Translations under genes and position numbers: made by a program
Notes under the pieces: model-generated
Database searches by the model: none
What the model saw: only the letters and a program-made list of their open reading frames with translations
What the model was told of the DNA's origin: nothing
In this document: positions 1-64,000 of the stretch, piece after piece
Position numbering within the stretch: position 1 is the first letter of the stretch
Layout of the letters: each line of letters begins with the position of its first letter
Source of the DNA: Algibacter sp. L1A34
Lineage (GTDB): Bacteria; Bacteroidota; Bacteroidia; Flavobacteriales; Flavobacteriaceae
Reading direction: 5' to 3'
DNA: 64,000 nt
NCBI RefSeq assembly: GCF_009796805.1
Contig: NZ_CP047029.1
Span: 744,001-808,000 of the forward strand

Positions 1-104
1 TGTAATTTTTGCAAAATACCTAAAAAACTCATACTTTAGCCCCGAGCTTTTTTCTTTCAAGTAGTATATTCTCTCAACCCTCAACAAAGAAAGCTCGGAA
101 AATT

Positions 105-737
105 ATGATAAAATTATTAATAGCAGACAACCATCCTATTACTAGGAAAGGATTAGAGGTGCTTTTTTCCGCCTCATCAAACATCGAAATTGTTGGAAGT
201 TTACAAGATGGAAATGACATCTTAGATTTCATCAGAAAAAACGAAGTAGACATCATTTTAACTGAAGCTGATTTTCCTAAGCTAAATGGATTAACACTTT
301 TACGTTATTTAAAAAATGATTTCCCTGACATTAAAACCGTTATTTTTAGCGGTGAACCCGAAGAAGTTTATGCAATAAACGCTATTAAAGCAGGTGCTTC
401 TGGATTTATTCACAAATCTGTAAATGTTATTACAATAAACGAAGCTATTTTAAAAGTACATGATGGCGGTATTTATTTAAGTAACGATTTAACGCAACAA
501 CTAGCGTTTGGAAACAGAGTAAATAAAGGTTCTGGAACGTTCTACAAAAAATTATCTACTAGAGAAGCAGAAGTTTTAAAGCTTTTAACTATTGGTAGAA
601 AAAACAAAGAAATCTCTAAAGAGTTAGACATTAACGAAAAAACAGTTAGTACTTACAAAGCACGCTTAATGCGCAAACTTAAAGTAACGAACTTGATTGA
701 TTTAGTTAATCAAGCAAAATTAGCCGAACACTTATAG
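105..737 (+). CDS. LuxR/NarL-family response regulator with Glu at the phosphoacceptor site
   Basis: A cytoplasmic DNA-binding transcription regulator of 210 aa. Residues 1-120 form a receiver domain: the acidic pocket starts at D8, S82 is the switch Ser/Thr and K104 the conserved Lys (FIHKS). Residues about 147-210 are a LuxR-type helix-turn-helix (LSTREAEVLKLL, then NEKTVSTYKARLMRKL). At the usual phosphoacceptor Asp position, in ILTEADFPKLNG, the residue is E54, so the protein may act as a constitutive phospho-mimic. No kinase gene is adjacent. It converges on dnaG with a 6-nt overlap of the ends. The domain call is sure; the target genes cannot be seen. Confidence 0.93.
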   Translation: MIKLLIADNHPITRKGLEVLFSASSNIEIVGSLQDGNDILDFIRKNEVDIILTEADFPKLNGLTLLRYLKNDFPDIKTVIFSGEPEEVYAINAIKAGASGFIHKSVNVITINEAILKVHDGGIYLSNDLTQQLAFGNRVNKGSGTFYKKLSTREAEVLKLLTIGRKNKEISKELDINEKTVSTYKARLMRKLKVTNLIDLVNQAKLAEHL

Positions 738-2756
738 TACACGGTTTAACTTACGAGATAACAACATTTTAAGACCCGAATAATCTCTTACTTCTTCAAG
801 TATGTTTCTATTCGAGTCTTTTTTGTTTTCCATCGTTTCCTTCTGAAATTCCTTAACTTTCTGATCGATTAAAAAACAGCGTAAATTCAATATAGTTTCA
901 CTTACCAACTGAGCTATACTCGTTTTTTTCTCCTTCGGAAAAATATTCATTCTATTCCAGTTATCTAACGCATAACGCTCGTCGTCCATTAAAATAGTCG
1001 TAATTTCACTAGACATATCGGTGCTAACCGAATTAATAAAAGTTCTTAACTCAAACTTTGTGTCTTGATTTAATCTATCGATTATAGTATAATACAAGTC
1101 TTTAAAATGCGCATTTGTAAACTGCATTTCATCATCCTGCAAATCTAAAAACACTTTCTCAAACACTTTTGCCTTATGAATTACTGGCTCTAAATCTAAA
1201 TCGCCCTTTTCATTTTCTTTTAAAACTAAATCTTCAAACTCCTCCACTTCATTCCCATAAAGTAATAAAACTTCTATAATTTTTCGTTCTAAAAGATATT
1301 GAACATCTACTTTTTTTACAGGCTCATCTTTACTCTTAACAACTTCAAAAGGATAATTATCTGGAGGCCCTTCTCTAGGATCTTGATTAGGGTCCATATT
1401 AGGATCCTGATTAAAGCTTTGCCTAGGAGCTTGCCTAGAATCTTGTTTTGATGCTGTTTGACTATTAATTTGCGCCAGAGTACTAAACAGAACTTCTTCA
1501 CTAATATCCATGATGCGCGCACATTCCTGAATGTATATCTCTTTTTTTATATTATCAGGAATTTTAGCAATACTATTTACAATATCTCTAACAGTTTCCG
1601 CTTTTTTAATAGGATCATTTTTAGATTCTTCAAATAAAATAGAAGCTTTAAATTGAATAAAATCTTTAGCGTTTTCCGATAAATAAGTTGTAACCTCCTC
1701 TAAAGAGTTTTGTTTCGCGAAACTATCAGGATCTTCTCCTTCTGGAAAAGTACAAACCTTAACGTTCATGCCTTGTTCCAGAATTAAATCGATACCACGC
1801 AATGATGCACGCATACCCGCTGCATCACCATCAAAAAGTACGGTGATATTTTTTGTAAGCCTGTTTATTAATCTAATTTGATCTGGTGTTAATGCAGTAC
1901 CAGAAGACGCTACAACATTTGTAATTCCTCTTTGATGAAACTGAATAACATCGGTATAACCTTCTACCAAATAGCAATTATCTTCTTTGGCAATACTTTG
2001 TTTCGCATGATAAATACCGTACAAAACTTTACTTTTGTGGTAAATATCACTTTCTGGCGAGTTCATATATTTAGCCGCCTTTTTATCAAGCACTAAAATA
2101 CGTCCACCAAAACCTAAAACACGGCCACTCATACTCTTTATAGGAAACAAAACACGACCTTTAAAACGATCGAAACGCTTGTCCTGTTTAACAATAGTAA
2201 GCCCTGTTTTAGCAAGGTAATCAATATTATAACCTTGCTTTAAAGCTTCATCTGTAAAACCCTGCCATTCGTTTAAAGAATAACCTAAATCGAATTTTTT
2301 TATAGTTTCCTCTGTAAAACCACGCTGTTTAAAATAACTTAAACCAATAGATTTTCCCTGATCGGTTTTATGAAGAATTTTCTGAAAGTAGGTATTTGCG
2401 AATTCACTAACTAAATACAAACTTTCACGCTCGTTAGCCTGTTCTTTTTGTTCGTTAGATTGTTCGGTTTCTTCTATTTCAATATTGTACTTTTTAGCTA
2501 GATATTTTATAGCTTCTGGATACGTAAAATGCTCGTGTTCCATTAAAAAAGAAACAGCCGTACCACCTTTTCCTGTAGAAAAATCTTTCCAAATCTGCTT
2601 TACTGGAGACACTACAAAGCTTGGCGAACGCTCATCACTAAAAGGGCTTAATCCCTTAAAGTTACTTCCTGCTTTTTTTAAGTTTACAAAATCGCCGATA
2701 ACCTCCTCTACACGGGCGGTTTCAAAGACTAAATCTATGGATGCTGGTGATATCAA
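732..2756 (-). CDS. dnaG: DNA primase DnaG, lacking the usual zinc ligands
   Basis: Synthesises RNA primers at the replication fork. The 674-aa protein has the N-terminal CHC2-like domain (residues 1-100), the primase core with TOPRIM motifs (LVEGYTDVIQFHQRG and LFDGDAAGMRA), an Asp/Pro/Gln-rich linker near residues 435-460 and a C-terminal DnaB-interaction region. In the zinc domain, the usual CPFH is SPFS (in GLSPFSDERSPSF) and the second Cys pair is replaced by WKDFSTGKGG, so none of the four ligands remains. From memory this is shared by flavobacterial primases. Length is normal for the family. The gene is converging with the LuxR regulator. Confidence 0.97.
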   Translation of the reverse strand: MISPASIDLVFETARVEEVIGDFVNLKKAGSNFKGLSPFSDERSPSFVVSPVKQIWKDFSTGKGGTAVSFLMEHEHFTYPEAIKYLAKKYNIEIEETEQSNEQKEQANERESLYLVSEFANTYFQKILHKTDQGKSIGLSYFKQRGFTEETIKKFDLGYSLNEWQGFTDEALKQGYNIDYLAKTGLTIVKQDKRFDRFKGRVLFPIKSMSGRVLGFGGRILVLDKKAAKYMNSPESDIYHKSKVLYGIYHAKQSIAKEDNCYLVEGYTDVIQFHQRGITNVVASSGTALTPDQIRLINRLTKNITVLFDGDAAGMRASLRGIDLILEQGMNVKVCTFPEGEDPDSFAKQNSLEEVTTYLSENAKDFIQFKASILFEESKNDPIKKAETVRDIVNSIAKIPDNIKKEIYIQECARIMDISEEVLFSTLAQINSQTASKQDSRQAPRQSFNQDPNMDPNQDPREGPPDNYPFEVVKSKDEPVKKVDVQYLLERKIIEVLLLYGNEVEEFEDLVLKENEKGDLDLEPVIHKAKVFEKVFLDLQDDEMQFTNAHFKDLYYTIIDRLNQDTKFELRTFINSVSTDMSSEITTILMDDERYALDNWNRMNIFPKEKKTSIAQLVSETILNLRCFLIDQKVKEFQKETMENKKDSNRNILEEVRDYSGLKMLLSRKLNRVL

Positions 2757-2811
2757 ATTTAATGTTCTTTTTAAAACTGAAAATACTATATTTTTCTGAA
2801 TGTCTTAAAAC

Positions 2812-3510
2812 CTATGAAAATTCGGCTTCAAAAAGCGTTGCAAAATGTTTTAACAACTTTTCTTTAACCTCTGCTTCATCAACCGTTTTCTGCGCCAATT
2901 CTACATTAAGCGATGTTACTGCTTTGCCACGTATTCCGCAGGGAATAATATTATCAAAATATCCTAAATTAGCATTTACATTAAGCGCAAAACCATGCAT
3001 AGTAACCCAACGACTTGCACGCACACCCATAGCGCAAATTTTTCGAGCAAAAGGCGTCCCTACACCAAGCCAAACTCCTGTTTCTCCTGGGCTCCTTTCT
3101 GCTTTTAAACCATATTCTTCCAAGGTTAAAATAATTACTTCCTCTAAAAAACGTAAATACTTATGAATGTCTGTAAAGAAATTTTCTAAATCTAAAATAG
3201 GATAACCCACAATTTGTCCTGGCCCATGATACGTAATATCACCACCTCGATTTATTTTATAAAACGTTGCTCCTTTTTCAGCAAGCTGTGTTTCATTTAA
3301 AAGTAAATTCGACATGTGACCACTTTTACCCAAAGTATATACATGCGGATGCGTAACAAACAAAAAATAGTTTTTGGTTTTTAGAGCGGTTTCCTCTCTC
3401 CTATTCTTTATTTTTGCATCAACAACTTCCTTAAACAAAGCCTCTTGGTAATCCCAAGTTTCTTTGTAATCTTTATAGCCTAAATCTTGCAGTTCAATTT
3501 GCTTATTCAT
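2812..3510 (-). CDS. lipB: Octanoyltransferase LipB
   Basis: Transfers octanoyl groups from acyl carrier protein to lipoyl domains, the first step of lipoate synthesis in the cytoplasm. The 232-aa protein carries the family signature RGGDITYHGPGQIVGY (residues 88-103), the catalytic Lys in ARKICAMGVR (K157) and the acyl-accepting Cys in NIIPCGIRG (C191). Length fits the family. A TAATTTTG -7 box ends six bases before the ATG, suggesting a near-leaderless transcript. It lies 55 bp downstream of dnaG's start on the same strand, and is divergent from the cupin gene. Confidence 0.97.
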   Translation of the reverse strand: MNKQIELQDLGYKDYKETWDYQEALFKEVVDAKIKNRREETALKTKNYFLFVTHPHVYTLGKSGHMSNLLLNETQLAEKGATFYKINRGGDITYHGPGQIVGYPILDLENFFTDIHKYLRFLEEVIILTLEEYGLKAERSPGETGVWLGVGTPFARKICAMGVRASRWVTMHGFALNVNANLGYFDNIIPCGIRGKAVTSLNVELAQKTVDEAEVKEKLLKHFATLFEAEFS

Positions 3511-3516
3511 AGACTA

Positions 3517-3524
3517 CAAAATTA
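3517..3524 (-). promoter_or_regulatory. -7 promoter box of lipB
   Basis: On the minus strand the bases read TAATTTTG, matching the Bacteroidota sigma -7 consensus TAnnTTTG. It ends six bases before the lipB ATG. I see no clear -33 TTTG element. Confidence 0.5.
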
Positions 3525-3584
3525 CAATTTTTTAAGGAGATAAATTGAAGTAAAATAACATAAGACAAAAGCAAAATTAAAATT

Positions 3585-3953
3585 ATGTCTAAAAAAAAAT
3601 ACACCATTCAAAACAACCCCTTTGTTGTACCAACTACCGACGGCAAAGTGATTAAAGAACATTTTGGAAATACTACCGATGGCAATAAAGACATTAGTAT
3701 TGCACATATGAAAGCTCCTGCAGGCTGGAGTGAACCGTTTCAAACTCCAGAATTCGACGAATTCACCTTTATTATTAGTGGTAAAAAACAATTTATTATC
3801 GACAACGAAGCTATTATTCTAGAAGCTGGACAATCTATTAAAATTGAACGAAATACCCGTGTTCAATACTCTAATCCATTTACCGAGGTTTGCGAATACA
3901 TTGCCATTTGCACCCCTGCCTTTTCAATAGATTTAGTAAACAGAGAAGATTAA
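3585..3953 (+). CDS. Small cupin-domain protein
   Basis: A 122-aa single-domain cupin without a signal peptide. The cupin barrel spans about residues 40-110, including WSEPFQTPEFDEFTFIISG and the second motif near AGQSIKIERNTRVQYSNP. The usual HxH metal pair is not evident in motif 1, where PEFDEF takes its place, so metal binding is uncertain. It starts 74 bp from the divergent lipB and ends 7 bp before the hydrolase gene, so the two are probably co-transcribed. Substrate unknown. Confidence 0.8.
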   Translation: MSKKKYTIQNNPFVVPTTDGKVIKEHFGNTTDGNKDISIAHMKAPAGWSEPFQTPEFDEFTFIISGKKQFIIDNEAIILEAGQSIKIERNTRVQYSNPFTEVCEYIAICTPAFSIDLVNRED

Positions 3954-3960
3954 ATTAATC

Positions 3961-4788
3961 ATGAAAAAATATATCCCTAAAATTGTTGGTTTCGGTATAA
4001 ATAGCGTTGGAATATTGTCTCCAAAATACGCTGCTCATTTATCAATGACTTTGTTTTCTTCTCCTAAAAAAGGAAAAACAAACGAGAAACAAGCAAACTA
4101 CTTAAAAGAAGCCAAGCAAGACGAAGTTATCTGTAACGGTATTACTATTAAAACATACCAATGGTCTGGTAAAAAAGACACTGTTTTATTAGCACATGGT
4201 TGGGAAAGCAATACATATAGATGGAAGGATTTAATTGAACTTTTAAAAGCAGAAGACTATAACGTAATCGCCCTAGATGCACCAGCACACGGAAGCTCTA
4301 GCGGAAAACTTTTTAATGCTTTAATTTATTCAGAATGCATACATGCTGTCGCAAAAAAATTTAACACCTCTGCAATCATTGGGCATTCTGTAGGCGGCAT
4401 GGCAACAGCTTTTGGTAATTACAATTTTCCATTAACACAGGTAAAAAAACTTGTTCTTTTGGGAGCTCCCGCCGATTTTACCGGTGTTTTTTCTAGATAT
4501 ATAGACATGATGGGGTATAATAATCGTATTTCCAAAGCTATGGGGAAATATGTATTAGCGCGTTTTAATCACTTACCAGAATATTTCGACGCCGCTAAAT
4601 TCACCACTAATTTTAAAGCTAAAGGACTTATCGTTCATGACAAAAAAGATAGGATTATCCCTTACAAGGATGGACTAAAATTTAAACAGAACTATACAAA
4701 TGCTGAGTTTCTTTCTACTAAAGGTTTTGGCCATGGATTAAAATCGGAATTAGTTTACACTCATATTTTAGACTTTTTAAACACTTAA
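3961..4788 (+). CDS. Alpha/beta hydrolase
   Basis: A 275-aa alpha/beta-hydrolase fold enzyme. Seen in the sequence: oxyanion motif LLAHGWESN (about residues 76-84), nucleophile elbow GHSVGG with S143, a late acidic residue in HDKKDRIIPY, and a C-terminal His in GFGHGLKSE. The family covers esterases, lipases and related enzymes, and the substrate cannot be told. It follows the cupin gene by 7 bp. Its end overlaps the presumed upstream region of the rluF-like gene. Confidence 0.85.
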   Translation: MKKYIPKIVGFGINSVGILSPKYAAHLSMTLFSSPKKGKTNEKQANYLKEAKQDEVICNGITIKTYQWSGKKDTVLLAHGWESNTYRWKDLIELLKAEDYNVIALDAPAHGSSSGKLFNALIYSECIHAVAKKFNTSAIIGHSVGGMATAFGNYNFPLTQVKKLVLLGAPADFTGVFSRYIDMMGYNNRISKAMGKYVLARFNHLPEYFDAAKFTTNFKAKGLIVHDKKDRIIPYKDGLKFKQNYTNAEFLSTKGFGHGLKSELVYTHILDFLNT

Positions 4789-4794
4789 TTAACG

Positions 4795-4802
4795 TATTTT
4801 TG
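4795..4802 (+). promoter_or_regulatory. -7 promoter box of the RluF-type gene
   Basis: TATTTTTG fits the Bacteroidota TAnnTTTG consensus. It ends four bases before the ATG at 4807, so transcription would begin at or next to the start codon (leaderless mRNA). Read-through from the upstream hydrolase is the alternative. Confidence 0.5.
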
Positions 4803-4806
4803 CAAC

Positions 4807-5562
4807 ATGGAAGTACAATTAAAACGTATTAATAAATTTTTAAGTGAAGTTGGATATTGCTCGCGTAGAGAAGCCGACAAACTAATAGATGCCGGAAGAG
4901 TAACAATCAATGGAAGCATCCCTGAAATGGGAACAAAAATAGCGCCTAATGATGTAGTTTGTGTCGATGGCAAAGAAATTACAAACACAAAAACATCGTT
5001 TGTTTATTTAGCTTTTAATAAACCTGTTGGTATTGTTTGTACTACGGACACTTCCGTGGAAAAAGACAACATCATTGATTTTATAAATTACCCAAAACGT
5101 ATTTTCCCAATTGGAAGGCTTGATAAACCTAGTGAAGGTTTAATTCTATTAACTGACGATGGAGATATTGTAAACAAGATTTTGCGTGCCAGTAACAATC
5201 ACGAAAAAGAATATTTGGTAACTGTAGATAAGCCAATCTCGCAAACGTTTCTTGAGCGCATGGCTGGTGGAATTCCTTTAGCAGAGTTAAACAAAACCAC
5301 AAAGAAATGTGAAATTCAAAAAATTAATACATACACATTCAAAATTATTTTAACACAGGGTTTAAATCGCCAAATTCGTCGTATGTGCGATTACCTAAAC
5401 TACGAGGTAGAGACTTTAAAACGTGTTCGAATTATGAATATTAAACTCGATATGCCTCTTGGTGAATATCGTGAGTTAAGCAAGGATGAATTTATTGATT
5501 TAAATAAGCTTTTGGAAGATTCCACAAAAACTTATGAAGACAATAAAAAACGAAAAGCATAA
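4807..5562 (+). CDS. rluF: RluF-type 23S rRNA pseudouridine synthase
   Basis: Isomerises a uridine in 23S rRNA (position 2604 for RluF in E. coli) to pseudouridine. The 251-aa protein has an N-terminal S4 RNA-binding domain (residues 6-60, with YCSRREADKLI) and an RsuA/RluF catalytic domain. The catalytic Asp is D106 in PIGRLDKPSEGLILLTDDGD, and LNRQIRRMCDYLNYEV is also present. It therefore looks active, unlike the degenerate paralogue at 27636-28514. The exact target base is inferred from the subfamily. A bidirectional terminator follows. Confidence 0.88.
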   Translation: MEVQLKRINKFLSEVGYCSRREADKLIDAGRVTINGSIPEMGTKIAPNDVVCVDGKEITNTKTSFVYLAFNKPVGIVCTTDTSVEKDNIIDFINYPKRIFPIGRLDKPSEGLILLTDDGDIVNKILRASNNHEKEYLVTVDKPISQTFLERMAGGIPLAELNKTTKKCEIQKINTYTFKIILTQGLNRQIRRMCDYLNYEVETLKRVRIMNIKLDMPLGEYRELSKDEFIDLNKLLEDSTKTYEDNKKRKA

Positions 5563-5597
5563 AAAAAAGCCTCAAATTTAAATTTGGGGCTTTTTTA
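5562..5597. terminator. Bidirectional terminator between converging genes
   Basis: An A-run, then GCCTCAAATTT directly followed by AAATTTGGGGC, then a T-run. It can serve both the plus-strand pseudouridine synthase gene and the minus-strand ffh-folD group. Confidence 0.85.
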
Positions 5598-5617
5598 CTT
5601 TTTCTTATTTCTATGCT

Positions 5618-5869
5618 CTAACTTTCAGTTTCCGTAGCTTCTAAATTCTTATTTTCCTTTGGCTTTTTCCAAAGTAACAAACATACACCAGCCCAAACTA
5701 GAGCGATAATAACCATCCCTATAAAAAAAGGCGTTTCTCCTTGCTCCATCGAGTTATCTTCTATTCCAAAAATATAAAAAGCTAAAAGACCAAATAATAT
5801 AATTTGCCCTGCGAAATACGCTATAACTCCCTTTTTTGTTAAATACCTTAATATTAATGCATCCAGCAT
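5618..5869 (-). CDS. Small two-helix membrane protein of unknown function
   Basis: An 83-aa protein with two predicted membrane helices (about residues 14-36, GVIAYFAGQIILFGLLAFYI, and 47-67, FFIGMVIIALVWAGVCLLLW) and a charged Lys/Glu-rich tail. I do not recognise the family. It lies 39 bp downstream of folD on the same strand and ends at a terminator, so it is probably the last gene of a folD transcript. The reading frame is clean and starts with ATG. Confidence 0.7.
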   Translation of the reverse strand: MLDALILRYLTKKGVIAYFAGQIILFGLLAFYIFGIEDNSMEQGETPFFIGMVIIALVWAGVCLLLWKKPKENKNLEATETES

Positions 5870-5908
5870 AATTTTTATATTTTAACTATTAAATTAATTA
5901 TTAAGCGT

Positions 5909-6787
5909 CTATTGTATATTTCTTTCTCGAGCCAATAATGTGTTTTTAAGTAACATGGCAATCGTCATTGGTCCAACTCCACCAGGAACAGGAGTAATAT
6001 AACTTGCTTTTTTGCTAACACTTTCAAACTCTACATCTCCTGCTAATCTATAGCCTGCTTTTTTTGTAGCATCTGGAACACGTGTAATTCCAACATCGAT
6101 AATTACAACATCTTCTTTAACCATATCTCCTGTCAAAAACTCAGAGATACCAATGGCCGCAACAACAATATCTGCCTTTAGTGTAATTTCTTTTAAGTTT
6201 TTAGAACGACTATGAACAACGGTTACTGTTGCATCACCTGCTTTTCTTTTCTGACTCATTAAAATACTCATCGGACGACCAACAATATGGCTACGTCCCA
6301 AAACGACCACATTTTTACCAGACGTTTCAATTTGATAACGCTCTAACAACTCCATAATACCATAAGGTGTTGCTGGTAAGAATGTTGGCAAATCCAAAGC
6401 CATTTTACCTACATTTGTTGGATGGAAACCATCCACATCTTTATCTGGATTTACAGCCATTAAAACCTTTTGCTCATCGATATGTTTTGGCAATGGTAAT
6501 TGCACAATAAAACCATCAATATCGTTATCGGTATTTAATTGATGAATTTTTTCAAGTAATTCTTCTTCGGTAGTATAATCTGGTAAATCGATTAAAGTAG
6601 AATTAAATCCAATACGCTCGCAAGCTTTTACTTTTGCATTCACGTAAGTCATACTCGCACCATCACTTCCTACTAAAACAGCGGCTAAGTGCGGCACTTT
6701 TTCACCCTTAGAAACCATAGCAGTTACATACTCGGCGATTTCATCTTTAATATCATTACTTACTTTTTTTCCGTCTAAAATTGTCAT
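5909..6787 (-). CDS. folD: Bifunctional methylenetetrahydrofolate dehydrogenase / cyclohydrolase FolD
   Basis: Interconverts 5,10-methylene-THF, methenyl-THF and 10-formyl-THF in the cytoplasm, supplying one-carbon units to purine synthesis (purK, purE and purH are elsewhere in this window). The 292-aa protein shows the catalytic [14 protein letters not shown] segment, [11 protein letters not shown], the nucleotide-binding [17 protein letters not shown] and the C-terminal signature [16 protein letters not shown]. Length is usual. It lies 113 bp downstream of ffh on the same strand. Confidence 0.97.
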
Positions 6788-6900
6788 CTTTTATCTGTTT
6801 TCACCACAAGTTCCCGAATATTGTTTCGTAAAAATGTTAAGGCTATAAGTTTATTTTAAATTTATAATTACTTAATGTTTTTAGTATACTAACTGCAAGC

Positions 6901-8229
6901 TTATTTCAAATTCTGCATCATCTGCATCATCTTTTTGCCGCCACCGCCTTGCATCATTTTCATCATTTTGCTCATTTGGTTAAATTGCTTTAAAAGTTGA
7001 TTTACTTGTTGTACCGATGTACCGGAACCTTTACCTATTCTTACTTTTCTACTTGCATTAATAGTCGAAGGATTTGTTCTTTCACCAGGTGTCATAGAAT
7101 GAATAATAGCTTCGATACCTTTAAAAGCATCATCATCTATATCTACATCTTTAAGCATTTTACCAGCACCAGGAATCATACCCATAAGGTCTTTCATGTT
7201 TCCCATTTTCTTAATCTGTTGAATTTGCTTTAAGAAATCGTCGAAACCAAACTGATTTTTAGCAATTTTCTTTTGAAGTTTTCTTGCCTCAACCTCATCA
7301 AATTGTTCTTGTGCACGTTCTACTAACGACACCACATCTCCCATACCTAAAATACGATCGGCCATACGTGATGGATAGAACACATCAATGGCTTCCATTT
7401 TCTCTCCAGTACCAATAAACTTAATTGGTTTGTTTACTACCGATTTAATAGAAATAGCTGCACCACCTCGAGTATCACCATCTAATTTAGTAAGGATAAC
7501 ACCATCAAAATTCAATACATCGTTAAAAGATTTCGCCGTATTAACAGCATCTTGCCCTGTCATAGAATCTACAACAAACAAAGTTTCTTGTGGTTGGATG
7601 GCTTTATGAATGTTCGATATTTCGGTCATCATCACCTCATCTACAGCTAAACGGCCAGCAGTATCAATAATAACAACGTTAAACCCATTCGCTTTTGCAT
7701 AAGCAATACCTGCTTGCGAAATAGCTACTGGATCGGTATTCCCTCTATCACTAAAAACCTCAACACCAATTTGATCACCAACAACATGTAACTGATCTAT
7801 TGCTGCCGGACGATAAACATCACAAGCAACCAATAAAGGTTTTTTAGTTTTTTTATTTTTTAAATAATTTGCAAGTTTACCAGAAAAGGTAGTTTTACCA
7901 GAACCCTGTAAACCCGACATTAATATAATACTTGGCGTACCAGATAAATTAATACCTTCTACATCGCCACCCATTAATTCGGTAAGCTCATCTTTTACAA
8001 TTTTAACCATTAATTGCCCTGGTTGCAGAGTGGTTAAAACGTTTTGCCCTAGCGCTTTTTCTTTTACACGGTTGGTAAAATCTTTGGCTATTTTAAAATT
8101 AACATCGGCATCCAAAAGCGCACGACGAACTTCTTTTAAAGTTTCGGCTACGTTTACTTCGGTTATGCTTCCGTGACCTTTTAATACGTGTAAGGCTTTA
8201 TCTAATTTATCGCTTAAATTATTGAACAT
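6901..8229 (-). CDS. ffh: Signal recognition particle protein Ffh
   Basis: GTPase of the signal recognition particle, targeting membrane proteins to the translocon with FtsY and SRP RNA. Domains in order: N (four helices), G (GLQGSGKTTFSGKLA P-loop, DTAGR, TKLDGDTRGG) and a Met-rich M domain ending KMMKMMQGGGGKKMMQMMQ. I chose the ATG at 8229 (MFNNLSDKLDKAL), which gives 442 aa and matches the family N-terminus. An ATG at 8286 would add 19 residues unlike the family, and these probably belong to the leader. Confidence 0.96.
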   Translation of the reverse strand: MFNNLSDKLDKALHVLKGHGSITEVNVAETLKEVRRALLDADVNFKIAKDFTNRVKEKALGQNVLTTLQPGQLMVKIVKDELTELMGGDVEGINLSGTPSIILMSGLQGSGKTTFSGKLANYLKNKKTKKPLLVACDVYRPAAIDQLHVVGDQIGVEVFSDRGNTDPVAISQAGIAYAKANGFNVVIIDTAGRLAVDEVMMTEISNIHKAIQPQETLFVVDSMTGQDAVNTAKSFNDVLNFDGVILTKLDGDTRGGAAISIKSVVNKPIKFIGTGEKMEAIDVFYPSRMADRILGMGDVVSLVERAQEQFDEVEARKLQKKIAKNQFGFDDFLKQIQQIKKMGNMKDLMGMIPGAGKMLKDVDIDDDAFKGIEAIIHSMTPGERTNPSTINASRKVRIGKGSGTSVQQVNQLLKQFNQMSKMMKMMQGGGGKKMMQMMQNLK

Positions 8230-8598
8230 GGTTTTTAAGTATTCAGTTGGCAATCCGTATTTAGTAGTCCACAGTTGGTAATCCACATAATTAACGGTTT
8301 GCTATCTTATTAAAAATGAAGTGCAAAAATAATGAAATATTTTCTTTTTTTCGATGAATTTACCCGTTTTTGTTCTACTTGAATTCAGCTAACCCAAAGA
8401 ACAATTTCAACTCAAAATCAACAAGTTAGACCTGTATTTCAAACCTATAGAATAGAAACTATAAACTGAAGTATTACAAACCAAGAACACTAGTGACCAA
8501 TTTTGAGTGATTAGAAAAACTGATTATTTAATAAATGAAAGAATTTTATTATATCAAAGATTATCATTAATCTTGTTCTTCACAAAAAAACAAAACCC
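8230..8598. other. Intergenic region between ffh and a divergent lipoprotein gene
   Basis: It holds the ffh leader and promoter (8324-8331). The remaining AT-rich stretch up to 8598 shows no convincing reading frame or hairpin. A weak TAATCTTG at about 8568-8577 could be part of the lipoprotein gene's promoter. Confidence 0.5.
8324..8331 (-). promoter_or_regulatory. -7 promoter box of ffh
   Basis: The minus strand reads TATTTTTG, matching TAnnTTTG. With the start codon at 8229 the leader is about 90 nt. Confidence 0.5.
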
Positions 8599-9039
8599 AT
8601 GAAAACCTACTTTAAAATTGCACTAACATTATTAATTTCTCTAATGATAAGTTGTTCGGACGACGACAATTCAGGAGATAACATTTCTAATCAAATATTA
8701 CAAGGACAAGTATTTGGAAATGATTTTACAGCTTTAGGAGGTAAAGCATTCGATTCTGGTGAAGATATTTCTGTAAACATTACAAATATAGCCGCCGACT
8801 GTGAATCTTCTGTTCTTGATTATGACCTAGAAATATCTACTTACGTTAGACCTGAAGTAGGTGTTTATGAAGGAATAAATGTTATTTTCAATAAAGACGG
8901 AGAACCGCCATACAACTATCTAGGTGCCACCGTTGAAGTAACATCACTTACTGATAATGAAATTACTGTGAAAATTAAAGCCGATTCTAGTTCTGATAAA
9001 ACTATTGAAGGTACGTTTACAGTGCCTTATTGTCAATAA
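8599..9039 (+). CDS. Hypothetical lipoprotein
   Basis: A 146-aa protein with a type II signal peptide: Lys near the start, a hydrophobic stretch, and lipobox SLMISC with Cys at residue 20, followed by an acidic SDDDNSGDN stretch typical of surface-directed Bacteroidota lipoproteins. The rest is rich in beta-type segments with no motif I recognise. Two further cysteines (about residues 74 and 145) could form a disulfide. It stands alone, followed by a terminator. Confidence 0.75.
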   Translation: MKTYFKIALTLLISLMISCSDDDNSGDNISNQILQGQVFGNDFTALGGKAFDSGEDISVNITNIAADCESSVLDYDLEISTYVRPEVGVYEGINVIFNKDGEPPYNYLGATVEVTSLTDNEITVKIKADSSSDKTIEGTFTVPYCQ

Positions 9040-9059
9040 AACATATTTCATCTTATTTT

Positions 9060-9098
9060 AAAGGTCGGTGCAACTAATAATTGTAACGACCTTTTTTT
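9060..9098. terminator. Terminator after the lipoprotein gene
   Basis: AAGGTCG and CGACCTT arms, with an inner GTGCAA/TTGTAAC pairing, followed by seven T on the plus strand. The A-run on the left is short, so it mainly serves the plus strand. Confidence 0.75.
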
Positions 9099-9117
9099 AT
9101 TCTAAAAAAACTAAAAC

Positions 9118-9276
9118 TTAATTTTTAGGATTATTTAAAATAACTAATGCTGCAATTACGCCTGGCACCCAGCCACAAAGCCATAGCAAGAAAACGATTA
9201 TTATAGATCCGCAGCCTTTATCTAAAACGGCCAATGGCGGACAAATGATTGAAAGTAAAACTCTCCAGAAACTCAT
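9118..9276 (-). CDS. YqaE/Pmp3-family membrane microprotein
   Basis: A 52-aa protein found by translating the minus strand. It begins MSFWRVLLSIICPPLAVLDK and continues with GCGSIIIVFLLWLCGWVPGV, ending ILNNPKN. Two membrane helices and the ICPPLAV...GCG...LLWLCGWVPG pattern are the hallmark of the Pmp3/YqaE (UPF0057) family, small membrane proteins linked in yeast and plants to membrane potential and salt stress. Length is exactly typical. It has an ATG start and a TAA stop, and stands alone between the lipoprotein gene and lysS. Confidence 0.9.
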   Translation of the reverse strand: MSFWRVLLSIICPPLAVLDKGCGSIIIVFLLWLCGWVPGVIAALVILNNPKN

Positions 9277-9428
9277 AATGATTTGATTTTGATTGATGAT
9301 TTTAATTATTTGACGTTTTATTAACTGTTTTGTTACACTTTAATTTAAAGTTTCAAGTTTTTGAGAATTATTTCTGACTGATAGTTCTTTAAATAGCCGT
9401 TTTAAAACTTCATGTTCCAATTGTACCC

Positions 9429-9525
9429 GCGCTAGGGATAGCAGCGGAAAGCCCACAGCAGAACCAATGATAATTGGGCCTGCGAGGACTTGTAGCGAAT
9501 AGCCCGACCCTTGTGGTAGCGCCCA
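9429..9525 (+). repeat. Dispersed structured repeat, copy A (divergent subfamily)
   Basis: The terminal arms GCGCTA (9429-9434) and TAGCGC (9517-9522) are inverted complements, followed by CC. Internally GCAG/CTGC encloses CCAAT/ATTGG (about 9457-9484), and AGCCCGACCC is shared with the other copies. Copies B-D have different sequence in both stems but the same layout. There is no reading frame. Confidence 0.8.
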
Positions 9526-9570
9526 AAAAAAAATGGGTAATTGATAATGGAAATTGGGCTACCAAATGTT

Positions 9571-9578
9571 TATCTTTG
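9571..9578 (+). promoter_or_regulatory. -7 promoter box of lysS
   Basis: TATCTTTG matches TAnnTTTG and lies 30 nt before the lysS ATG. Confidence 0.5.
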
Positions 9579-9608
9579 TGCCTTTAAAATTTTTAGAGCA
9601 TTTAGACT

Positions 9609-11306
9609 ATGTCGCAATTATCAGAGCAAGAACTTGTAAGAAGAGAGAAATTAGTAAAATTACGCGCTATGGGCATTAACCCATATCCAGCGGATTTATA
9701 CCCTGTAACCCACACATCGAAATCGATAAAACAGGATTTTGTTGAAGAAAAACAGGTGGTTGTTGCTGGTAGATTAATGGCGATAAACATACAAGGTAAA
9801 GCATCGTTCGCGCAGTTGCAAGACAGCGAAGGCCGTATTCAGGTTTACTTTAACCGTGACGAAATTTGTACGGATGAAGATAAAACAAAGTATAACGATG
9901 TTTTTAAAAAATTACTAGATTTAGGTGATTTTGTAGGTATTGAAGGCGAATTATTCAATACGAAAGTGGGTGAAAAAACCATTCGTGTTAAAGATTTTAC
10001 GCTATTAAGCAAAGCTTTAAAACCATTGCCATTACCAAAAGAAAAAGACGGAAAAGTATTTGATGCTTTTACGGATCCTGAATTACGCTACCGCCAACGT
10101 TATGCCGATTTAGTGGTAAACCCACACGTAAAAGAGGTGTTTGTTAAGCGTACTAAATTATTTAATGCTATGCGTTCGTTTTTTAACGATGCTGGATATT
10201 TTGAGGTTGAAACTCCGGTTTTACAACCTATTCCGGGTGGTGCTGCGGCGCGCCCATTTATTACACACCACAACAGTTTAGATATTCCGTTGTATATGCG
10301 AATTGCCAACGAGTTGTATTTAAAACGACTTATTGTTGGTGGATTTGATGGTGTTTACGAATTCTCGAAAAACTTTAGAAATGAAGGGATGGACAGAACA
10401 CACAACCCTGAATTTACAGCTATGGAAATCTACGTATCATACAAAGATTACAACTGGATGATGGATTTCTGTGAGCAACTTTTAGAGCATTGTGCTGTTG
10501 CCGTAAACGGAACTAGCGAGGCTACTTTTGGTGAGCATAAAATTGATTTTAAAGCGCCTTACGCTCGTGTTACTATGGCAGACTCTATTAAACACTTTAC
10601 AGGGTTTGATATTACTGGTAAAACTGAAGATGAAATTAGAGCCGCTGCAAAAGGCATGCATATTGAGGTGGATGATACTATGGGTAAAGGGAAATTAATT
10701 GATGAAATTTTTGGTGAAAAATGTGAAGGCAACTACATACAACCAACTTTTATTACAGATTACCCAAAGGAGATGAGCCCACTATGTAAAGAACATAGAG
10801 ACAACCCAGAACTTACTGAGCGTTTTGAGCTAATGGTTTGTGGTAAAGAAATTGCGAATGCATATTCGGAATTAAATGACCCTATTGATCAACGTGAGCG
10901 TTTTGAGCACCAATTAAAGCTTGCTAAAAAAGGTGATGACGAAGCTACTGAATTTATTGATGAAGACTTTTTACGTGCATTAGAATACGGTATGCCTCCA
11001 ACATCTGGTATGGGTATTGGTATGGATCGTTTAATTATGTTTTTAACGAATAACCAATCGATACAAGAGGTTTTATTCTTTCCGCAAATGCGACCTGAAA
11101 AGAAAGCTTCTTCGGTTGAATTAAACGACGATGAAAAAGCGTTACTTGCTTTAATTGAAAAGGTAGAGAAAATTGATTTAAATACTTTGAAAACTCAAAG
11201 TGGTTTATCTAATAAAAAATGGGATAAAACTATTAAAGGTTTAACTAAACACAACTTGGCTAAGGTTGAAAAAACCGATGAAGGGTTGTTTGTGGAAGCT
11301 ATATAA
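9609..11306 (+). CDS. lysS: Lysyl-tRNA synthetase, class II, with C-terminal extension
   Basis: Charges tRNA-Lys with lysine using ATP. The 565-aa protein has the N-terminal OB-fold anticodon-binding domain (about residues 55-150) and the class II core with FRNEGMDRTHNPEF (motif 2) and GMGIGMDRLIMFLTN (motif 3). After the usual end of the family near FFPQMRPE there are about 70 extra residues (497-565) that look like a small winged-helix-like domain (LNTLKTQSGLSNKKWDKTIK). I recall longer LysS in Bacteroidota. The gene is monocistronic, with its own -7 box, and its terminator is also the first hairpin of a tandem repeat array. Confidence 0.97.
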   Translation: MSQLSEQELVRREKLVKLRAMGINPYPADLYPVTHTSKSIKQDFVEEKQVVVAGRLMAINIQGKASFAQLQDSEGRIQVYFNRDEICTDEDKTKYNDVFKKLLDLGDFVGIEGELFNTKVGEKTIRVKDFTLLSKALKPLPLPKEKDGKVFDAFTDPELRYRQRYADLVVNPHVKEVFVKRTKLFNAMRSFFNDAGYFEVETPVLQPIPGGAAARPFITHHNSLDIPLYMRIANELYLKRLIVGGFDGVYEFSKNFRNEGMDRTHNPEFTAMEIYVSYKDYNWMMDFCEQLLEHCAVAVNGTSEATFGEHKIDFKAPYARVTMADSIKHFTGFDITGKTEDEIRAAAKGMHIEVDDTMGKGKLIDEIFGEKCEGNYIQPTFITDYPKEMSPLCKEHRDNPELTERFELMVCGKEIANAYSELNDPIDQRERFEHQLKLAKKGDDEATEFIDEDFLRALEYGMPPTSGMGIGMDRLIMFLTNNQSIQEVLFFPQMRPEKKASSVELNDDEKALLALIEKVEKIDLNTLKTQSGLSNKKWDKTIKGLTKHNLAKVEKTDEGLFVEAI

Positions 11307-11330
11307 GTTTCACCATTTTATAACATACTA

Positions 11331-11365
11331 AAAAAGCCCGCAATTTTATAAATTGCGGGCTTTTT
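11331..11365. terminator. lysS terminator, hairpin of unit 1
   Basis: GCCCGCAATTT, a short loop and AAATTGCGGGC, with five A before and five T after: a strong symmetrical intrinsic terminator directly after lysS. Confidence 0.88.
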
Positions 11366-11575
11366 AACTAACTAACCAATTGTATGAAATTTAACTTCTA
11401 AGGTTAACTACTCCTTAAATTCCATACAAAGAAACACCCTAAAAATGGCACGACAATAGGTGTTTGGATATCTTTAACATGCTTTCTCCGTATTTTATAT
11501 TTTCTTTAAGAGAACACAGAACTAGCTGTTAATTTTTTAAGAAACCAGCCGGGAATCACGCCATTTTAAAGCATT

Positions 11576-11615
11576 AAAAAAGCCCGTAATTTCTAACAAG
11601 ATTACGGGCTTTTTT
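11576..11615. terminator. Hairpin of unit 2
   Basis: GCCCGTAAT (from 11582) and ATTACGGGC (to 11609) around TTCTAACAAG, with A- and T-runs at both sides, so it can act in both directions. Confidence 0.8.
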
Positions 11616-11835
11616 GACTAACTAACTAACTTATCAAATTTTATGAAAAATTTAAATTCAAGATTAACTACTTCTTAAATTCTATACAAAGAAACACCCT
11701 AAAACCGAAACCATTATACTTATTTAGATTTGTTTAACATGCTTTTGATGTTTTTTATAATTTCTTTAAGATAACAGATCCCGATGTGTTAATTTTTTAA
11801 GAGAAGTGATATAAAACACACCATTTTACAACAAT

Positions 11836-11874
11836 AAAAAAGCCCGTAATTTCTAACGAGATTACGGGCTTTTT
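11836..11874. terminator. Hairpin of unit 3
   Basis: GCCCGTAAT (11842-11850) and ATTACGGGC (11861-11869), with flanking A- and T-runs. The stem is identical to that of unit 2 and the loop differs at one base. Confidence 0.8.
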
Positions 11875-12098
11875 AACTAACTAATTAACTAATCAACTTT
11901 TATGAAAATTAAATATTAAGGTTAACTACTCCTTAAATTCTATACAAAGAAACACCCTAAACTCGAAACTATAATCCTTGTTTAGATTTGTTTAACATGC
12001 TTTGCTGTAGTTTTATCTTTTCTTTAAGAATAAAGACCAGCACTTGTTAATTTTTTAAGAAAACTCGAACTGTTTGGACCTAAAACATTTGACATAAA

Positions 12099-12662
12099 TT
12101 ACTTTTTTTCAACATAATCTTTAATCGAGATATCATCAATAATAACATCTTCTAAAACAGCTTCTCCTTCTTGCACATAAACTAAGGCATGTGTATTGTT
12201 TGGTAACGAATCGCGCTGTCTATCTCTTACTGCAGTTTCCGCTGCGTAGGCTTTTGTTTCTTTCATATAATATTTATTGAAAGGAAACCGGATAACTAAC
12301 TCTTTCGAGTACGTTGAATACCAATACGCTTTTGCTTTCACATAATCGTTAGTATTACGTTCTAAAACATGTTTACTTACTGCGTCTATTTTAGCATAAC
12401 CTAACGAGTCTGTTGTTAAATAAACAAGAACCTCTTCATTACGCTCCCATAAGGAGTCTTTAGTTTTAAAATTGCTTACATCAAAATTAAGGGTGATATA
12501 TTTTCCTTTAAATGGATCGCTCGGATCTACAGGCCGTGTTTTAAACTTATAGGCCACACCTGTTTTTAACACCGTTTCTTGACCAAAAATCATTTGAGCA
12601 GGAATAGCAAGTTGCACCAACGCAACAAGTATAAATAGAATGAATATATATTTAGTTTTCAT
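12099..12662 (-). CDS. GDYXXLXY-domain membrane-anchored protein
   Basis: A protein of about 187 aa with one N-terminal membrane segment (IFILFILVALVQLAIPAQMI), the rest probably periplasmic. The family motif appears as GKYITLNF following DPSDPFKGKYI. I place the start at 12662 (MKTKYIFILF), where the hydrophobic segment begins properly; an upstream ATG at 12686 would add eight residues and increase the overlap with the previous gene. Its gene overlaps the DUF2157 gene by a few bases, a pairing well known in Bacteroidota and Proteobacteria. The molecular function is unknown. Confidence 0.85.
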   Translation of the reverse strand: MKTKYIFILFILVALVQLAIPAQMIFGQETVLKTGVAYKFKTRPVDPSDPFKGKYITLNFDVSNFKTKDSLWERNEEVLVYLTTDSLGYAKIDAVSKHVLERNTNDYVKAKAYWYSTYSKELVIRFPFNKYYMKETKAYAAETAVRDRQRDSLPNNTHALVYVQEGEAVLEDVIIDDISIKDYVEKK

Positions 12663-12666
12663 AATT

Positions 12667-13944
12667 TTAAATTTTAGGAGTTTCATTATTTTTTCTCTTT
12701 TTAAGCATTATATAATTCGTTAAAAAGAAACCAGCGCCAACACAAACAAACAATAATCCCCGAAAAACAAAACTGATATCCGTATCGAAAAAACGACAAG
12801 TAATTAATGCCGTAATAATAAGCAGCCCATAGTTTAAAACACCTAAATGATACCTATCGGCACCAATTTTAACTGCCATAACTCCTAAAGCTAAAACAAA
12901 CAAATTGTTTAATATTACAGCTATTGAACCATCTACTAATCCTAGATAAAACAAAATAGTAAAACATATAAAAGTCACCTGAAAAAGATTAACGTTAGAA
13001 ACCCCCTTTTTAATAATAGAATTCACTAAAAGTACAGAAGCAGCAATAAAAAAGATTAATGTGATAACAAACTCTTGTGATTCAAAATTATATCCTTGGC
13101 TAAAAAAACCTTCCCAAAACCATTTAAAACTAGCTGTTAAAAGCATACAAACCGTTCCTAACGAGCCAATAATTAAATATCCATTTCGTCTTAATTTCTC
13201 ATTAGCGTAAAATGGCATTCTACCAATATTATACAACAAGCCAAACAAAACAACATACATTAAAAAACCTGTTTGCTCATCATGATCTATAAAAGCACCT
13301 AAAACAATAACCAAACTTAAAGGCGTAAGCCAATTTAAAACAGAGCTTATATTTTTACCTTTTCCTAATTTAATATAATAAGGCAAATACAAACCTAAAC
13401 CTACCAAATATAACCATGGCGTTTTACTACTGGTAAAATAACCGAATGAACACGCATAACAAGTTATAAAAATAAGATGCAAAAGTGCTAAAGCATTCGA
13501 CTTTAGTAAATAGATGAGAGGCAAACAAAGTAACACCCAAGTTAAAAGATAACTACTTAAATCTCCTGGTATATTATAAATCTGGCTAACCAAAGCCATA
13601 CTTGCCCCTACTGCAAAAAACAGAAATGCTCCAGAGGCTTCTTTCCAAGTTTCACTTTTACGGCGTAAAATAGAATACCCAACAAAGAACTGCCCAATAA
13701 CTAATGGTAAAAAAGCAAAAGCAGTTTTTATAGTTCGCGAAAAATGATCCCAATTATGAGCTAATATTAGAATAAGCCCCAACCCTACCAATGTAGAACC
13801 TAAAACAGCAAATACTGTAAACAAACGGTTTGAAGTTTGAGGTTCCTTAGATTGATAATAATTTTCAATTTTAAAAGCAACATCTTGAGATATCACTTTA
13901 TGTTTAACAAGCTCTTTTATATCGCTTTGAAGTTTTGATGACAT
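12667..13944 (-). CDS. DUF2157 multi-pass membrane protein
   Basis: A 425-aa inner-membrane protein. The first 30 residues are a soluble helical DUF2157 start (IKELVKHKVISQDVAFKIEN), followed by roughly 12 hydrophobic segments from residue 42 to 417. It is translationally coupled to the GDYXXLXY gene, and the two probably form one membrane complex. A TATCTTTA -7-like box lies about 20 bases upstream on the minus strand. The biochemical role is not known. Confidence 0.85.
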   Translation of the reverse strand: MSSKLQSDIKELVKHKVISQDVAFKIENYYQSKEPQTSNRLFTVFAVLGSTLVGLGLILILAHNWDHFSRTIKTAFAFLPLVIGQFFVGYSILRRKSETWKEASGAFLFFAVGASMALVSQIYNIPGDLSSYLLTWVLLCLPLIYLLKSNALALLHLIFITCYACSFGYFTSSKTPWLYLVGLGLYLPYYIKLGKGKNISSVLNWLTPLSLVIVLGAFIDHDEQTGFLMYVVLFGLLYNIGRMPFYANEKLRRNGYLIIGSLGTVCMLLTASFKWFWEGFFSQGYNFESQEFVITLIFFIAASVLLVNSIIKKGVSNVNLFQVTFICFTILFYLGLVDGSIAVILNNLFVLALGVMAVKIGADRYHLGVLNYGLLIITALITCRFFDTDISFVFRGLLFVCVGAGFFLTNYIMLKKRKNNETPKI

Positions 13945-13982
13945 ACTTTTTATTTTAACAATTTTAAAGATACTATTATTTA

Positions 13983-14011
13983 AAACCTCGTAACAAAGTG
14001 TTACGAGGTTT
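13983..14011 (-). terminator. Hairpin after the YiaA/B-like gene
   Basis: AAACCTCGTAAC and GTTACGAGGTTT form a stem of 12 bp, with a T-rich tail on the minus strand. It is flanked on the plus-strand right side by GGTTAACTAACCAACC, resembling the ACTAACTAAC flank in the lysS array. Confidence 0.75.
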
Positions 14012-14079
14012 CTGGTTAACTAACCAACCATCAAAACAAATCGTTATGTTTTGTGTTTTGATTACAACTTAAATGCTTA

Positions 14080-14562
14080 TTAAATGTTCTCATCTTCATT
14101 ATTATCAACAAATTGAACATCTCGTGTATTTTTTTGCACTGCAATGGCGGCAAATAAACTCAATAAAAATGCCATACCATAAAAACCTTTTTCACTTAAA
14201 AGTAAATTGGCATTCCAAAGACCGATAACGAGCAGCGCAATCGACGCTACCGTTGTAAACCAACTAATACCATAATACATATCGGTTACTGGAATATTTT
14301 CCATTCTATCACGTACCGCTTTTTGCACAGAGATTACAGAGAACAAACCAAAGAGCAAAATAGTGAAGTAATATCCTTTTTCATTAAGCAACATATCTGC
14401 ATTCCATAAACCAATGCAAAATGACGTCATCCCAATTAGTAATGCCGACCACGACGCCCCTATAAATGCAGCAGTTGGTTTTTTATCGTAAAGCTTATTT
14501 TCTTTTTTCTTTTTTTTATCAGAAGATTTTTCGTCTACTGAAACTGTTGTTTGATAATTCAT
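14080..14562 (-). CDS. YiaA/YiaB-family inner-membrane protein
   Basis: A 160-aa membrane protein made of two similar halves. Each has a pair of helices with a shared pattern: IGLWNADMLLNEKGYYF in the first and IGLWNANLLLSEKGFYG in the second. This internal duplication and the WNA..L..KG(Y/F)Y pattern are typical of the yiaA/B two-helix domain. I chose the ATG at 14562 (MNYQTTVSVDEKS); an upstream ATG at 14601 would add 13 unlikely residues. Function unknown, membrane location likely. A terminator hairpin follows. Confidence 0.85.
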   Translation of the reverse strand: MNYQTTVSVDEKSSDKKKKKENKLYDKKPTAAFIGASWSALLIGMTSFCIGLWNADMLLNEKGYYFTILLFGLFSVISVQKAVRDRMENIPVTDMYYGISWFTTVASIALLVIGLWNANLLLSEKGFYGMAFLLSLFAAIAVQKNTRDVQFVDNNEDENI

Positions 14563-14712
14563 AATTTTTGTTTTAATGATTACATGGCAAATTTGCGACA
14601 CTTCGGAAACATGACAAACACAATGTTTTAATAAAACTGACGATATAATTTAATTATTTTATTAAATAAACATTATTTTTATAGCATATAACAACTATTT
14701 ACTGACGACTAA

Positions 14713-16227
14713 ATGAATGATTTAAACGCCATAATTTCTACTTTTTCTACTGAAGAACAACAGTTTTTTATTTCATATTTAGAAAAAAAGAACAAACGCA
14801 GCGACGTGAAGAACATAAAACTCTTCAAGCTACTACTAAGCAATAAGCTGCCAACAAAAGCGGTTTGTACTGAAATTTACGGATCTGAAAAACTAGGAGC
14901 TTACCATGCTTTGCGTAAACGGCTATATCAATCTATTATCGATTTTATTGCAAATTCGAGTTTACAAGAAGAGAGCTCGACCGATATGCAAATTATTAAA
15001 TACATCCTGGCAGCTAGAAAATGCCTGCAACATAAACAATATAAAGTAGCTTATAAAATTTTGAATAAAGCAGAATTATTAGCAATGGAGCATTTCTTGT
15101 TTCCGATGTTAAATGAAATTTACCACACTAAAATTCAATATGCTTATGCCAATCCAAGTTTAAATTTGGAAGATGAAATTTTAAAATTTAAGCAAAATCA
15201 AAAAAACCATTATTTAGAAGATGAGCTTAATGTAGTTTATTCCAAAGTTCGCCAAACATTAAACAGTATTACTTATCAAGGTGCGGTTATAGATTTTGAA
15301 ACGATTTTAAATCAGATTTTAATAGATCACAACATAAGTATAACCGAAGCTTTATCTTTTAAATCACTCTACCAACTTATGTCTATTATTGGGCTTTCGG
15401 CTTTTGTAACCAACGATTATTTAAAAACTGAACCCTTTTTAATTAAAACCTATGAGACTATACTTCAGCATAAAAACAAAGACAAACAGGGTTATTATCA
15501 TATCCAAATATTATATTTAATTGCAAATACCCTTTTCAGAAATAAAAAATTTAGTGCATCGCAACATTATCTCGAATTAATGCTTAGTGAAATGCAAAAT
15601 ACTCAAAACAAATACTTCAACAGCTTTATATTAAAACATCATCTTTTATTAGGATTGAACTTAAACTTCTCGAATAAACAAAATGAAGCCATTCTACTTT
15701 TAGAACAAATAAACCCTAAAAAACATGACGACATTGAATCTTTATTAGGGATTAGGTTAAGTTTAATTGTTTTTTACTTTCAGAATAATGAATTCAAAAA
15801 AGCACATCAATTATTTTCTAAATTTTATCATACCGATAACTGGTACACCGAAAAAAAAGGAAAAGAATGGACTATGAAAAAGAATATTATTGAAATATTA
15901 CTTCATATAGAATTAAATAATATCGATTTAGTAGAATCAAGATTATTAAGCTTTAAACGCTCACACTTCAATTACTTAAAAAACATAAATCAAGAACGTG
16001 TTATTATTTTCTTAAGTTTTGTAGAACAGTTTTATAAAAATCCAGAAAGTATAACTTCCGAAGCTTTTAAAAACACCGTAGAACAGAGCTTTGTTTGGAT
16101 TAGTAATGAGAAGGAAGATATTTTTGTGATGAGTTTTTACGCCTGGCTAAAAAGCAAAATGGAAGGCGAAGCATTATATTTAACCACTTTAAACCTTACT
16201 AAAGATTTCCAAGATGTTTCGTCATAA
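14713..16227 (+). CDS. Large all-helical protein of unknown function
   Basis: A 504-aa protein without signal peptide or membrane segment. It starts MNDLNAIISTFSTEEQQFFI and looks helical throughout, with TPR-like stretches (for example YKVAYKILNKAELLAMEHF and NNEFKKAHQLFSKFYHTD). I recognise no catalytic motif. A helical-repeat scaffold or a regulator similar to TPR transcription factors is possible, but this is only inference. Its end overlaps the non-coding lead of the outer-membrane protein gene that follows, so both may be transcribed together. Confidence 0.7.
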   Translation: MNDLNAIISTFSTEEQQFFISYLEKKNKRSDVKNIKLFKLLLSNKLPTKAVCTEIYGSEKLGAYHALRKRLYQSIIDFIANSSLQEESSTDMQIIKYILAARKCLQHKQYKVAYKILNKAELLAMEHFLFPMLNEIYHTKIQYAYANPSLNLEDEILKFKQNQKNHYLEDELNVVYSKVRQTLNSITYQGAVIDFETILNQILIDHNISITEALSFKSLYQLMSIIGLSAFVTNDYLKTEPFLIKTYETILQHKNKDKQGYYHIQILYLIANTLFRNKKFSASQHYLELMLSEMQNTQNKYFNSFILKHHLLLGLNLNFSNKQNEAILLLEQINPKKHDDIESLLGIRLSLIVFYFQNNEFKKAHQLFSKFYHTDNWYTEKKGKEWTMKKNIIEILLHIELNNIDLVESRLLSFKRSHFNYLKNINQERVIIFLSFVEQFYKNPESITSEAFKNTVEQSFVWISNEKEDIFVMSFYAWLKSKMEGEALYLTTLNLTKDFQDVSS

Positions 16228-16270
16228 AATTCTTAATCACATATATAATTACTTTATTTACATTTGTTTA

Positions 16271-17488
16271 ATGAATAAAAACATCCTCTTAACGGCTTGT
16301 TTACTTTGTTGTTTTATAGCTAAGGCGCAACAAAGCGATAGTTTGGTTTTTAAAAACGGAATAGATAACCCAAACCATTTAACAACGCATCATTTTGGAA
16401 TGTTTAGTTCAAGGATTTCAACCAACTTTAAATTTAAAGCTCCAAAAAGAACCACTTTTAATTTCAATATATCAAACGGAAACACCTTTCATCCTTTTGT
16501 GGAAGCTTATTTACCAAAAAACCAAGATACGAGAGACCGTTTAAGTCAATTAATTTGGCATGACCGCACATTCAATTATATTGATCAAGAAATCACTCCG
16601 GCCGATTACATGAATATTGTAGTTGATGCAGTAATTAAAGAGTTTCGAGCAAACTTAAGTATACCATTATCTAAAAATCAGGAGTTAAGTATTTCGTTGC
16701 GTTCTAATTTAATTACCAAAGGAAAATATCCGTTCTCACTTTTTACAAGTGATGAAAGTATAGAGTGGTTTCATAGTAATATTGCAGGAGGCGAAGACCC
16801 TTATGGCAGACGCTATTACGGATTAAATCAAGTTGATTTTAAATACACAGACAGAAACGGAAAGGTTTTAGAGTTTGATAATAACGACTTTTTTATTGGA
16901 GGCTTAGAGCTGAACCATTATTACTATCCAGAGTTTTTAATTAATAAGAATCGAAACATGTTTATTAATTTCGGAAGTCACTTAGGTTTAAATACTTCAA
17001 AATATAATTCATCTATAGATTTTGGTATCTCTGCTAATGCCGTAAAAAAGATTGATTTAAAAAACAATTATGAGCTTAATATTGCATTAGGCGCAAACCT
17101 TTTACGCAAAAATTTAATTAATTTTCAAGACAATGTAGATTTGGGTAACAACCATTATTTAGGAACAGCCGAAAGCACCGTTGAAATTACAAAATACACT
17201 AAAAAAGGAAATTATAACGCATTCAGTATTAATTATCAATTACAATCACGCTACAACAAAAAAGAAGAAGCAAGCTATTACAGGCTTGTTGGCAAATGGA
17301 GAGAAATAAATGGTGGTTGGCAATATGGTATTAGTACACTTTACAGAACATTAGCCAATTGGAATTTTACTTACACTTACGGCAGACCAAACCTACAATT
17401 GGCATTTTACGCAAAAGAAGATTTTATTGTTAATAATGCTCCAGATTTCCAAATAGGATTTAACATTAAAATACCCGTATTTAATTAA
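16271..17488 (+). CDS. Predicted outer-membrane protein, DUF3187-like
   Basis: About 405 aa starting MNKNILLTACLLCCFIAKAQ, a clear signal peptide. An upstream ATG at 16214 overlaps the previous gene and would spoil the signal. The mature part alternates hydrophobic and polar residues, as in beta-barrels, and ends in FNIKIPVFN, a terminal aromatic-rich strand. The stretch SDESIEWFHSNIAGGEDPYG fits what I remember of the DUF3187 family. Role unknown; its position after the helical 504-aa protein suggests a shared transcript. Confidence 0.72.
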   Translation: MNKNILLTACLLCCFIAKAQQSDSLVFKNGIDNPNHLTTHHFGMFSSRISTNFKFKAPKRTTFNFNISNGNTFHPFVEAYLPKNQDTRDRLSQLIWHDRTFNYIDQEITPADYMNIVVDAVIKEFRANLSIPLSKNQELSISLRSNLITKGKYPFSLFTSDESIEWFHSNIAGGEDPYGRRYYGLNQVDFKYTDRNGKVLEFDNNDFFIGGLELNHYYYPEFLINKNRNMFINFGSHLGLNTSKYNSSIDFGISANAVKKIDLKNNYELNIALGANLLRKNLINFQDNVDLGNNHYLGTAESTVEITKYTKKGNYNAFSINYQLQSRYNKKEEASYYRLVGKWREINGGWQYGISTLYRTLANWNFTYTYGRPNLQLAFYAKEDFIVNNAPDFQIGFNIKIPVFN

Positions 17489-17604
17489 ATAAAATTCACG
17501 TTTTTATTCATTTTAATTAAAATTTCGTTAAAATTTACTCTAATAGCTGATAATTTTCTACAAAATAAATATTTTCACGTTATTAACTAACAACCCTTAC
17601 ACAA

Positions 17605-20043
17605 TTGAAAAAAACTACCAAGCTATTATTGTTGCTTTCTACAACAATAGTACTGTCTTGTAATTCTGCAAAAAAGACAGCTGAAGCCAATGCAGCAAAA
17701 AAAGCTATGATCGCTAAGAAAGCGAAAGCCGACAAACTGAAAAAGCAACAAATCCAACCGTACAGCAAAATTGTTACGAAAGAAGCAAAAACGGATGATG
17801 GTTTATTTAAAATTCACACCATCGGCGATAAATATTTATATGAAATTCCAGATTCCCTATTTGATAGAGAAATGCTAATGGTAACCCGTATTGCTAAAAC
17901 AGCAAACGGACTTGGCTTTGGTGGCGGAAAAGAAAACACACAAGTGTTACGCTGGCAAGTAAAGGATAAAAAAGTATTACTTCGCGTGGTATCAAACAAC
18001 GTGGTTGCCGATAAATCTTTACCAATACACGAGGCGGTTGTAAACTCTAACTTCGAGCCTATCCTATATGCCTTTCCTATAAAGGCATTCAGCAAAGACT
18101 CTACAGCAACAGTTATAGATGTTACCGATTTGTATAAAAAAGACGTTAACTCCTTAGGACTAAGTGTTAATACAAAAAAAAGATACAAAGTAACTAGATT
18201 AGACGACAGCAAATCTTACATTGAATCTGTAAAAAGCTACCCGTTGAATATTGAAGCCCGCCATGTAAAAACATATTACTCAGGAAATCCACCTTCAAAC
18301 TCTAGTACAGGAACTATTAGTATTGAAATGAACAACTCCATGATTTTACTTCCTAAAACACCAATGAAGCGTCGTTATTTCGATAAGCGTGTTGGATGGT
18401 TTACAAGCAACCAAACCGATTATGGTTTAGAGGCTCAAAAAAGTAAAAACTTAACATATTTAGATCGTTGGAAACTAGAAGTGAAAGATGAAGATTTAGA
18501 AAAGTTTAAAAATGGCGAACTAGTTGAACCTAAAAAACAAATTGTTTACTATATAGATAGAGCAACTCCCGTAAAATGGAGAAAATACATTAAACAAGGT
18601 ATTGAAGATTGGCAAACTGCTTTTGAAGCTGCAGGTTTTAAAAATGCAATAATTGCCAAAGATCCTCCAAGCATAGAAGAAGATCCAGAATGGACTCCCG
18701 AAGACGCACGCTATTCTGTAGTGCGCTACTTAGCATCACCAATACCTAATGCCAATGGCCCGCACGTTAGTGATCCAAGATCTGGTGAAATATTAGAATC
18801 GGATATTAACTGGTACCACAACGTAATGAGTTTAGTAAACGGCTGGTTTTTTACCCAAACAGCTGCTGCAAATAAAGATGCTCAAAACTCCGAGTTTAGC
18901 GATGAGGTTATGGGAGAACTTATTCGTTTTGTATCATCTCATGAAGTTGGGCACACTTTAGGCTTGCCTCACAATATGGGAAGTAGTTCTGCTTATAAAG
19001 TCGAAGATTTACGCGACCCAGAATTCACTAAAAAATACGGAACAGCTCCATCTATTATGGATTATGCACGTTTCAATTATATTGCACAACCCGAAGATGT
19101 TGGGGTTTCATTATTCCCGAACATTGGTATTTATGATAAATATGCGATTGCTTGGGGATACAAACCTATTTTAGACAAAACTGCTGTTGAAGAAAAAGAA
19201 ACTTTAGACAGCTGGATTATGAAACATAATGGAGATCCCCTTTATAGATTCGGTAAACAACAAAGAGAAACTATAGATCCAAGTTCACAAACCGAAGATT
19301 TAGGAGATGACGCCGTTTTAGCAAGTACTTATGGTATTAAAAATTTAAAGCGTGTTGTGCCAAACTTAATTGAATGGACCACTAAAAACACTTCGGATTA
19401 CGACGATCTAAAAACTATGTATGGCCACGTGTTCTCACAATTCAACAGATATATGGGGCATGTTTCTAATAACATTGGTGGTGTTTACGAAAACTACAAA
19501 ACAGCCGATCAAGAAGGTGATGTTTATAGCCATGTTGATAAAGACCGTCAAAAAGAATCTTTACTTTTTATAAACGATCAATTATTTAAAACACCAGAAT
19601 GGTTAATAAGTCCTGAAATTAACAATAAACTTCAAGCTTCTGGAATTATAGAGCGCATTAATGCACTTCAAACTAGAACCTTAAACAGTATCTTGAGTAC
19701 TTCTAGAATGGAGAGAATGATTGAAAATGAATCTCTTAACGGTAACAAGGCATACAAGTTAACTTCTATGATGAGTGACCTAAGAAAAGGTGTTTGGAAA
19801 GAGTTATATACAGGAAAAAATATTGACACCTACAAACGTAATTTACAACGTGCACATGTTAGTCGATTAGCTTATTTAATGACAAGTAAAAGCAGCTCTG
19901 ATATTAAAGCTATTTCACGAGCAGAACTTACTACTTTAAGAAATCTTGTGCGTTCCCGTATTGGATCGAGAAATGCAATAACGAATATTCACCTTAGAGA
20001 TATGATCGAACAAATTAATCAAATTTTAGACCCTAAACAATAA
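17605..20043 (+). CDS. Zinc-dependent metalloprotease lipoprotein (DUF5117/DUF4953 type)
   Basis: A large 812-aa secreted protease of the metzincin kind. The start is TTG at 17605: the frame has a stop at 17584 and no ATG before the signal. The signal begins MKKTTKLLLLLSTTIVLSC, with lipobox Cys at residue 19. The zinc site is HEVGHTLGLPH (residues 446-456), with Met-turn SIMDYARFNY about 30 residues later. The N-terminal part is the DUF5117-like region and the C-terminal third is helical. It is expected in the outer membrane or periplasm. A terminator follows. Confidence 0.9.
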   Translation: MKKTTKLLLLLSTTIVLSCNSAKKTAEANAAKKAMIAKKAKADKLKKQQIQPYSKIVTKEAKTDDGLFKIHTIGDKYLYEIPDSLFDREMLMVTRIAKTANGLGFGGGKENTQVLRWQVKDKKVLLRVVSNNVVADKSLPIHEAVVNSNFEPILYAFPIKAFSKDSTATVIDVTDLYKKDVNSLGLSVNTKKRYKVTRLDDSKSYIESVKSYPLNIEARHVKTYYSGNPPSNSSTGTISIEMNNSMILLPKTPMKRRYFDKRVGWFTSNQTDYGLEAQKSKNLTYLDRWKLEVKDEDLEKFKNGELVEPKKQIVYYIDRATPVKWRKYIKQGIEDWQTAFEAAGFKNAIIAKDPPSIEEDPEWTPEDARYSVVRYLASPIPNANGPHVSDPRSGEILESDINWYHNVMSLVNGWFFTQTAAANKDAQNSEFSDEVMGELIRFVSSHEVGHTLGLPHNMGSSSAYKVEDLRDPEFTKKYGTAPSIMDYARFNYIAQPEDVGVSLFPNIGIYDKYAIAWGYKPILDKTAVEEKETLDSWIMKHNGDPLYRFGKQQRETIDPSSQTEDLGDDAVLASTYGIKNLKRVVPNLIEWTTKNTSDYDDLKTMYGHVFSQFNRYMGHVSNNIGGVYENYKTADQEGDVYSHVDKDRQKESLLFINDQLFKTPEWLISPEINNKLQASGIIERINALQTRTLNSILSTSRMERMIENESLNGNKAYKLTSMMSDLRKGVWKELYTGKNIDTYKRNLQRAHVSRLAYLMTSKSSSDIKAISRAELTTLRNLVRSRIGSRNAITNIHLRDMIEQINQILDPKQ

Positions 20044-20066
20044 GAAATCAAATAATTAACACACCT

Positions 20067-20097
20067 AAAAGGCTTCCATAACTGGGAGCCTTTTTTG
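20067..20097 (+). terminator. Terminator of the metalloprotease gene
   Basis: AAAAGGCTTCC and GGGAGCCTTTT around a short loop, followed by six T. Confidence 0.85.
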
Positions 20098-20185
20098 TTA
20101 AAAGCTAGTTAAAACCACAAATGTTTTTAAACCTTTTTGAAATGTGACAGTCCTAATATCAAATAAACATTAAAACTTAAATAAG

Positions 20186-20656
20186 ATGAAAAAATTAATA
20201 ATTATTGCATTAGCATTTATCGGATTACAAGCAACAGCTCAAAGAAAAGATGGCGGACCAAAAAATAATGACAGAGGAGAAAAAATGATGAATCTTACTG
20301 CAGAAGAAATGGCTACGCTTCAAACTAAAAAAATGACTTTAACATTAGATTTAGATGAAGGGCAACAAAACAAAATTTACAAAATAAATTTAGACAACGC
20401 CACACAAAGAAAAGCTATGATGGTTGAACGCAAAGCTAAAAAAGAAGCTGGAACTGCAGAAAAACCATCAAAAGAAGAAAAATTAAAAATGATGAATGAC
20501 ATGCTTGACCACAAAATTGCGGAAAAAGCAAAAATGAAAAAGATTTTAAATGATGAACAATACGCTAAATGGGAAAAATCTCAAGCGAAAAAAGGTCATA
20601 AAAAACGTGGAGGAAAAGACAGTGATAAAAAAGGGAAAAACAACAAAAAAGATTAA
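20186..20656 (+). CDS. Secreted Lys-rich helical protein, Spy/CpxP-like
   Basis: A 156-aa protein with signal peptide MKKLIIIALAFIGLQATAQ. The mature part is helical and very basic, with LTAEEMATLQTKKMTLTLDL, EKMKKILNDEQYAKWEK-like spacing and a Lys/Gly-rich tail. The layout (helix with LT.EQ and a later LND.QY.KWE) resembles the periplasmic Spy/CpxP/LTXXQ chaperone-like families, but the match is loose. It is monocistronic and followed by a perfect palindromic terminator. Confidence 0.75.
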   Translation: MKKLIIIALAFIGLQATAQRKDGGPKNNDRGEKMMNLTAEEMATLQTKKMTLTLDLDEGQQNKIYKINLDNATQRKAMMVERKAKKEAGTAEKPSKEEKLKMMNDMLDHKIAEKAKMKKILNDEQYAKWEKSQAKKGHKKRGGKDSDKKGKNNKKD

Positions 20657-20689
20657 TAATTTTGTTAGATTGATTGATTATAGTTAGTG

Positions 20690-20730
20690 AAAAGCGCATT
20701 TCTAAATTTAGAAATGCGCTTTTATTTTTT
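20690..20730. terminator. Perfect 34-bp palindrome, bidirectional terminator
   Basis: AAAAGCGCATTTCTAAA is followed at once by its exact reverse complement (20690-20723), then T-rich sequence. It lies between converging genes. Confidence 0.85.
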
Positions 20731-20777
20731 AATATAATACCGTTAAAAACAATAAACAGATCACCAGTAATAAAGGG

Positions 20778-21557
20778 TTACCCTAAAATTTTTCCAACAA
20801 ATAAATCGATCACTTCTATAACAATTAGAATGATAATAATCCATTCTAGCCTGCTACTTTCTTTATGATCCATGATATCTTTAAAAAGTTCGAGATTGTC
20901 TTTTATAATTTCGATACGATCATGAATTAATCGGTATCTATCTTGTAAATCGAAAGTCCGTTTTAAATCCTGATTCAGTTTATTAAGCTGTTCATTTTCC
21001 CAAGTACTTTCAGGGGAATCGAAAATATATAAATTCTCAGAAATTTTATTTTTAATATTTAAAATCTTCCCAATAAACCGTTTTAATTTATTTCCAGAAA
21101 TATCGAGCTTGCCTTTTTCTTCTAAATACAACGTATGCTTATTTGTTTCGATAAGCAGTTCTTCGGTAATTTCCGCATAGCGATTTAAAGCCACCGATTG
21201 CGATGTATTCAGCATTACTAACCTAATCATTTCTTGATCTAATTTTGGAAGTACCACATGATCGAAAGTTACTCTTAGGGTTTCTGGTTTTATAATAACA
21301 GAAACCGATTCAGAAAGTTTTTCAGTAAAATAATTAGAACAAAAAGGTTTTATTTTTTTTAAAGCCTGTTCAATTTCGGCATGAGCCATATTAAAAAAAC
21401 ACACCATCCCGTATTGAAAGATGTAAATAAATTTTTGATCTGAACTTTTATAATAAAGTTCATCGCTATCTTGAAACACTAATTGCCACAGCAATTCTTG
21501 TTTACTAGTTTTTAATTGGATAGCACTAGCTACTTGGTAAGCAACTACACAGTACAT
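20778..21557 (-). CDS. RMD1/YagE-family (DUF155) protein
   Basis: A 259-aa protein of the RMD1/Sif2 family, known from yeast mitochondria and many bacteria and without a firm biochemical role. Signs: an N-terminal region with FIYIFQYGMVCFFNM, a long helical middle, and the C-terminal pattern DRYRLIHDRIEIIKDNLELF, then RLEWIIIILIVIEVIDLFVG, a membrane anchor at the end. The C-terminal helix suggests membrane attachment with the rest in the cytoplasm. It stands downstream of two small unknown genes on the same strand. Confidence 0.85.
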   Translation of the reverse strand: MYCVVAYQVASAIQLKTSKQELLWQLVFQDSDELYYKSSDQKFIYIFQYGMVCFFNMAHAEIEQALKKIKPFCSNYFTEKLSESVSVIIKPETLRVTFDHVVLPKLDQEMIRLVMLNTSQSVALNRYAEITEELLIETNKHTLYLEEKGKLDISGNKLKRFIGKILNIKNKISENLYIFDSPESTWENEQLNKLNQDLKRTFDLQDRYRLIHDRIEIIKDNLELFKDIMDHKESSRLEWIIIILIVIEVIDLFVGKILG

Positions 21558-21649
21558 TTTGTTTTATAAAATATTATTTATTTTTAGAGCAAGGTATTTT
21601 ATACCCGACAGATTTTAAAACCCATCAGGTCTAAATATTTTATTAATTA

Positions 21650-21874
21650 TTAATCTATCGGCTTTAAACTTTGAACCCTGTAAATGGCATCATCACCATC
21701 TGCATCTTCAACAAATGTGATTCTGAACTCTTTATCGACTAAAGAGTCATCGTTTTTTAAATCGAATTGTTTTAAAACGCGAGGATGCACTTCTTCAAAA
21801 AATAGCTCCTCGCCATTTTCAAACCAAAAATTAAAGTAACCGTTTTCGTAAGATTTAAAAACAGCTGTTCTCAT
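21650..21874 (-). CDS. Small hypothetical protein
   Basis: A 74-aa soluble acidic protein rich in aromatic residues (YENGYFNFWFENGEELFFEE) with a likely beta-rich fold. I do not recognise a family. It sits 14 bp downstream of the next small gene on the same strand, so the pair is likely one transcript. The start ATG and clean stop, together with tight spacing, support it as real. Confidence 0.6.
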   Translation of the reverse strand: MRTAVFKSYENGYFNFWFENGEELFFEEVHPRVLKQFDLKNDDSLVDKEFRITFVEDADGDDAIYRVQSLKPID

Positions 21875-21888
21875 AATATTAAATTTTA

Positions 21889-22206
21889 TTAATCGTTATC
21901 TTCTTCGTCCTCAACACTAGGCTCCTGCACGGCTTCTGGATCGTTATCTTCAAAATCCTCATAATCATCTTCATCATAATTCTCCATGGTTACGGCTAAT
22001 TTCGAGCTTACTTTTACTAAATATTTGGTATCCGCCGTAGTTACCTCAACCGCTTCTATCATTTCGTTATGCTGATTTTTAAATGAAATGATTTGATCAT
22101 CATCATAACCGTCAGGATATCGTTCTACTAACAAGGCTAATATTTCTGGTGTCAATTTTTTAAAATCAACAATGACACGTTTTAAATTTTCATTTCTATT
22201 TTTCAT
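21889..22206 (-). CDS. Small hypothetical protein with acidic tail
   Basis: A 105-aa soluble protein. The first 70 residues look globular (VDFKKLTPEILALLVERYPD, then EAVEVTTADTKYLVKVS), followed by an almost purely acidic tail (DEDDYEDFEDNDPEAV). From memory similar proteins are common in Flavobacteriia without known function. It is probably co-transcribed with the 74-aa gene that follows by 14 bp. Confidence 0.65.
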   Translation of the reverse strand: MKNRNENLKRVIVDFKKLTPEILALLVERYPDGYDDDQIISFKNQHNEMIEAVEVTTADTKYLVKVSSKLAVTMENYDEDDYEDFEDNDPEAVQEPSVEDEEDND

Positions 22207-22336
22207 GTGTTGGTTTTTATTTAGTTATTAGGTTTCACATGTACCTTTTAAAAACATATTATTTGCATTAAACAGGGTTAATTCCTTTTTAGATTCGGGC
22301 ATTATTTAGCCACAAGATAAATATAATTATTTATGA

Positions 22337-23863
22337 TTACTTTACACGAATTACATCATAAAAATCTTTTCGTCGATCCTTCAGGTTTTTAACAGCTCCA
22401 AAAGAATGTAGTTCTCGCAATAAGCTTAAATCTACATCGGCAACCAAAATCATCTCTGTATTAGTCGTAGCTTCTGCTTTTATTCCATTACTTGGAAACG
22501 AAAAATCGCATGGTGTAAATACAGCAGACTGCGCGTATTGAATATCCATGTTATTCACGTTTGGTAAATTACCAACACTTCCAGCAATAGCAACATAACA
22601 TTCGTTCTCTACAGCACGTGCTTGTGCACATAAACGCACTCGAGAATACCCGTTTTGTGTATCGGTTAAAAACGGTACAAATAGAATATCCATACCTTCA
22701 TCTGCCAATAAACGAGATAACTCAGGAAACTCCGAATCGTAACAAATTAATATACCAATCTTACCACAATCGGTTTCGAAAGTTTTTAATTTATTTCCGC
22801 GTTGCATACCCCAAACCTTAGCCTCATCTGGTGTAACGTGAATTTTTTCGTAACGTTCAAAACTACCATCTCTGCGGCATAAATACCCAACATTATATAG
22901 TTTATCACCAACCAACTCTGGCATACTTCCCGAAATAATATTAATATTATATGAAATAGATAACTGCTTCATTCTATTAACAATAGTTTCAGTAAACTTT
23001 GCTAATTCTCGAATAGCTTCTGGCTCATGCAAATGGTTAAATTCCGCCATTAGAGGTGCATTAAAGAACTCAGGAAACACAGCGAAATCCGATCGATATG
23101 CCGAAACACTATCGATAAAATACTCTACTTGTTGCATTAAATCGTCTAGACCTTTATACGGTCGCATTTGCCATTGTATCAACCCTAAACGTACAACTGT
23201 CTTAATACTACTTGCTTTTTTATTGGGTTTGGTATAAGAAATATTATCCCATTCCATTAAAACCGCATATTCGCTTGATGCTGTATCACCTTCTAAATAG
23301 TTTTTTAAAACCCTAACCGGATGAAAATCATTAGATATTTGAAAGTTTAAAACCGGATCATGAATTTCTTTGCGTTTAACTTTTTCAATATATTCCTTAG
23401 GAGTTAAGTCTCTATGTTTATGATAGTTTGGCATACGCCCACCAAATACGATACTCTTTAAGTTTAATGTTTCGCAAACTTCTTTTCTATAATCGTAAAG
23501 TCGTCTACCTAAACGCAACCCTCTATATTCTGGTTTTATAAACACATCAATACCATAAAGCACATCGCCTTCTGGATCATGATTTTTAAAGGATTCGCCT
23601 GAAATAATATCACTATAAGTATGATTGTCATCTATTTTATCATAATCTACAATAAGCGATAATGCACAACCTGCCAAGTTTCCATCAATTTTAATAACCA
23701 CCTGCCCTTCTGGGAACATGCTTGTTAATTTCTGAATATGGTCTTTTTTCCAATACGAATCCAGCACACCTCCGTAAGATTCTAAAGTTGCTGTTTTTAA
23801 TTCTTCAAAATCATCAACTGTTAGATACTTTAATTCTATATTTTCTATTTTTTTAATATTCAT
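22337..23863 (-). CDS. GNAT acetyltransferase fused to a carbon-nitrogen hydrolase (nitrilase superfamily)
   Basis: A 508-aa two-domain protein. Residues about 1-205 are a GNAT N-acetyltransferase, with the acetyl-CoA loop near YRGLRLGRRLYDYRKE. Residues about 222-500 are a nitrilase-type amidohydrolase whose catalytic triad is visible as Glu in FAVFPEFFNAPL, Lys in RYEKIHVTPDEAK and Cys in GILICYDSEFPELS. The gene follows the DHS-like gene by 3 bp, so it is the last gene of the polyamine operon. By context it may act on a polyamine or carbamoyl-polyamine intermediate; this is inference. Confidence 0.9.
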   Translation of the reverse strand: MNIKKIENIELKYLTVDDFEELKTATLESYGGVLDSYWKKDHIQKLTSMFPEGQVVIKIDGNLAGCALSLIVDYDKIDDNHTYSDIISGESFKNHDPEGDVLYGIDVFIKPEYRGLRLGRRLYDYRKEVCETLNLKSIVFGGRMPNYHKHRDLTPKEYIEKVKRKEIHDPVLNFQISNDFHPVRVLKNYLEGDTASSEYAVLMEWDNISYTKPNKKASSIKTVVRLGLIQWQMRPYKGLDDLMQQVEYFIDSVSAYRSDFAVFPEFFNAPLMAEFNHLHEPEAIRELAKFTETIVNRMKQLSISYNINIISGSMPELVGDKLYNVGYLCRRDGSFERYEKIHVTPDEAKVWGMQRGNKLKTFETDCGKIGILICYDSEFPELSRLLADEGMDILFVPFLTDTQNGYSRVRLCAQARAVENECYVAIAGSVGNLPNVNNMDIQYAQSAVFTPCDFSFPSNGIKAEATTNTEMILVADVDLSLLRELHSFGAVKNLKDRRKDFYDVIRVK

Positions 23864-23866
23864 GGC

Positions 23867-24841
23867 TTATTGACCTAAAAGGTAAGCAAAGATTAAAGGT
23901 GCAACAATAGTAGCATCACTTTCAATTATAAATTTAGGCGTGTTAATATCTAATTTACCCCAAGTAATTTTCTCGTTTGGCACAGCTCCAGAATACGAAC
24001 CATAACTGGTTGTAGAATCGCTAATTTGACAAAAATAACTCCAAAACGGTGTATCTGTACGTTCCATATCTTGATACAACATAGGCACCACACATATCGG
24101 AAAATCGCCAGCAATACCACCACCAATTTGAAAGAAACCAATACCATTTTTAGAATTATGGGTATACCAATCTGCTAAAAAGGTCATGTATTCAATACCA
24201 GATTTTACTGTACTTGCTTTTAATTCACCTTTAAGCACGTAACTCGCAAAAATATTCCCCATAGTACTATCTTCCCAACCTGGGCAAACAATAGGCAAGT
24301 TTTTTTCCGCTGCAGCGTACATCCAAGAGTTTTTTAAATCAATCTCATAATGCTCTTCTAAAACACCAGATAGCAACATTTTGTACATATATTCATGTGG
24401 TAAAAAGCGTTCGCCATTAGCTTCAGCTTCTTTCCAAATTTGAACAATATGTTCTTGCAATCTTCGAAAAGCTTCTTCCTCGGGAATACAAGTATCTGTA
24501 ACACGGTTTAAACCTTTTTCAAGTAAATCCCATTCATCTTGAGGTGTTAAATCACGGTAATTTGGTACACGTTTATAATGAGAATGCGCTACCAAATTCA
24601 TAATATCTTCTTCTAAATTTGCACCAGTACAAGAAATAATTTGTACTTTATCTTGACGAATCATTTCAGCAAAACTAATACCTAACTCAGCGGTGCTCAT
24701 TGCTCCAGCCAAAGACACTAACATTTTTGCGCCAGATTCTAACTGAGCCTCGTACCCTTTTGCTGCATCAACCAAAGCTGCGGCGTTAAAATGTAAATAA
24801 TGTTTTTCTATAAATTGCGAAATTGGTCCTTTAGTACTCAT
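23867..24841 (-). CDS. Deoxyhypusine-synthase-like protein lacking the catalytic Lys
   Basis: About 324 aa of the deoxyhypusine synthase fold, with family segments ISCTGANLEEDIMNLVAHS, PIVCPGWEDSTMGN and FIIESDATIVAPLIFAY. The canonical enzyme has a catalytic Lys in GGGxxKHH; here the segment is GGGIAGDFPI (first Gly about residue 240), so Lys and both His are replaced. Bacteria lack eIF5A, so a different polyamine-related role is likely. An ATG three codons upstream (24850) is also possible. The gene overlaps speB's end. Confidence 0.88.
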   Translation of the reverse strand: MSTKGPISQFIEKHYLHFNAAALVDAAKGYEAQLESGAKMLVSLAGAMSTAELGISFAEMIRQDKVQIISCTGANLEEDIMNLVAHSHYKRVPNYRDLTPQDEWDLLEKGLNRVTDTCIPEEEAFRRLQEHIVQIWKEAEANGERFLPHEYMYKMLLSGVLEEHYEIDLKNSWMYAAAEKNLPIVCPGWEDSTMGNIFASYVLKGELKASTVKSGIEYMTFLADWYTHNSKNGIGFFQIGGGIAGDFPICVVPMLYQDMERTDTPFWSYFCQISDSTTSYGSYSGAVPNEKITWGKLDINTPKFIIESDATIVAPLIFAYLLGQ

Positions 24842-25769
24842 CGTTGTCATTGAATTTAGTTGCGTTAGTTTTTTCTTTTGTATTGGTGTAAGCGTTATCG
24901 TAATCTTCGCCTACATCCTCGTTCATAAATTTATAGCTTAGCATCTTATAATACAATTTAGCAGCTAAAAAGTCTGACGATTTTTCTTTTTTATTCGGGC
25001 AAAGTTCTACAATATCGAAACCTACCACATTTTTCTCCTCAAACACTTGTTTTAAAAAGTCAAGCGTTTCGTACCACAATAAACCACCTGGTTCTGGTGT
25101 GCCCGTGCTTGGCATTATCGACGGATCGAAAGCATCTAGATCGAAAGTAATAAATACATTATCAGTCATTTGATCGATTGCTGAATCTACCCAAGTATCA
25201 TCCACAGCCATATCGTGAGCAAAATAAGTTTTCTCTTCATCCATTACCGTTTTTTCCATAACGTCCATAGAGCGAATACCTACTTGTATTAAATTTGTAG
25301 TTTGGCTCGCCTCGTAAACCGCACAAGCATGATTACAGCTAGAACCATCATACTCCTTACGCAAATCGGCATGCGCATCAATATGCAAAACTGTTAAGCT
25401 TAGGTACATTTCATTAAAAGCACGAATAGTTCCGATAGATACCGAATGCTCGCCTCCAAAAATGGTTACAAACTTATTCTTCTTAATATATTTTTTAGTC
25501 GCTTTATGTACGGCTTCCACCATAGCTTCTGGCGAATCGTTTTCAGTTACGGCATCTGCTAAATACACACCTTGTCGGTATACTTCTGTTCCCGTTTCAA
25601 TATCGTAAAGCTCCATATTTTCCGATGCTTCTAAAAAAGCTTTCGGTCCTTTATCTGCTCCTTTTTGCCAAGTGCTTGTACCATCATAAGGCACAGGGAT
25701 TAAAACGATTTTTGCGGTTTCTTTTTTCGCAAACTCTTCTGAAATTCCAGCGTAGGTATTATTACTCAT
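24831..25769 (-). CDS. speB: Agmatinase-family ureohydrolase SpeB
   Basis: Hydrolyses agmatine to putrescine and urea in the cytoplasm. The 312-aa protein has the binuclear manganese motifs GGEHSVSIG, HIDAHADLRKEYDG and TFDLDAFDPSIMPSTGTPEP, all intact. A short extension rich in Asp/Asn/Thr ends the protein. Its start overlaps the end of speA by 8 nt and its end overlaps the DHS-like gene, showing translational coupling. Activity on aminopropylagmatine instead of agmatine cannot be excluded. Confidence 0.94.
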   Translation of the reverse strand: MSNNTYAGISEEFAKKETAKIVLIPVPYDGTSTWQKGADKGPKAFLEASENMELYDIETGTEVYRQGVYLADAVTENDSPEAMVEAVHKATKKYIKKNKFVTIFGGEHSVSIGTIRAFNEMYLSLTVLHIDAHADLRKEYDGSSCNHACAVYEASQTTNLIQVGIRSMDVMEKTVMDEEKTYFAHDMAVDDTWVDSAIDQMTDNVFITFDLDAFDPSIMPSTGTPEPGGLLWYETLDFLKQVFEEKNVVGFDIVELCPNKKEKSSDFLAAKLYYKMLSYKFMNEDVGEDYDNAYTNTKEKTNATKFNDNDEY

Positions 25770-27156
25770 AACCTAAAATTTTAAGTAAGTCTTCACTTTT
25801 TTGTTGTTCACTAAATATTTTCTTTGTAATGTTTCCATCCTCATCTCTATCTATCAAAATATGCTTTGGCGACGGAATTAAACAGTGCTGCAAACCTCCA
25901 AAACCACCAATGGTTTCTTGATAAGCACCCGTATTAAAAAAGCCGATATATAAAGGTTTATCTTTATCATACTTTGGTAAATAGATCGCATTCATGTTCT
26001 GCTCACTGTTGTAATAATCATCACTATCACAAGTTAAACCACCTAATAAAACACGCTCGTAACTATCGTTCCAGCGATTTAAAGGCAGCATCAAGAAACG
26101 TTTATTAATAGCCCAAGTATCTGGCAATGTTGTAATGAAAGATGAGTTTATCATGTTCCATTTTTCACGATCGTTTTGTTGTTTTTGGTATAAAATTTCA
26201 TAAATCGCACCACCACTTTCTCCTACGGTAAAGCTACCGAATTCAGTAAAAATATTTGGCACATCTACACCTTCCTCTTCACAAACAATTTTAATTTGAT
26301 TTACAATTTCTTCAACCATGTAAGCATAATCGTAATCAAAAACTAAAGAATTTTTAATTGGGAAACCTCCACCAATATTTAAACTATCCAAATTTGGACA
26401 AATCTTTTTCAAATTCGTGTAAACCCTTAAACATTTAGTAAGCTCGTTCCAGTAATAAGCATTATCACGAATACCTGTATTTATAAAAAAGTGAAGCATT
26501 TTTAAATTCACTTTTTCGTTATTCTGAATTTGAGATTTATAAAAAGGCACAATGTTTTTATAGCCAATACCTAAACGTGATGTGTAAAACTCGAATTTTG
26601 GTTCCTCTTCCGAAGCTATTCTAATTCCAACATTAAATTTTCCGTTAATCTCATCAGACAGCAACTCTATTTCCTCGTAATTATCAATAATAGGGATTGC
26701 ATTTTTATGCCCATTATTAATTAATCGCGCTATATTTGTAACATATTGCGCACGTTTAAAACCATTACTAATCACAAAAGTATCATCGGTTATTTTGCCT
26801 TCTTTTTTAAGGTTTTCAACAATATCAATATCAAAAGCCGATGAGGTTTCAATATGAATATCATTCTTTAAAGCTTCATTTAAAACATGTTTAAAATGTG
26901 AGCTTTTTGTGCAATAGCAGTAATTATATTTACCCTTATAATCGTTCTTTTCAATAGCATCGGCAAACCATTTTTTTGCACGATTAATATTGTTAGAAAT
27001 TTGTGGTAAATACGTAAATTTTAACGGCGCGCCGTAAGTCTCTACCAACTCCATTAGGTCTACTCCATGAAATTGCAATGTTTTGTTTTCTAATGTAAAT
27101 TCCTCTTGTGGGAAATCATAAGTTTGATTGATTAAATCAATATATTTTGTATTCAA
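25762..27156 (-). CDS. speA: Arginine decarboxylase, alanine-racemase fold, short type
   Basis: Decarboxylates arginine to agmatine with pyridoxal phosphate, the first step of the polyamine route. The 464-aa protein is shorter than the E. coli SpeA. Seen: PLP Lys in NYCYCTKSSHFKHV, the Gly-rich phosphate loop in LNIGGGFPIKN, the Cys-Asp motif GGLTCDSDDYYN and the GFFNTGAYQE segment. It heads the four-gene operon speA-speB-DHS-like-GNAT/nitrilase. A TATCTTTA -7-like box lies about 22 bp upstream. Confidence 0.9.
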   Translation of the reverse strand: MNTKYIDLINQTYDFPQEEFTLENKTLQFHGVDLMELVETYGAPLKFTYLPQISNNINRAKKWFADAIEKNDYKGKYNYCYCTKSSHFKHVLNEALKNDIHIETSSAFDIDIVENLKKEGKITDDTFVISNGFKRAQYVTNIARLINNGHKNAIPIIDNYEEIELLSDEINGKFNVGIRIASEEEPKFEFYTSRLGIGYKNIVPFYKSQIQNNEKVNLKMLHFFINTGIRDNAYYWNELTKCLRVYTNLKKICPNLDSLNIGGGFPIKNSLVFDYDYAYMVEEIVNQIKIVCEEEGVDVPNIFTEFGSFTVGESGGAIYEILYQKQQNDREKWNMINSSFITTLPDTWAINKRFLMLPLNRWNDSYERVLLGGLTCDSDDYYNSEQNMNAIYLPKYDKDKPLYIGFFNTGAYQETIGGFGGLQHCLIPSPKHILIDRDEDGNITKKIFSEQQKSEDLLKILGYE

Positions 27157-27635
27157 TGTATTTATTTTAAGAAAGTTAAAGATATAAATTGTAGATTAAC
27201 TACACGTTAAGTCAATAAAAATAAATAAATCAGATTTGAATTTCCGGTTGAGTAGTAGGCACAAAGCCGTACTTATACTGGATAGCATATATGGCAGATA
27301 CGGAAGTTAGCTTTAAAATTCGGTCGCTTAATCGGTAAGCAGCTTTTGAAAATGACTTCCTAATGTCCAAAAGCCCGAACACAGAAACAGAGTTCAATTC
27401 GTTCAGCTAATAATAGTGCAAATGAAATACAAAAAAATGAAATACAAACTTTTTTTTAATTTATTTTTAAAATATTTTTTATCATCTCCAAAAGCCCTGA
27501 ATCCACTCGATAGTTTCTGTTTTAAATTAATAATATTTAGTTCTTAAAACAATAAAAAACGCACGTATAAAAATTTACACGTGCGCTTTGTACCGAAAAA
27601 AACGGCTTCTATTTTTTAAACTTAACTTAAAAAGT
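27157..27635. other. Intergenic region upstream of speA with an unexplained sequence island
   Basis: Positions 27236-27420 are less AT-rich than their surroundings and contain nested inverted repeats: GGAAGT (27302-27307) with ACTTCC (27355-27360), enclosing GCTT (27326-27329) with AAGC (27337-27340). No frame of length is present. It reads like a remnant or a small structured element of unknown kind. The rest is AT-rich, ending in the rluB-like gene's terminator. Confidence 0.5.
27554..27585 (-). terminator. Terminator of the RluB-like gene
   Basis: CGCACGT and ACGTGCG arms (27560-27585) with a T-run on the minus strand, about 50 bp after the stop codon. Confidence 0.8.
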
Positions 27636-28514
27636 TTACAACATTTTTAAAGTGTTTAACTCTTGCTCAGTTAAATGTTTCCAGCTTCCGCGAGGAATAT
27701 CTTTTTTAGTTAAATGCCCAATAGCAACGCAATCTAAAGTAACAATCTCGTATTTAATGTAATCGAAAATACTACGAATAATAGTGTTTCCTGTATTTTT
27801 AATTTTAAGTCCAATTTCTTTTTTAGACGCATTATCGATATAGCTAATTTCCTCTACTTCAATAAGTTTTCCATCAATTTTAAAACCAGCTTGTATCTTT
27901 TTAAGATCTTCAAGTTTTAAGTTCTTATCCAATTCAATATGAAATAAGCGTGGTACACCATGTTTAGAATTAGTAAATTTAGCCGCTATGGCATCATCGT
28001 TTGTAAATAATATTAACCCCTTAGAGTTTCTACCTAAACGCCCAATAGGCTTTATACGCGAACTTGTTGAATTAGCAACCAAATCCATTACCGTTCTCCC
28101 TTTACCTTCGCTAGTTGTTGTAGCAAATCCTTTAGGTTTATTTAATAAAACGTAAGCTTTTTTCTCAGGGTTTATACGTGCCCCATCGTAACGAACTTCG
28201 TCTGCAACCTTAACTTTATATCCCATTTCGGTAATTACTTTACCGTTAACGGTTACTAAACCAATAGCAATATGATCATCGGCCTCTCGACGAGAACATA
28301 TTCCAGAATTTGCAATGTATTTGTTTAGTCTAATTTCATCAGGATTACTCGCTTTTTTAGGTGCAGGATTTCCTTTTTTAATAGGCGCATTTCCTCTAGA
28401 AAAACTTTTACTTTTTCCGCCTTCGCCTCCTCTAGCAACGCCTTTTTTAGCTTCTCCTTGATTACCTCTTCCTGAAGGTTTCCCTTTTCCGCTTGTTCCT
28501 TGATTTCTATTCAT
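27636..28514 (-). CDS. RluB/RsuA-family pseudouridine synthase homologue, probably inactive
   Basis: A 292-aa protein: a basic Gly/Lys/Arg-rich tail (residues 1-55), an S4 domain (about 60-120, GICSRREADDHIAIG) and an RsuA-type catalytic fold. The invariant motif GRLDxxTxGL here reads GRLGRNSKGLILF, with Gly161 at the catalytic Asp position. The later NRQVRR-type motif is also degraded (GNTIIRSIFDYI). The fold and the ending KKDIPRGSWKHLTEQE are kept, so it may bind rRNA without modifying it. A good -7 box lies upstream. Confidence 0.88.
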   Translation of the reverse strand: MNRNQGTSGKGKPSGRGNQGEAKKGVARGGEGGKSKSFSRGNAPIKKGNPAPKKASNPDEIRLNKYIANSGICSRREADDHIAIGLVTVNGKVITEMGYKVKVADEVRYDGARINPEKKAYVLLNKPKGFATTTSEGKGRTVMDLVANSTSSRIKPIGRLGRNSKGLILFTNDDAIAAKFTNSKHGVPRLFHIELDKNLKLEDLKKIQAGFKIDGKLIEVEEISYIDNASKKEIGLKIKNTGNTIIRSIFDYIKYEIVTLDCVAIGHLTKKDIPRGSWKHLTEQELNTLKML

Positions 28515-28530
28515 GACTAATAATTTTCTG

Positions 28531-28538
28531 CAAAGATA
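28531..28538 (-). promoter_or_regulatory. -7 promoter box of the RluB-like gene
   Basis: The minus strand reads TATCTTTG, an exact TAnnTTTG match, 16 nt before the ATG. Confidence 0.5.
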
Positions 28539-28697
28539 TATTTAAAATTATGATTGACGATTTAAGTTTTACTTTTTGTTTTCTTTAAATATCACGAAAG
28601 CCCTTAATAGCAATGTTTTATTAATGAATCGTGATACGTTGTATATATGCTGAAGTTCTACTTTTCTTTTATGTATAACTGAAGAAAGAACTCTTTA

Positions 28698-29600
28698 CTA
28701 AATTCTATTTAAAACCACACTAACCTTTATAAGTACGATACTAAAGGCGCCAACAACAATTATAAATTTTAAAATATTATGAAGTATTAAATAATGCGTT
28801 TTTGTTCGAGACATCCATAATATTAACAAAAAAGCCAATAACAACGGAATGCATAAATAGAAATATAGATACATATAACCAATATCGTAACGCGAAAGCA
28901 ACAAACTCATAGGTAACCACGTTAAAACAGCCAAAATGGTTAACATAACTTTCGATGCTTTTTCCCCATAAACAATGGGAATAGTCTTGTAGTTTTGAGC
29001 CAAATCTCCTTTTATATTTTCTAAATCCTTGGTAAGCTCTCTCATAGACATTATTAGAAACAAGAATATAGCATGTACAAAAATTACGTGTTCGAAGTTT
29101 TTGTAATACATAAAAATTGCAAAAAATGGTGTTATAGTTAACACAGCAGACGTTAAATTACCAATAAAAAGCATTTTCTTTAACTTATGCGAATAAAACC
29201 ATATTCCAAAAATATAAACAGAAAAGAAAATAACACCTTTAAAGGATACGTAGCTCGCCATAACTGCAGCTAAAAAATTAAGCACAAAATAGAAAGACAG
29301 CTTCGTGTTTTGGCTAATTAGTTTATCTAACTTAGATTTTATAGGTCGATTAATCAAATCCTTTTCTGAGTCGTAAAAATTATTGATAATGTATCCGCCA
29401 GCAATCGCAGCAGCCGATGCTAAAACAAGCATGAGTAAATTTAAATCTAAAACAACTTGTTTTACAGGTAGATCATGCGCAAGAATAAAAATAGCAGTTA
29501 AATATTGGGCTATTACAACAACAAGAATATTGTAACCACGCACTACAGAAAACATACTAAAAAACTTAAGTAAAATGTGCTTTTGTTTTCTGGACAGCAT
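28698..29600 (-). CDS. UbiA-family prenyltransferase (geranylgeranylglycerol-phosphate geranylgeranyltransferase type)
   Basis: A 300-aa membrane prenyltransferase with about eight membrane helices. The two Asp-rich motifs are NNFYDSEKDLINRP (near residue 70) and KDLENIKGDLAQNYKTIP (near residue 190). Homologues in Flavobacteriia are usually labelled geranylgeranylglycerol-phosphate geranylgeranyltransferase, but the acceptor in bacteria is not established. It is 71 bp downstream of mevalonate kinase on the same strand, so it probably uses the isoprenoids made by the neighbouring pathway. Confidence 0.85.
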   Translation of the reverse strand: MLSRKQKHILLKFFSMFSVVRGYNILVVVIAQYLTAIFILAHDLPVKQVVLDLNLLMLVLASAAAIAGGYIINNFYDSEKDLINRPIKSKLDKLISQNTKLSFYFVLNFLAAVMASYVSFKGVIFFSVYIFGIWFYSHKLKKMLFIGNLTSAVLTITPFFAIFMYYKNFEHVIFVHAIFLFLIMSMRELTKDLENIKGDLAQNYKTIPIVYGEKASKVMLTILAVLTWLPMSLLLSRYDIGYMYLYFYLCIPLLLAFLLILWMSRTKTHYLILHNILKFIIVVGAFSIVLIKVSVVLNRI

Positions 29601-29671
29601 AAAAAATTGCTTTTGAAAATATTGTTAAACAATTTCGAAAGTTCACGAAACAATATAACAAAACATGAAAT

Positions 29672-30601
29672 TTAGAAGTTATAAACTACTTCTAATTTAT
29701 AATCAGAAAGTGCTTTTTCGGCTTTACCAAGATCTTCAGTAAAACCTAAAATATAACCTCCACCACCAGAACCACAAAGTTTTAAATAATAATCGTTGGT
29801 GTCGATACCTTTTTTCCAAAGTGCATGAAACTGTTGAGGAATCATGGGTTTAAAATGACTTAAAACCACTTTAGACAAACTCTTCGTGTTTTTAAATAAG
29901 GATTTAATATCTCCTTTTAGAAAATCATCTACACAGGCATCGGTATGTTTTATAAATTGATTTTTCAACATATTACGAAAACCCTCTTGCTTCATGTTTT
30001 CCATAAATAAACTTACCATAGGTGCTGTTTCTCCTACAATGCCACTATCTAATAAAAACACAGCTCCTTTACCTCCATTTTGTTGAGCAGGAATACCTGT
30101 AGCTTCAATATTATCTTTAGAATTGATAAGAATTGGAATACTTAAATAACTATTTAACGGATCTAAACCCGAAGATTTTCCATGAAAAAAAGATTCCATT
30201 TCAGAAAAAACCGTTTTTAACTTTAAAAGTTTTTCACGCGTTAAATTCTCCAAAACAGTAATTTTATCTTGAGCATATTTATCATAAATAGCAGCAACTA
30301 AAGCGCCACTACTACCTACACCATAACCTTGAGGAATAGACGAATCAAAATACATACCCGAATTCACGTGTTTTTTTAGTGAAGCCACATCAAAAACAAC
30401 CAATTCTGGATTAATATTTTCTAAATAATCAACATAACGTTTTAAACTTGCATTGGAAGCAATTGCAGCTTCCGACGGATTATTATCCTTTTTTAAAGCC
30501 CCATTATAAAAATTATAAGGTATAGATAAACCTTTAGAATCCTTAATGATTCCATACTCTCCAAAGAGTAATATTTTTGAGTAAAATAATGGTCCTTTCA
30601 T
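29672..30601 (-). CDS. Mevalonate kinase-like GHMP kinase
   Basis: Phosphorylates mevalonate in the mevalonate route to isopentenyl diphosphate, a soluble enzyme of 309 aa. The GHMP signature is PQGYGVGSSGALVAAIY. Further motifs are GKSSGLDPLNS and the C-terminal KLCGSGGGGYILGFT. The diphosphomevalonate decarboxylase gene lies upstream on the same strand and a UbiA prenyltransferase downstream. The promoter lies at 30741-30748, leaving a leader of about 130 nt. Mevalonate as substrate is inferred from context and family. Confidence 0.88.
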   Translation of the reverse strand: MKGPLFYSKILLFGEYGIIKDSKGLSIPYNFYNGALKKDNNPSEAAIASNASLKRYVDYLENINPELVVFDVASLKKHVNSGMYFDSSIPQGYGVGSSGALVAAIYDKYAQDKITVLENLTREKLLKLKTVFSEMESFFHGKSSGLDPLNSYLSIPILINSKDNIEATGIPAQQNGGKGAVFLLDSGIVGETAPMVSLFMENMKQEGFRNMLKNQFIKHTDACVDDFLKGDIKSLFKNTKSLSKVVLSHFKPMIPQQFHALWKKGIDTNDYYLKLCGSGGGGYILGFTEDLGKAEKALSDYKLEVVYNF

Positions 30602-30740
30602 AAATAAATAATTTAAAGTAAAAAATTAATAACTACCGCTTTAACATATAACAGTACTTACCAATAATCTCCCCGTTTTGGCTAATTTGGGCTTAAACAT
30701 TGTAAATCCTTCTTCGTCAAATAATTCACAATAATTATTG
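30602..30740 (-). promoter_or_regulatory. Leader of the mevalonate kinase gene with a 19-codon frame
   Basis: On the minus strand a small frame runs from the ATG at 30700 to the TAA at 30641 (MFKPKLAKTGRLLVSTVIC), preceded by AAGAAGGATTTACA, a plausible ribosome binding site. It could be a leader peptide or chance. The coding potential cannot be judged from one sequence. Confidence 0.3.
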
Positions 30741-30748
30741 CAAAAATA
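30741..30748 (-). promoter_or_regulatory. -7 promoter box of the mevalonate kinase gene
   Basis: The minus strand reads TATTTTTG, matching TAnnTTTG. Confidence 0.45.
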
Positions 30749-30833
30749 ATACTTTTATTTTTAACAATATTTTCACGCTTTCTAATTTATATTAAATCAA
30801 GTAATAAGATACAATTAAATTCGTAGAAAAGAT

Positions 30834-31922
30834 CTACTCTACTTTAATTAATTGAGCTCCAAAACCAATTTTATCGTTAATATATTCGCCTTTCTGGCAA
30901 AAAATTACTAATTCATTTTTAATGAATTTAAGCACAGAAACAGCTTCATTTTCAGGATACAAGACATGTACATTGGCTCCTGCATCTAAAGTAAAACACA
31001 CTTTAGACCCTGTAGATTCTCTAAAACTCCAAATTTTATTTATAATTTCTAAAGTATTCGGTTTCATTAAAATAAAATAAGGCATACTCGTCATCATCAT
31101 AGCGTGTAGCGTTAGCGCTTCACTTTCTACTAAACCTATAAAAGCATTTAAATCACCAGATTTTAAGATGCTTTTTATGCTCGACAGATTTTTATTAGCC
31201 TGCTCAAAACGTTGCTGAGCGAATGGATGACCGTACATTAAATTATGGCCAACCGAACTACTTACTTGCTTTTCTCCTTTATCAACTAGCAAAATAGTAT
31301 CGTGATAGTTCTTAAAATTTTGATGAACTTCAAACGGATATTTTACACCGAACAAATCCGAACTTCCATCAATTTCATCATGTTTTCCCCAAACCACCAA
31401 ATCACCTTCTAAACTACGGCAAGCACTTCCAGAACCTAAGCGAGCCAAAAATGATGCTTTCTGAATAAAAAATTTATCTGAAATATTTTCAACAAACTCC
31501 TTTTCTATACTCATTAAACACAATGCCAACGCACTCATCCCTGATGCCGATGATGCAATACCAGAACTATGTGGAAACGAATTTGATGTTTCTATTTTAA
31601 AATGAAAATCTTTTAAAAATGGTAAATAGATTTCTATACGTTTAAAAAACGTTTCAATTTTCGGTTTAAAATCATCCTTTTTTTCATTATCTAAAAACAC
31701 ATCAAACGAAAAAGCTTCTTTATTTTCCTTTTTCGAAAAGCTTAGTTTTGTAGTGGTTTTACAATAATCGAGCGTAAAACTTATCGATGGGTTTTCGGGT
31801 ATTTGATCTTGCTTTTTGCCCCAATATTTAACCAAGGCAATGTTACTTGGTGAACTCCACGTGAAGTCTCCGCTTTCAATATGGTTTAAATATGGTTTTG
31901 GGATAAAATCGGTTTCGGTCAT
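30834..31922 (-). CDS. mvaD: Diphosphomevalonate decarboxylase
   Basis: Makes isopentenyl diphosphate from mevalonate 5-diphosphate with ATP. The 362-aa GHMP-superfamily enzyme shows SPSNIALVKYWGKK at residues 25-37, NPSISFTLDYCKTTT, the Ser/Gly-rich phosphate loop HSSGIASSASGMSALAL, GSGSACRSLEGD and a C-terminal CFTLDAGANVHVLY with the catalytic Asp. Length is slightly above the usual 330. It is first of the group with the mevalonate kinase and UbiA genes, under its own -7 box. Confidence 0.95.
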   Translation of the reverse strand: MTETDFIPKPYLNHIESGDFTWSSPSNIALVKYWGKKQDQIPENPSISFTLDYCKTTTKLSFSKKENKEAFSFDVFLDNEKKDDFKPKIETFFKRIEIYLPFLKDFHFKIETSNSFPHSSGIASSASGMSALALCLMSIEKEFVENISDKFFIQKASFLARLGSGSACRSLEGDLVVWGKHDEIDGSSDLFGVKYPFEVHQNFKNYHDTILLVDKGEKQVSSSVGHNLMYGHPFAQQRFEQANKNLSSIKSILKSGDLNAFIGLVESEALTLHAMMMTSMPYFILMKPNTLEIINKIWSFRESTGSKVCFTLDAGANVHVLYPENEAVSVLKFIKNELVIFCQKGEYINDKIGFGAQLIKVE

Positions 31923-31957
31923 GTTTAAATTTTCAGCTTAAAGGAAGCTTGTTTTGG

Positions 31958-31965
31958 CAAAAATA
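31958..31965 (-). promoter_or_regulatory. -7 promoter box of mvaD
   Basis: The minus strand reads TATTTTTG, 35 nt before the start codon. Confidence 0.5.
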
Positions 31966-32018
31966 AGAAATATATGTGCTATTTTTAATGAATTCGTGAA
32001 TAGAGTATAATTCCTTTT

Positions 32019-32558
32019 TTAATCGTTCTTTGCTGCTAACTCAAGTAACTTTACCATAGTTTTATAATTTCTAGCAGTTGCGGTTACTTTAAGTTTTCGT
32101 TCAAAAAAATTATTGTTATACTTTGTCTTTCCGTAACCAATAGCCGAATAAAAATAGACACAATTAGCAGTAATTATAATCTCTTCATTTTCATACTCTA
32201 TTTTAGAAGCCTAATTTGCCAAGTTTTTATTTGGAGTGTTGTATAATAATGAAAAATAACTACTTTTCTTTTTTTCTTCGGAAAAGGGACTGTTTTTAAA
32301 AATAGCTTCTAATTCTTGATGCGTTCTAACAAGAACAGGGACTTCGAATCCAAAATTAGCTAAAATAGCATCTCCAATTTTTTCTTCTAGTTTAAATTGC
32401 TCCTCTTCTTCAGAATTAAAAATAATATTACCACTTTGAATATAAGTTTGAACATTTTTGAAGCCAATTTCAGTAAGAAAATCACGAAGTTCCGCCATTA
32501 AAACTTTCTTTTTCCCACCAACGTTTACTCCTCTTAGTAATGCGATATAAGTTTTCAT
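32019..32558 (-). pseudogene. DUF1697 gene interrupted by an in-frame amber codon
   Basis: The frame begins MKTYIALLRGVNVGGKKKVL and runs to NTPNKNLAN, where a TAG stands at 32211-32213. Reading on in the same frame gives ASKIEYENEEIIITANCVYF, SAIGYGKTKYNNNFFERKL and a normal TAA at 32019, exactly the rest of a DUF1697 protein. Total length would be 179 aa, the family's usual size. One base change (GAG or CAG to TAG) explains it. No frameshift is needed. Function of the family unknown. It may be a young pseudogene or a sequencing error. Confidence 0.88.
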
Positions 32559-32566
32559 ACCATTCT

Positions 32567-33022
32567 TTATTTTAATTTTTTAGAGAAACAAATACTATTA
32601 TTCGCTTTTACATAATCTCCAAAGTTTGGAATAATGCGATAATTATTTTTTTCATAGAAACGAATAGCATAAGGCTTCTCTTTTAATGTTTCGAGAATAC
32701 AATTTTCAAAATCTAGTTCCTTTCCCCAATCTTCCAGAGCTGATAAAATAGATAGAGCAATACCTTTTCCACGAAAATTTAAAGGCACAAACATGCGTTT
32801 AATTTCAACTTCATGATTAGAAAACGCTTTAATACTTCCACAACCAACAAGGTTTTCGTTTTCATCATAAGCCACAACAGCATGTTTTATTTTTTCAGTA
32901 TTATTAAGTTTTCCGTAAAACGATGTTTTTTCTTTATAATACCCATCTAAATCAAGATCTAAAGCTCTAACCAGTTCTTGAAAGTCTAAATTATCAGGAT
33001 TTGTTCTTTTTACAATAATCAT
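32567..33022 (-). CDS. GNAT-family N-acetyltransferase
   Basis: A 151-aa single-domain acetyltransferase. The acetyl-CoA-binding loop appears as VPLNFRGKGIALSILSALEDW (about residues 77-97, Gln/Arg-x-x-Gly-x-Gly/Ala type), followed by ILETLKEKPYAIRFYEKNNY, the typical C-terminal strand-helix. The substrate is unknown. It lies 8 bp before the DUF1697 gene on the same strand, so the two are one unit. Confidence 0.88.
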   Translation of the reverse strand: MIIVKRTNPDNLDFQELVRALDLDLDGYYKEKTSFYGKLNNTEKIKHAVVAYDENENLVGCGSIKAFSNHEVEIKRMFVPLNFRGKGIALSILSALEDWGKELDFENCILETLKEKPYAIRFYEKNNYRIIPNFGDYVKANNSICFSKKLK

Positions 33023-33113
33023 TCTTTTCGTTTTTTATCGATATAACATCAAGCTTTTCATCCGAAATTAAAGCATTCCCATCTATAAAAACAGAGGAAA
33101 ACACAATATTCCG

Positions 33114-33121
33114 TAACTTTG
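33114..33121 (+). promoter_or_regulatory. -7 promoter box before the 33.1-kb lipoprotein gene
   Basis: TAACTTTG is an exact TAnnTTTG match. It overlaps the possible TTG start at 33119, so translation must begin further on. Confidence 0.5.
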
Positions 33122-33142
33122 CATAAATTTTTTAATTGTATT

Positions 33143-33664
33143 GTGAAAAAAGTTGCCCCAAAACATACTAACTTTTACAAAGTTAAAATTACATTTTTAA
33201 TGTTCCTTATTTTAACATGCATCTCTTGCGCTTCAAAACTAAATATTACTAACAACCAAGTTATTACGGAAAGCAACCCTAAACTTATATTTTTAAACTA
33301 TAAGATTTCTAAAAACGATAGCGGAGAAAAAACGATTCAATTTATTGATAAAAAAATAGTTGATGGCAAATTACGAAACAAGAGCTCAAAATATATTAAT
33401 TCGGGTGCAGTAGGCGATTTAGTTTGCGTACAATTAGACAACAATAAAACAACACTTTCCAACCAAATCATTTCAAATCCTTTATTAAAATCTATAGAAT
33501 TCACAACCGATTCCCTATCTTTTAAAAAGCGAAGAGTTTCCATAAAGCAAACATCATTAAATTTACGCATTCAGTTAAACCCTGCAACCAAGTTTATTCG
33601 AATTAAAGAGATTATTGACTCTCTACAAAACACAAAAACGCTTATTATCTCTAGCATTGAATAA
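33143..33664 (+). CDS. Hypothetical lipoprotein
   Basis: About 173 aa from a GTG start at 33143 (MKKVAPKHTNFYKVKITFLM), with a hydrophobic core and lipobox LTCISC. A TTG at 33119 is excluded because it lies inside the promoter box; an ATG at 33200 (MFLILTCISC) is possible but gives a very short n-region. The mature protein is Lys/Ser/Asn-rich with no motif I recognise. It ends 1 bp before the M64 peptidase gene, so they are co-transcribed. Confidence 0.65.
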   Translation: MKKVAPKHTNFYKVKITFLMFLILTCISCASKLNITNNQVITESNPKLIFLNYKISKNDSGEKTIQFIDKKIVDGKLRNKSSKYINSGAVGDLVCVQLDNNKTTLSNQIISNPLLKSIEFTTDSLSFKKRRVSIKQTSLNLRIQLNPATKFIRIKEIIDSLQNTKTLIISSIE

Positions 33665-33665
33665 C

Positions 33666-35096
33666 ATGAAACAGCTTATTTATATCTCGTTTTTATTACT
33701 GAATTACCAGTTTATATGGGCTCAGGTTTTTACTCAAGAAACCATTCAAAACTTTGGAGACAATGATAAACGTCTCAATTTGGTGATTTTAAGCGAAGGC
33801 TATCAAGTTAGTGAGTTTGAACAATTTAAAACGGACGCCGTTAGCTACACAAATAGTATGTTTAACGAATCCCCTTTTAAAGAATATGCCAATTACTTTA
33901 ACGTTCATATCATTTACGTACCATCAAATGAAAGTGGTGCAGATCATCCTGGAGAAAGTGATGAGCCGCTAGAAACACCGGACGCACCGATCTCGCCTAT
34001 AACTAATGTTGACACTTATTTTAATGCCACTTACGACTCTTTTGGTGCACACAGAAGACTTTTTTATGAATTAGACGGAGACTATGCTAACCAAACCGAA
34101 GTAAAAATAAATAGTGTGTTAGCTGATAATTTCCCGACTTACGATCAAGCTTTAATTTTAGTAAATTCAGACGTATATGGTGCAAGTGGTGGAGAATTCC
34201 CAATGAGTTACACTGGATATTGGGGGCCAAAAACCGTAATTCACGAACTCGGACATTCTATGTTTGATCTCAAAGACGAATATTACCCTGGTGATTTTTT
34301 TACTGAAGAAGCCATAAACATGACTAAAGAAAGTGATGAAAATCTTGTAAAATGGAAAAATTGGGTAGGCACAAAAAATGTTGGCGTTTACCAATATACA
34401 TGCGACACAGGCAATTGTGCAGAATGGTATAAGCCACACCAAAAGTGTATTATGGAAAACCTAAACTATACATTTTGTCCCGTTTGCACTGAAGGTATAA
34501 TTGAAAAAATACATGATTTATTACCTTCTTTAGAAAGTTACGAACCAAATACGACAACAGTTAACAACCCCGAATTACCTTTAGAATTTAAATTATCCTT
34601 AATAAAACCAACACATGATTTAGAAAGAGCATGGACTCTTAATGGGAATCTTTTTGCTTCTAGCGTTGACAATGTTATTATTCAAGAAACCGATTTAAAT
34701 ATAGGATTAAACACTTTAACGGCCGTAATTCATGACAACCCAAGTTCTTTACTAAAAATTGATAATCACGAAACAAAACACATAAGCACAGTAACATGGA
34801 CTATAAACCATTCTAGTTTAGGTATCGAATCTATTGAAAGTTTGAGTGATAATTTCGAGGTTTTAATGTTCCCAAATCCAGTTTCAAATATGGTAAATTT
34901 GAGATTTGAAAGTGAGACTCTTGAAAATTTAAAAGTTGATATTATTTCAATGGAAGGCAGAAAACTACTTTCTACTTCGCTTTCTAATTCTGAAATTAAA
35001 CCAATAGATATTAGTGCTTTTAGTACCGGAATTTATTTAACAAATTTCTATGCTAACAATGTACTTATAGCAAGCAAACGCTTAGTAAAAAACTAA
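33666..35096 (+). CDS. M64-family metallopeptidase with T9SS C-terminal sorting domain
   Basis: A 476-aa secreted protease related to IgA peptidase M64. The signal peptide is MKQLIYISFLLLNYQFIWAQ, which decides the ATG at 33666 over an in-frame ATG upstream inside the previous gene. The zinc site HELGHSMFDLKDEYY starts at residue 193. Cysteine-rich segment CDTGNCAEWYKPHQKC follows. The last 80 residues (MFPNPVSNMVNLRFES to ASKRLVKN) are a type A T9SS sorting domain, so the protein is exported across the outer membrane by the type IX system. Confidence 0.93.
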   Translation: MKQLIYISFLLLNYQFIWAQVFTQETIQNFGDNDKRLNLVILSEGYQVSEFEQFKTDAVSYTNSMFNESPFKEYANYFNVHIIYVPSNESGADHPGESDEPLETPDAPISPITNVDTYFNATYDSFGAHRRLFYELDGDYANQTEVKINSVLADNFPTYDQALILVNSDVYGASGGEFPMSYTGYWGPKTVIHELGHSMFDLKDEYYPGDFFTEEAINMTKESDENLVKWKNWVGTKNVGVYQYTCDTGNCAEWYKPHQKCIMENLNYTFCPVCTEGIIEKIHDLLPSLESYEPNTTTVNNPELPLEFKLSLIKPTHDLERAWTLNGNLFASSVDNVIIQETDLNIGLNTLTAVIHDNPSSLLKIDNHETKHISTVTWTINHSSLGIESIESLSDNFEVLMFPNPVSNMVNLRFESETLENLKVDIISMEGRKLLSTSLSNSEIKPIDISAFSTGIYLTNFYANNVLIASKRLVKN

Positions 35097-35097
35097 C

Positions 35098-35619
35098 TTA
35101 CTCTTTAGGCGGATACTTCTTTAAAACCTTAGCAACAATAGCACTTAAGCGCGCTTCTCTTTTTTCGGGTGTGCTGTTTGGATTGAAATTAGATTCGCTA
35201 ACGGCTTGCCAAAAGAGTTGTTTTATATTCTCGTCAACAAAATCGAAGGTTACTTTGCGGGTTACTTGAGCTTGACCAATAGGCAGTCCTATGGAAATTC
35301 CGCCGCCAACATTACCGCCACCGCCGCCAACACCTACACCAACAGTTTGTCTTTGTGCACCTTGAAATTCAGTACTTTTTATATCGATGAAAAAACTCGG
35401 ATTGTCCGAAAGAACAAATCCTTTTTCTTTAAGCTGAACATCTAAAGCATCTAACAAACGCTTTGTATCGAGTTCACTTAAACCTGTTTTCATCTCGGCG
35501 TAATAATTATAACTCTTGTATTTGGTGAAATCTGTACCTTTTTCGTAATCGTAATTCACGTAAACAGGTGCGCAGGATGCTACTAAAAATAAAAGGGCTA
35601 GTACTTTTGCAATTTTCAT
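35098..35619 (-). CDS. DUF4136 lipoprotein
   Basis: A 173-aa lipoprotein with signal MKIAKVLALLFLVASC (lipobox VASC) followed by the DUF4136 pattern YDYEKGTDFTKYKSYNYY. A Gly/Val-rich stretch (GVGVGGGGGNVGGGISIGL) sits mid-protein, and it ends FNPNSTPEKREARLSAIVAK, as usual for the family. Role unknown, probably in the outer membrane. It converges with the M64 gene, separated by one base. Confidence 0.88.
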   Translation of the reverse strand: MKIAKVLALLFLVASCAPVYVNYDYEKGTDFTKYKSYNYYAEMKTGLSELDTKRLLDALDVQLKEKGFVLSDNPSFFIDIKSTEFQGAQRQTVGVGVGGGGGNVGGGISIGLPIGQAQVTRKVTFDFVDENIKQLFWQAVSESNFNPNSTPEKREARLSAIVAKVLKKYPPKE

Positions 35620-35750
35620 AGTTTGTATTTTCTATAAATTTAAACAAAAATTGTTCCAAATATTAATTTCTAATTTTGGACTAACTTTTGATTTACCCTG
35701 GCAAAAAGTATAATAATTTAGTTTTACAAACCAACTAGACAGATTTACCT

Positions 35751-35838
35751 GCGTTAGCGATTGAACGACCTGTTTGAGCTCCCCGACCAAAGGAAGGGAG
35801 CGAGTAGTGAAAGCGCGACCCTTTTCGGGTAACGCCCA
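35751..35838 (+). repeat. Dispersed structured repeat, copy B
   Basis: Terminal arms GCGTTA (35751-35756) and TAACGC (35830-35835). The inner hairpin is GCTCCC/GGGAGC and the last hairpin is CCC/GGG around TTTTC. It lies 10 bp after the reconstructed stop of obg on the minus strand. Confidence 0.85.
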
Positions 35839-35848
35839 AAATATTTTA

Positions 35849-36845
35849 TTAGTTTAACATTTTCCAAAGCATATCCTTCAATTCAGTGATGCCTTTTTGA
35901 GCTACAGATGAAATAAAGATGTATGGAATTGGAAGTTCGTTATCGAGTTTCTATTTTTAGTTCGGCTTGAAGTTCATCGTCAAGCATATCGCTTTTAGAT
36001 ATGGCTATTATACGATCTTTATCTAGCATTTCTGGGTTGTAACGACGTAGTTCGTCGAGTAGAATATCGTATTGTTTTTTGATATCTTCAGCATCGGCAG
36101 GAATCATGAACAACAAAATCGAGTTACGCTCAATATGGCGTAAAAAGTAATGCCCAAGCCCTCTACCTTCGGCTGCGCCTTCGATAATCCCAGGAATATC
36201 TGCCATTACAAAAGTTTGAAAATCACGATATTTCACGATACCTAAATTTGGTTTTAGGGTGGTGAATTCGTAATCGGCAATTTTCGGTTTTGCAGAGGTT
36301 ACTACAGATAAAAGTGTTGATTTTCCAGCATTAGGAAAACCTACCAAACCAACATCGGCAAGTACTTTTAACTCAAGAGTTATGTACTTTTCTTCCATAG
36401 GCAACCCAGGTTGCGCATAGCGTGGCGTTTGGTTTGTTGATGTACGAAAGTGCCAGTTACCAAGACCACCTTTTCCGCCTTCGGCAATAATTTGCTCTTC
36501 GCCGTTTTCGGTAATTTCAAGAATAATGTCGTTAGTTTCTGTATCACGAACAACTGTTCCTAAAGGCACGTCTAGGTAAAAATCTTCTCCATCGGCACCA
36601 AAACTTCTACTTTTGCCTCCGTTCTCACCGTGACCGGCACGAAGGTGTTTTTTATATTTTAAATGCAGAAGGGTCCAAAGGTTATCGTTTCCGCGTAGAA
36701 TTATGTGTCCGCCACGACCACCATCTCCTCCATCGGGACCACCTTTTGTGATATATTTTTCGCGGTGTAAATGTGCCGATCCACGGCCACCTTTACCAGA
36801 GCTTACATACATTTTTACGTAATCTACAAAATTTCCTTCTGTCAT
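35849..36845 (-). pseudogene. obg: Obg GTPase gene with a single-base frameshift near the 3' end
   Basis: Obg is an essential ribosome-associated GTPase. The open frame covers the Obg fold (Gly-rich [13 protein letters not shown] start) and GTPase motifs [25 protein letters not shown] and ISKSD, but ends early at 35940 after ELKIETR. Skipping one A in the minus-strand AAA run (35948-35950) restores [19 protein letters not shown] and the ending [13 protein letters not shown], with a stop at 35849. This gives 331 aa, the family's length. As read, the G5 motif is lost. A sequencing error is quite possible. Confidence 0.9.
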
Positions 36846-36952
36846 TTTTCTTTCTTTATTTCTTTGCTTGTTGTAAAGTTGTTTAGTCGATTTTCACCTC
36901 GAATAAAAATATCTGCTTTTATATAAACAGCTAAACGAATACACTTTTCAAC

Positions 36953-38062
36953 TTATAGATTATCTATAGCAGTGCTTAAACGCACGGTAATATCTTCTAT
37001 ACTTCCAACACCATCAACACCAAAGTATTTATCTTGAGCGCTGTAGTAATCTTTTAAAATTGCAGTTTTGCTGTAATATTCTGTAATTCTATTTCTTATA
37101 ATAGATTCATCAGCATCATCAGCTCTGCCACTTGTTTCTCCTCTTTTTAATAAACGCCCTACTAAAATTTCATCATCAACTTCAAGTGCAATCATCGCGT
37201 TAATTTGCGAATCTTTAGCTTCCATTAGTTTATCAAGAGATTCTGCTTGTGCATTCGTTCTTGGAAAACCATCGAAGATAAAACCTTTTGCATCAGCATT
37301 TTTTTCAACCTCAGCGTTTAACATATCTATAGTTACTTGGTCTGGAACGAGCTCGCCTTTATCAATAAACGATTTAGCTAACATACCTAAAGCCGTTTTG
37401 TTTTTAATGTTAAATCGAAAAACGTCGCCGGTAGAAATATGTACCAAGTTGTATTTTTCTTTTAAAAAGTTCGCCTGTGTTCCTTTGCCTGCTCCTGGAG
37501 GGCCAAATAGCACTAAATTTGTCATGTGTTGTGTTTCTTTTATTTGATATACTTCTGGTATATTCCTTCCCAATCCATCGTAATCTAGGCCGTAACCTAC
37601 AATAAACTTATTAGGGATTTCTATACCAACATAATGTAGTTTAAAATCTTTTTTATATGCTTCGGGCTTGTAAAATAATGTTGCAATTTTTAACGCTTTT
37701 ACATTCTCGTTTTCAAAAATGCGGTGTATTTCGGTTAGCGTATTTCCGGTATCAATAATATCCTCTAAAATAACTACGGTACGCCCTGTTAAATCCTGGG
37801 TTAAACCAATTAAACGCTGAATATCTTCAGTAGATTTCACACCTTCGTATGATGCTAATTTGATAAATGTAACCTCGCAAGGTTTTGGATATTTTTTCAC
37901 AAAATCGCTTACCACCATAAACGAACCGTTTAGCACCCCTATAAAAACAGGAACTTCTTCTCCAATATCGTTCGCAATCTCATCGGCCATCCTAGCTAAC
38001 GCATCATCGATTTGTTTTGCTGTAATAAATGGTTTAAAATATTTGTCGTGTAACTTTATCAC
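36953..38062 (-). CDS. adk: Hypoxanthine phosphoribosyltransferase fused to adenylate kinase
   Basis: A 369-aa two-enzyme protein. Residues 1-175 are a purine phosphoribosyltransferase, with PRPP motif VVILEDIIDTGNTLTEI. From M180 on follows adenylate kinase: P-loop GPPGAGKGTQ, STGDVFRF, and a short LID without zinc cysteines (RGETSGRADDADESI). It salvages hypoxanthine/guanine and balances AMP/ADP/ATP. An ATG at 37525 at the junction could allow a separate adenylate kinase to be made. This fusion is known from Flavobacteriia. A strong -7 box precedes it. Confidence 0.95.
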   Translation of the reverse strand: MIKLHDKYFKPFITAKQIDDALARMADEIANDIGEEVPVFIGVLNGSFMVVSDFVKKYPKPCEVTFIKLASYEGVKSTEDIQRLIGLTQDLTGRTVVILEDIIDTGNTLTEIHRIFENENVKALKIATLFYKPEAYKKDFKLHYVGIEIPNKFIVGYGLDYDGLGRNIPEVYQIKETQHMTNLVLFGPPGAGKGTQANFLKEKYNLVHISTGDVFRFNIKNKTALGMLAKSFIDKGELVPDQVTIDMLNAEVEKNADAKGFIFDGFPRTNAQAESLDKLMEAKDSQINAMIALEVDDEILVGRLLKRGETSGRADDADESIIRNRITEYYSKTAILKDYYSAQDKYFGVDGVGSIEDITVRLSTAIDNL

Positions 38063-38083
38063 CGTTATTAATTTTTAAAGTGG

Positions 38084-38091
38084 CAAAGATA
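38084..38091 (-). promoter_or_regulatory. -7 promoter box of hpt-adk
   Basis: The minus strand reads TATCTTTG, an exact TAnnTTTG match, 21 nt before the ATG. Confidence 0.55.
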
Positions 38092-38156
38092 ATCAATAGA
38101 TTAACGATTTAGGCTTTTTTGATTTATGAATTGAAGCCTATTTTAAGATTATAACG

Positions 38157-38164
38157 TATTTTTG
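38157..38164 (+). promoter_or_regulatory. -7 promoter box of purK
   Basis: TATTTTTG matches TAnnTTTG, 35 nt before the purK ATG. It is back to back with the hpt-adk promoter, so purine salvage and purine synthesis genes diverge from one short region. Confidence 0.5.
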
Positions 38165-38199
38165 CTCATAATTATGACGATTTAGTTAAAAACAAACCA

Positions 38200-39354
38200 A
38201 TGAATTACTTTTCTTCCAATTTTAAACTCGGTATTTTAGGTGGTGGCCAACTGGGTAAAATGCTACTTTACAACACTCGAAAATTCGATATTTACACTTG
38301 TGTTTTAGAATCTAGTAACGAAGCCCCTTGCAAAACAGCTTGCGATGAATTTCACCTTGGCGATTTAATGAATTATGATGCGGTTTACAACTTTGGGAAA
38401 CAAGTAGATGTTTTAACGATTGAAATAGAAAATGTAAATATTGATGCTTTGGTGGCCCTTGAAAAAGAAGGTGTAAAAGTATATCCATCGGCTAAAACAT
38501 TACAAATTATCCAAAACAAAGCCACACAGAAATTATTTTATGTGGACAATAATATTCCAACGTCTCCATTTACACGTTTTGCTTTTACTTCGGAAATAAC
38601 AGAAGCCATAAATCACGGTAGTTTAAGCTTACCTTTTGTTTGGAAATGCGCTCAATTTGGTTATGATGGCACCGGTGTTAAAATTGTAAAAACAGTTGAC
38701 GATTTAAAAGATCTACCTAACGTAGAATGCATTACTGAAAATTTGGTGCCTTTTAAAAACGAACTTGCAGTAATTGTGGCAAGAAATGCATTGGGAGAAA
38801 CAAAAACCTACCCAGTGGTAGAAATGGAATTTCACCCAGAGGCCAACCAAGTAGAATATGTAATTTGTCCCGCTAGAATTGATGCTACTGTTGCTAAAAA
38901 AGCAGAAGAAGCAGCATTAAAAGTTTCTAAAGCGATTAACCATGTTGGATTATTGGCTGTTGAAATGTTTCAAACAAAAAACGATGAAATTTTAATAAAC
39001 GAAGTCGCTCCAAGACCACATAATTCTGGTCACCAAACTATTGAAGCTAGCTATACATCGCAATTTGAACAACATATTCGCGCCATTTTAAATTTACCTT
39101 TAGGACGTACTGATAACAAAGTGGGAGGCGTAATGGTTAACCTTGTTGGTGCCGAAGGATTTAGCGGAAATGTGGTTTACGAAAACATAGAAAAAATAAT
39201 GAGTATGGATGGTGTAACACCACATATTTATGGAAAAAAACAAACTCGCCCGTTTAGAAAAATGGGCCATGTTACTATTGTAAATGAAGATTTAAACGAA
39301 GCAAGACGGATTGCCGAAGAAGTTAAGAACTCTATTCGAGTAATTTCAGAATAA
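38200..39354 (+). CDS. purK: N5-carboxyaminoimidazole ribonucleotide synthase PurK
   Basis: ATP-dependent carboxylation of aminoimidazole ribonucleotide in purine synthesis. The 384-aa ATP-grasp enzyme begins with LGILGGGQLGKMLLYN and shows QNKATQKLFY, FVWKCAQFGYDGTGVKI and the metal-binding INEVAPRPHNSGHQTIEA, all as in the family. purE follows 71 bp later, so the two steps are one transcript, divergent from hpt-adk. Confidence 0.97.
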   Translation: MNYFSSNFKLGILGGGQLGKMLLYNTRKFDIYTCVLESSNEAPCKTACDEFHLGDLMNYDAVYNFGKQVDVLTIEIENVNIDALVALEKEGVKVYPSAKTLQIIQNKATQKLFYVDNNIPTSPFTRFAFTSEITEAINHGSLSLPFVWKCAQFGYDGTGVKIVKTVDDLKDLPNVECITENLVPFKNELAVIVARNALGETKTYPVVEMEFHPEANQVEYVICPARIDATVAKKAEEAALKVSKAINHVGLLAVEMFQTKNDEILINEVAPRPHNSGHQTIEASYTSQFEQHIRAILNLPLGRTDNKVGGVMVNLVGAEGFSGNVVYENIEKIMSMDGVTPHIYGKKQTRPFRKMGHVTIVNEDLNEARRIAEEVKNSIRVISE

Positions 39355-39425
39355 AACATATTGGAGGTTTTTATCATTCGAAGCGATTCAAAAAAAAACA
39401 ATTATAAATTTAATTCATATTGAAA

Positions 39426-39908
39426 ATGAATAAAGTAGGAGTCATCATGGGAAGCAAAAGCGACCTGCCAGTAATGCAAGATGCCATAGACATTTTAAAG
39501 GGATTTAATATTGAGGTTGAAGTTGATATTGTTTCGGCTCATCGTACACCAGAAAAATTATTCGACTACGGAAAAAACGCTCACACAAGAGGTTTTGCAG
39601 TTGTAATTGCAGGTGCAGGTGGCGCAGCACATTTACCAGGCATGATTGCTTCTCTATCTCCATTACCCGTTATTGGAGTTCCTGTAAAAAGCAGTAATTC
39701 TATTGATGGCTGGGATTCTGTGCTATCCATTTTGCAAATGCCAGGCGGTGTTCCCGTAGCAACCGTAGCTTTAAACGGCGCGAAAAACGCAGGGATTTTA
39801 GCGGCTCAAATTTTAGGAGCGAGTGACAAAGTTGTTCTAGATAAAATTATAGCCTATAAAGAAGACTTGAAAGTAAAAGTAAACGAATCGGCTAAAAACT
39901 TAGGCTAA
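39426..39908 (+). CDS. purE: N5-carboxyaminoimidazole ribonucleotide mutase PurE
   Basis: Moves the carboxyl group from N5 to C4 in the next step after PurK. The 160-aa protein has [15 protein letters not shown], the conserved [26 protein letters not shown] and [14 protein letters not shown] chose the ATG at 39426; a TTG two codons earlier (39420) also lies in frame. The class I length fits. A terminator hairpin follows. Confidence 0.97.
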
Positions 39909-39920
39909 TACTATAAAATG

Positions 39921-39953
39921 AAAAACCTCGAAATATAAATTTCAAGGTTTTTC
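39921..39953 (+). terminator. Terminator after purE
   Basis: AAAAACCT and AGGTTTTT arms with inner GAAAT/ATTTC pairs. Stem moderate. Confidence 0.7.
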
Positions 39954-40069
39954 TAGCTATTAACAATAATCCTATAAGAGTTAGTCACTCTAAAAATTGT
40001 TGATGCAAATTTACAATAATTTACTATGCGTACATACTAAATTTTAATTTTAACTTATATTTAATTAAA

Positions 40070-42106
40070 ATGATAAAAACATCTTTAATTACCCCATTCC
40101 AAACACCATACAATTCAGCGCCTTTTTTAGCGATTGAAAACGACGATTATCTTCCAACTTTTAAGGAATCTATACAACAAGCTAAAGCTGAAATTGATGC
40201 TATAGTTAACAATACAGAAGCTCCTTCTTTTGAAAACACAATCGTTGCTCTAGATTTTTCTGGAGAACAATTAGACAGAATTTCTAGTATATTTTTTAAT
40301 CTGAATTCTGCTGAAACTAATGAAACTATTCAAAAAATAGCTCAAGAAGTTTCTCCGTTATTGTCAGAATTCAGCAATGATATCACTTTAAATGAAAATT
40401 TATTTAAACGTGTAAAAACTGTTTACAACAACAAAAGCGAACTGAATTTAACCACTGAACAACAAACCTTATTAGACAAAAAATACAAAGGTTTTTCTAG
40501 AAACGGAGCTAATTTACCAGAAGACAAAAAGGAAAAATTACGCGAAATAGACAAAAAACTGAGTCAGTTAAGCTTAAAGTTTGGTGAAAACATATTAGCC
40601 GAAACCAATAAGTTTGAAATGTTAATTTCAGACGAAAAAGATTTAGCAGGTTTGCCTGAAGGCACTATTGAAGCAGCCAAACAATTAGCAGAATCGAAAG
40701 ATAAAACGGGTTGGTTATTCACTTTAGATTACCCTAGTTATATTCCTTTTGTAACCTATGCTGATAATAGAGAGTTACGAAAAAAATTAACTTTAGCAGC
40801 AGGAAGCAAAGGTTTTAAAGGTGATGATTTAGATAATCAAGATAATGTACTTCAAATTGTAAATCTACGCCATGAACGAGCAAATTTATTAGGTTATAAA
40901 ACACATGCTCATTTTGTTTTAGAAGAACGCATGGCGCAAACACCTGAAAAAGCTTTAGATTTCTCTAACGAGTTGTTAGAAAAAGCAAAACCGGCAGCGA
41001 AAAACGAATTTGAAAATTTAGAAAAATTCGCTAAAGATTTAGACAACATAGACCAATTAGAAAAATGGGATGGCTCTTATTATTCTGAAAAACTGAAACA
41101 AAAATTATTTAGTTTAGATGATGAGCAACTAAAACCATATTTTAAATTAGAAAATGTAATTGATGGTGCTTTTACAGTTGCCAACAAATTATTCGATTTA
41201 AGTTTTGAAGAAATTGATACAATTGATAAATATCACGAAGATGTTTTAACCTATAAGGTTACGGATGAAAACGGGAATTTAGTTTCTGTTTTTTATGCCG
41301 ATTTCTTCCCAAGAGCAGGAAAAAGAAACGGTGCTTGGATGACATCTTACAAACCACAATATGTTATAGACGGAGAAAATAGCCGTCCGCATATTTCCAT
41401 AGTTTGCAATTTCACTAAACCAACCAAAAGCAAACCATCCTTATTAACTTTTAACGAGGTCACTACCCTATTCCACGAATTTGGACACGCACTACATGGC
41501 ATGTTAGCTAACACAACATACCCAAGTTTATCTGGAACCAGTGTTTTTTGGGATTTTGTAGAGTTGCCAAGTCAAGTAATGGAAAACTGGTGTTACGAAA
41601 AAGAAGCCTTAGAATTGTTTGCTAAACATTATGAAACTGGAGAAGTTATCCCGATGGATTTAGTTGAAAAAATTAAAGATTCGGCTAGTTTTCATCAAGG
41701 TATGCAAACGCTACGTCAATTAAGTTTCGGGTTATTAGATATGAAATGGCATGGTCAAGATCCTAGCAAAACAACTAGTGTCAAAGATTTCGAAACTGAA
41801 GCTTTTAAAGATACTAATCTATATCCAAAAACAAAAGAAACTTGTATGAGTACGGCATTTTCTCATATATTCCAAGGTGGATATTCTTCTGGATATTACA
41901 GTTATAAATGGGCCGAAGTTTTAGACGCCGATGCTTTTGAATACTTTAAAGAAGCTGGTATTTTCAACAAAGAAGTCGCTACCAAATTTAAAGACAACAT
42001 ACTTTCTCAAGGTGGAACAGAAAACCCAATGGTACTTTATAAACGTTTTAGAGGTCAAGAACCAAAACCAGAAGCGTTATTAAAACGTGCTGGATTGATA
42101 AAATAA
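40070..42106 (+). CDS. M3-family oligopeptidase (Dcp/PrlC type)
   Basis: A 678-aa cytoplasmic thimet-like zinc peptidase without a signal peptide. The zinc site is HEFGHALHGML (residues 469-473 for the core), with the third ligand Glu in VELPSQVMENWCYE. Start and end (FLAIENDDYLPTFKES; KRFRGQEPKPEALLKRAGL) match the M3A family of peptidyl-dipeptidases and oligopeptidase A. It degrades short peptides, possibly signal peptides. Monocistronic. Confidence 0.95.
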   Translation: MIKTSLITPFQTPYNSAPFLAIENDDYLPTFKESIQQAKAEIDAIVNNTEAPSFENTIVALDFSGEQLDRISSIFFNLNSAETNETIQKIAQEVSPLLSEFSNDITLNENLFKRVKTVYNNKSELNLTTEQQTLLDKKYKGFSRNGANLPEDKKEKLREIDKKLSQLSLKFGENILAETNKFEMLISDEKDLAGLPEGTIEAAKQLAESKDKTGWLFTLDYPSYIPFVTYADNRELRKKLTLAAGSKGFKGDDLDNQDNVLQIVNLRHERANLLGYKTHAHFVLEERMAQTPEKALDFSNELLEKAKPAAKNEFENLEKFAKDLDNIDQLEKWDGSYYSEKLKQKLFSLDDEQLKPYFKLENVIDGAFTVANKLFDLSFEEIDTIDKYHEDVLTYKVTDENGNLVSVFYADFFPRAGKRNGAWMTSYKPQYVIDGENSRPHISIVCNFTKPTKSKPSLLTFNEVTTLFHEFGHALHGMLANTTYPSLSGTSVFWDFVELPSQVMENWCYEKEALELFAKHYETGEVIPMDLVEKIKDSASFHQGMQTLRQLSFGLLDMKWHGQDPSKTTSVKDFETEAFKDTNLYPKTKETCMSTAFSHIFQGGYSSGYYSYKWAEVLDADAFEYFKEAGIFNKEVATKFKDNILSQGGTENPMVLYKRFRGQEPKPEALLKRAGLIK

Positions 42107-42127
42107 ATCTATAGAAATTAATATAAC

Positions 42128-42172
42128 AAAGGTGTTTATGAGGTTTTAAAACTGATTAATCACCTTTTTTTT
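42128..42172 (+). terminator. Terminator after the M3 peptidase gene
   Basis: AAAGGTG (42128) and CACCTTT (42161) with ATT/AAT-like inner pairs and a long T-run. Confidence 0.65.
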
Positions 42173-42239
42173 ATTCTTAAATAAAAAAATTAGTTAAGCT
42201 TATAGAAATAAGTCTTCTATGTTTCTTCAGAATAAAAGA

Positions 42240-42677
42240 TTATTTTATATCCTTCGTTAATTTATAGTAATAAAAAGCAGGCAATAACAATATTAAAATT
42301 ACCGGTTGAATTAAAAAACGTCTCAAATTAAAAAAGAGATAATAATCGGATTGTTTCGGGTTAATTACAAAGTATAAATACCCACAGATTAAAACCATAA
42401 AAGTCATAACGTAAACTAAAGCAGAAAACTTTACAATGCTTCTATCTTTAAAAACTACATAAAGAATCGCTAAAGAAACCAAACCATTTAAAGCATAGCG
42501 CAGCGCGGTAAAAGCAACAAGTTTTAACACTTCTCTACGCGGACTATCGATGTACAAATAATCGTTATGAAAAAAGGTTAAATACGGATCGTAAAACAAC
42601 TCATTTTCAAACCATCGAATTAAAATCAATAAGGTTATCAATATAAAAAGTAAAATATACTTAACTATCTTAGACAT
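42240..42677 (-). CDS. Exosortase F system-associated protein
   Basis: A 145-aa protein with four membrane helices and a short periplasmic loop (FENELFYDPYLTFFHNDYLY) after the first. Such a gene directly after xrtF is the known companion in Flavobacteriia. It overlaps xrtF by 8 nt, so the two are translationally coupled. Its biochemical role is unknown; by context it may help the exosortase handle substrates. Confidence 0.85.
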   Translation of the reverse strand: MSKIVKYILLFILITLLILIRWFENELFYDPYLTFFHNDYLYIDSPRREVLKLVAFTALRYALNGLVSLAILYVVFKDRSIVKFSALVYVMTFMVLICGYLYFVINPKQSDYYLFFNLRRFLIQPVILILLLPAFYYYKLTKDIK

Positions 42678-43221
42678 CTTTCTTGTTTAATTTTGAAAAA
42701 CGATTCACCCAAAAAACCCATAGTAGAAAAACAACGCCATAAATAATAGCAGGAAACACTACGGAATGTAAAAATTCCGATTGCTTGGGATAACTATAAA
42801 TCCCAATCGATAAAATCACAATCCGTAAAACATTAACAACATAAATAATAACGCTACCGGAAAGGATATATAAAATAGTTGTTTTTAACTTCCCTGAGAA
42901 GGCAACAATAAACGAAACAAACAAGATTAGTACACTCAACCCATTACAGCCCTCTATTATTCTCGCCACATACTCTCCCTTTAAAACAAGTTTTAAGGAA
43001 GGCTCACTTGGGTGCGGTAGAAGCTGAGCATCATAACCAAACGTACTTAGTAAAGAACTAGCTTGTTGGCCAACTAAATGCGTAAAATAATCTGGATAAA
43101 ACTTAGAACCATCAGAAAATTGTAAATAAAATTTATAGAGTACAGATAGCAGAATATACACTACCAAAAATGTAAGTATGAACTTTATTACCGACCTGTA
43201 TTTTATAAAGAGTGTTTTCAA
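42670..43221 (-). CDS. xrtF: Exosortase family protein XrtF
   Basis: A 183-aa membrane transpeptidase of the exosortase/archaeosortase superfamily, cutting C-terminal sorting signals of exported proteins. The catalytic triad is visible: Cys92 in RIIEGCNGLSVLILF, Arg133 in VVNVLRIVIL and His152 in EFLHSVVFPAIIYG. Membrane helices surround these residues. Together with the T9SS genes in this window it represents a second cell-envelope sorting system. Its substrates cannot be seen here. Confidence 0.92.
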   Translation of the reverse strand: MKTLFIKYRSVIKFILTFLVVYILLSVLYKFYLQFSDGSKFYPDYFTHLVGQQASSLLSTFGYDAQLLPHPSEPSLKLVLKGEYVARIIEGCNGLSVLILFVSFIVAFSGKLKTTILYILSGSVIIYVVNVLRIVILSIGIYSYPKQSEFLHSVVFPAIIYGVVFLLWVFWVNRFSKLNKKDV

Positions 43222-43290
43222 ATTAAAATGCTATAAACAAAGTACCGAAATTACATCTTTTTAAATACTTTTACCAAAACTTTTAGAATT

Positions 43291-43746
43291 ATGATTTTAG
43301 AAACTCTAAAACCCCAAGTATCAGCTATTATTTCTAACCAAGACCTAGATAAAAACGAACGTCTATTAAAAATATGTGAACTACTCGATAAAAACATAGA
43401 ATACTATAACTGGGTAGGCTTCTATTTTAGAAACGGTAAAAAAGAAGAGTTACTTTTAGGCCCTTACGTTGGTGCGCCAACAGACCACACTGTTATTCCT
43501 TTTGGAAAAGGTATTTGTGGGCAAGTAGCTGTTAGCAACGAAAACTTTGTAGTACCCGATGTTGCTGCTCAAGATAATTACATTGCTTGTAGCATTACGG
43601 TTAAAGCAGAAATTGTAGTTCCTATTTTTGTAAACGGTGAAAATATTGGACAAATTGATATCGACTCGAATACACCAGACCCTTTTACGGATGCGGATGA
43701 ATGTTTTCTAGAATTTGTTTGTACCCAAGTAGCAACCATGCTTTAG
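43291..43746 (+). CDS. GAF-domain protein, free methionine-R-sulfoxide reductase type
   Basis: A 151-aa protein that is one GAF domain. The family motif WVGFYF...LLLGPYVG, then FGKGICGQVA with C76 and NYIACS with C100 match the fRMsr family, which reduces free methionine-R-sulfoxide with thioredoxin. The 24-residue spacing of the two cysteines fits the E. coli enzyme's Cys94 and Cys118 from memory. The third family cysteine, ten residues before C76, is His66 here. So the reaction is likely but the recycling path may differ. Confidence 0.82.
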   Translation: MILETLKPQVSAIISNQDLDKNERLLKICELLDKNIEYYNWVGFYFRNGKKEELLLGPYVGAPTDHTVIPFGKGICGQVAVSNENFVVPDVAAQDNYIACSITVKAEIVVPIFVNGENIGQIDIDSNTPDPFTDADECFLEFVCTQVATML

Positions 43747-43904
43747 CAAACCTCGTGTTTAAAAATTAAATTTTCTAGCTGTTTAGTTTTAGAATTTGTG
43801 TTTTGTAATTTTTTACATTCTACTTGTTAACAACTTCGGTTTTTAGTTGAAAAATGACGTGTCTTTTTTAAGAATTCGCAACCCGTTTTTTAAAGTAAAA
43901 TAAG

Positions 43905-43912
43905 TACTTTTG
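43905..43912 (+). promoter_or_regulatory. -7 promoter box of purH
   Basis: TACTTTTG matches TAnnTTTG, leaving a leader of about 80 nt before purH. I see no riboswitch-like structure in it. Confidence 0.5.
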
Positions 43913-43997
43913 CAATTATTTTAAATTTTCAGTATAACAGACTGAGAAACAATAAAATTTCACATAAAAAAGGACTCTTAAACACAACACAACACTA

Positions 43998-45530
43998 ATG
44001 AGCAACGAAAAAACCATTAAATCGGCCCTAATTTCTGTATTTAGTAAAGACGGATTAGAACCTATTGTAAAAAAGTTAAACGAGCAAGGCGTAACCATTT
44101 ATTCTACTGGTGGCACCGAAAAATTTATTAACGATTTAGGTATAGACGTTGTTCCTGTAGAAGAAGTTACCTCTTACCCTTCTATTCTTGGTGGTCGTGT
44201 AAAAACATTACACCCTAAAGTTTTTGGAGGAATTTTAAATAGACAAAACCATGCTGGTGATGTTGCTGAATTAGCTGAATACGAAATCCCACAAATTGAC
44301 GTTGTAATTGTTGATTTATATCCATTTGAAAAAACAGTAGCTTCTGGAGCTAGTGAACAAGATATTATTGAAAAAATTGATATCGGTGGTATTTCTTTAA
44401 TTCGTGCAGCGGCTAAAAACTTTGCTGATGTAATTTGTGTATCATCAGTTGATGATTATGCTGAATTTCTAGACGTTATTTCAGAAAACAACGGTAGCAT
44501 TTCAGAAGAAAACAGAAAACGTTTTGCAGGAAAAGCATTCAACGTTTCTTCTCATTACGATACAGCCATTTTTAACTACTTCAACAAAAATAATGAAGAG
44601 ACTGTTTTAAAAATTAGCGAAACAAACGGTAAAACTTTACGTTATGGTGAAAACCCACACCAAAAAGGGTTTTTCTTCGGAAACTTCGATGAGTTATTTA
44701 CTAAACTTCACGGGAAAGAATTAAGCTATAACAACCTTTTAGATGTTGATGCAGCCGTTAACTTAATGAACGAGTTTAAAAACGATGCGCCAACATTTGC
44801 CGTTTTAAAACATAATAACGCTTGTGGTTTAGCACAACGTGATACATTGCACCAAGCCTATGTTGATGCTTTAGCTGGCGATCCAGTTTCTGCTTTTGGT
44901 GGCGTTTTAATTAGTAACAAAGAAATTGATTTAGCTACAGCTGAAGAAATACATAAATTATTCTGTGAGGTAGTTATTGCGCCGTCATTTGCTCCAGATG
45001 CGTTAGTAGCATTAAAAGGTAAAAAGAACAGGATTCTATTAGAAATTCATAATATTGAAATGCCTAAAACAAATGTAAGAAGTTGTTTAAACGGTGTTTT
45101 AGTTCAAGACAGAAATAATATTACAGATCAAGCTGAAGATTTAAAAACAGTAACAACTTTAGCGCCAACAAGCGAACAAGTTGAAGATTTACTTTTTGCC
45201 TCTAAAATTTGTAAGCATACAAAATCTAACACAATTGTTTTAACAAAAAACAAACAATTGTTGGCAAGTGGAACAGGACAAACTAGTCGTGTTGATGCTT
45301 TAGAGCAAGCCATACATAAAGCACAAACTTTTAAATTCGATTTAAATGGAGCTGCTATGGCAAGTGATGCTTTTTTCCCTTTCCCTGATTGTGTAGAAAT
45401 CGCTAAAAATGCTGGTGTTGCTTCTGTTATACAACCAGGTGGTTCTATAAAAGATCAATTAAGTATCGATTATTGCAATGATAATAATGTGGCTATGGTA
45501 ATGACCGGAACTCGTCATTTTAAACACTAA
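43998..45530 (+). CDS. purH: Bifunctional AICAR transformylase / IMP cyclohydrolase PurH
   Basis: Catalyses the last two steps of IMP synthesis, using 10-formyl-THF supplied by FolD. The 510-aa protein has the N-terminal IMP cyclohydrolase part (YSTGGTEKFINDLG, RVKTLHPKVFGGILNRQ) and the C-terminal transformylase part (LRYGENPHQKGFFFG, KHNNACGLA, DAFFPFPDCVEIA, GSIKDQLSIDYCN, TGTRHFKH at the end). Length is usual. A large inverted repeat follows. Confidence 0.98.
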   Translation: MSNEKTIKSALISVFSKDGLEPIVKKLNEQGVTIYSTGGTEKFINDLGIDVVPVEEVTSYPSILGGRVKTLHPKVFGGILNRQNHAGDVAELAEYEIPQIDVVIVDLYPFEKTVASGASEQDIIEKIDIGGISLIRAAAKNFADVICVSSVDDYAEFLDVISENNGSISEENRKRFAGKAFNVSSHYDTAIFNYFNKNNEETVLKISETNGKTLRYGENPHQKGFFFGNFDELFTKLHGKELSYNNLLDVDAAVNLMNEFKNDAPTFAVLKHNNACGLAQRDTLHQAYVDALAGDPVSAFGGVLISNKEIDLATAEEIHKLFCEVVIAPSFAPDALVALKGKKNRILLEIHNIEMPKTNVRSCLNGVLVQDRNNITDQAEDLKTVTTLAPTSEQVEDLLFASKICKHTKSNTIVLTKNKQLLASGTGQTSRVDALEQAIHKAQTFKFDLNGAAMASDAFFPFPDCVEIAKNAGVASVIQPGGSIKDQLSIDYCNDNNVAMVMTGTRHFKH

Positions 45531-45538
45531 TTCTTACA

Positions 45539-45585
45539 GACGGTTTAAACACCCTTTTCTATAATAAGGGACTGTTTAAACCGTC
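45539..45585. repeat. Long inverted repeat between purH and mreB, without T-run
   Basis: The left arm begins GACGGTTTAAACA and continues with CCCTT. The right arm has AAGGG, then TGTTTAAACCGTC. The arms pair over about 18 bp with a short bulge and are not followed by a T-run, so this is not a standard intrinsic terminator. Confidence 0.75.
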
Positions 45586-45725
45586 CGTAATTAAATAAAC
45601 TACGTATAACCTTAGAATACTTTTGATAAACCTAATTTTGAATGCTTTAAAACTCAAAATATTTGGTAACTTTTAGTACTTTTACGGGATTCGTATTTCA
45701 AACCACAATAAATTTTTAATAGCAC

Positions 45726-46754
45726 ATGGGATTTTTTGACTTCCTTACCGAAGATATAGCCATAGATTTAGGTACCGCAAACACACTTATTATTCATAAT
45801 GACAAGGTTGTTGTAGACGCACCATCTATCGTAGCACGAGATAGAGTTTCTGGTAAAATTATTGCCGTTGGGCAAGAAGCCAGTTTAATGCAAGGTAAAA
45901 CCCATGAAAACATTAAAACCATTCGTCCTTTAAAAGACGGTGTTATTGCAGATTTTGATGCTTCGGAACAAATGATAAGTATGTTTATAAAAAACATACC
46001 TGCATTAAAAAAGAGGTTTTTCACACCTGCTTTACGTATGGTAATTTGTATTCCTTCGGGAATTACAGAAGTGGAAATGCGAGCGGTAAAAGAAAGTGCA
46101 GAACGTGTTAATGGTAAAGAAGTTTACTTAATTCACGAACCTATGGCTGCTGCAATTGGTATTGGCGTAGATATTATGCAACCAAAAGGAAACATGGTTG
46201 TGGATATAGGAGGTGGTACAACAGAAATTGCGGTTATTGCTCTTGGAGGTATTGTTTGCGACAAATCGGTTAAAATTGCAGGTGATGTATTTACCAACGA
46301 TATTGTGTATTACATGCGTACACAGCACAATTTATATGTTGGTGAACGTACTGCGGAAAAAATAAAAATACAAATTGGTGCTGCAACTGAAGATTTAGAG
46401 TTGCCCCCAGAAGATATGAGCGTTCAAGGACGTGATTTATTAACAGGAAAACCTAAACAAGTATCTATTTCTTATAGGGAAATCGCGAAGGCTTTAGATA
46501 AATCTATTTTACGTATCGAAGATGCAGTTATGGAAACCTTATCTCAAACGCCTCCAGAATTAGCTGCCGATATTTACAACACTGGTATTTACTTAGCTGG
46601 TGGTGGATCTATGCTTCGTGGTTTAGACAAGCGTTTATCTTTAAAAACAGATTTACCGGTTTACATTGCCGAAGATCCGTTACGTGCAGTAGTACGTGGT
46701 ACTGGTATTACACTTAAAAACTTACCTAAATACAAAAGTGTATTGATAAAATAA
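45726..46754 (+). CDS. mreB: Rod shape-determining protein MreB
   Basis: Actin-like ATPase that guides side-wall peptidoglycan synthesis under the cytoplasmic membrane. The 342-aa protein has IAIDLGTANTLI (phosphate 1), VVDIGGGTTEIAVIALGG (phosphate 2), IHEPMAAAIGIG and LAGGGSMLRGLDKRL (adenosine site). It is the first gene of mreB-mreC-mreD-mrdA-rodA. TACTTTTA about 50 bp upstream may be part of its promoter. Confidence 0.98.
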   Translation: MGFFDFLTEDIAIDLGTANTLIIHNDKVVVDAPSIVARDRVSGKIIAVGQEASLMQGKTHENIKTIRPLKDGVIADFDASEQMISMFIKNIPALKKRFFTPALRMVICIPSGITEVEMRAVKESAERVNGKEVYLIHEPMAAAIGIGVDIMQPKGNMVVDIGGGTTEIAVIALGGIVCDKSVKIAGDVFTNDIVYYMRTQHNLYVGERTAEKIKIQIGAATEDLELPPEDMSVQGRDLLTGKPKQVSISYREIAKALDKSILRIEDAVMETLSQTPPELAADIYNTGIYLAGGGSMLRGLDKRLSLKTDLPVYIAEDPLRAVVRGTGITLKNLPKYKSVLIK

Positions 46755-46778
46755 AAGCATAATATAGGTCCATAACGC

Positions 46779-47600
46779 ATGCAACAGATTATTAATTTTA
46801 TAATAAGAAACAAAAATTTTTTGTTGTTCTTTTTGCTGTTTAGTATTTCTATAGTTTTTACTATTCAATCGCATTCGTACCATAAAAGCAAGTTTATAAA
46901 TTCAGCCAATTTTTTAACGGGTGGTGTTTATAATTCGGTCAATAATATTTCGGATTATTTTAGTTTAAGATCCCAAAACAATTTATTAGCAGAAGAAAAC
47001 AAACATCTTAAATCACTTTTATATAATAGCACGGAAAATGACTCTATTTATATAGACAGCCTAAGCTTTAAAAATAAATACAAATTTACTTCGGCTAATA
47101 TTATTAAGAACAGTTATTCCTTATCTGATAACGTCCTTCTTTTAAACAAAGGAAAAAACGATAGTATTCAAGAAGATTTTGGAGTTATTACAAGTCAAGG
47201 TATTTTAGGAATTATAAATAAAACTAGTAAAAATTTCGCAACTGTTATTTCTATTTTAAATACAACGAGTAATATTAGCGCCAAGTTAAAAAAAAGCAAT
47301 CATTATGGATCTTTAAAATGGAATGCAAAAAACCCAAGATTAACCCAACTTGTCGACATCCCAAAAATAGCAAGTTTTAAAGTAGGAGATACTATTGTAA
47401 CCTCAGGGCTTTCATCTATTTTCCCTAAAGGTATTCCAATTGGTACGGTTAACGATTTCAAACTCGATAATAACGAAAACTATTATGAAATAAACGTATT
47501 GCTATTTAACGACATGACAAATATTGAGCATGTTTACATTATAGAAAACACAAATCTTCCTGAAATTAATAACCTCATAAACGGCAATAGTAATGAATAG
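46779..47600 (+). CDS. mreC: Rod shape-determining protein MreC
   Basis: Membrane-anchored periplasmic scaffold of the elongasome. The 273-aa protein has one N-terminal membrane helix (FLLFFLLFSISIVFTIQS), a short coiled-coil stretch (NLLAEENKHLKSLLYN) and the double beta-barrel part with GILGIINKTSKNFATVI and TIVTSGLSSIFPKGIPIGTV. It starts 24 bp after mreB and overlaps mreD by 8 nt. Confidence 0.95.
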   Translation: MQQIINFIIRNKNFLLFFLLFSISIVFTIQSHSYHKSKFINSANFLTGGVYNSVNNISDYFSLRSQNNLLAEENKHLKSLLYNSTENDSIYIDSLSFKNKYKFTSANIIKNSYSLSDNVLLLNKGKNDSIQEDFGVITSQGILGIINKTSKNFATVISILNTTSNISAKLKKSNHYGSLKWNAKNPRLTQLVDIPKIASFKVGDTIVTSGLSSIFPKGIPIGTVNDFKLDNNENYYEINVLLFNDMTNIEHVYIIENTNLPEINNLINGNSNE

Positions 47601-48099
47601 TGTATTTTTCGCCCAAGCTAGCCGCTTTATATTACTTGTGTTTTTTCAAGTATTAATATTCAACCACATTAATTTTTTAGGTTATATAAACCCATACATA
47701 TACATCCTATTCATTGCTCTTTTTCCTGTTAGAAACAATCATATAGTTATTCTTTTTATTAGTTTTTTCTTAGGGTTATGTATAGATCTATTTTTAGATA
47801 CAGGTGGTATTCACGCAGCAGCATGTGTATCTATTGCCTACATAAGACCTATACTTTTAAAATCATCATTCGGAATGATTTATGAGCATCAAACGATCAG
47901 GTTTAATGCTGTAGATTTCGGACCAAAACTAACTTACATTTCATTACTTACCTTAATACATCATCTAATTTTATTTAGTTTAGAAATATTTAGCATTTCA
48001 AAAGTAATTTTAATACTCCAAAAAACGTTATTCTCAAGTATATTCAGTATTATATTGATTATTCTAATTACAATTATTTTTAGCAGAAAAACTAAATGA
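47593..48099 (+). CDS. mreD: Rod shape-determining protein MreD
   Basis: A 168-aa polytopic inner-membrane protein with about five or six helices, including FRLL-like start FAQASRFILLVFFQVLIFNH and the FFLGLCIDLFLDTGGIHA loop typical of the family. It overlaps both neighbours (8 nt with mreC, 4 nt with mrdA), showing tight coupling. Sequence conservation in MreD is low, so context carries much of the weight. Confidence 0.92.
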   Translation: MNSVFFAQASRFILLVFFQVLIFNHINFLGYINPYIYILFIALFPVRNNHIVILFISFFLGLCIDLFLDTGGIHAAACVSIAYIRPILLKSSFGMIYEHQTIRFNAVDFGPKLTYISLLTLIHHLILFSLEIFSISKVILILQKTLFSSIFSIILIILITIIFSRKTK

Positions 48100-50033
48100 G
48101 GCAATTTTTACTTTTTATCTCCATCATTCTTGTTGGTGTTTTATTCATTTCTAGGCTTTTTTATCTTCAAGTGTACAGCTCGAATTCTGATAGCTTATAT
48201 GATGATAACGCCATTAGAAAAGTATGGGATTACCCCAAGCGTGGTTTTGTGTATGATAGAAACGGAGAACTTCTAGTTTCCAATCAACCATCGTACGATG
48301 TTATGGTTATTCCTCGTGAAGTAGAAGCATTAGATACTTTAGAGTTCTGTAATCTTTTAAAAATTGATAAAGAAAAATTCATAAAAACATATAACAAAGC
48401 ACGCCGTTATTCTCCCAGATTATCGTCTGTTTTTGTATCGCATCTATCCAAATCAGATTATGCCGTTCTACAAGAGAAAATGCGAAAATTTAAAGGCTTT
48501 TATATTCAAAAACGTTCTCTTAGACATTATGAAACTACTATTGGCGCCAACGTTTTAGGCGATATTGGAGAGGTTAACAATGCCATTATAAATCGTGATG
48601 ATTATTACAAAATGGGTGACCTTATCGGAAAACAAGGTATCGAGGCATCTTATGAGAAAACATTACGTGGTGTTAAAGGCTTGAAATTTATTCAAAAAGA
48701 TCGATTTAATCGAAATATTGGTCCTTATAAAGATGGTGAATTCGATATTATTCCTGAACAAGGTAAAGACATAAAAATTACTATCGAGGCAGATTTACAA
48801 GCTTATGGCGAATTGCTTATGCAGAATAAACGCGGAGGTATTATTGCTATAGAACCATCATCCGGAGAAATTTTAGCGATGATTTCTGCACCAACTTACG
48901 ATCCTAATATTTTAGTAGGAAGAAATCGCTCTAAAAATTTCACAAAACTCTACAACGATTCTATAGCAAAGCCACTTTTTAACAGAAGTCTTCAAGGTGT
49001 TTACGAGCCTGGATCTCCTTTTAAATTAATGAATGCTTTAATTGCTTTACAAGAAAAAGTGATAACACCAGATGAAACGGTAACCTGCTATGGCGGCTAT
49101 AAATACGGAAATCGCTTTATGAAATGCCACTGCCACAGTGGTACTAGAAATGATTTAGTTTCGGGCATTCAACGATCTTGTAACGCCTATTTCGCTACAA
49201 CATATAGAAAAATTTTAGACAAAAATGGAAATGCTTCCGAAGGTATTGACACATGGAGTAACCATGCCAAAAGTTTTGGTTTAGGCGAATTCCTTAACAA
49301 TGATTTATATGTAGGGCAAAAAGGTAGAATTCCCGATAGAGCTTACTATAAGAATATTTACCCAAACACTTTTTACTCCACATATACCATTTCTAACGCT
49401 ATTGGTCAAGGTGAAGTTGCAACCACACCAATTCAATTGGCAAATATGGCAGCTGCTATTGCAAACCGCGGATATTATTACACACCTCATATTATAAAAA
49501 ACATAGAAGGCGAAACTCTTCCAGATCAATTTACAAAACCTAAAAAAACCACGATAGATAAACAAAATTTCGATCCCGTTATAGAAGGAATGTATCAAGT
49601 TTATAAAAAAGGTACTGCTGCATCTTTACAAGTAAAAGATATTGATATTTGCGGAAAAACAGGAACCGTAGAAAACTTTGTTAAAATTGATAGTATAAAA
49701 ACACAACTTACCGACCATTCTATTTTTTTAGCTTTCGCTCCAAAAGACAACCCAAAAATAGCCATTGCCGTTTTTGTCGAAAACGGATATTGGGGAAGTC
49801 GTTTTGCGGGTCGTATTGCTAGTTTAATGATCGAAAAACATATTAAAAAAGAAATTACGAGAAAAGATTTAGAAGAATGGATTTTAAACCATAGTTTAGA
49901 AAACGAATATGCTAAACCCTATTCTGGCGAACCTTTTAAAATAAACGGTCAAACAAGCTTGCAAACTGTTGATCACAAAGAATACAACCGACTAAAAACA
50001 CAGCTGAATAAAATTAATAAAACAGCAAATTAA
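48096..50033 (+). CDS. mrdA: Penicillin-binding protein 2 (elongasome transpeptidase)
   Basis: Cross-links peptidoglycan during elongation, working with RodA. The 645-aa protein has a short N-terminal membrane anchor, the class B PBP dimerisation domain (YDRNGELLVSNQPSYDVMV) and the transpeptidase domain with SxxK at S307 (EPGSPFKLMNALIAL), SCN (IQRSCNAYF) and KTG (CGKTGTVENF). A Cys/His-rich stretch MKCHCHSGTR lies between SxxK and SxN. Stop and start codons overlap with rodA by one base. Confidence 0.96.
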   Translation: MRQFLLFISIILVGVLFISRLFYLQVYSSNSDSLYDDNAIRKVWDYPKRGFVYDRNGELLVSNQPSYDVMVIPREVEALDTLEFCNLLKIDKEKFIKTYNKARRYSPRLSSVFVSHLSKSDYAVLQEKMRKFKGFYIQKRSLRHYETTIGANVLGDIGEVNNAIINRDDYYKMGDLIGKQGIEASYEKTLRGVKGLKFIQKDRFNRNIGPYKDGEFDIIPEQGKDIKITIEADLQAYGELLMQNKRGGIIAIEPSSGEILAMISAPTYDPNILVGRNRSKNFTKLYNDSIAKPLFNRSLQGVYEPGSPFKLMNALIALQEKVITPDETVTCYGGYKYGNRFMKCHCHSGTRNDLVSGIQRSCNAYFATTYRKILDKNGNASEGIDTWSNHAKSFGLGEFLNNDLYVGQKGRIPDRAYYKNIYPNTFYSTYTISNAIGQGEVATTPIQLANMAAAIANRGYYYTPHIIKNIEGETLPDQFTKPKKTTIDKQNFDPVIEGMYQVYKKGTAASLQVKDIDICGKTGTVENFVKIDSIKTQLTDHSIFLAFAPKDNPKIAIAVFVENGYWGSRFAGRIASLMIEKHIKKEITRKDLEEWILNHSLENEYAKPYSGEPFKINGQTSLQTVDHKEYNRLKTQLNKINKTAN

Positions 50034-51310
50034 TGGTTAGAGACACTAACAGACATTTTAAATTCGATTGGATTACCATTTTTTTATTCTTTCTTTTGGT
50101 TGGTTTTGGATGGCTGAATATTTTATCGGCATCACATACCGGGATCACTTTAGATTATTTCGATTTAGACCAACCTTTTGGAAAACAACTTATTTTCATT
50201 TTTTTAACCTTCGGTTTAATTATTCTGCTCTTAGCCATCGATGCAAAGTTCTACGAGCGTTTTTCTAGCATTATTTACATCATTTCCATGTTATCCTTAG
50301 TTGGACTCTTTATATTCGGGAAAAACGTAAATGGAGCGACCTCTTGGTATGCCATTGGAGGAATGACACTACAACCTAGTGAGTTCGCTAAAACAGCTAC
50401 AGCTCTAGCCGTTGCAAAATACATTAGTGATTTAAATACCAACATAAAAAACTTTAGCGATCAAATTAAAACGTTTGCTATTATCATAACGCCTGCGATT
50501 TTAGTCTTACTGCAAAACGATACAGGAAGTACCATTGTTTACGGAGCATTCTTTTTTGTTCTGTACCGTGAAGGATTACCAAAATTCTATTTAACCATAG
50601 CTGTTTCGGTTATTTTACTTTCTATTCTATCTTTAAAATTTGGACCAATAATCACATCAACAATAGCCATTTTAATCCTTACTGCTTATCACTTTTTAAA
50701 TAAAAGAAAACTTCGAATCTACCAATTAGCATTGATTCTCATTGCGGCATTATCAGTCGCTTTTGGCGTAAAATTCTTTTATCAAAGTATTTTACAACCA
50801 CATCAACAAGACCGTATAAGCCTATGGTTGCGTTTAGAAAAGGACCCCGTGAAACTGCAGCGCATGAAGCAAACTTTTGCTTACAACCTTAACGAATCGG
50901 AAAAAGCCATAAGTTCAGGCGGTTTTTCAGGAAAAGGCTTTATGGAAGGCACGCGAACCACAGGTAAATTTGTACCCGAACAACACACCGATTATATTTT
51001 TAGTACTGTTGGAGAAGAATGGGGATTTCTTGGTAGTTCCTTCGTAGTTATCATTTTTGTTTTGCTCCTGCTCCGCATTTTACATTTGGCAGAACTACAA
51101 AAATCGCAATTTAGTCGCGTTTACGGCTATAGCGTTGCCGCTATAATCTTTATCCACTTTCTTATTAATATAGGTATGGTTATGGGTTTAATTCCAACCA
51201 TTGGTATTCCGCTACCTTTATTTAGTTATGGTGGTTCCGGGCTTTGGGCTTTCACTATTTTAATCTTTATTTTTATTAAATTAGACTCCAATAAAATCAA
51301 CGAATGGTAA
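50033..51310 (+). CDS. rodA: Peptidoglycan glycosyltransferase RodA (SEDS family)
   Basis: Polymerises glycan strands from lipid II in the inner membrane. The 425-aa protein has about ten helices and the SEDS signatures MTLQPSEFAKTATALAVAKY, QNDTGSTIVYGAFFF, SGGFSGKGFMEGTRTTGKF, PEQHTDYIFSTVGEEWGFLG and GIPLPLFSYGGSGLW. The TAATG overlap with mrdA shows coupled translation with its partner. The N-terminus is normal for the family. Confidence 0.97.
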   Translation: MVRDTNRHFKFDWITIFLFFLLVGFGWLNILSASHTGITLDYFDLDQPFGKQLIFIFLTFGLIILLLAIDAKFYERFSSIIYIISMLSLVGLFIFGKNVNGATSWYAIGGMTLQPSEFAKTATALAVAKYISDLNTNIKNFSDQIKTFAIIITPAILVLLQNDTGSTIVYGAFFFVLYREGLPKFYLTIAVSVILLSILSLKFGPIITSTIAILILTAYHFLNKRKLRIYQLALILIAALSVAFGVKFFYQSILQPHQQDRISLWLRLEKDPVKLQRMKQTFAYNLNESEKAISSGGFSGKGFMEGTRTTGKFVPEQHTDYIFSTVGEEWGFLGSSFVVIIFVLLLLRILHLAELQKSQFSRVYGYSVAAIIFIHFLINIGMVMGLIPTIGIPLPLFSYGGSGLWAFTILIFIFIKLDSNKINEW

Positions 51311-51343
51311 ATTACTAATCGCTATATTTTTATATTTACTATA

Positions 51344-51979
51344 ATGAAAAATCTGTTTTTAATACTATCAATAATACTCACTTTAGCAGCATGCTCAAGC
51401 AGTAAAACCGGTATTAAACAAAGCTTTTCTACTAACCAAGTAAATTTAATTACAAGTTTCGATAGCTTAACACCCATGCGGGTTTATAAAATAACGGACA
51501 AAAAAGATTCACTTTTACTACGCTCAAAAAGTTTGTATATAAAACCCGATCTAAACAATATGGTTCTTAAAACCTTTGTAAATAGATTATTCGCTACAGT
51601 TAGAGATAGCATGTCCATGGGCGTAGGCATTGCAGCTCCGCAAGTTGGTATTCTAAAAAACATTATTTGGGTACAACGTTTCGATAAAGAAAACCTGCCG
51701 TTTGAAGTTTATTTAAACCCCAAAATAATCAACTATTCTAGCACGAAACAATCGGTAAAAGAAGGTTGCTTATCCATACCGAATCGTAGCGATATGCTTA
51801 ACAGCCGTTCCCTATCAATAGATATTGAATATGATACTATGAATGCCGAACATAAAACGGAAACTATAACGGATTTCACAGCTGTTATATTTCAGCACGA
51901 AATAGATCATTTAAGTGGCATTTTATATTTAGATCACTTAGAAAAAGAAATCCGCGACGCCAAAAACAACAAGGATTAA
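51344..51979 (+). CDS. Peptide-deformylase-like lipoprotein
   Basis: A 211-aa protein with a clear type II signal (MKNLFLILSIILTLAACSSS; lipobox LAAC, Cys17) followed by about 70 residues and a peptide deformylase fold. All three motifs are intact: GVGIAAPQ (93-100), EGCLS (140-144, metal Cys142) and QHEIDH (184-189, metal His185 and His189, catalytic Glu186). Normal deformylases are cytoplasmic and lack a signal. It lies 33 bp after rodA and 1 bp before murI, so it belongs to the cell-wall operon. An envelope amidase or protease role is a guess. Confidence 0.9.
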   Translation: MKNLFLILSIILTLAACSSSKTGIKQSFSTNQVNLITSFDSLTPMRVYKITDKKDSLLLRSKSLYIKPDLNNMVLKTFVNRLFATVRDSMSMGVGIAAPQVGILKNIIWVQRFDKENLPFEVYLNPKIINYSSTKQSVKEGCLSIPNRSDMLNSRSLSIDIEYDTMNAEHKTETITDFTAVIFQHEIDHLSGILYLDHLEKEIRDAKNNKD

Positions 51980-51980
51980 G

Positions 51981-52760
51981 ATGAATAAAAACCCTATAGG
52001 TATATTCGATTCTGGAGTTGGTGGCACTTCCATTTGGAGAGAGATTCACAATCTTCTACCTAATGAAAATACACTCTATTTAGCCGATAGTAAACATGCT
52101 CCTTACGGCCCTAAGGGAAAAGATACCATTATAGATTTAAGCATAAAAAATACAGAGTATTTAATTAAACAAAACTGTAAAATTATTGTTATTGCGTGTA
52201 ATACAGCAACAACAAACGCTATAGATTATCTTCGAGAAAATTATAAAATTCCTTTTATAGGTATAGAACCAGCGATAAAACCGGCTGCCTTGCAAACCAA
52301 AACAAATGCTATTGGTATTTTAGCGACCAAAGGCACATTAAGTAGTTCGTTGTTTTCTAAAACAGCGGGTATATTTGCCAAAGGCGTAAATATTATAGAA
52401 CAAGATGGCGAAGGTATTGTAGATCTTATTGAAAATGGAAAATTAGAATCTCCAGAAATGACATCGTTATTAAAAACCTACCTCAACCCGATGATAAAGG
52501 CTAACATAGACTACCTTGTTTTAGGTTGTACGCATTATCCTTATTTAATGCCACTACTCCTGGACATTTTGCCAAAGCATGTAAAAATCATAGATTCGGG
52601 TCAAGCCGTAGCTCGCCAAACCAAAGCCATTTTACAACAAAATAATTTATTAAATACTGAAAAAAATATTCCTGAAAATCGATTTTTAACCAACGGAAAC
52701 CCTGAAGTTATGTATTCTGTTTTAAACGAAGCTTTTACTATTGAAGTTTCTAATTTTTAA
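51981..52760 (+). CDS. murI: Glutamate racemase MurI
   Basis: Makes D-glutamate for peptidoglycan precursors. The 259-aa protein shows PIGIFDSGVGGTSIWREI, the first catalytic Cys in IACNTATTNA and the second in LGCTHYPYLMP, with the DSGQAVARQ segment near the end. It is the last gene of the mreB-murI group, followed after 66 bp by dispersed repeat copy C and the converging carbonic anhydrase gene. Confidence 0.97.
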   Translation: MNKNPIGIFDSGVGGTSIWREIHNLLPNENTLYLADSKHAPYGPKGKDTIIDLSIKNTEYLIKQNCKIIVIACNTATTNAIDYLRENYKIPFIGIEPAIKPAALQTKTNAIGILATKGTLSSSLFSKTAGIFAKGVNIIEQDGEGIVDLIENGKLESPEMTSLLKTYLNPMIKANIDYLVLGCTHYPYLMPLLLDILPKHVKIIDSGQAVARQTKAILQQNNLLNTEKNIPENRFLTNGNPEVMYSVLNEAFTIEVSNF

Positions 52761-52826
52761 TGATACTAGAAACTTCAATAAATTACCACCCGACTAAATC
52801 TCTAAGAAAAACCATAACAGATGGCT

Positions 52827-52914
52827 GCGTTAGGGATTGAACGGCATGTTTAAGCTCCCCGACCAAAGGAAGGGAGCGAGTAGTGAAAGCCCGACCCTTT
52901 TCGGGTAACGCCCA
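52827..52914 (+). repeat. Dispersed structured repeat, copy C
   Basis: Arms GCGTTA (52827-52832) and TAACGC (52906-52911). The core has GCTCCC/GGGAGC and CCC/GGG hairpins and is nearly identical to copy B. It lies 4 bp past the stop codon of the minus-strand carbonic anhydrase gene. Confidence 0.87.
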
Positions 52915-52918
52915 AAGA

Positions 52919-53434
52919 CTATTCTTTAAACCAACTTGAATATTTAATATAATTATCGGCTATGCGGTTAATTTCACCAGAAATAAGTTCTTGGCTAATG
53001 TCCTTTACTTTTTTAGCGGGAACACCGGCGTAAATACTACCAGATTCTACGTGTGTATTTTTGGTTACTACGGCTCCAGCGGCAATAATACTGTTACTTT
53101 CGATAACGCAATCGTCCATAATAATACTACCCATACCAACCAAAACATTATCGTGAATGGTGCAACCGTGCACAAGTGCATTATGCCCAATGGACACATT
53201 ATTCCCAATGGTAGTTGGCGATTTTAAATATGTAGCATGTATTACAGCTCCATCTTGCACGTTTACTTTGTTACCCAATTTGATGTAGTGTACATCGCCG
53301 CGGATAACGGCATTAAACCAAATACTACATTGTTTCCCTACCGTGACATCACCAACTATCACTGCATTTTCAGCTATAAAACAATCGCTAGGTATTTGTG
53401 GAGATTTTCCGTTTATGGTTTTTATTATAGACAT
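52919..53434 (-). CDS. Gamma-class carbonic anhydrase family protein
   Basis: A 171-aa left-handed beta-helix protein of hexapeptide repeats, for example IGNNVSIGHNALVHGCTIHD and VLVGMGSIIMDDCVIESNSI. The likely metal-binding histidines are in VIHATYL and the IGHNALVHGC segment. It matches the YrdA/CaiE-like group, for which real carbonic anhydrase activity is not always shown. Cytoplasmic, with no signal. Repeat copy C follows the stop codon at once. Confidence 0.92.
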   Translation of the reverse strand: MSIIKTINGKSPQIPSDCFIAENAVIVGDVTVGKQCSIWFNAVIRGDVHYIKLGNKVNVQDGAVIHATYLKSPTTIGNNVSIGHNALVHGCTIHDNVLVGMGSIIMDDCVIESNSIIAAGAVVTKNTHVESGSIYAGVPAKKVKDISQELISGEINRIADNYIKYSSWFKE

Positions 53435-53483
53435 AATTTTTATTTTTTCAATGTTACGCTTTCGCGGAAAGTATTCTGCTAAT

Positions 53484-54218
53484 TTATTTAAAATATGATA
53501 ATAATTGCGCTTTTTTGGATGCAGAAACCATAATTTCTTTTCCGTTGCTAAGCAAGACGCTTCCGCCCTTTCCTTTTAAGTATTTCACGACTTCATTTAC
53601 GTTTACTAAATACGATTTATGTACACGTGAAAAACTAGAATTAGCCAAGGCTTCCTCGAAATATTTTAAGGTTTTACTAACAACTTTCTTTTTATCGTTA
53701 TTTAAATATATTTCGGTGTAATTATCATCGGCTTTGCAATATAGGATATCGGCTGTGTTTAGGATTTCGAAACCATCGAGTTGCGGAATGGTGATTTTCC
53801 CACTGATACTATTTGTTTTAGGAACTAAAATTTCATCTTGTAAAGCGTTTTCTTTTGTTTTTATTTCTGTAACGTAATCGACTGCTTTTATAAGTTCATC
53901 AATAGAAATAGGTTTCATTAAATAATAACTTGCATGAACGTTTAATGCCTCGATTGCGTAATGATTATATGCGGTTACAAATACTGTTTCGAAATTAACA
54001 TCGCCAACCTTATCCAGTAAATCGAAGGCATTTCCGTATGGCATTTCTACATCTAGAAATACTAGATCTAATTCGTTATTACGGATTAAAACCAAAGCTT
54101 CTTCAACGTTAGATGCCTCACCTAAAACAACAACGTTTGGGCAATATTTTTTGAGATAATTTCTTAATATTTCTCGGCTAGTTTCTTCGTCTTCGACGAT
54201 TATCGCAGTTAGTTTCAT
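53484..54218 (-). CDS. LytTR-family response regulator
   Basis: A 244-aa transcription regulator. The receiver domain (residues 1-115) has the acidic pair at EDEE and phosphoacceptor Asp56 in LVFLDVEMP. The LytTR DNA-binding domain (about 140-244) shows ILYCKADDNYTEIYL and FSRVHKSYLVNVNEV. It starts 12 bp downstream of the histidine kinase gene, so they are a two-component pair. Targets unknown. Confidence 0.95.
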   Translation of the reverse strand: MKLTAIIVEDEETSREILRNYLKKYCPNVVVLGEASNVEEALVLIRNNELDLVFLDVEMPYGNAFDLLDKVGDVNFETVFVTAYNHYAIEALNVHASYYLMKPISIDELIKAVDYVTEIKTKENALQDEILVPKTNSISGKITIPQLDGFEILNTADILYCKADDNYTEIYLNNDKKKVVSKTLKYFEEALANSSFSRVHKSYLVNVNEVVKYLKGKGGSVLLSNGKEIMVSASKKAQLLSYFK

Positions 54219-54230
54219 TTTTGTTTTATT

Positions 54231-56411
54231 TTAATCTTTTTTCAATGTAACAACAACTTTAGTTCCAGCATCTTCTTCATCTTGAAAATCACTAACCAAA
54301 ACATCTACTTTATCTTTATACATAGCATTTAAAATAGATACTCGCTTTTTGATATTCCCCATCCCTTTGGAGTTCTGCTTTTGTTGATGCTCGGTTTTTA
54401 AAGCTTTAGATTTTTCGCGACCAATACCATCATCCGTAATGCTAATCGTTATTTCATCTGGGTTAGATTGCGCAATTGCAATTTCTAAATTTCCTTTTGT
54501 TTTTTTATAGCGTAAGCCATGCCAAACAGCATTTTCTATATAAGGCTGCAACAACATAGGCGGAATTACAAAATCGTTTACATTTATATTCTCATCCACT
54601 TTTATGGTATAATCAAACTTGTCTTTAAATCGAAAATGTTCAAGTTTAGTGTATAATTCTAAAAGTTTAATTTCTTTTTCTAACGGAATAAAATCTTGTT
54701 CGCTATTTTCTAAAACGGCACGCATAAGTAATGAGAAATCTGTTAAATATTTATTTGCCGTTCGCTCGTCATTCGATGCTATAAAGCTATTTACAGAATT
54801 AAGCGCATTAAAAATAAAATGAGGATTCATTTGGCTTCGCAAGCTTTTCAAAGCTAATAAATTATTCGCTAAACGCTGTTGTTTTATATATTTGAACATT
54901 AAAAAAGCAGCAAGTAAAAGCAAAACTAAACCACCAATTAATGAATAAATAATAAGTTTTTGACGTTTAGTTTGTTCGGTAGAGAGTTGATATTTACTTT
55001 CTGATAATTCACGATCGCTTTCTAAACTTGTTATACGGTTTTGTTTACTCGCAAGTTCTTTACTAAAACGAGCTGCCTGTGATATTTGCTGTTCTTTTTT
55101 CGCATAAACCTGATCTACTAAATCCACATAATTCTGAAAAGCTTTTAAAGATTTCTCATAATCTTCTGCAGTTTCATAAACTTCAGATAGTTTTCGAGTA
55201 GCATCCTTTCTAACAATTAAATCTTCCTTGCTTTCTGCTTCTTCAATACTTCTTTCAAGATAACTTATCGCATTTCCTACATCGCCTTGGGAGGCATACG
55301 CATTACCAATTTTATAATTTTGTTTTTGCGGTGTTAGTGGACTTTCATTATCGAAAACCGAATCGACTTCAATTTCATTGATAGTGCTTAATGCTTCTTT
55401 TCTTAATTGAATTTCTTCGGAATAATCGCTAATATCATTTTGAAAATCTGCCACTTTCAATTTTTCTGAAACAGCTCTTTTTTTATTTTCGCTATTAGCT
55501 AAGTCTAATGACTTATAAAAAAACCCTTTGGCTTTTTCCGAGTCGCCTTTTGCGCTATAAGCCTTTGCTATTTTAGAGTTTAAATCGGTTTCTTTGGGTT
55601 TAATTAAATGGCTTTGTGCTACGTATAATCCTTCCTTATAATTTTCAATAGACTTATTAAAATCTTTGGTTAACAAATACACATCGCCCAAGCCTTCGTA
55701 AAGCGATACTAATTGCCAATTAGTGAGTTCCTTTTTATCTAGCTCATTATAGGTTTGAATACTTTCTTGATAATTTTTATTGAGTTTATAAGCGTTTGCT
55801 AATTTCAAAGATACCTCGTTCGTTTCTGTACTCTGCAGGCTTATTCTATAGTCTGAAACTGCCAAATCGTATTGCTTCCAATAAAAATAAACATCGCCTA
55901 AAGCTTCATAAGCAATACTATTATCTTTTGAAGAGTTTGTTTCTGCTAAAGCTTCGGATATAAACTGAATACTTTTTCTAGCATCTTTTTTTAAATAATT
56001 ATCAGCCGAATCTATAAGTGATTTAAAGGATTCTGGATTACTGCGAGATCGTTTGCTGTATTTTGATAATACTCTATCTTCCTTATTGGTTTCCACTTGC
56101 ACTTCAATACGCTCATTACTTTTTATAGTGTAATAAACGGTTTCAAAATCTTTATGTCTTATGGTGAGTTCGTCACCCTCTCGAACTTCAATTCTGAAAT
56201 CGCCCATGATATCGGTTGTGGCATATCCGCCACCATTAACTTCAATATTTACATCTGCAATTGGTTTTCGGGTTTCACTTTCAATCACCGATCCGCGGAC
56301 TGTAAACCTTGAGCCTTGGGTATTTAAAGTATTGCTACTCTGCGCCAAAACTAGCGAGCCGAACAGAACAAAGCTTAAAATGGATATATGTTTAAAAAAA
56401 GTCTTCATCAT
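54231..56411 (-). CDS. LytS-like sensor histidine kinase with carboxypeptidase-regulatory and TPR domains
   Basis: About 726 aa: a signal peptide (MMKTFFKHISILSFVLFGSL), a CarboxypepD_reg-like beta-sandwich (GSVIESETRKPIADVNIEVN), a long series of TPR helices in the periplasm, one membrane helix (LIIYSLIGGLVLLLLAAFLM) and a cytoplasmic His_kinase domain (LRSQMNPHFIFNALNSVNSF) with HATPase (ITDDGIGREKSKALK). Starts at 56438 or 56408 are also possible. It signals to the LytTR regulator 12 bp downstream. The ligand is unknown. Confidence 0.92.
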   Translation of the reverse strand: MMKTFFKHISILSFVLFGSLVLAQSSNTLNTQGSRFTVRGSVIESETRKPIADVNIEVNGGGYATTDIMGDFRIEVREGDELTIRHKDFETVYYTIKSNERIEVQVETNKEDRVLSKYSKRSRSNPESFKSLIDSADNYLKKDARKSIQFISEALAETNSSKDNSIAYEALGDVYFYWKQYDLAVSDYRISLQSTETNEVSLKLANAYKLNKNYQESIQTYNELDKKELTNWQLVSLYEGLGDVYLLTKDFNKSIENYKEGLYVAQSHLIKPKETDLNSKIAKAYSAKGDSEKAKGFFYKSLDLANSENKKRAVSEKLKVADFQNDISDYSEEIQLRKEALSTINEIEVDSVFDNESPLTPQKQNYKIGNAYASQGDVGNAISYLERSIEEAESKEDLIVRKDATRKLSEVYETAEDYEKSLKAFQNYVDLVDQVYAKKEQQISQAARFSKELASKQNRITSLESDRELSESKYQLSTEQTKRQKLIIYSLIGGLVLLLLAAFLMFKYIKQQRLANNLLALKSLRSQMNPHFIFNALNSVNSFIASNDERTANKYLTDFSLLMRAVLENSEQDFIPLEKEIKLLELYTKLEHFRFKDKFDYTIKVDENINVNDFVIPPMLLQPYIENAVWHGLRYKKTKGNLEIAIAQSNPDEITISITDDGIGREKSKALKTEHQQKQNSKGMGNIKKRVSILNAMYKDKVDVLVSDFQDEEDAGTKVVVTLKKD

Positions 56412-56629
56412 AATTTTTACAATGATAAACTTACGCACTTTACTTGGTATAATAAAATGATGGTTTTAGAAATAGCAGCCTTTTTTCGACCTAAAGGTTA
56501 GGTTTACGCATTTAAAAATTGGTTTCACTCATTGAAACACCACTGTTACGCATTCTTGTTTTATTATGAAGGGGTTTGGTTTTAACTTTACAGTATTGAA
56601 GTAATTCTCATTCAAAAAACAAAAACACT

Positions 56630-57799
56630 ATGAAATCTAACTTAAAAACATTAGCCTTTTGCACAGCATTAATAGGTTTAACCTCATGCAATGCTAACAC
56701 AAAAAAGCAACCAGAACTTTATGCAGAACATAAAGTGGAGCAAACAGTAGAACATAAAGAACCCAATAAACAATTTATTAAAGTGGCGCTTTTATTAGAT
56801 ACTAGTAATAGCATGGATGGTTTAATAGATCAAGCTAAAGCACAACTTTGGGATATTGTAAACGAACTCTCTTACGCTAAATGTGGTAACCAAAAACCGA
56901 ATTTACAAATTGCGTTATACGAATATGGTAACGATAATTTAAACGGAGATGAAGGTTACATTAAACAGGTTTTAGAGTTTAGTGATGACTTGGATGATAT
57001 TTCTAAAGAATTATTTTCTTTAACCACAAATGGTGGTGAAGAATATTGTGGGCAAGTAATTCAAACATCCTTAAATCAACTTAATTGGGGTAAAAACCCT
57101 GATGATCTTAAACTTATTTTTATTGCAGGAAACGAGCCTTTTACACAAGGTAAGGTGAATTATAAAGACGCATCTACCAATGCAAATGAAAAGGATGTTA
57201 CGGTTAACACTATTTTTTGTGGTAATTACATGCAAGGTATTTCTACCAAATGGCAAGCTGGTGCAGAATTAACGCATGGTGATTATATGGCTATTGAGCA
57301 AAATACTAAAACGGTACATATTGCATCGCCTTATGATGATGCCATTTTAATTTTGAATAAAAAACTGAATAAAACTTATGTAATTTATGGTGCCAAAGGT
57401 GAACGCAAAAAAGAAATGCAAGCTGAACAAGATAACAATGCCGCGGGTTATAGTAAAGCGAATGCTGTAAGTAGATCGGTTAGTAAAAGTTCTCATTTGT
57501 ATAAAAACAAATCTTGGGATTTAGTGGATGCAGACGAAATGGAGGAGGTTGTTATTTCGGATTTAAAAGATGATGCCTTGCCTCAAGAATTAAAAGGAAA
57601 ATCGGCTACTGAAATTAAAAGCTATATTGAAACAAAACGTAAGGAACGTGAGAGTATCCAAAATGAAATTCAGGAATTGAATGAGAAACGTAAAGATTAT
57701 GTTTCAAAGCAAAAAACAGAAAGTGATAATGGTTTAGAAAACGCTATGACTAATGCTATTAAAGCTCAAGCTGAAAAGAAAAACTATAGCTGGAAATAG
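56630..57799 (+). CDS. von Willebrand factor A domain lipoprotein
   Basis: A 389-aa lipoprotein (signal ending GLTSC, Cys20). A vWA domain spans about residues 48-240, with the MIDAS motif ALLLDTSNSMDGL (DxSxS) and a later TTNGGEEYCGQVI. The C-terminal third is a charged helical coiled coil (KERESIQNEIQELNEKRKDY). It is probably a surface or periplasmic binding protein of unknown partner, and monocistronic. Repeat copy D follows. Confidence 0.88.
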   Translation: MKSNLKTLAFCTALIGLTSCNANTKKQPELYAEHKVEQTVEHKEPNKQFIKVALLLDTSNSMDGLIDQAKAQLWDIVNELSYAKCGNQKPNLQIALYEYGNDNLNGDEGYIKQVLEFSDDLDDISKELFSLTTNGGEEYCGQVIQTSLNQLNWGKNPDDLKLIFIAGNEPFTQGKVNYKDASTNANEKDVTVNTIFCGNYMQGISTKWQAGAELTHGDYMAIEQNTKTVHIASPYDDAILILNKKLNKTYVIYGAKGERKKEMQAEQDNNAAGYSKANAVSRSVSKSSHLYKNKSWDLVDADEMEEVVISDLKDDALPQELKGKSATEIKSYIETKRKERESIQNEIQELNEKRKDYVSKQKTESDNGLENAMTNAIKAQAEKKNYSWK

Positions 57800-57838
57800 T
57801 ATATTAATTAACTTCGATGTACTGCCGCTGCAATTAGT

Positions 57839-57933
57839 GCGTGAGGGATTGAACGGCCTGTTTAAGCTCCCCGACCAAAGGAAGGGAGCGAGTAGTGAAA
57901 GCCCGACACCGACCAAAGGAGGTGACACGCCCA
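57839..57933 (+). repeat. Dispersed structured repeat, copy D
   Basis: Arms GCGTG (57839-57843) and CACGC (57926-57930). The core hairpin is GCTCCC/GGGAGC. The third hairpin here is CACC/GGTG with loop GACCAAAGGA in place of CCC/GGG. It lies between converging genes. Confidence 0.85.
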
Positions 57934-58013
57934 AATAGAAATGATTATAACCAATAAATCCCGCCAAACACTGGTGGGATTTATTTATATATGTTGAACT
58001 GTTATTCTTATTT

Positions 58014-59018
58014 TTAATTAACCGCTGGACAGTTACAGTGGTATGCTTCTTTACGACAATTAAAGTTATAACCTAGCGTGAATTGGTGGAAGCCACCGTT
58101 TGTGAACACCAAAGAATTTGATTGGTATGTGTAGGTATAAGCAAACATGAATTCGTTAAAGTTGACACCCAAAATTGGTGTAATTTGCTGTAATTTTTGA
58201 CTCTTTTTAGAATTACTGCTTGTTAAATACTCCGCTCCATCACTACTTTGACGGTATGAAATTCCTCCCCAAACTTTACCAAAATCCATTTGTTTATAAG
58301 CTTTAGCATTAATATCTAGACCGCCTTCTTTTGTAGCATCACGATATTGAAACATTAATGAAGGTTCGTAACTCCAAGTACTTCCATATTTACCAAAAAC
58401 AGCTCCTAAAGAAAATAGGTAACGTCTTAAATTACTCGTAATATTTGTGTCTGAATTTATTCCTGAATTTTTAATTAAATTCTTTACTGTACCATGTGCA
58501 TAATAATCTAAAAATTGGTAAGAGAAACCAAAGTCTAAATTAAAGTTTGTTTCACTTTGTACGGTGCCGTCTATTATTGGATCTGGACCATCGAAAAGAA
58601 ATGATGTTTCGTCTAATTTATATTGAATTATTCCGGCGCTTAAACCAAAAGAAAGCATATTTAAATCTACTGGAGAACGCGAAAACATAAGGTGATGTGC
58701 ATAGGTTGCATAAGCTCCTGTTTGCGAATGATATCCGTTTTTATCGGTATATAGGATACCTCCAACTGCCGATGGTGTATCACCAATTCTGCTACTTACA
58801 CTCATGGTCATTAACTTTGGAGCATCGTCTTGCCCAAACCATTGTTGTCTAGCTGTAAGACGGAGTTTAGCACAATTTGCGGCACCCGCCATTGATGGGT
58901 GAATTAAATAATAATTATCGGTTAAATAATCGGTGTAAATTGGTAATCCTTCTTGAGAAGTTGTCAAGTTGGAACACAACATTGCCGTAATTACAATAAA
59001 AATATATTTTAATTTCAT
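58014..59018 (-). CDS. PorP/SprF-family type IX secretion outer-membrane protein
   Basis: A 334-aa outer-membrane beta-barrel with signal MKLKYIFIVITAMLCSNLTT. The family start is clear: YTDYLTDNYYLIHPSMAGAA followed by LTARQQWFGQDDAPKLMTMS, then alternating strands to FTLGYNFNCRK. In gliding Flavobacteriia SprF-type proteins help secretion of SprB-like adhesins, usually next to a large adhesin gene. None is adjacent here. It ends in a Cys-rich tail (NCRKEAYHCNCPAVN). Confidence 0.9.
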   Translation of the reverse strand: MKLKYIFIVITAMLCSNLTTSQEGLPIYTDYLTDNYYLIHPSMAGAANCAKLRLTARQQWFGQDDAPKLMTMSVSSRIGDTPSAVGGILYTDKNGYHSQTGAYATYAHHLMFSRSPVDLNMLSFGLSAGIIQYKLDETSFLFDGPDPIIDGTVQSETNFNLDFGFSYQFLDYYAHGTVKNLIKNSGINSDTNITSNLRRYLFSLGAVFGKYGSTWSYEPSLMFQYRDATKEGGLDINAKAYKQMDFGKVWGGISYRQSSDGAEYLTSSNSKKSQKLQQITPILGVNFNEFMFAYTYTYQSNSLVFTNGGFHQFTLGYNFNCRKEAYHCNCPAVN

Positions 59019-59166
59019 AATCGTTACACGTGGTATATTTGCTATTATAAACGCCCAAATTCTAAAAAAATTACAACCTTAAACTTATAACGAAATCTAC
59101 ACTTTGTTAAGTTCTATAATCGGGCAACAAAACTCAAATATATGGATATCTAAAGTTTTCTTTTAG

Positions 59167-59174
59167 TATTTTTG
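59167..59174 (+). promoter_or_regulatory. -7 promoter box of the Nfu gene
   Basis: TATTTTTG matches TAnnTTTG, 16 nt before the ATG. Confidence 0.5.
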
Positions 59175-59190
59175 TAAAAAAATAGCTAAA

Positions 59191-60093
59191 ATGAGTAATT
59201 TTAAGGTTTCCGTTAGGGAAACATCTAACGATAATATAGTAAAATTTGAGTTAAATCAATTTATTACACAGCACCAAAGTTTTGAATTTAATAATATTGA
59301 CGAAGCAAAAAGTTCTCCTTTAGCTCAACAATTATTTTATTTACCGTTTGTAAAAAAAGTTTACATTTCGGGTAATTTTATTGCTGTTGAACGTTACAGT
59401 ATTGTGGAATGGAAGGATGTGCAAGATGAAATGGCGGAACAAATTGAGGTCTATTTAAATGATAATGGTATTGTAATTGAAGAATCGGCAGCGCCTAAAA
59501 AAGTTCCGGTTACCGTTTATGCTGAAAGCACACCAAACCCAGCCGTTATAAAATTTGTTGCTAACAAGAAAATAGTAACTGCACTTTTCGAATTCACCTC
59601 TATTGATGATGCTAAACTTTCGCCTTTGGCTACAGAGTTGTTTCATTTTCCGTTTGTAAAAAGTGTTTTTCTAGATGAAAACTATGTATCGATTACAAAA
59701 TATGACATCGCAGAATGGGAAGGAATCACTTTAGAACTTCGTGAATTTATTAGAAGTTATATTGAAGATGGAAAAGAAGTAGTTTTACCAGAAGCGGCAG
59801 AAACTATGAAAAAATCGACAGAACAAGTCGATACGCATTTTGATACACTTGATGACACCTCTAAAGAAATTATAAATATTCTTGAAGAATATGTAAAACC
59901 TGCTGTTGCCAGTGATGGTGGTAATATTCAGTTTATATCTTATGATGCAGAAACTAAAAATGTAAGCGTACTTTTACAAGGCGCTTGTAGTGGTTGTCCT
60001 TCATCTACTTATACATTAAAAAGTGGTATTGAAAATATGTTGAAAGAAATGCTACCTGGAAAAGTTGCTATGGTAGAAGCTGTTAACGGCTAA
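59191..60093 (+). CDS. NifU-family Fe-S scaffold with two Nfu N-terminal domains
   Basis: A 300-aa protein involved in iron-sulfur cluster carriage. Two similar Nfu-N domains (residues about 1-85 and 104-190) each hold SSPLAQQLFYLPFVKKVYIS or its relative LSPLATELFHFPFVKSVFLD. The C-terminal NifU domain (about 220-300) has the cluster-binding CxxC in LQGACSGCPSSTYTLK. The common Nfu has one N-domain, so this is a duplication. It is followed by the dodecin gene after 84 bp. Confidence 0.93.
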   Translation: MSNFKVSVRETSNDNIVKFELNQFITQHQSFEFNNIDEAKSSPLAQQLFYLPFVKKVYISGNFIAVERYSIVEWKDVQDEMAEQIEVYLNDNGIVIEESAAPKKVPVTVYAESTPNPAVIKFVANKKIVTALFEFTSIDDAKLSPLATELFHFPFVKSVFLDENYVSITKYDIAEWEGITLELREFIRSYIEDGKEVVLPEAAETMKKSTEQVDTHFDTLDDTSKEIINILEEYVKPAVASDGGNIQFISYDAETKNVSVLLQGACSGCPSSTYTLKSGIENMLKEMLPGKVAMVEAVNG

Positions 60094-60177
60094 AAAAGTG
60101 ACGTTATAATTTATTTAGGGTCTTATTTTTAGTTATCTTTAAGGTAAACTATTTTTTAACTAAATAAATTTTATATC

Positions 60178-60378
60178 ATGGCAGTACTAAAAGTAATTGA
60201 AGTTTTAGCAAACTCAGAAAAAAGTTGGGAAGATGCAACTAAAAAAGCAGTAAAACACGCATCAAAAAGCGTTAAAAATATTCGTTCTGTATATGTTCAA
60301 GAACAAAGTGCAAGCGTTAAGGATGGCGAAGTAGCAGACTTTAGAGTAAATGTAAAAATTACTTTTGAAGTGAACTAA
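60178..60378 (+). CDS. Dodecin-family protein
   Basis: A 66-aa protein that should assemble to a hollow dodecamer binding flavins. The sequence MAVLKVIEVLANSEKSWEDA followed by NIRSVYVQEQSASVKDG and FRVNVKITFEVN matches the family over its full length. The flavin-stacking Trp of characterised dodecins (in VVWAEV or VWV) is Tyr39 here, so ligand binding may differ. A terminator follows, and a TATCTTTA box lies about 35 bp upstream. Confidence 0.93.
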   Translation: MAVLKVIEVLANSEKSWEDATKKAVKHASKSVKNIRSVYVQEQSASVKDGEVADFRVNVKITFEVN

Positions 60379-60402
60379 ATTCATTTTAAAAACAAAAAAC
60401 TT

Positions 60403-60435
60403 AAGCGTTCTATAATTTATAGGACGCTTTTTTTA
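60403..60435 (+). terminator. Terminator after the dodecin gene
   Basis: AAGCGTTCTATA and TATAGGACGCTT arms followed by seven T. Confidence 0.85.
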
Positions 60436-60496
60436 TGCCTTTATTTTTAATAAAACACACCTTTTTAATAACACAAGGCATTTAACAATATTTACT

Positions 60497-60504
60497 TAAC
60501 TTTG
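60497..60504 (+). promoter_or_regulatory. -7 promoter box of the DUF255 gene
   Basis: TAACTTTG, an exact TAnnTTTG match, ends four bases before the ATG, so the mRNA is probably leaderless. Confidence 0.55.
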
Positions 60505-60508
60505 AGAC

Positions 60509-62614
60509 ATGAAACACCTTCTATTACTTGTATTTTTTATTTTAATTATGGGCTGTAAAGGTCAAAACTCCAACCCAATGACACATAAATACACTAATGA
60601 ACTCATACACGAGACTAGTCCGTATTTACTACAGCACGCTCACAATCCCGTAGATTGGAATCCTTGGAACGATAAAACATTAGCTAAAGCCAAAACCGAA
60701 AATAAATTAATTCTATTAAGTGTTGGTTACGCGGCTTGCCATTGGTGCCATGTTATGGAACACGAAAGTTTTGAAGATAGTTTGGTAGCACAAGTAATGA
60801 ATAAAAACTTTATAAACATAAAAGTAGATCGCGAAGAGCGCCCAGATGTAGATCAAGTTTATATGAACGCTGTACAACTGATGACGGGAAGTGGCGGCTG
60901 GCCCATGAACGTAATTACCCTACCCGACGGCCGACCTGTTTGGGGTGGCACATATTTTAAAAAAGAACAATGGCTGGATGCCTTAGGTCAAATTTCTAAA
61001 TTATATACTAAAAACCCCGAAAAGCTGATAGAATATGCCGATAAATTAGAACATGGCATAAAATCTATGGATGTTGTTAAAGTAAATACCGACGAACCCG
61101 TTTTTAAAACCGAATTTATTGCAGAAGCAGTCTCTGAATGGTCTAAACAATTCGATCACACATTTGGAGGTTTAAGCCGTTCACCTAAATTTATGATGCC
61201 AAATAACTATCATTTTTTATTGCGCTACGCTTATCAGACAAATGACGAAAAGCTTCAAGACTACGTAAATCTTACGCTTAAAAAAATGGCTTACGGTGGT
61301 GTCTTCGATCAAATTGGTGGTGGTTTTTCTAGATATTCAGTAGACAGTAAATGGCACGTGCCTCATTTTGAAAAAATGCTTTATGATAACAGTCAACTTG
61401 TTAGTTTATACGCCGACGCCTATTTAATTTCAAAAAATGAATTATATAAAAATGTAGTCGAAGAAACCTTAGCTTATATAAAACAAAACATGACTACCGA
61501 AAATGGGGCCTTTTATTCCTCACTCGACGCCGATAGTCATAACTCGAAAGGTGAACTGGAAGAAGGTGCTTATTACGTATGGAATCAAGAAGAACTTAAA
61601 ACATTAATAGCAGATGATTTTGAATTATTCTCCGAATATTACAACGTAAATAATTTTGGCCTTTGGGAACACAGCAACTATGTCTTAATCCGAAAAGATG
61701 ATGATGCTTCCATTATTAAAAAACATAAAATAAATCTTGAAGATTTAGTTAAAAAGAAAAATAATTGGAAACAAATATTACTAGAAGCCAGAAACAAAAG
61801 AGAAAAACCAAGATTAGATGATAAAACGCTAACCTCTTGGAATGCTATAATGCTGAAAGGTTACACCGATGCTTATCGTGTTTTTGGCAACCCTGATTAT
61901 CTTGCTTCCGCTAAAAAAAATGGAAACTTCATTTTAAATACGCAATTACAAAATGATGGTAGCTTATTTCATAATTACAAAAATGGAAAAAGCAGTATTA
62001 ATGGCTATCTTGAAGATTACGCTACAACTATTGATGCTTTTCTTGCACTTTATGAAAATACTTTAGACGAAAAATGGCTAAACACCGCGAGAGATTTAGC
62101 AAACTACGCTTTCGATTATTTTTACGATGATCAAAGTGGCTTGTTTTATTTCACATCTAATAGCGATGCCTCTTTAGTGACCAGAAGTATTGATTATCGT
62201 GATAATGTAATTCCTGCCAGTAATTCTATCATGGCTAAAAATTTATTCAAACTATCTCATTATTTTGATGATGAGCATTACCGAACTACTGCCCAAACCA
62301 TGTTAAATAACGTAAAACCAGAAATGCAAGACTATGCTTCTGGGTATTCTAACTGGTTAGATTTAATGCTGAATTATTCCAATCCTTTTTACGAAGTTGC
62401 CATAGTTGGTAGCAACGCAAAACAAAAAATAAACGAACTCAACAAAACTTACATTCCGAATAAACTTATTGCTGGAAGCTCTTTAGAAAACAACATGCCA
62501 TTATTAAAAAACAGATTTAACCCAAGTAAAACACTTATTTATGTTTGTGTGAATCAAGCCTGTAAACTACCTGTTTCTGAAGTAAGCGATGCTAAAAACC
62601 TTCTAACCAAATAA
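60509..62614 (+). CDS. DUF255 thioredoxin-domain lipoprotein (YyaL/SPATA20 family)
   Basis: A 701-aa protein. It has a lipoprotein-type signal ([16 protein letters not shown], Cys16), unusual for a family that is mostly cytoplasmic. The thioredoxin-like DUF255 domain (about residues 25-185) starts [20 protein letters not shown] and has CxxC at C77/C80 ([10 protein letters not shown]). It is followed by an alpha/alpha-toroid resembling glycan epimerases ([35 protein letters not shown]). Role unknown. It is followed by DUF1304 after 15 bp. Confidence 0.92.
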
Positions 62615-62629
62615 AAAACCAAATCATAC

Positions 62630-62983
62630 ATGAAAACTCTTGCTCTTATTTTTACCATTATTGTTGCTATTGAACACATTTACTTTTTAATCTTAGAAAT
62701 GTTTTTTTGGACAAAACCTAGAACCATAAAATCTTTTGGGATAAAATCGGCCGCATTTGCAGAAGAAACCAAAATATTAGCAGCAAACCAAGGCCTATAC
62801 AATGGGTTTATTGCGGCAGGTATTATTTTTGCTATTCTAACAGGAAATCAATCTTTTGTGATTTTCTTTCTTATTTGTGTGACTATTGCAGGTATTTATG
62901 GGTCTTATTCTACAAAGCAGATTAAACTTTTTTATGCGCAATCTATTCCTGCAATTATTGCCCTTATATTAAGTTTAGTTTAA
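62630..62983 (+). CDS. DUF1304 membrane protein
   Basis: A 117-aa protein with four membrane helices. Family signs are IVAIEHIYFLILEMFFW near the start, LAANQGLYNGFIAAGIIFAI in the middle and AGIYGSYSTKQIKLFYAQSI before the last helix. The function of DUF1304 is not known. It lies 15 bp after the DUF255 gene, so the two share a transcript. Confidence 0.9.
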   Translation: MKTLALIFTIIVAIEHIYFLILEMFFWTKPRTIKSFGIKSAAFAEETKILAANQGLYNGFIAAGIIFAILTGNQSFVIFFLICVTIAGIYGSYSTKQIKLFYAQSIPAIIALILSLV

Positions 62984-63071
62984 AATATTTAATAATTTTT
63001 TATCATAAAAAACTAATCAAAATAACATATTAGTTTTTAATTTTACAGAACAAATAAAATCAATAAAAATC

Positions 63072-63896
63072 ATGGATTTAGAAAACTTAAAAGGGATTGA
63101 CACAGGTAAATGGATTGATCTAGCCTTAGAATATGGAACTAAAATTATTGGAGCTATCCTTATTTGGATTATTGGTTCTTGGATTATTAAAAAAATATTA
63201 AAAGCAGCTCAAAAAATGATGTCCAAAGGGAATTATGATGAGAGTCTTCAAAAATTCTTATTAAACCTTTGTGGTTGGGGTCTGAAAATTGTTTTAATTA
63301 TTGTTGTTTTAGGAACTGTTGGTGTAGAAACCACATCGTTTGCCGCTATTTTAGCCGCTGCAGGTTTAGCTGTTGGTTTAGCTTTACAAGGTTCTTTAGG
63401 TAATTTTGCTGGTGGTGTTTTACTTATGATTTTTAAACCTATAAAAATTGGTGATTTAATTGAAGCTCAAGGTGAACTTGGTGTTGTTAAAGAAATTGAA
63501 ATTTTCACAACTAAATTAACAGGTTTATCAAACAGAGAAATTATTATTCCGAACGGATCTTTATCTAACGGAAATATAATTAACTATTCTACGGAAGGTA
63601 CTCGCCGTGTAGACTTAACTTTCGGTGTTGGTTACGATTCTGATATTAAGAAAACCAAACAAGTACTTATGGATGTATTAACATCTCATCCTAAAGTATT
63701 ACAAAACCCTGCTCCTACTGTAAATGTATCGGAATTAGCTGATAGCTCGATTAACTTTGCCGTTAGACCATGGTGTACAACTGCAGATTACTGGGATGTT
63801 TATTTTGGTATTACTGAAAATGTAAAAGAAGCTCTTGATGCGGCTGGAATTGAAATTCCTTACCCACACCAAGTTGAAATACATAAAGAAGCTTAA
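63072..63896 (+). CDS. Small-conductance mechanosensitive channel, MscS family
   Basis: A 274-aa channel releasing solutes on hypo-osmotic shock. Three membrane helices; the third is the pore helix FAAILAAAGLAVGLALQGSL followed by LGNFAGGVLLMIFKPIKIGD. The cytoplasmic beta domain has IFTTKLTGLSNREIIIPNGS, and the C-terminal cage ends AGIEIPYPHQVEIHKEA. Length is close to E. coli MscS (286 aa). It is monocistronic with its own terminator. Confidence 0.96.
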   Translation: MDLENLKGIDTGKWIDLALEYGTKIIGAILIWIIGSWIIKKILKAAQKMMSKGNYDESLQKFLLNLCGWGLKIVLIIVVLGTVGVETTSFAAILAAAGLAVGLALQGSLGNFAGGVLLMIFKPIKIGDLIEAQGELGVVKEIEIFTTKLTGLSNREIIIPNGSLSNGNIINYSTEGTRRVDLTFGVGYDSDIKKTKQVLMDVLTSHPKVLQNPAPTVNVSELADSSINFAVRPWCTTADYWDVYFGITENVKEALDAAGIEIPYPHQVEIHKEA

Positions 63897-63922
63897 GCCT
63901 TTAGCTTAAAACTTATTAATTT

Positions 63923-63960
63923 AAAAAGCCCTGATAGTTAAAACTATCAGGGCTTTTTTT
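63923..63960. terminator. Terminator after the MscS gene
   Basis: AAAAAGCCCTGATAGTT and AACTATCAGGGCTTTTT arms with a minimal loop, followed by T-run. Symmetrical and strong. Nothing further is visible to the end of the window. Confidence 0.9.
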
Positions 63961-64000
63961 ATATTCAAAAAACTAATTCTATTATTTTTTCTTTGGCTTT

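Follow-up and report, generated by a model that had tools for sequence, protein, structure and literature searches.

The 64,000-nucleotide stretch of Algibacter sp. L1A34 DNA analyzed here (the window) carries an array of three units at positions 11331–12064, 3' of lysS. Judged by sequence comparison, the array is part of a conserved minus-strand gene family of the sRNA type, tandem in the genus of the window and without a match in Rfam; promoter and terminator are conserved on the minus strand, and no ORF is. The account favored for the array, which is given a probability of about 0.5, is that it comprises three minus-strand sibling sRNA genes, once a protein gene, which would damp SusC expression in the manner of FopS. 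Each unit would be transcribed from a promoter of its own, in which sites A, B, and C are spaced almost invariantly and a sigma-A-like box closes with TTTG, and would give a terminated RNA of ~92–106 nt. The ancestor would have been a small secreted repeat-protein gene beside lysS, of which the sites upstream, a UUAGUU-rich segment toward the 3' end, and the terminator would have been retained; the reading frame would have been lost, the core promoter changed from an ECF-like to the TTTG type, and the unit then multiplied within the genus. UUUUCAU and the UUAGUU repeats are proposed to pair with an AACTAA box and the start codon of SusC-type receptor mRNAs, translation being damped by the pairing, most likely as in Bacteroides FopS, and a regulator would bind A-B-C.

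The threefold array after lysS that had been reported in the preliminary description was confirmed by Tandem Repeats Finder (11365–12064, period 260, 2.7 copies, 81% matches, score 857; in the rest of the window one further row, of 29 bases), by a repeat search, which recovered a 156-nt core three times (two copies 77% to the first) as well as the hairpin copies, and by a search of the own genome. The units are 77–85% alike and spaced by ~260 bp. A search of the 4.64-Mb genome with unit 2 as the query revealed no fourth copy; unit 2 matched itself, unit 3 (85%), and unit 1 (77%), followed by short matches. The alignment of the units bore out the conserved blocks with diverged spacers, and the claim that every unit read on the minus strand ends with its own terminator hairpin was correct: each has a GC hairpin between A and T runs, able to terminate on both strands. 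The features of the locus are as follows; the sRNA ends were set from ~5 nt after the TTTG box (start inferred) to the end of the terminator, and the hairpins are inverted repeats with A/T runs.

9609–11306, plus strand: lysS, ORF of 565 aa, convergent neighbor of the array.
11331–11422, minus strand: predicted sRNA of unit 1, ~92 nt, fold z −5.12.
11577–11682, minus strand: predicted sRNA of unit 2, ~106 nt, fold z −5.42.
11837–11940, minus strand: predicted sRNA of unit 3, ~104 nt, fold z −5.74.
11331–11365, either strand: terminator hairpin of unit 1, which on the plus strand could serve lysS as well.
11577–11615, either strand: bidirectional terminator hairpin of unit 2.
11837–11874, either strand: bidirectional terminator hairpin of unit 3.
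11366–11390, minus strand: putative seed of unit 1, AUUUCAUACAAUUGGUUAGUUAGUU, from pairing tests and motif counts.
11616–11650, minus strand: putative seed of unit 2, UUUUUCAU...UUAGUUAGUUAGUC, from pairing tests and motif counts.
11875–11908, minus strand: putative seed of unit 3, UUUUCAUAAAAGUUGAUUAGUUAAUUAGUUAGUU, from pairing tests, motif counts, and per-base pairing coverage.
Minus strand of the predicted sRNA units: region from TACAAAGAAACACCC to the terminator.
11424–11543, minus strand: promoter of unit 1 (A 11543–11527, B 11511–11493, C 11479–11463, TTTCTTTG 11434–11427), model E=1.4e-19 (unit in the training alignment).
11684–11803, minus strand: promoter of unit 2 (A 11803–11787, B 11771–11753, C 11739–11723, TTTCTTTG 11694–11687), E=2.3e-19 (unit in the training alignment).
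11942–12061, minus strand: promoter of unit 3 (A 12061–12045, B 12029–12011, C 11997–11981, TTTCTTTG 11952–11945), E=1.8e-19 (unit in the training alignment).
12099–12686: convergent gene beyond the array.

On the other side of lysS, 5' of it, a GC-richer stretch at 9425–9535 contains AGGGATAGCAGCGGAAAGCCC-like words, and we take it to resemble an intergenic repeat of Bacteroidota.

Two units were searched by BLAST against 99 relatives, 58 of which gave some match at E ≤ 0.01, mostly short. The array was found in all four other genomes of the genus and weakly in three genomes of other genera (G021, G023, G040), in all seven 3' of lysS. Copy number varies among relatives as had been predicted, with three units in the window, two each in G001, G004, and G040, two and a solo unit in G003, one and a remnant in G002, and one each in G021 and G023. 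In a tree of units, unit a of G001 and that of G004 were placed together (99/99), and likewise unit b (99/98); the window's unit 3 joined unit a of G001/G004 (81/93, modest), and the three G003 copies clustered (93/92). Thus, certain copies seem to antedate the species, and others to be lineage-specific. The solo unit of G003 (L039:8529–8746) lies ~5 kb from lysS and adjoins the end of an ORF, presumably a glutamate-1-semialdehyde aminotransferase.

An exact-pattern scan of named genomes yielded 23 stretches, from Algibacter, Flavivirga, Mariniflexile, Gaetbulibacter, Lacinutrix, uncultured Flavobacteriaceae, and one Bacilli MAG; the last match (L068) had dissimilar surroundings and was dropped as chance. 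lysS was within the fetched stretch in 21/23 of these loci and absent from the L064 and L068 stretches. A sequence-only promoter model, R1, was built from 32 sequences; it covers A, B, C, and the TTTG region, with UUAGUU outside the model. In the own genome its strong matches were the three units only, the next best having E=0.08. In the family, 105/397 genomes had matches at E ≤ 0.01, and 57 genomes had 65 places at E ≤ 1e-5 (next match 1.2e-4); classing into coding and noncoding covers these 65 places. The promoter was followed by no related ORF in 49 places (noncoding, 42 genomes) and by a secreted repeat protein of 128–208 aa in 16 (coding, 16 genomes), G302 being in both groups. Altogether 45/65 places face lysS at 0.2–3.5 kb (39/49 noncoding, 6/16 coding), one is on the strand of lysS, and 19 have no lysS in the fetched stretch. 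A noncoding unit of G271 (C1:516030) is ~184 kb from lysS and one of G104 (C1:2337819) is ~3 kb off, so the link to lysS is not universal. Two noncoding units ~1.1 kb apart (L186 of G197, 98868 and 99997) were seen in another genus, a looser doubling.

Read on the minus strand, the blocks follow in the order A (CTTAAAAAATTAACA), B (TCTTAAA...), C (TGTTAAACATTTCTAAA), and a box ending in TTTG. With A at 0, pattern-selected loci have B at +29/30, C at +63/64, and TTTG at +109..111, except L054, L062, and L064, which are without TTTG there and for which the script picked an earlier TTAAA, site C being placed by alignment. In the promoter alignment, spacer sequence is free to change at nearly constant lengths, and A–C is the best conserved part. 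The conservation of A, B, C, and TTTG is partly by choice, because the named loci were picked with a pattern that sites A and B had to fit exactly (C and TTTG being outside the search pattern) and R1 spans A to TTTG. TTTG was found at +47..49 from C in 42/42 noncoding places with a scorable C (shuffles ~0.12, 13-position window), the remaining 7/49 having no site C by strict search and being left out.

The strand of the genes is settled by comparison as the minus strand, since the promoter geometry is kept there and the same promoter precedes minus-strand protein genes in other genera. The preliminary description had favored a family of sibling small RNAs; this is still the best reading of the array, and the strand has now been chosen on these two grounds. 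It had also pointed to TAGATTTG followed by TTTAACATGC on the plus strand, which are present in units 2 and 3 and would be the start of plus-strand small RNAs; alternatively, the SusC-leader-like stretch of the plus strand (AACTAACTAAC...ATGAAA) would make plus-strand decoys mimicking SusC leaders. Either version is highly improbable. The two boxes are the complement of minus-strand site C and as a promoter are not conserved: TAnnTTTG is missing from unit 1, which has TTTGGATATCTTTAACA, and is not kept outside the genus, since the usual form there is TTTAGAAATGTTTAACA. Further, the mini-ORFs after ATGAAA are not conserved, the outermost unit is without a strong plus-side terminator in 6/7 relatives read by eye (G003 has one), and the module is a minus-strand promoter in coding relatives. 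A leader peptide on the plus-strand ATGAAA was rejected, since the window units have ORFs of 5, 11, and 5 aa that by eye are unconserved in relatives.

Folding of each of the three predicted RNAs is far stronger than that of its dinucleotide shuffles (z −5.1 to −5.7, 0/200 each), mostly owing to the terminator. Across 11 same-genus units (10 distinct), the 5' hairpin and the terminator are kept, with 98.4% of cells paired, and both-side changes were found in 5 stem pairs (shuffled mean 1.0, 0/500 reach it): 4 of the 13 terminator stem pairs, each in at least one of the 10 distinct units, and one pair in the 5' hairpin. Further pair types in the same-genus units were no more numerous than in shuffles. 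Among the noncoding places, 46/49 have a terminator-like hairpin, and all 46 have 2–5 UUAGUU in the preceding 60 nt. In the stretch +118..+240, at least two TTAGTT were counted in 46/49 (fewer in G023, G384, and G383), with a UUAGUU mean of 3.2 vs 0.18 shuffled. The junction pattern of TTAGTT and terminator was found in 7/10 genomes with the promoter and 0/10 chosen without it; the G048 match is on a contig other than that of its promoter. UUCAUA occurs in 20/49 noncoding places (expected 3.6) and, outside the genus, in 12/41 (expected 2.7), where UUUCAU occurs in 7/41 (expected 3.5). In units 1 and 3, the UUAGUU seed can be covered by folding of the 5' segment, and the seed differs between genera.

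A further possibility is that A-B-C is a protein-binding DNA array beside lysS, with terminators that only insulate and no functional RNA. It would agree with the near-constant site spacing and with conservation being highest over A–C in the promoter alignment (for A and B partly through selection), but the succession of TTTG box, UUAGUU repeats, and terminator is the same across nearly all noncoding places, and A-B-C is also upstream of a protein gene. We consider a pure DNA element very unlikely.

The protein of the coding places belongs to a family of secreted repeat proteins of ~128–208 aa with repeats like EVYEIEEDVDLGFNTKDYLPENFNPLKGKGDIDW (L059:3099–3542, L062:3082–3585, L087, L089, L107). 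Two members were scanned and had no Pfam or NCBIfam match over the cut-off. The family was found in 19/149 relatives drawn and in 0/5 genomes of the window's genus. GTAAC-N15-17-[CA]GTC, in our reading an ECF-like core, is present in 14/16 coding places vs 1/49 noncoding, and TTTG near +47..49 from C in 4/16 coding places; a CGT box at −10 is given for an ECF motif of Flavobacterium psychrophilum in PMC9723704. Decayed ORFs were recognized at L070, L060, and L052, which match the DNA of the intact gene (E 3e-11, 2e-9, and 3e-7) with broken frames and with alignment scores above all 30 shuffles; L063 was narrowly over its shuffles (score 25, shuffle maximum 22). In G302, the coding and noncoding forms stand in tandem. 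The intact genes L059, L069, and L089 have 3' UTRs with TTAGTT repeats and a terminator, and L054, L062, and L064 are without TTAGTT repeats.

The RNA probably derives from the secreted-protein gene, given the shared promoter module, the three decayed ORFs, and the tandem of both forms in G302. We infer ORF loss in at least one lineage and, for Algibacter itself, the same direction from protein to RNA; no ORF remnant was seen in the Algibacter units. That the descent took place at the lysS site can be seen clearly in part of the set only, because 10/16 coding places are without lysS in the fetched stretch and most coding places are without UUAGUU before the terminator; for part of the set, descent from the protein gene is well supported. 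The ORF remnants in L052, L060, and L070 would also fit a dying pseudogene locus, recently duplicated and functionless now. Such decay is hard to reconcile with a noncoding form present in 42 genomes with rigid promoter and UUAGUU, with the both-side changes at 5 stem pairs, or with the modest grouping (81/93) of unit 3 with unit a of G001/G004, by which this copy, if no other, seems to have arisen before those species, and it has very little chance of being correct.

The target idea, that the 3' part of the RNA is antisense to SusC leaders, arose from a plus-strand BLAST match to a SusC leader. When the whole RNA body was tested on 1476 start regions (44% of the genome), pairing was no better than for dinucleotide shuffles, rather worse. 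In the SusC-set tests, as in the FopS alignment below, shuffles kept base composition only. The repeat segment of unit 3 gave a mean of −12.7 vs −6.8 with six SusC-like genes found by regex; this set was small and hypothesis-led, and therefore two further SusC sets were drawn. With 14 TonB-type receptors drawn separately (phmmer), 0/30 shuffles reached the difference (p 0.002, 0.008, and 0.058). All 25 TIGR04056 genes over the cut-off in the whole genome were then compared with other genes, a random 500 of 1456. The repeat segment of unit 3 paired with them at −10.5 vs −7.0 kcal/mol; for each unit, 0/40 shuffles gave as large a difference (p 2e-7, 1e-5, and 4e-4 for units 3, 2, and 1). Averaged over the three seeds, the leaders 4211348, 596357, and 558244 had predicted energies of −13.5 to −14.6 kcal/mol. 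The whole RNA body gave −15.8, −15.7, and −13.4 vs −11.4, −11.8, and −11.6 in the same unit order (differences reached by 0/20 shuffles in each case; p 3e-8, 3e-6, and 0.004). The sets overlap: 13/25 TIGR04056 genes were new with respect to the two earlier sets, and 9 of these 13 carry AACTAA.

AACTAA is within 45 nt 5' of the start codon in 16/25 SusC genes vs 137/1456 others (Fisher 7e-11). The start codon was part of the predicted duplex in 23/25 SusC genes vs 310/500 others for unit 3 and in 24/25 vs 341/500 for unit 2, with a small difference for unit 1 (14/25 vs 230/500). Predicted duplexes of unit 3 rely most on UUUUCAU and UUGAUUAGUU, over the box and the start codon. ATGAAA gene starts are commoner in SusC (13/25 vs 129/500 others), which favors any UUUUCAU-bearing RNA. 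The pattern AACTAACTAA-N4-34-ATGA had 12 matches in the own genome, three of them the array, vs 3 for the reversed pattern; of the nine matches outside the array, five lie before an ORF of 100 aa or more. The word AACTAACT was found in 7/1476 start regions and equaled by 37/420 permutations, and AACTAA was barely first among 30 permutations in the start regions.

Two genomes without a detected promoter (G022 and G015, weak partial promoter matches at most) were used as a control, for which 20 SusC stretches were fetched and six dropped for having no clean start. AACTAA was present in 5/14 usable leaders (own genome 16/25, Fisher 0.11) and ACTAA in 6/14 (own 20/25, 0.03), and these leaders pair as strongly as those of the own genome (p 0.28–0.84). 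As leaders there carry the box and pair equally, the leader box is more widespread than the RNA, which may exploit a pre-existing leader mark. Action of the RNA on SusC is plausible. A less likely alternative is that the units are minus-strand sibling sRNAs whose main target is something other than SusC, the RNA acting on other mRNAs or by protein binding and the AACTAA box serving something else. This would suit the AACTAA leader box where the RNA was undetected, the absence of a general start-region preference, and a seed that varies between genera. Against it stands the SusC pairing bias, seen in partly overlapping sets, above all shuffles, and over the box and start codon.

In Rfam, no match in the window was obtained at gathering thresholds. 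A permissive search of 11100–12200 gave 85 weak matches at E ≤ 10, many around the hairpins. Flavo-1, suggested in the preliminary description as a family to be checked, had no covariance-model match at gathering and was not among the 85. BTnc005 had the lowest E (1.3e-5), yet with 33.5 of 174.8 bits, and GibS (RF04182) had 19.8 bits vs a gathering score of 115; both were rejected. For FopS, no family was matched at gathering in the window and none of that name was among the 85 matches. By local alignment to the published FopS consensus (R1' seed), 85, 19, and 24 of 500 shuffles were as good for units 3, 2, and 1, a weak likeness. Of the FopS layout, a single-stranded 5' seed followed by a terminator hairpin, the units have the terminator; their putative seed adjoins it, and their 5' part can fold.

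The known system nearest in mode of action is FopS of B. thetaiotaomicron, a family of paralogous sRNAs with 14 genome copies and a seed at the 5' end (PMC11697453). The published seed contains UUUUUCAU, antisense to AUGAAAAA, and the regulation has been shown experimentally; FopS is marked by pairing with SusC mRNA start regions, binding by the RRM protein RbpB, and translational repression (PMC11697453). The array is like FopS in its multicopy short RNAs with a terminator, in UUUUUCAU within the seed, and in SusC start-region pairing, predicted only for the array. It is unlike FopS in being tandem at one locus rather than having 14 genome copies, in UUAGUU repeats that adjoin the terminator instead of a 5'-end seed, and in its other sequence with no Rfam match, its sites A-B-C, and its apparent protein-gene origin. 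No RRM protein was found by strict regex in 44% of the genome. The array RNA probably works like FopS; it is called like FopS, not a FopS, because the sequence likeness is weak and Rfam membership was not found.

Other known sRNAs can be likened in part. GibS of B. thetaiotaomicron (RF04182), as described in PMC11697453, is also an sRNA that pairs with start regions. In 3'-UTR-derived sRNAs (reviewed in PMC9438474), function is preserved at the 3' end, terminator included, as would hold for the array; unlike them, the array seems to have lost the ORF between promoter and 3' segment and would be a stand-alone gene. Rfp18 of F. psychrophilum, a flavobacterial sRNA too, is tied to metalloprotease mRNAs via its third stem-loop (PMC9723704), and is likened by description only. 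No paper on the array was found in the literature by title or abstract, which does not prove that none exists. OmrA and OmrB, tandem sibling sRNAs acting on outer-membrane receptors, share adjacent sibling copies with the array; they are of another phylum and are likewise compared by description. They are named as a paralogous pair in PMC11697453.

Going further, a gene for a secreted protein may have become a regulator of the SusC class by dropping the protein, exchanging an ECF-like core promoter for a housekeeping one, keeping upstream sites and 3' end, and multiplying the RNA in tandem; the family would then be separate from FopS and have come to the same target solution in another class of Bacteroidota. 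We put this forward as a conjecture that is possible but somewhat doubtful.

Flavobacteriaceae are major marine polysaccharide degraders that use SusC importers, and to our knowledge their sRNAs have been little studied. The array adds a conserved unnamed RNA, present in 42/397 sampled family genomes and often at one locus, which makes it a defined target for a knockout. The locus preserves apparent stages from protein to RNA, namely the intact gene, the decayed gene, the RNA only, and both side by side; as far as we know, such a set of stages is uncommon. If the SusC pairing is true, multicopy sRNAs would control glycan importers outside Bacteroides too, a solution perhaps arrived at separately.
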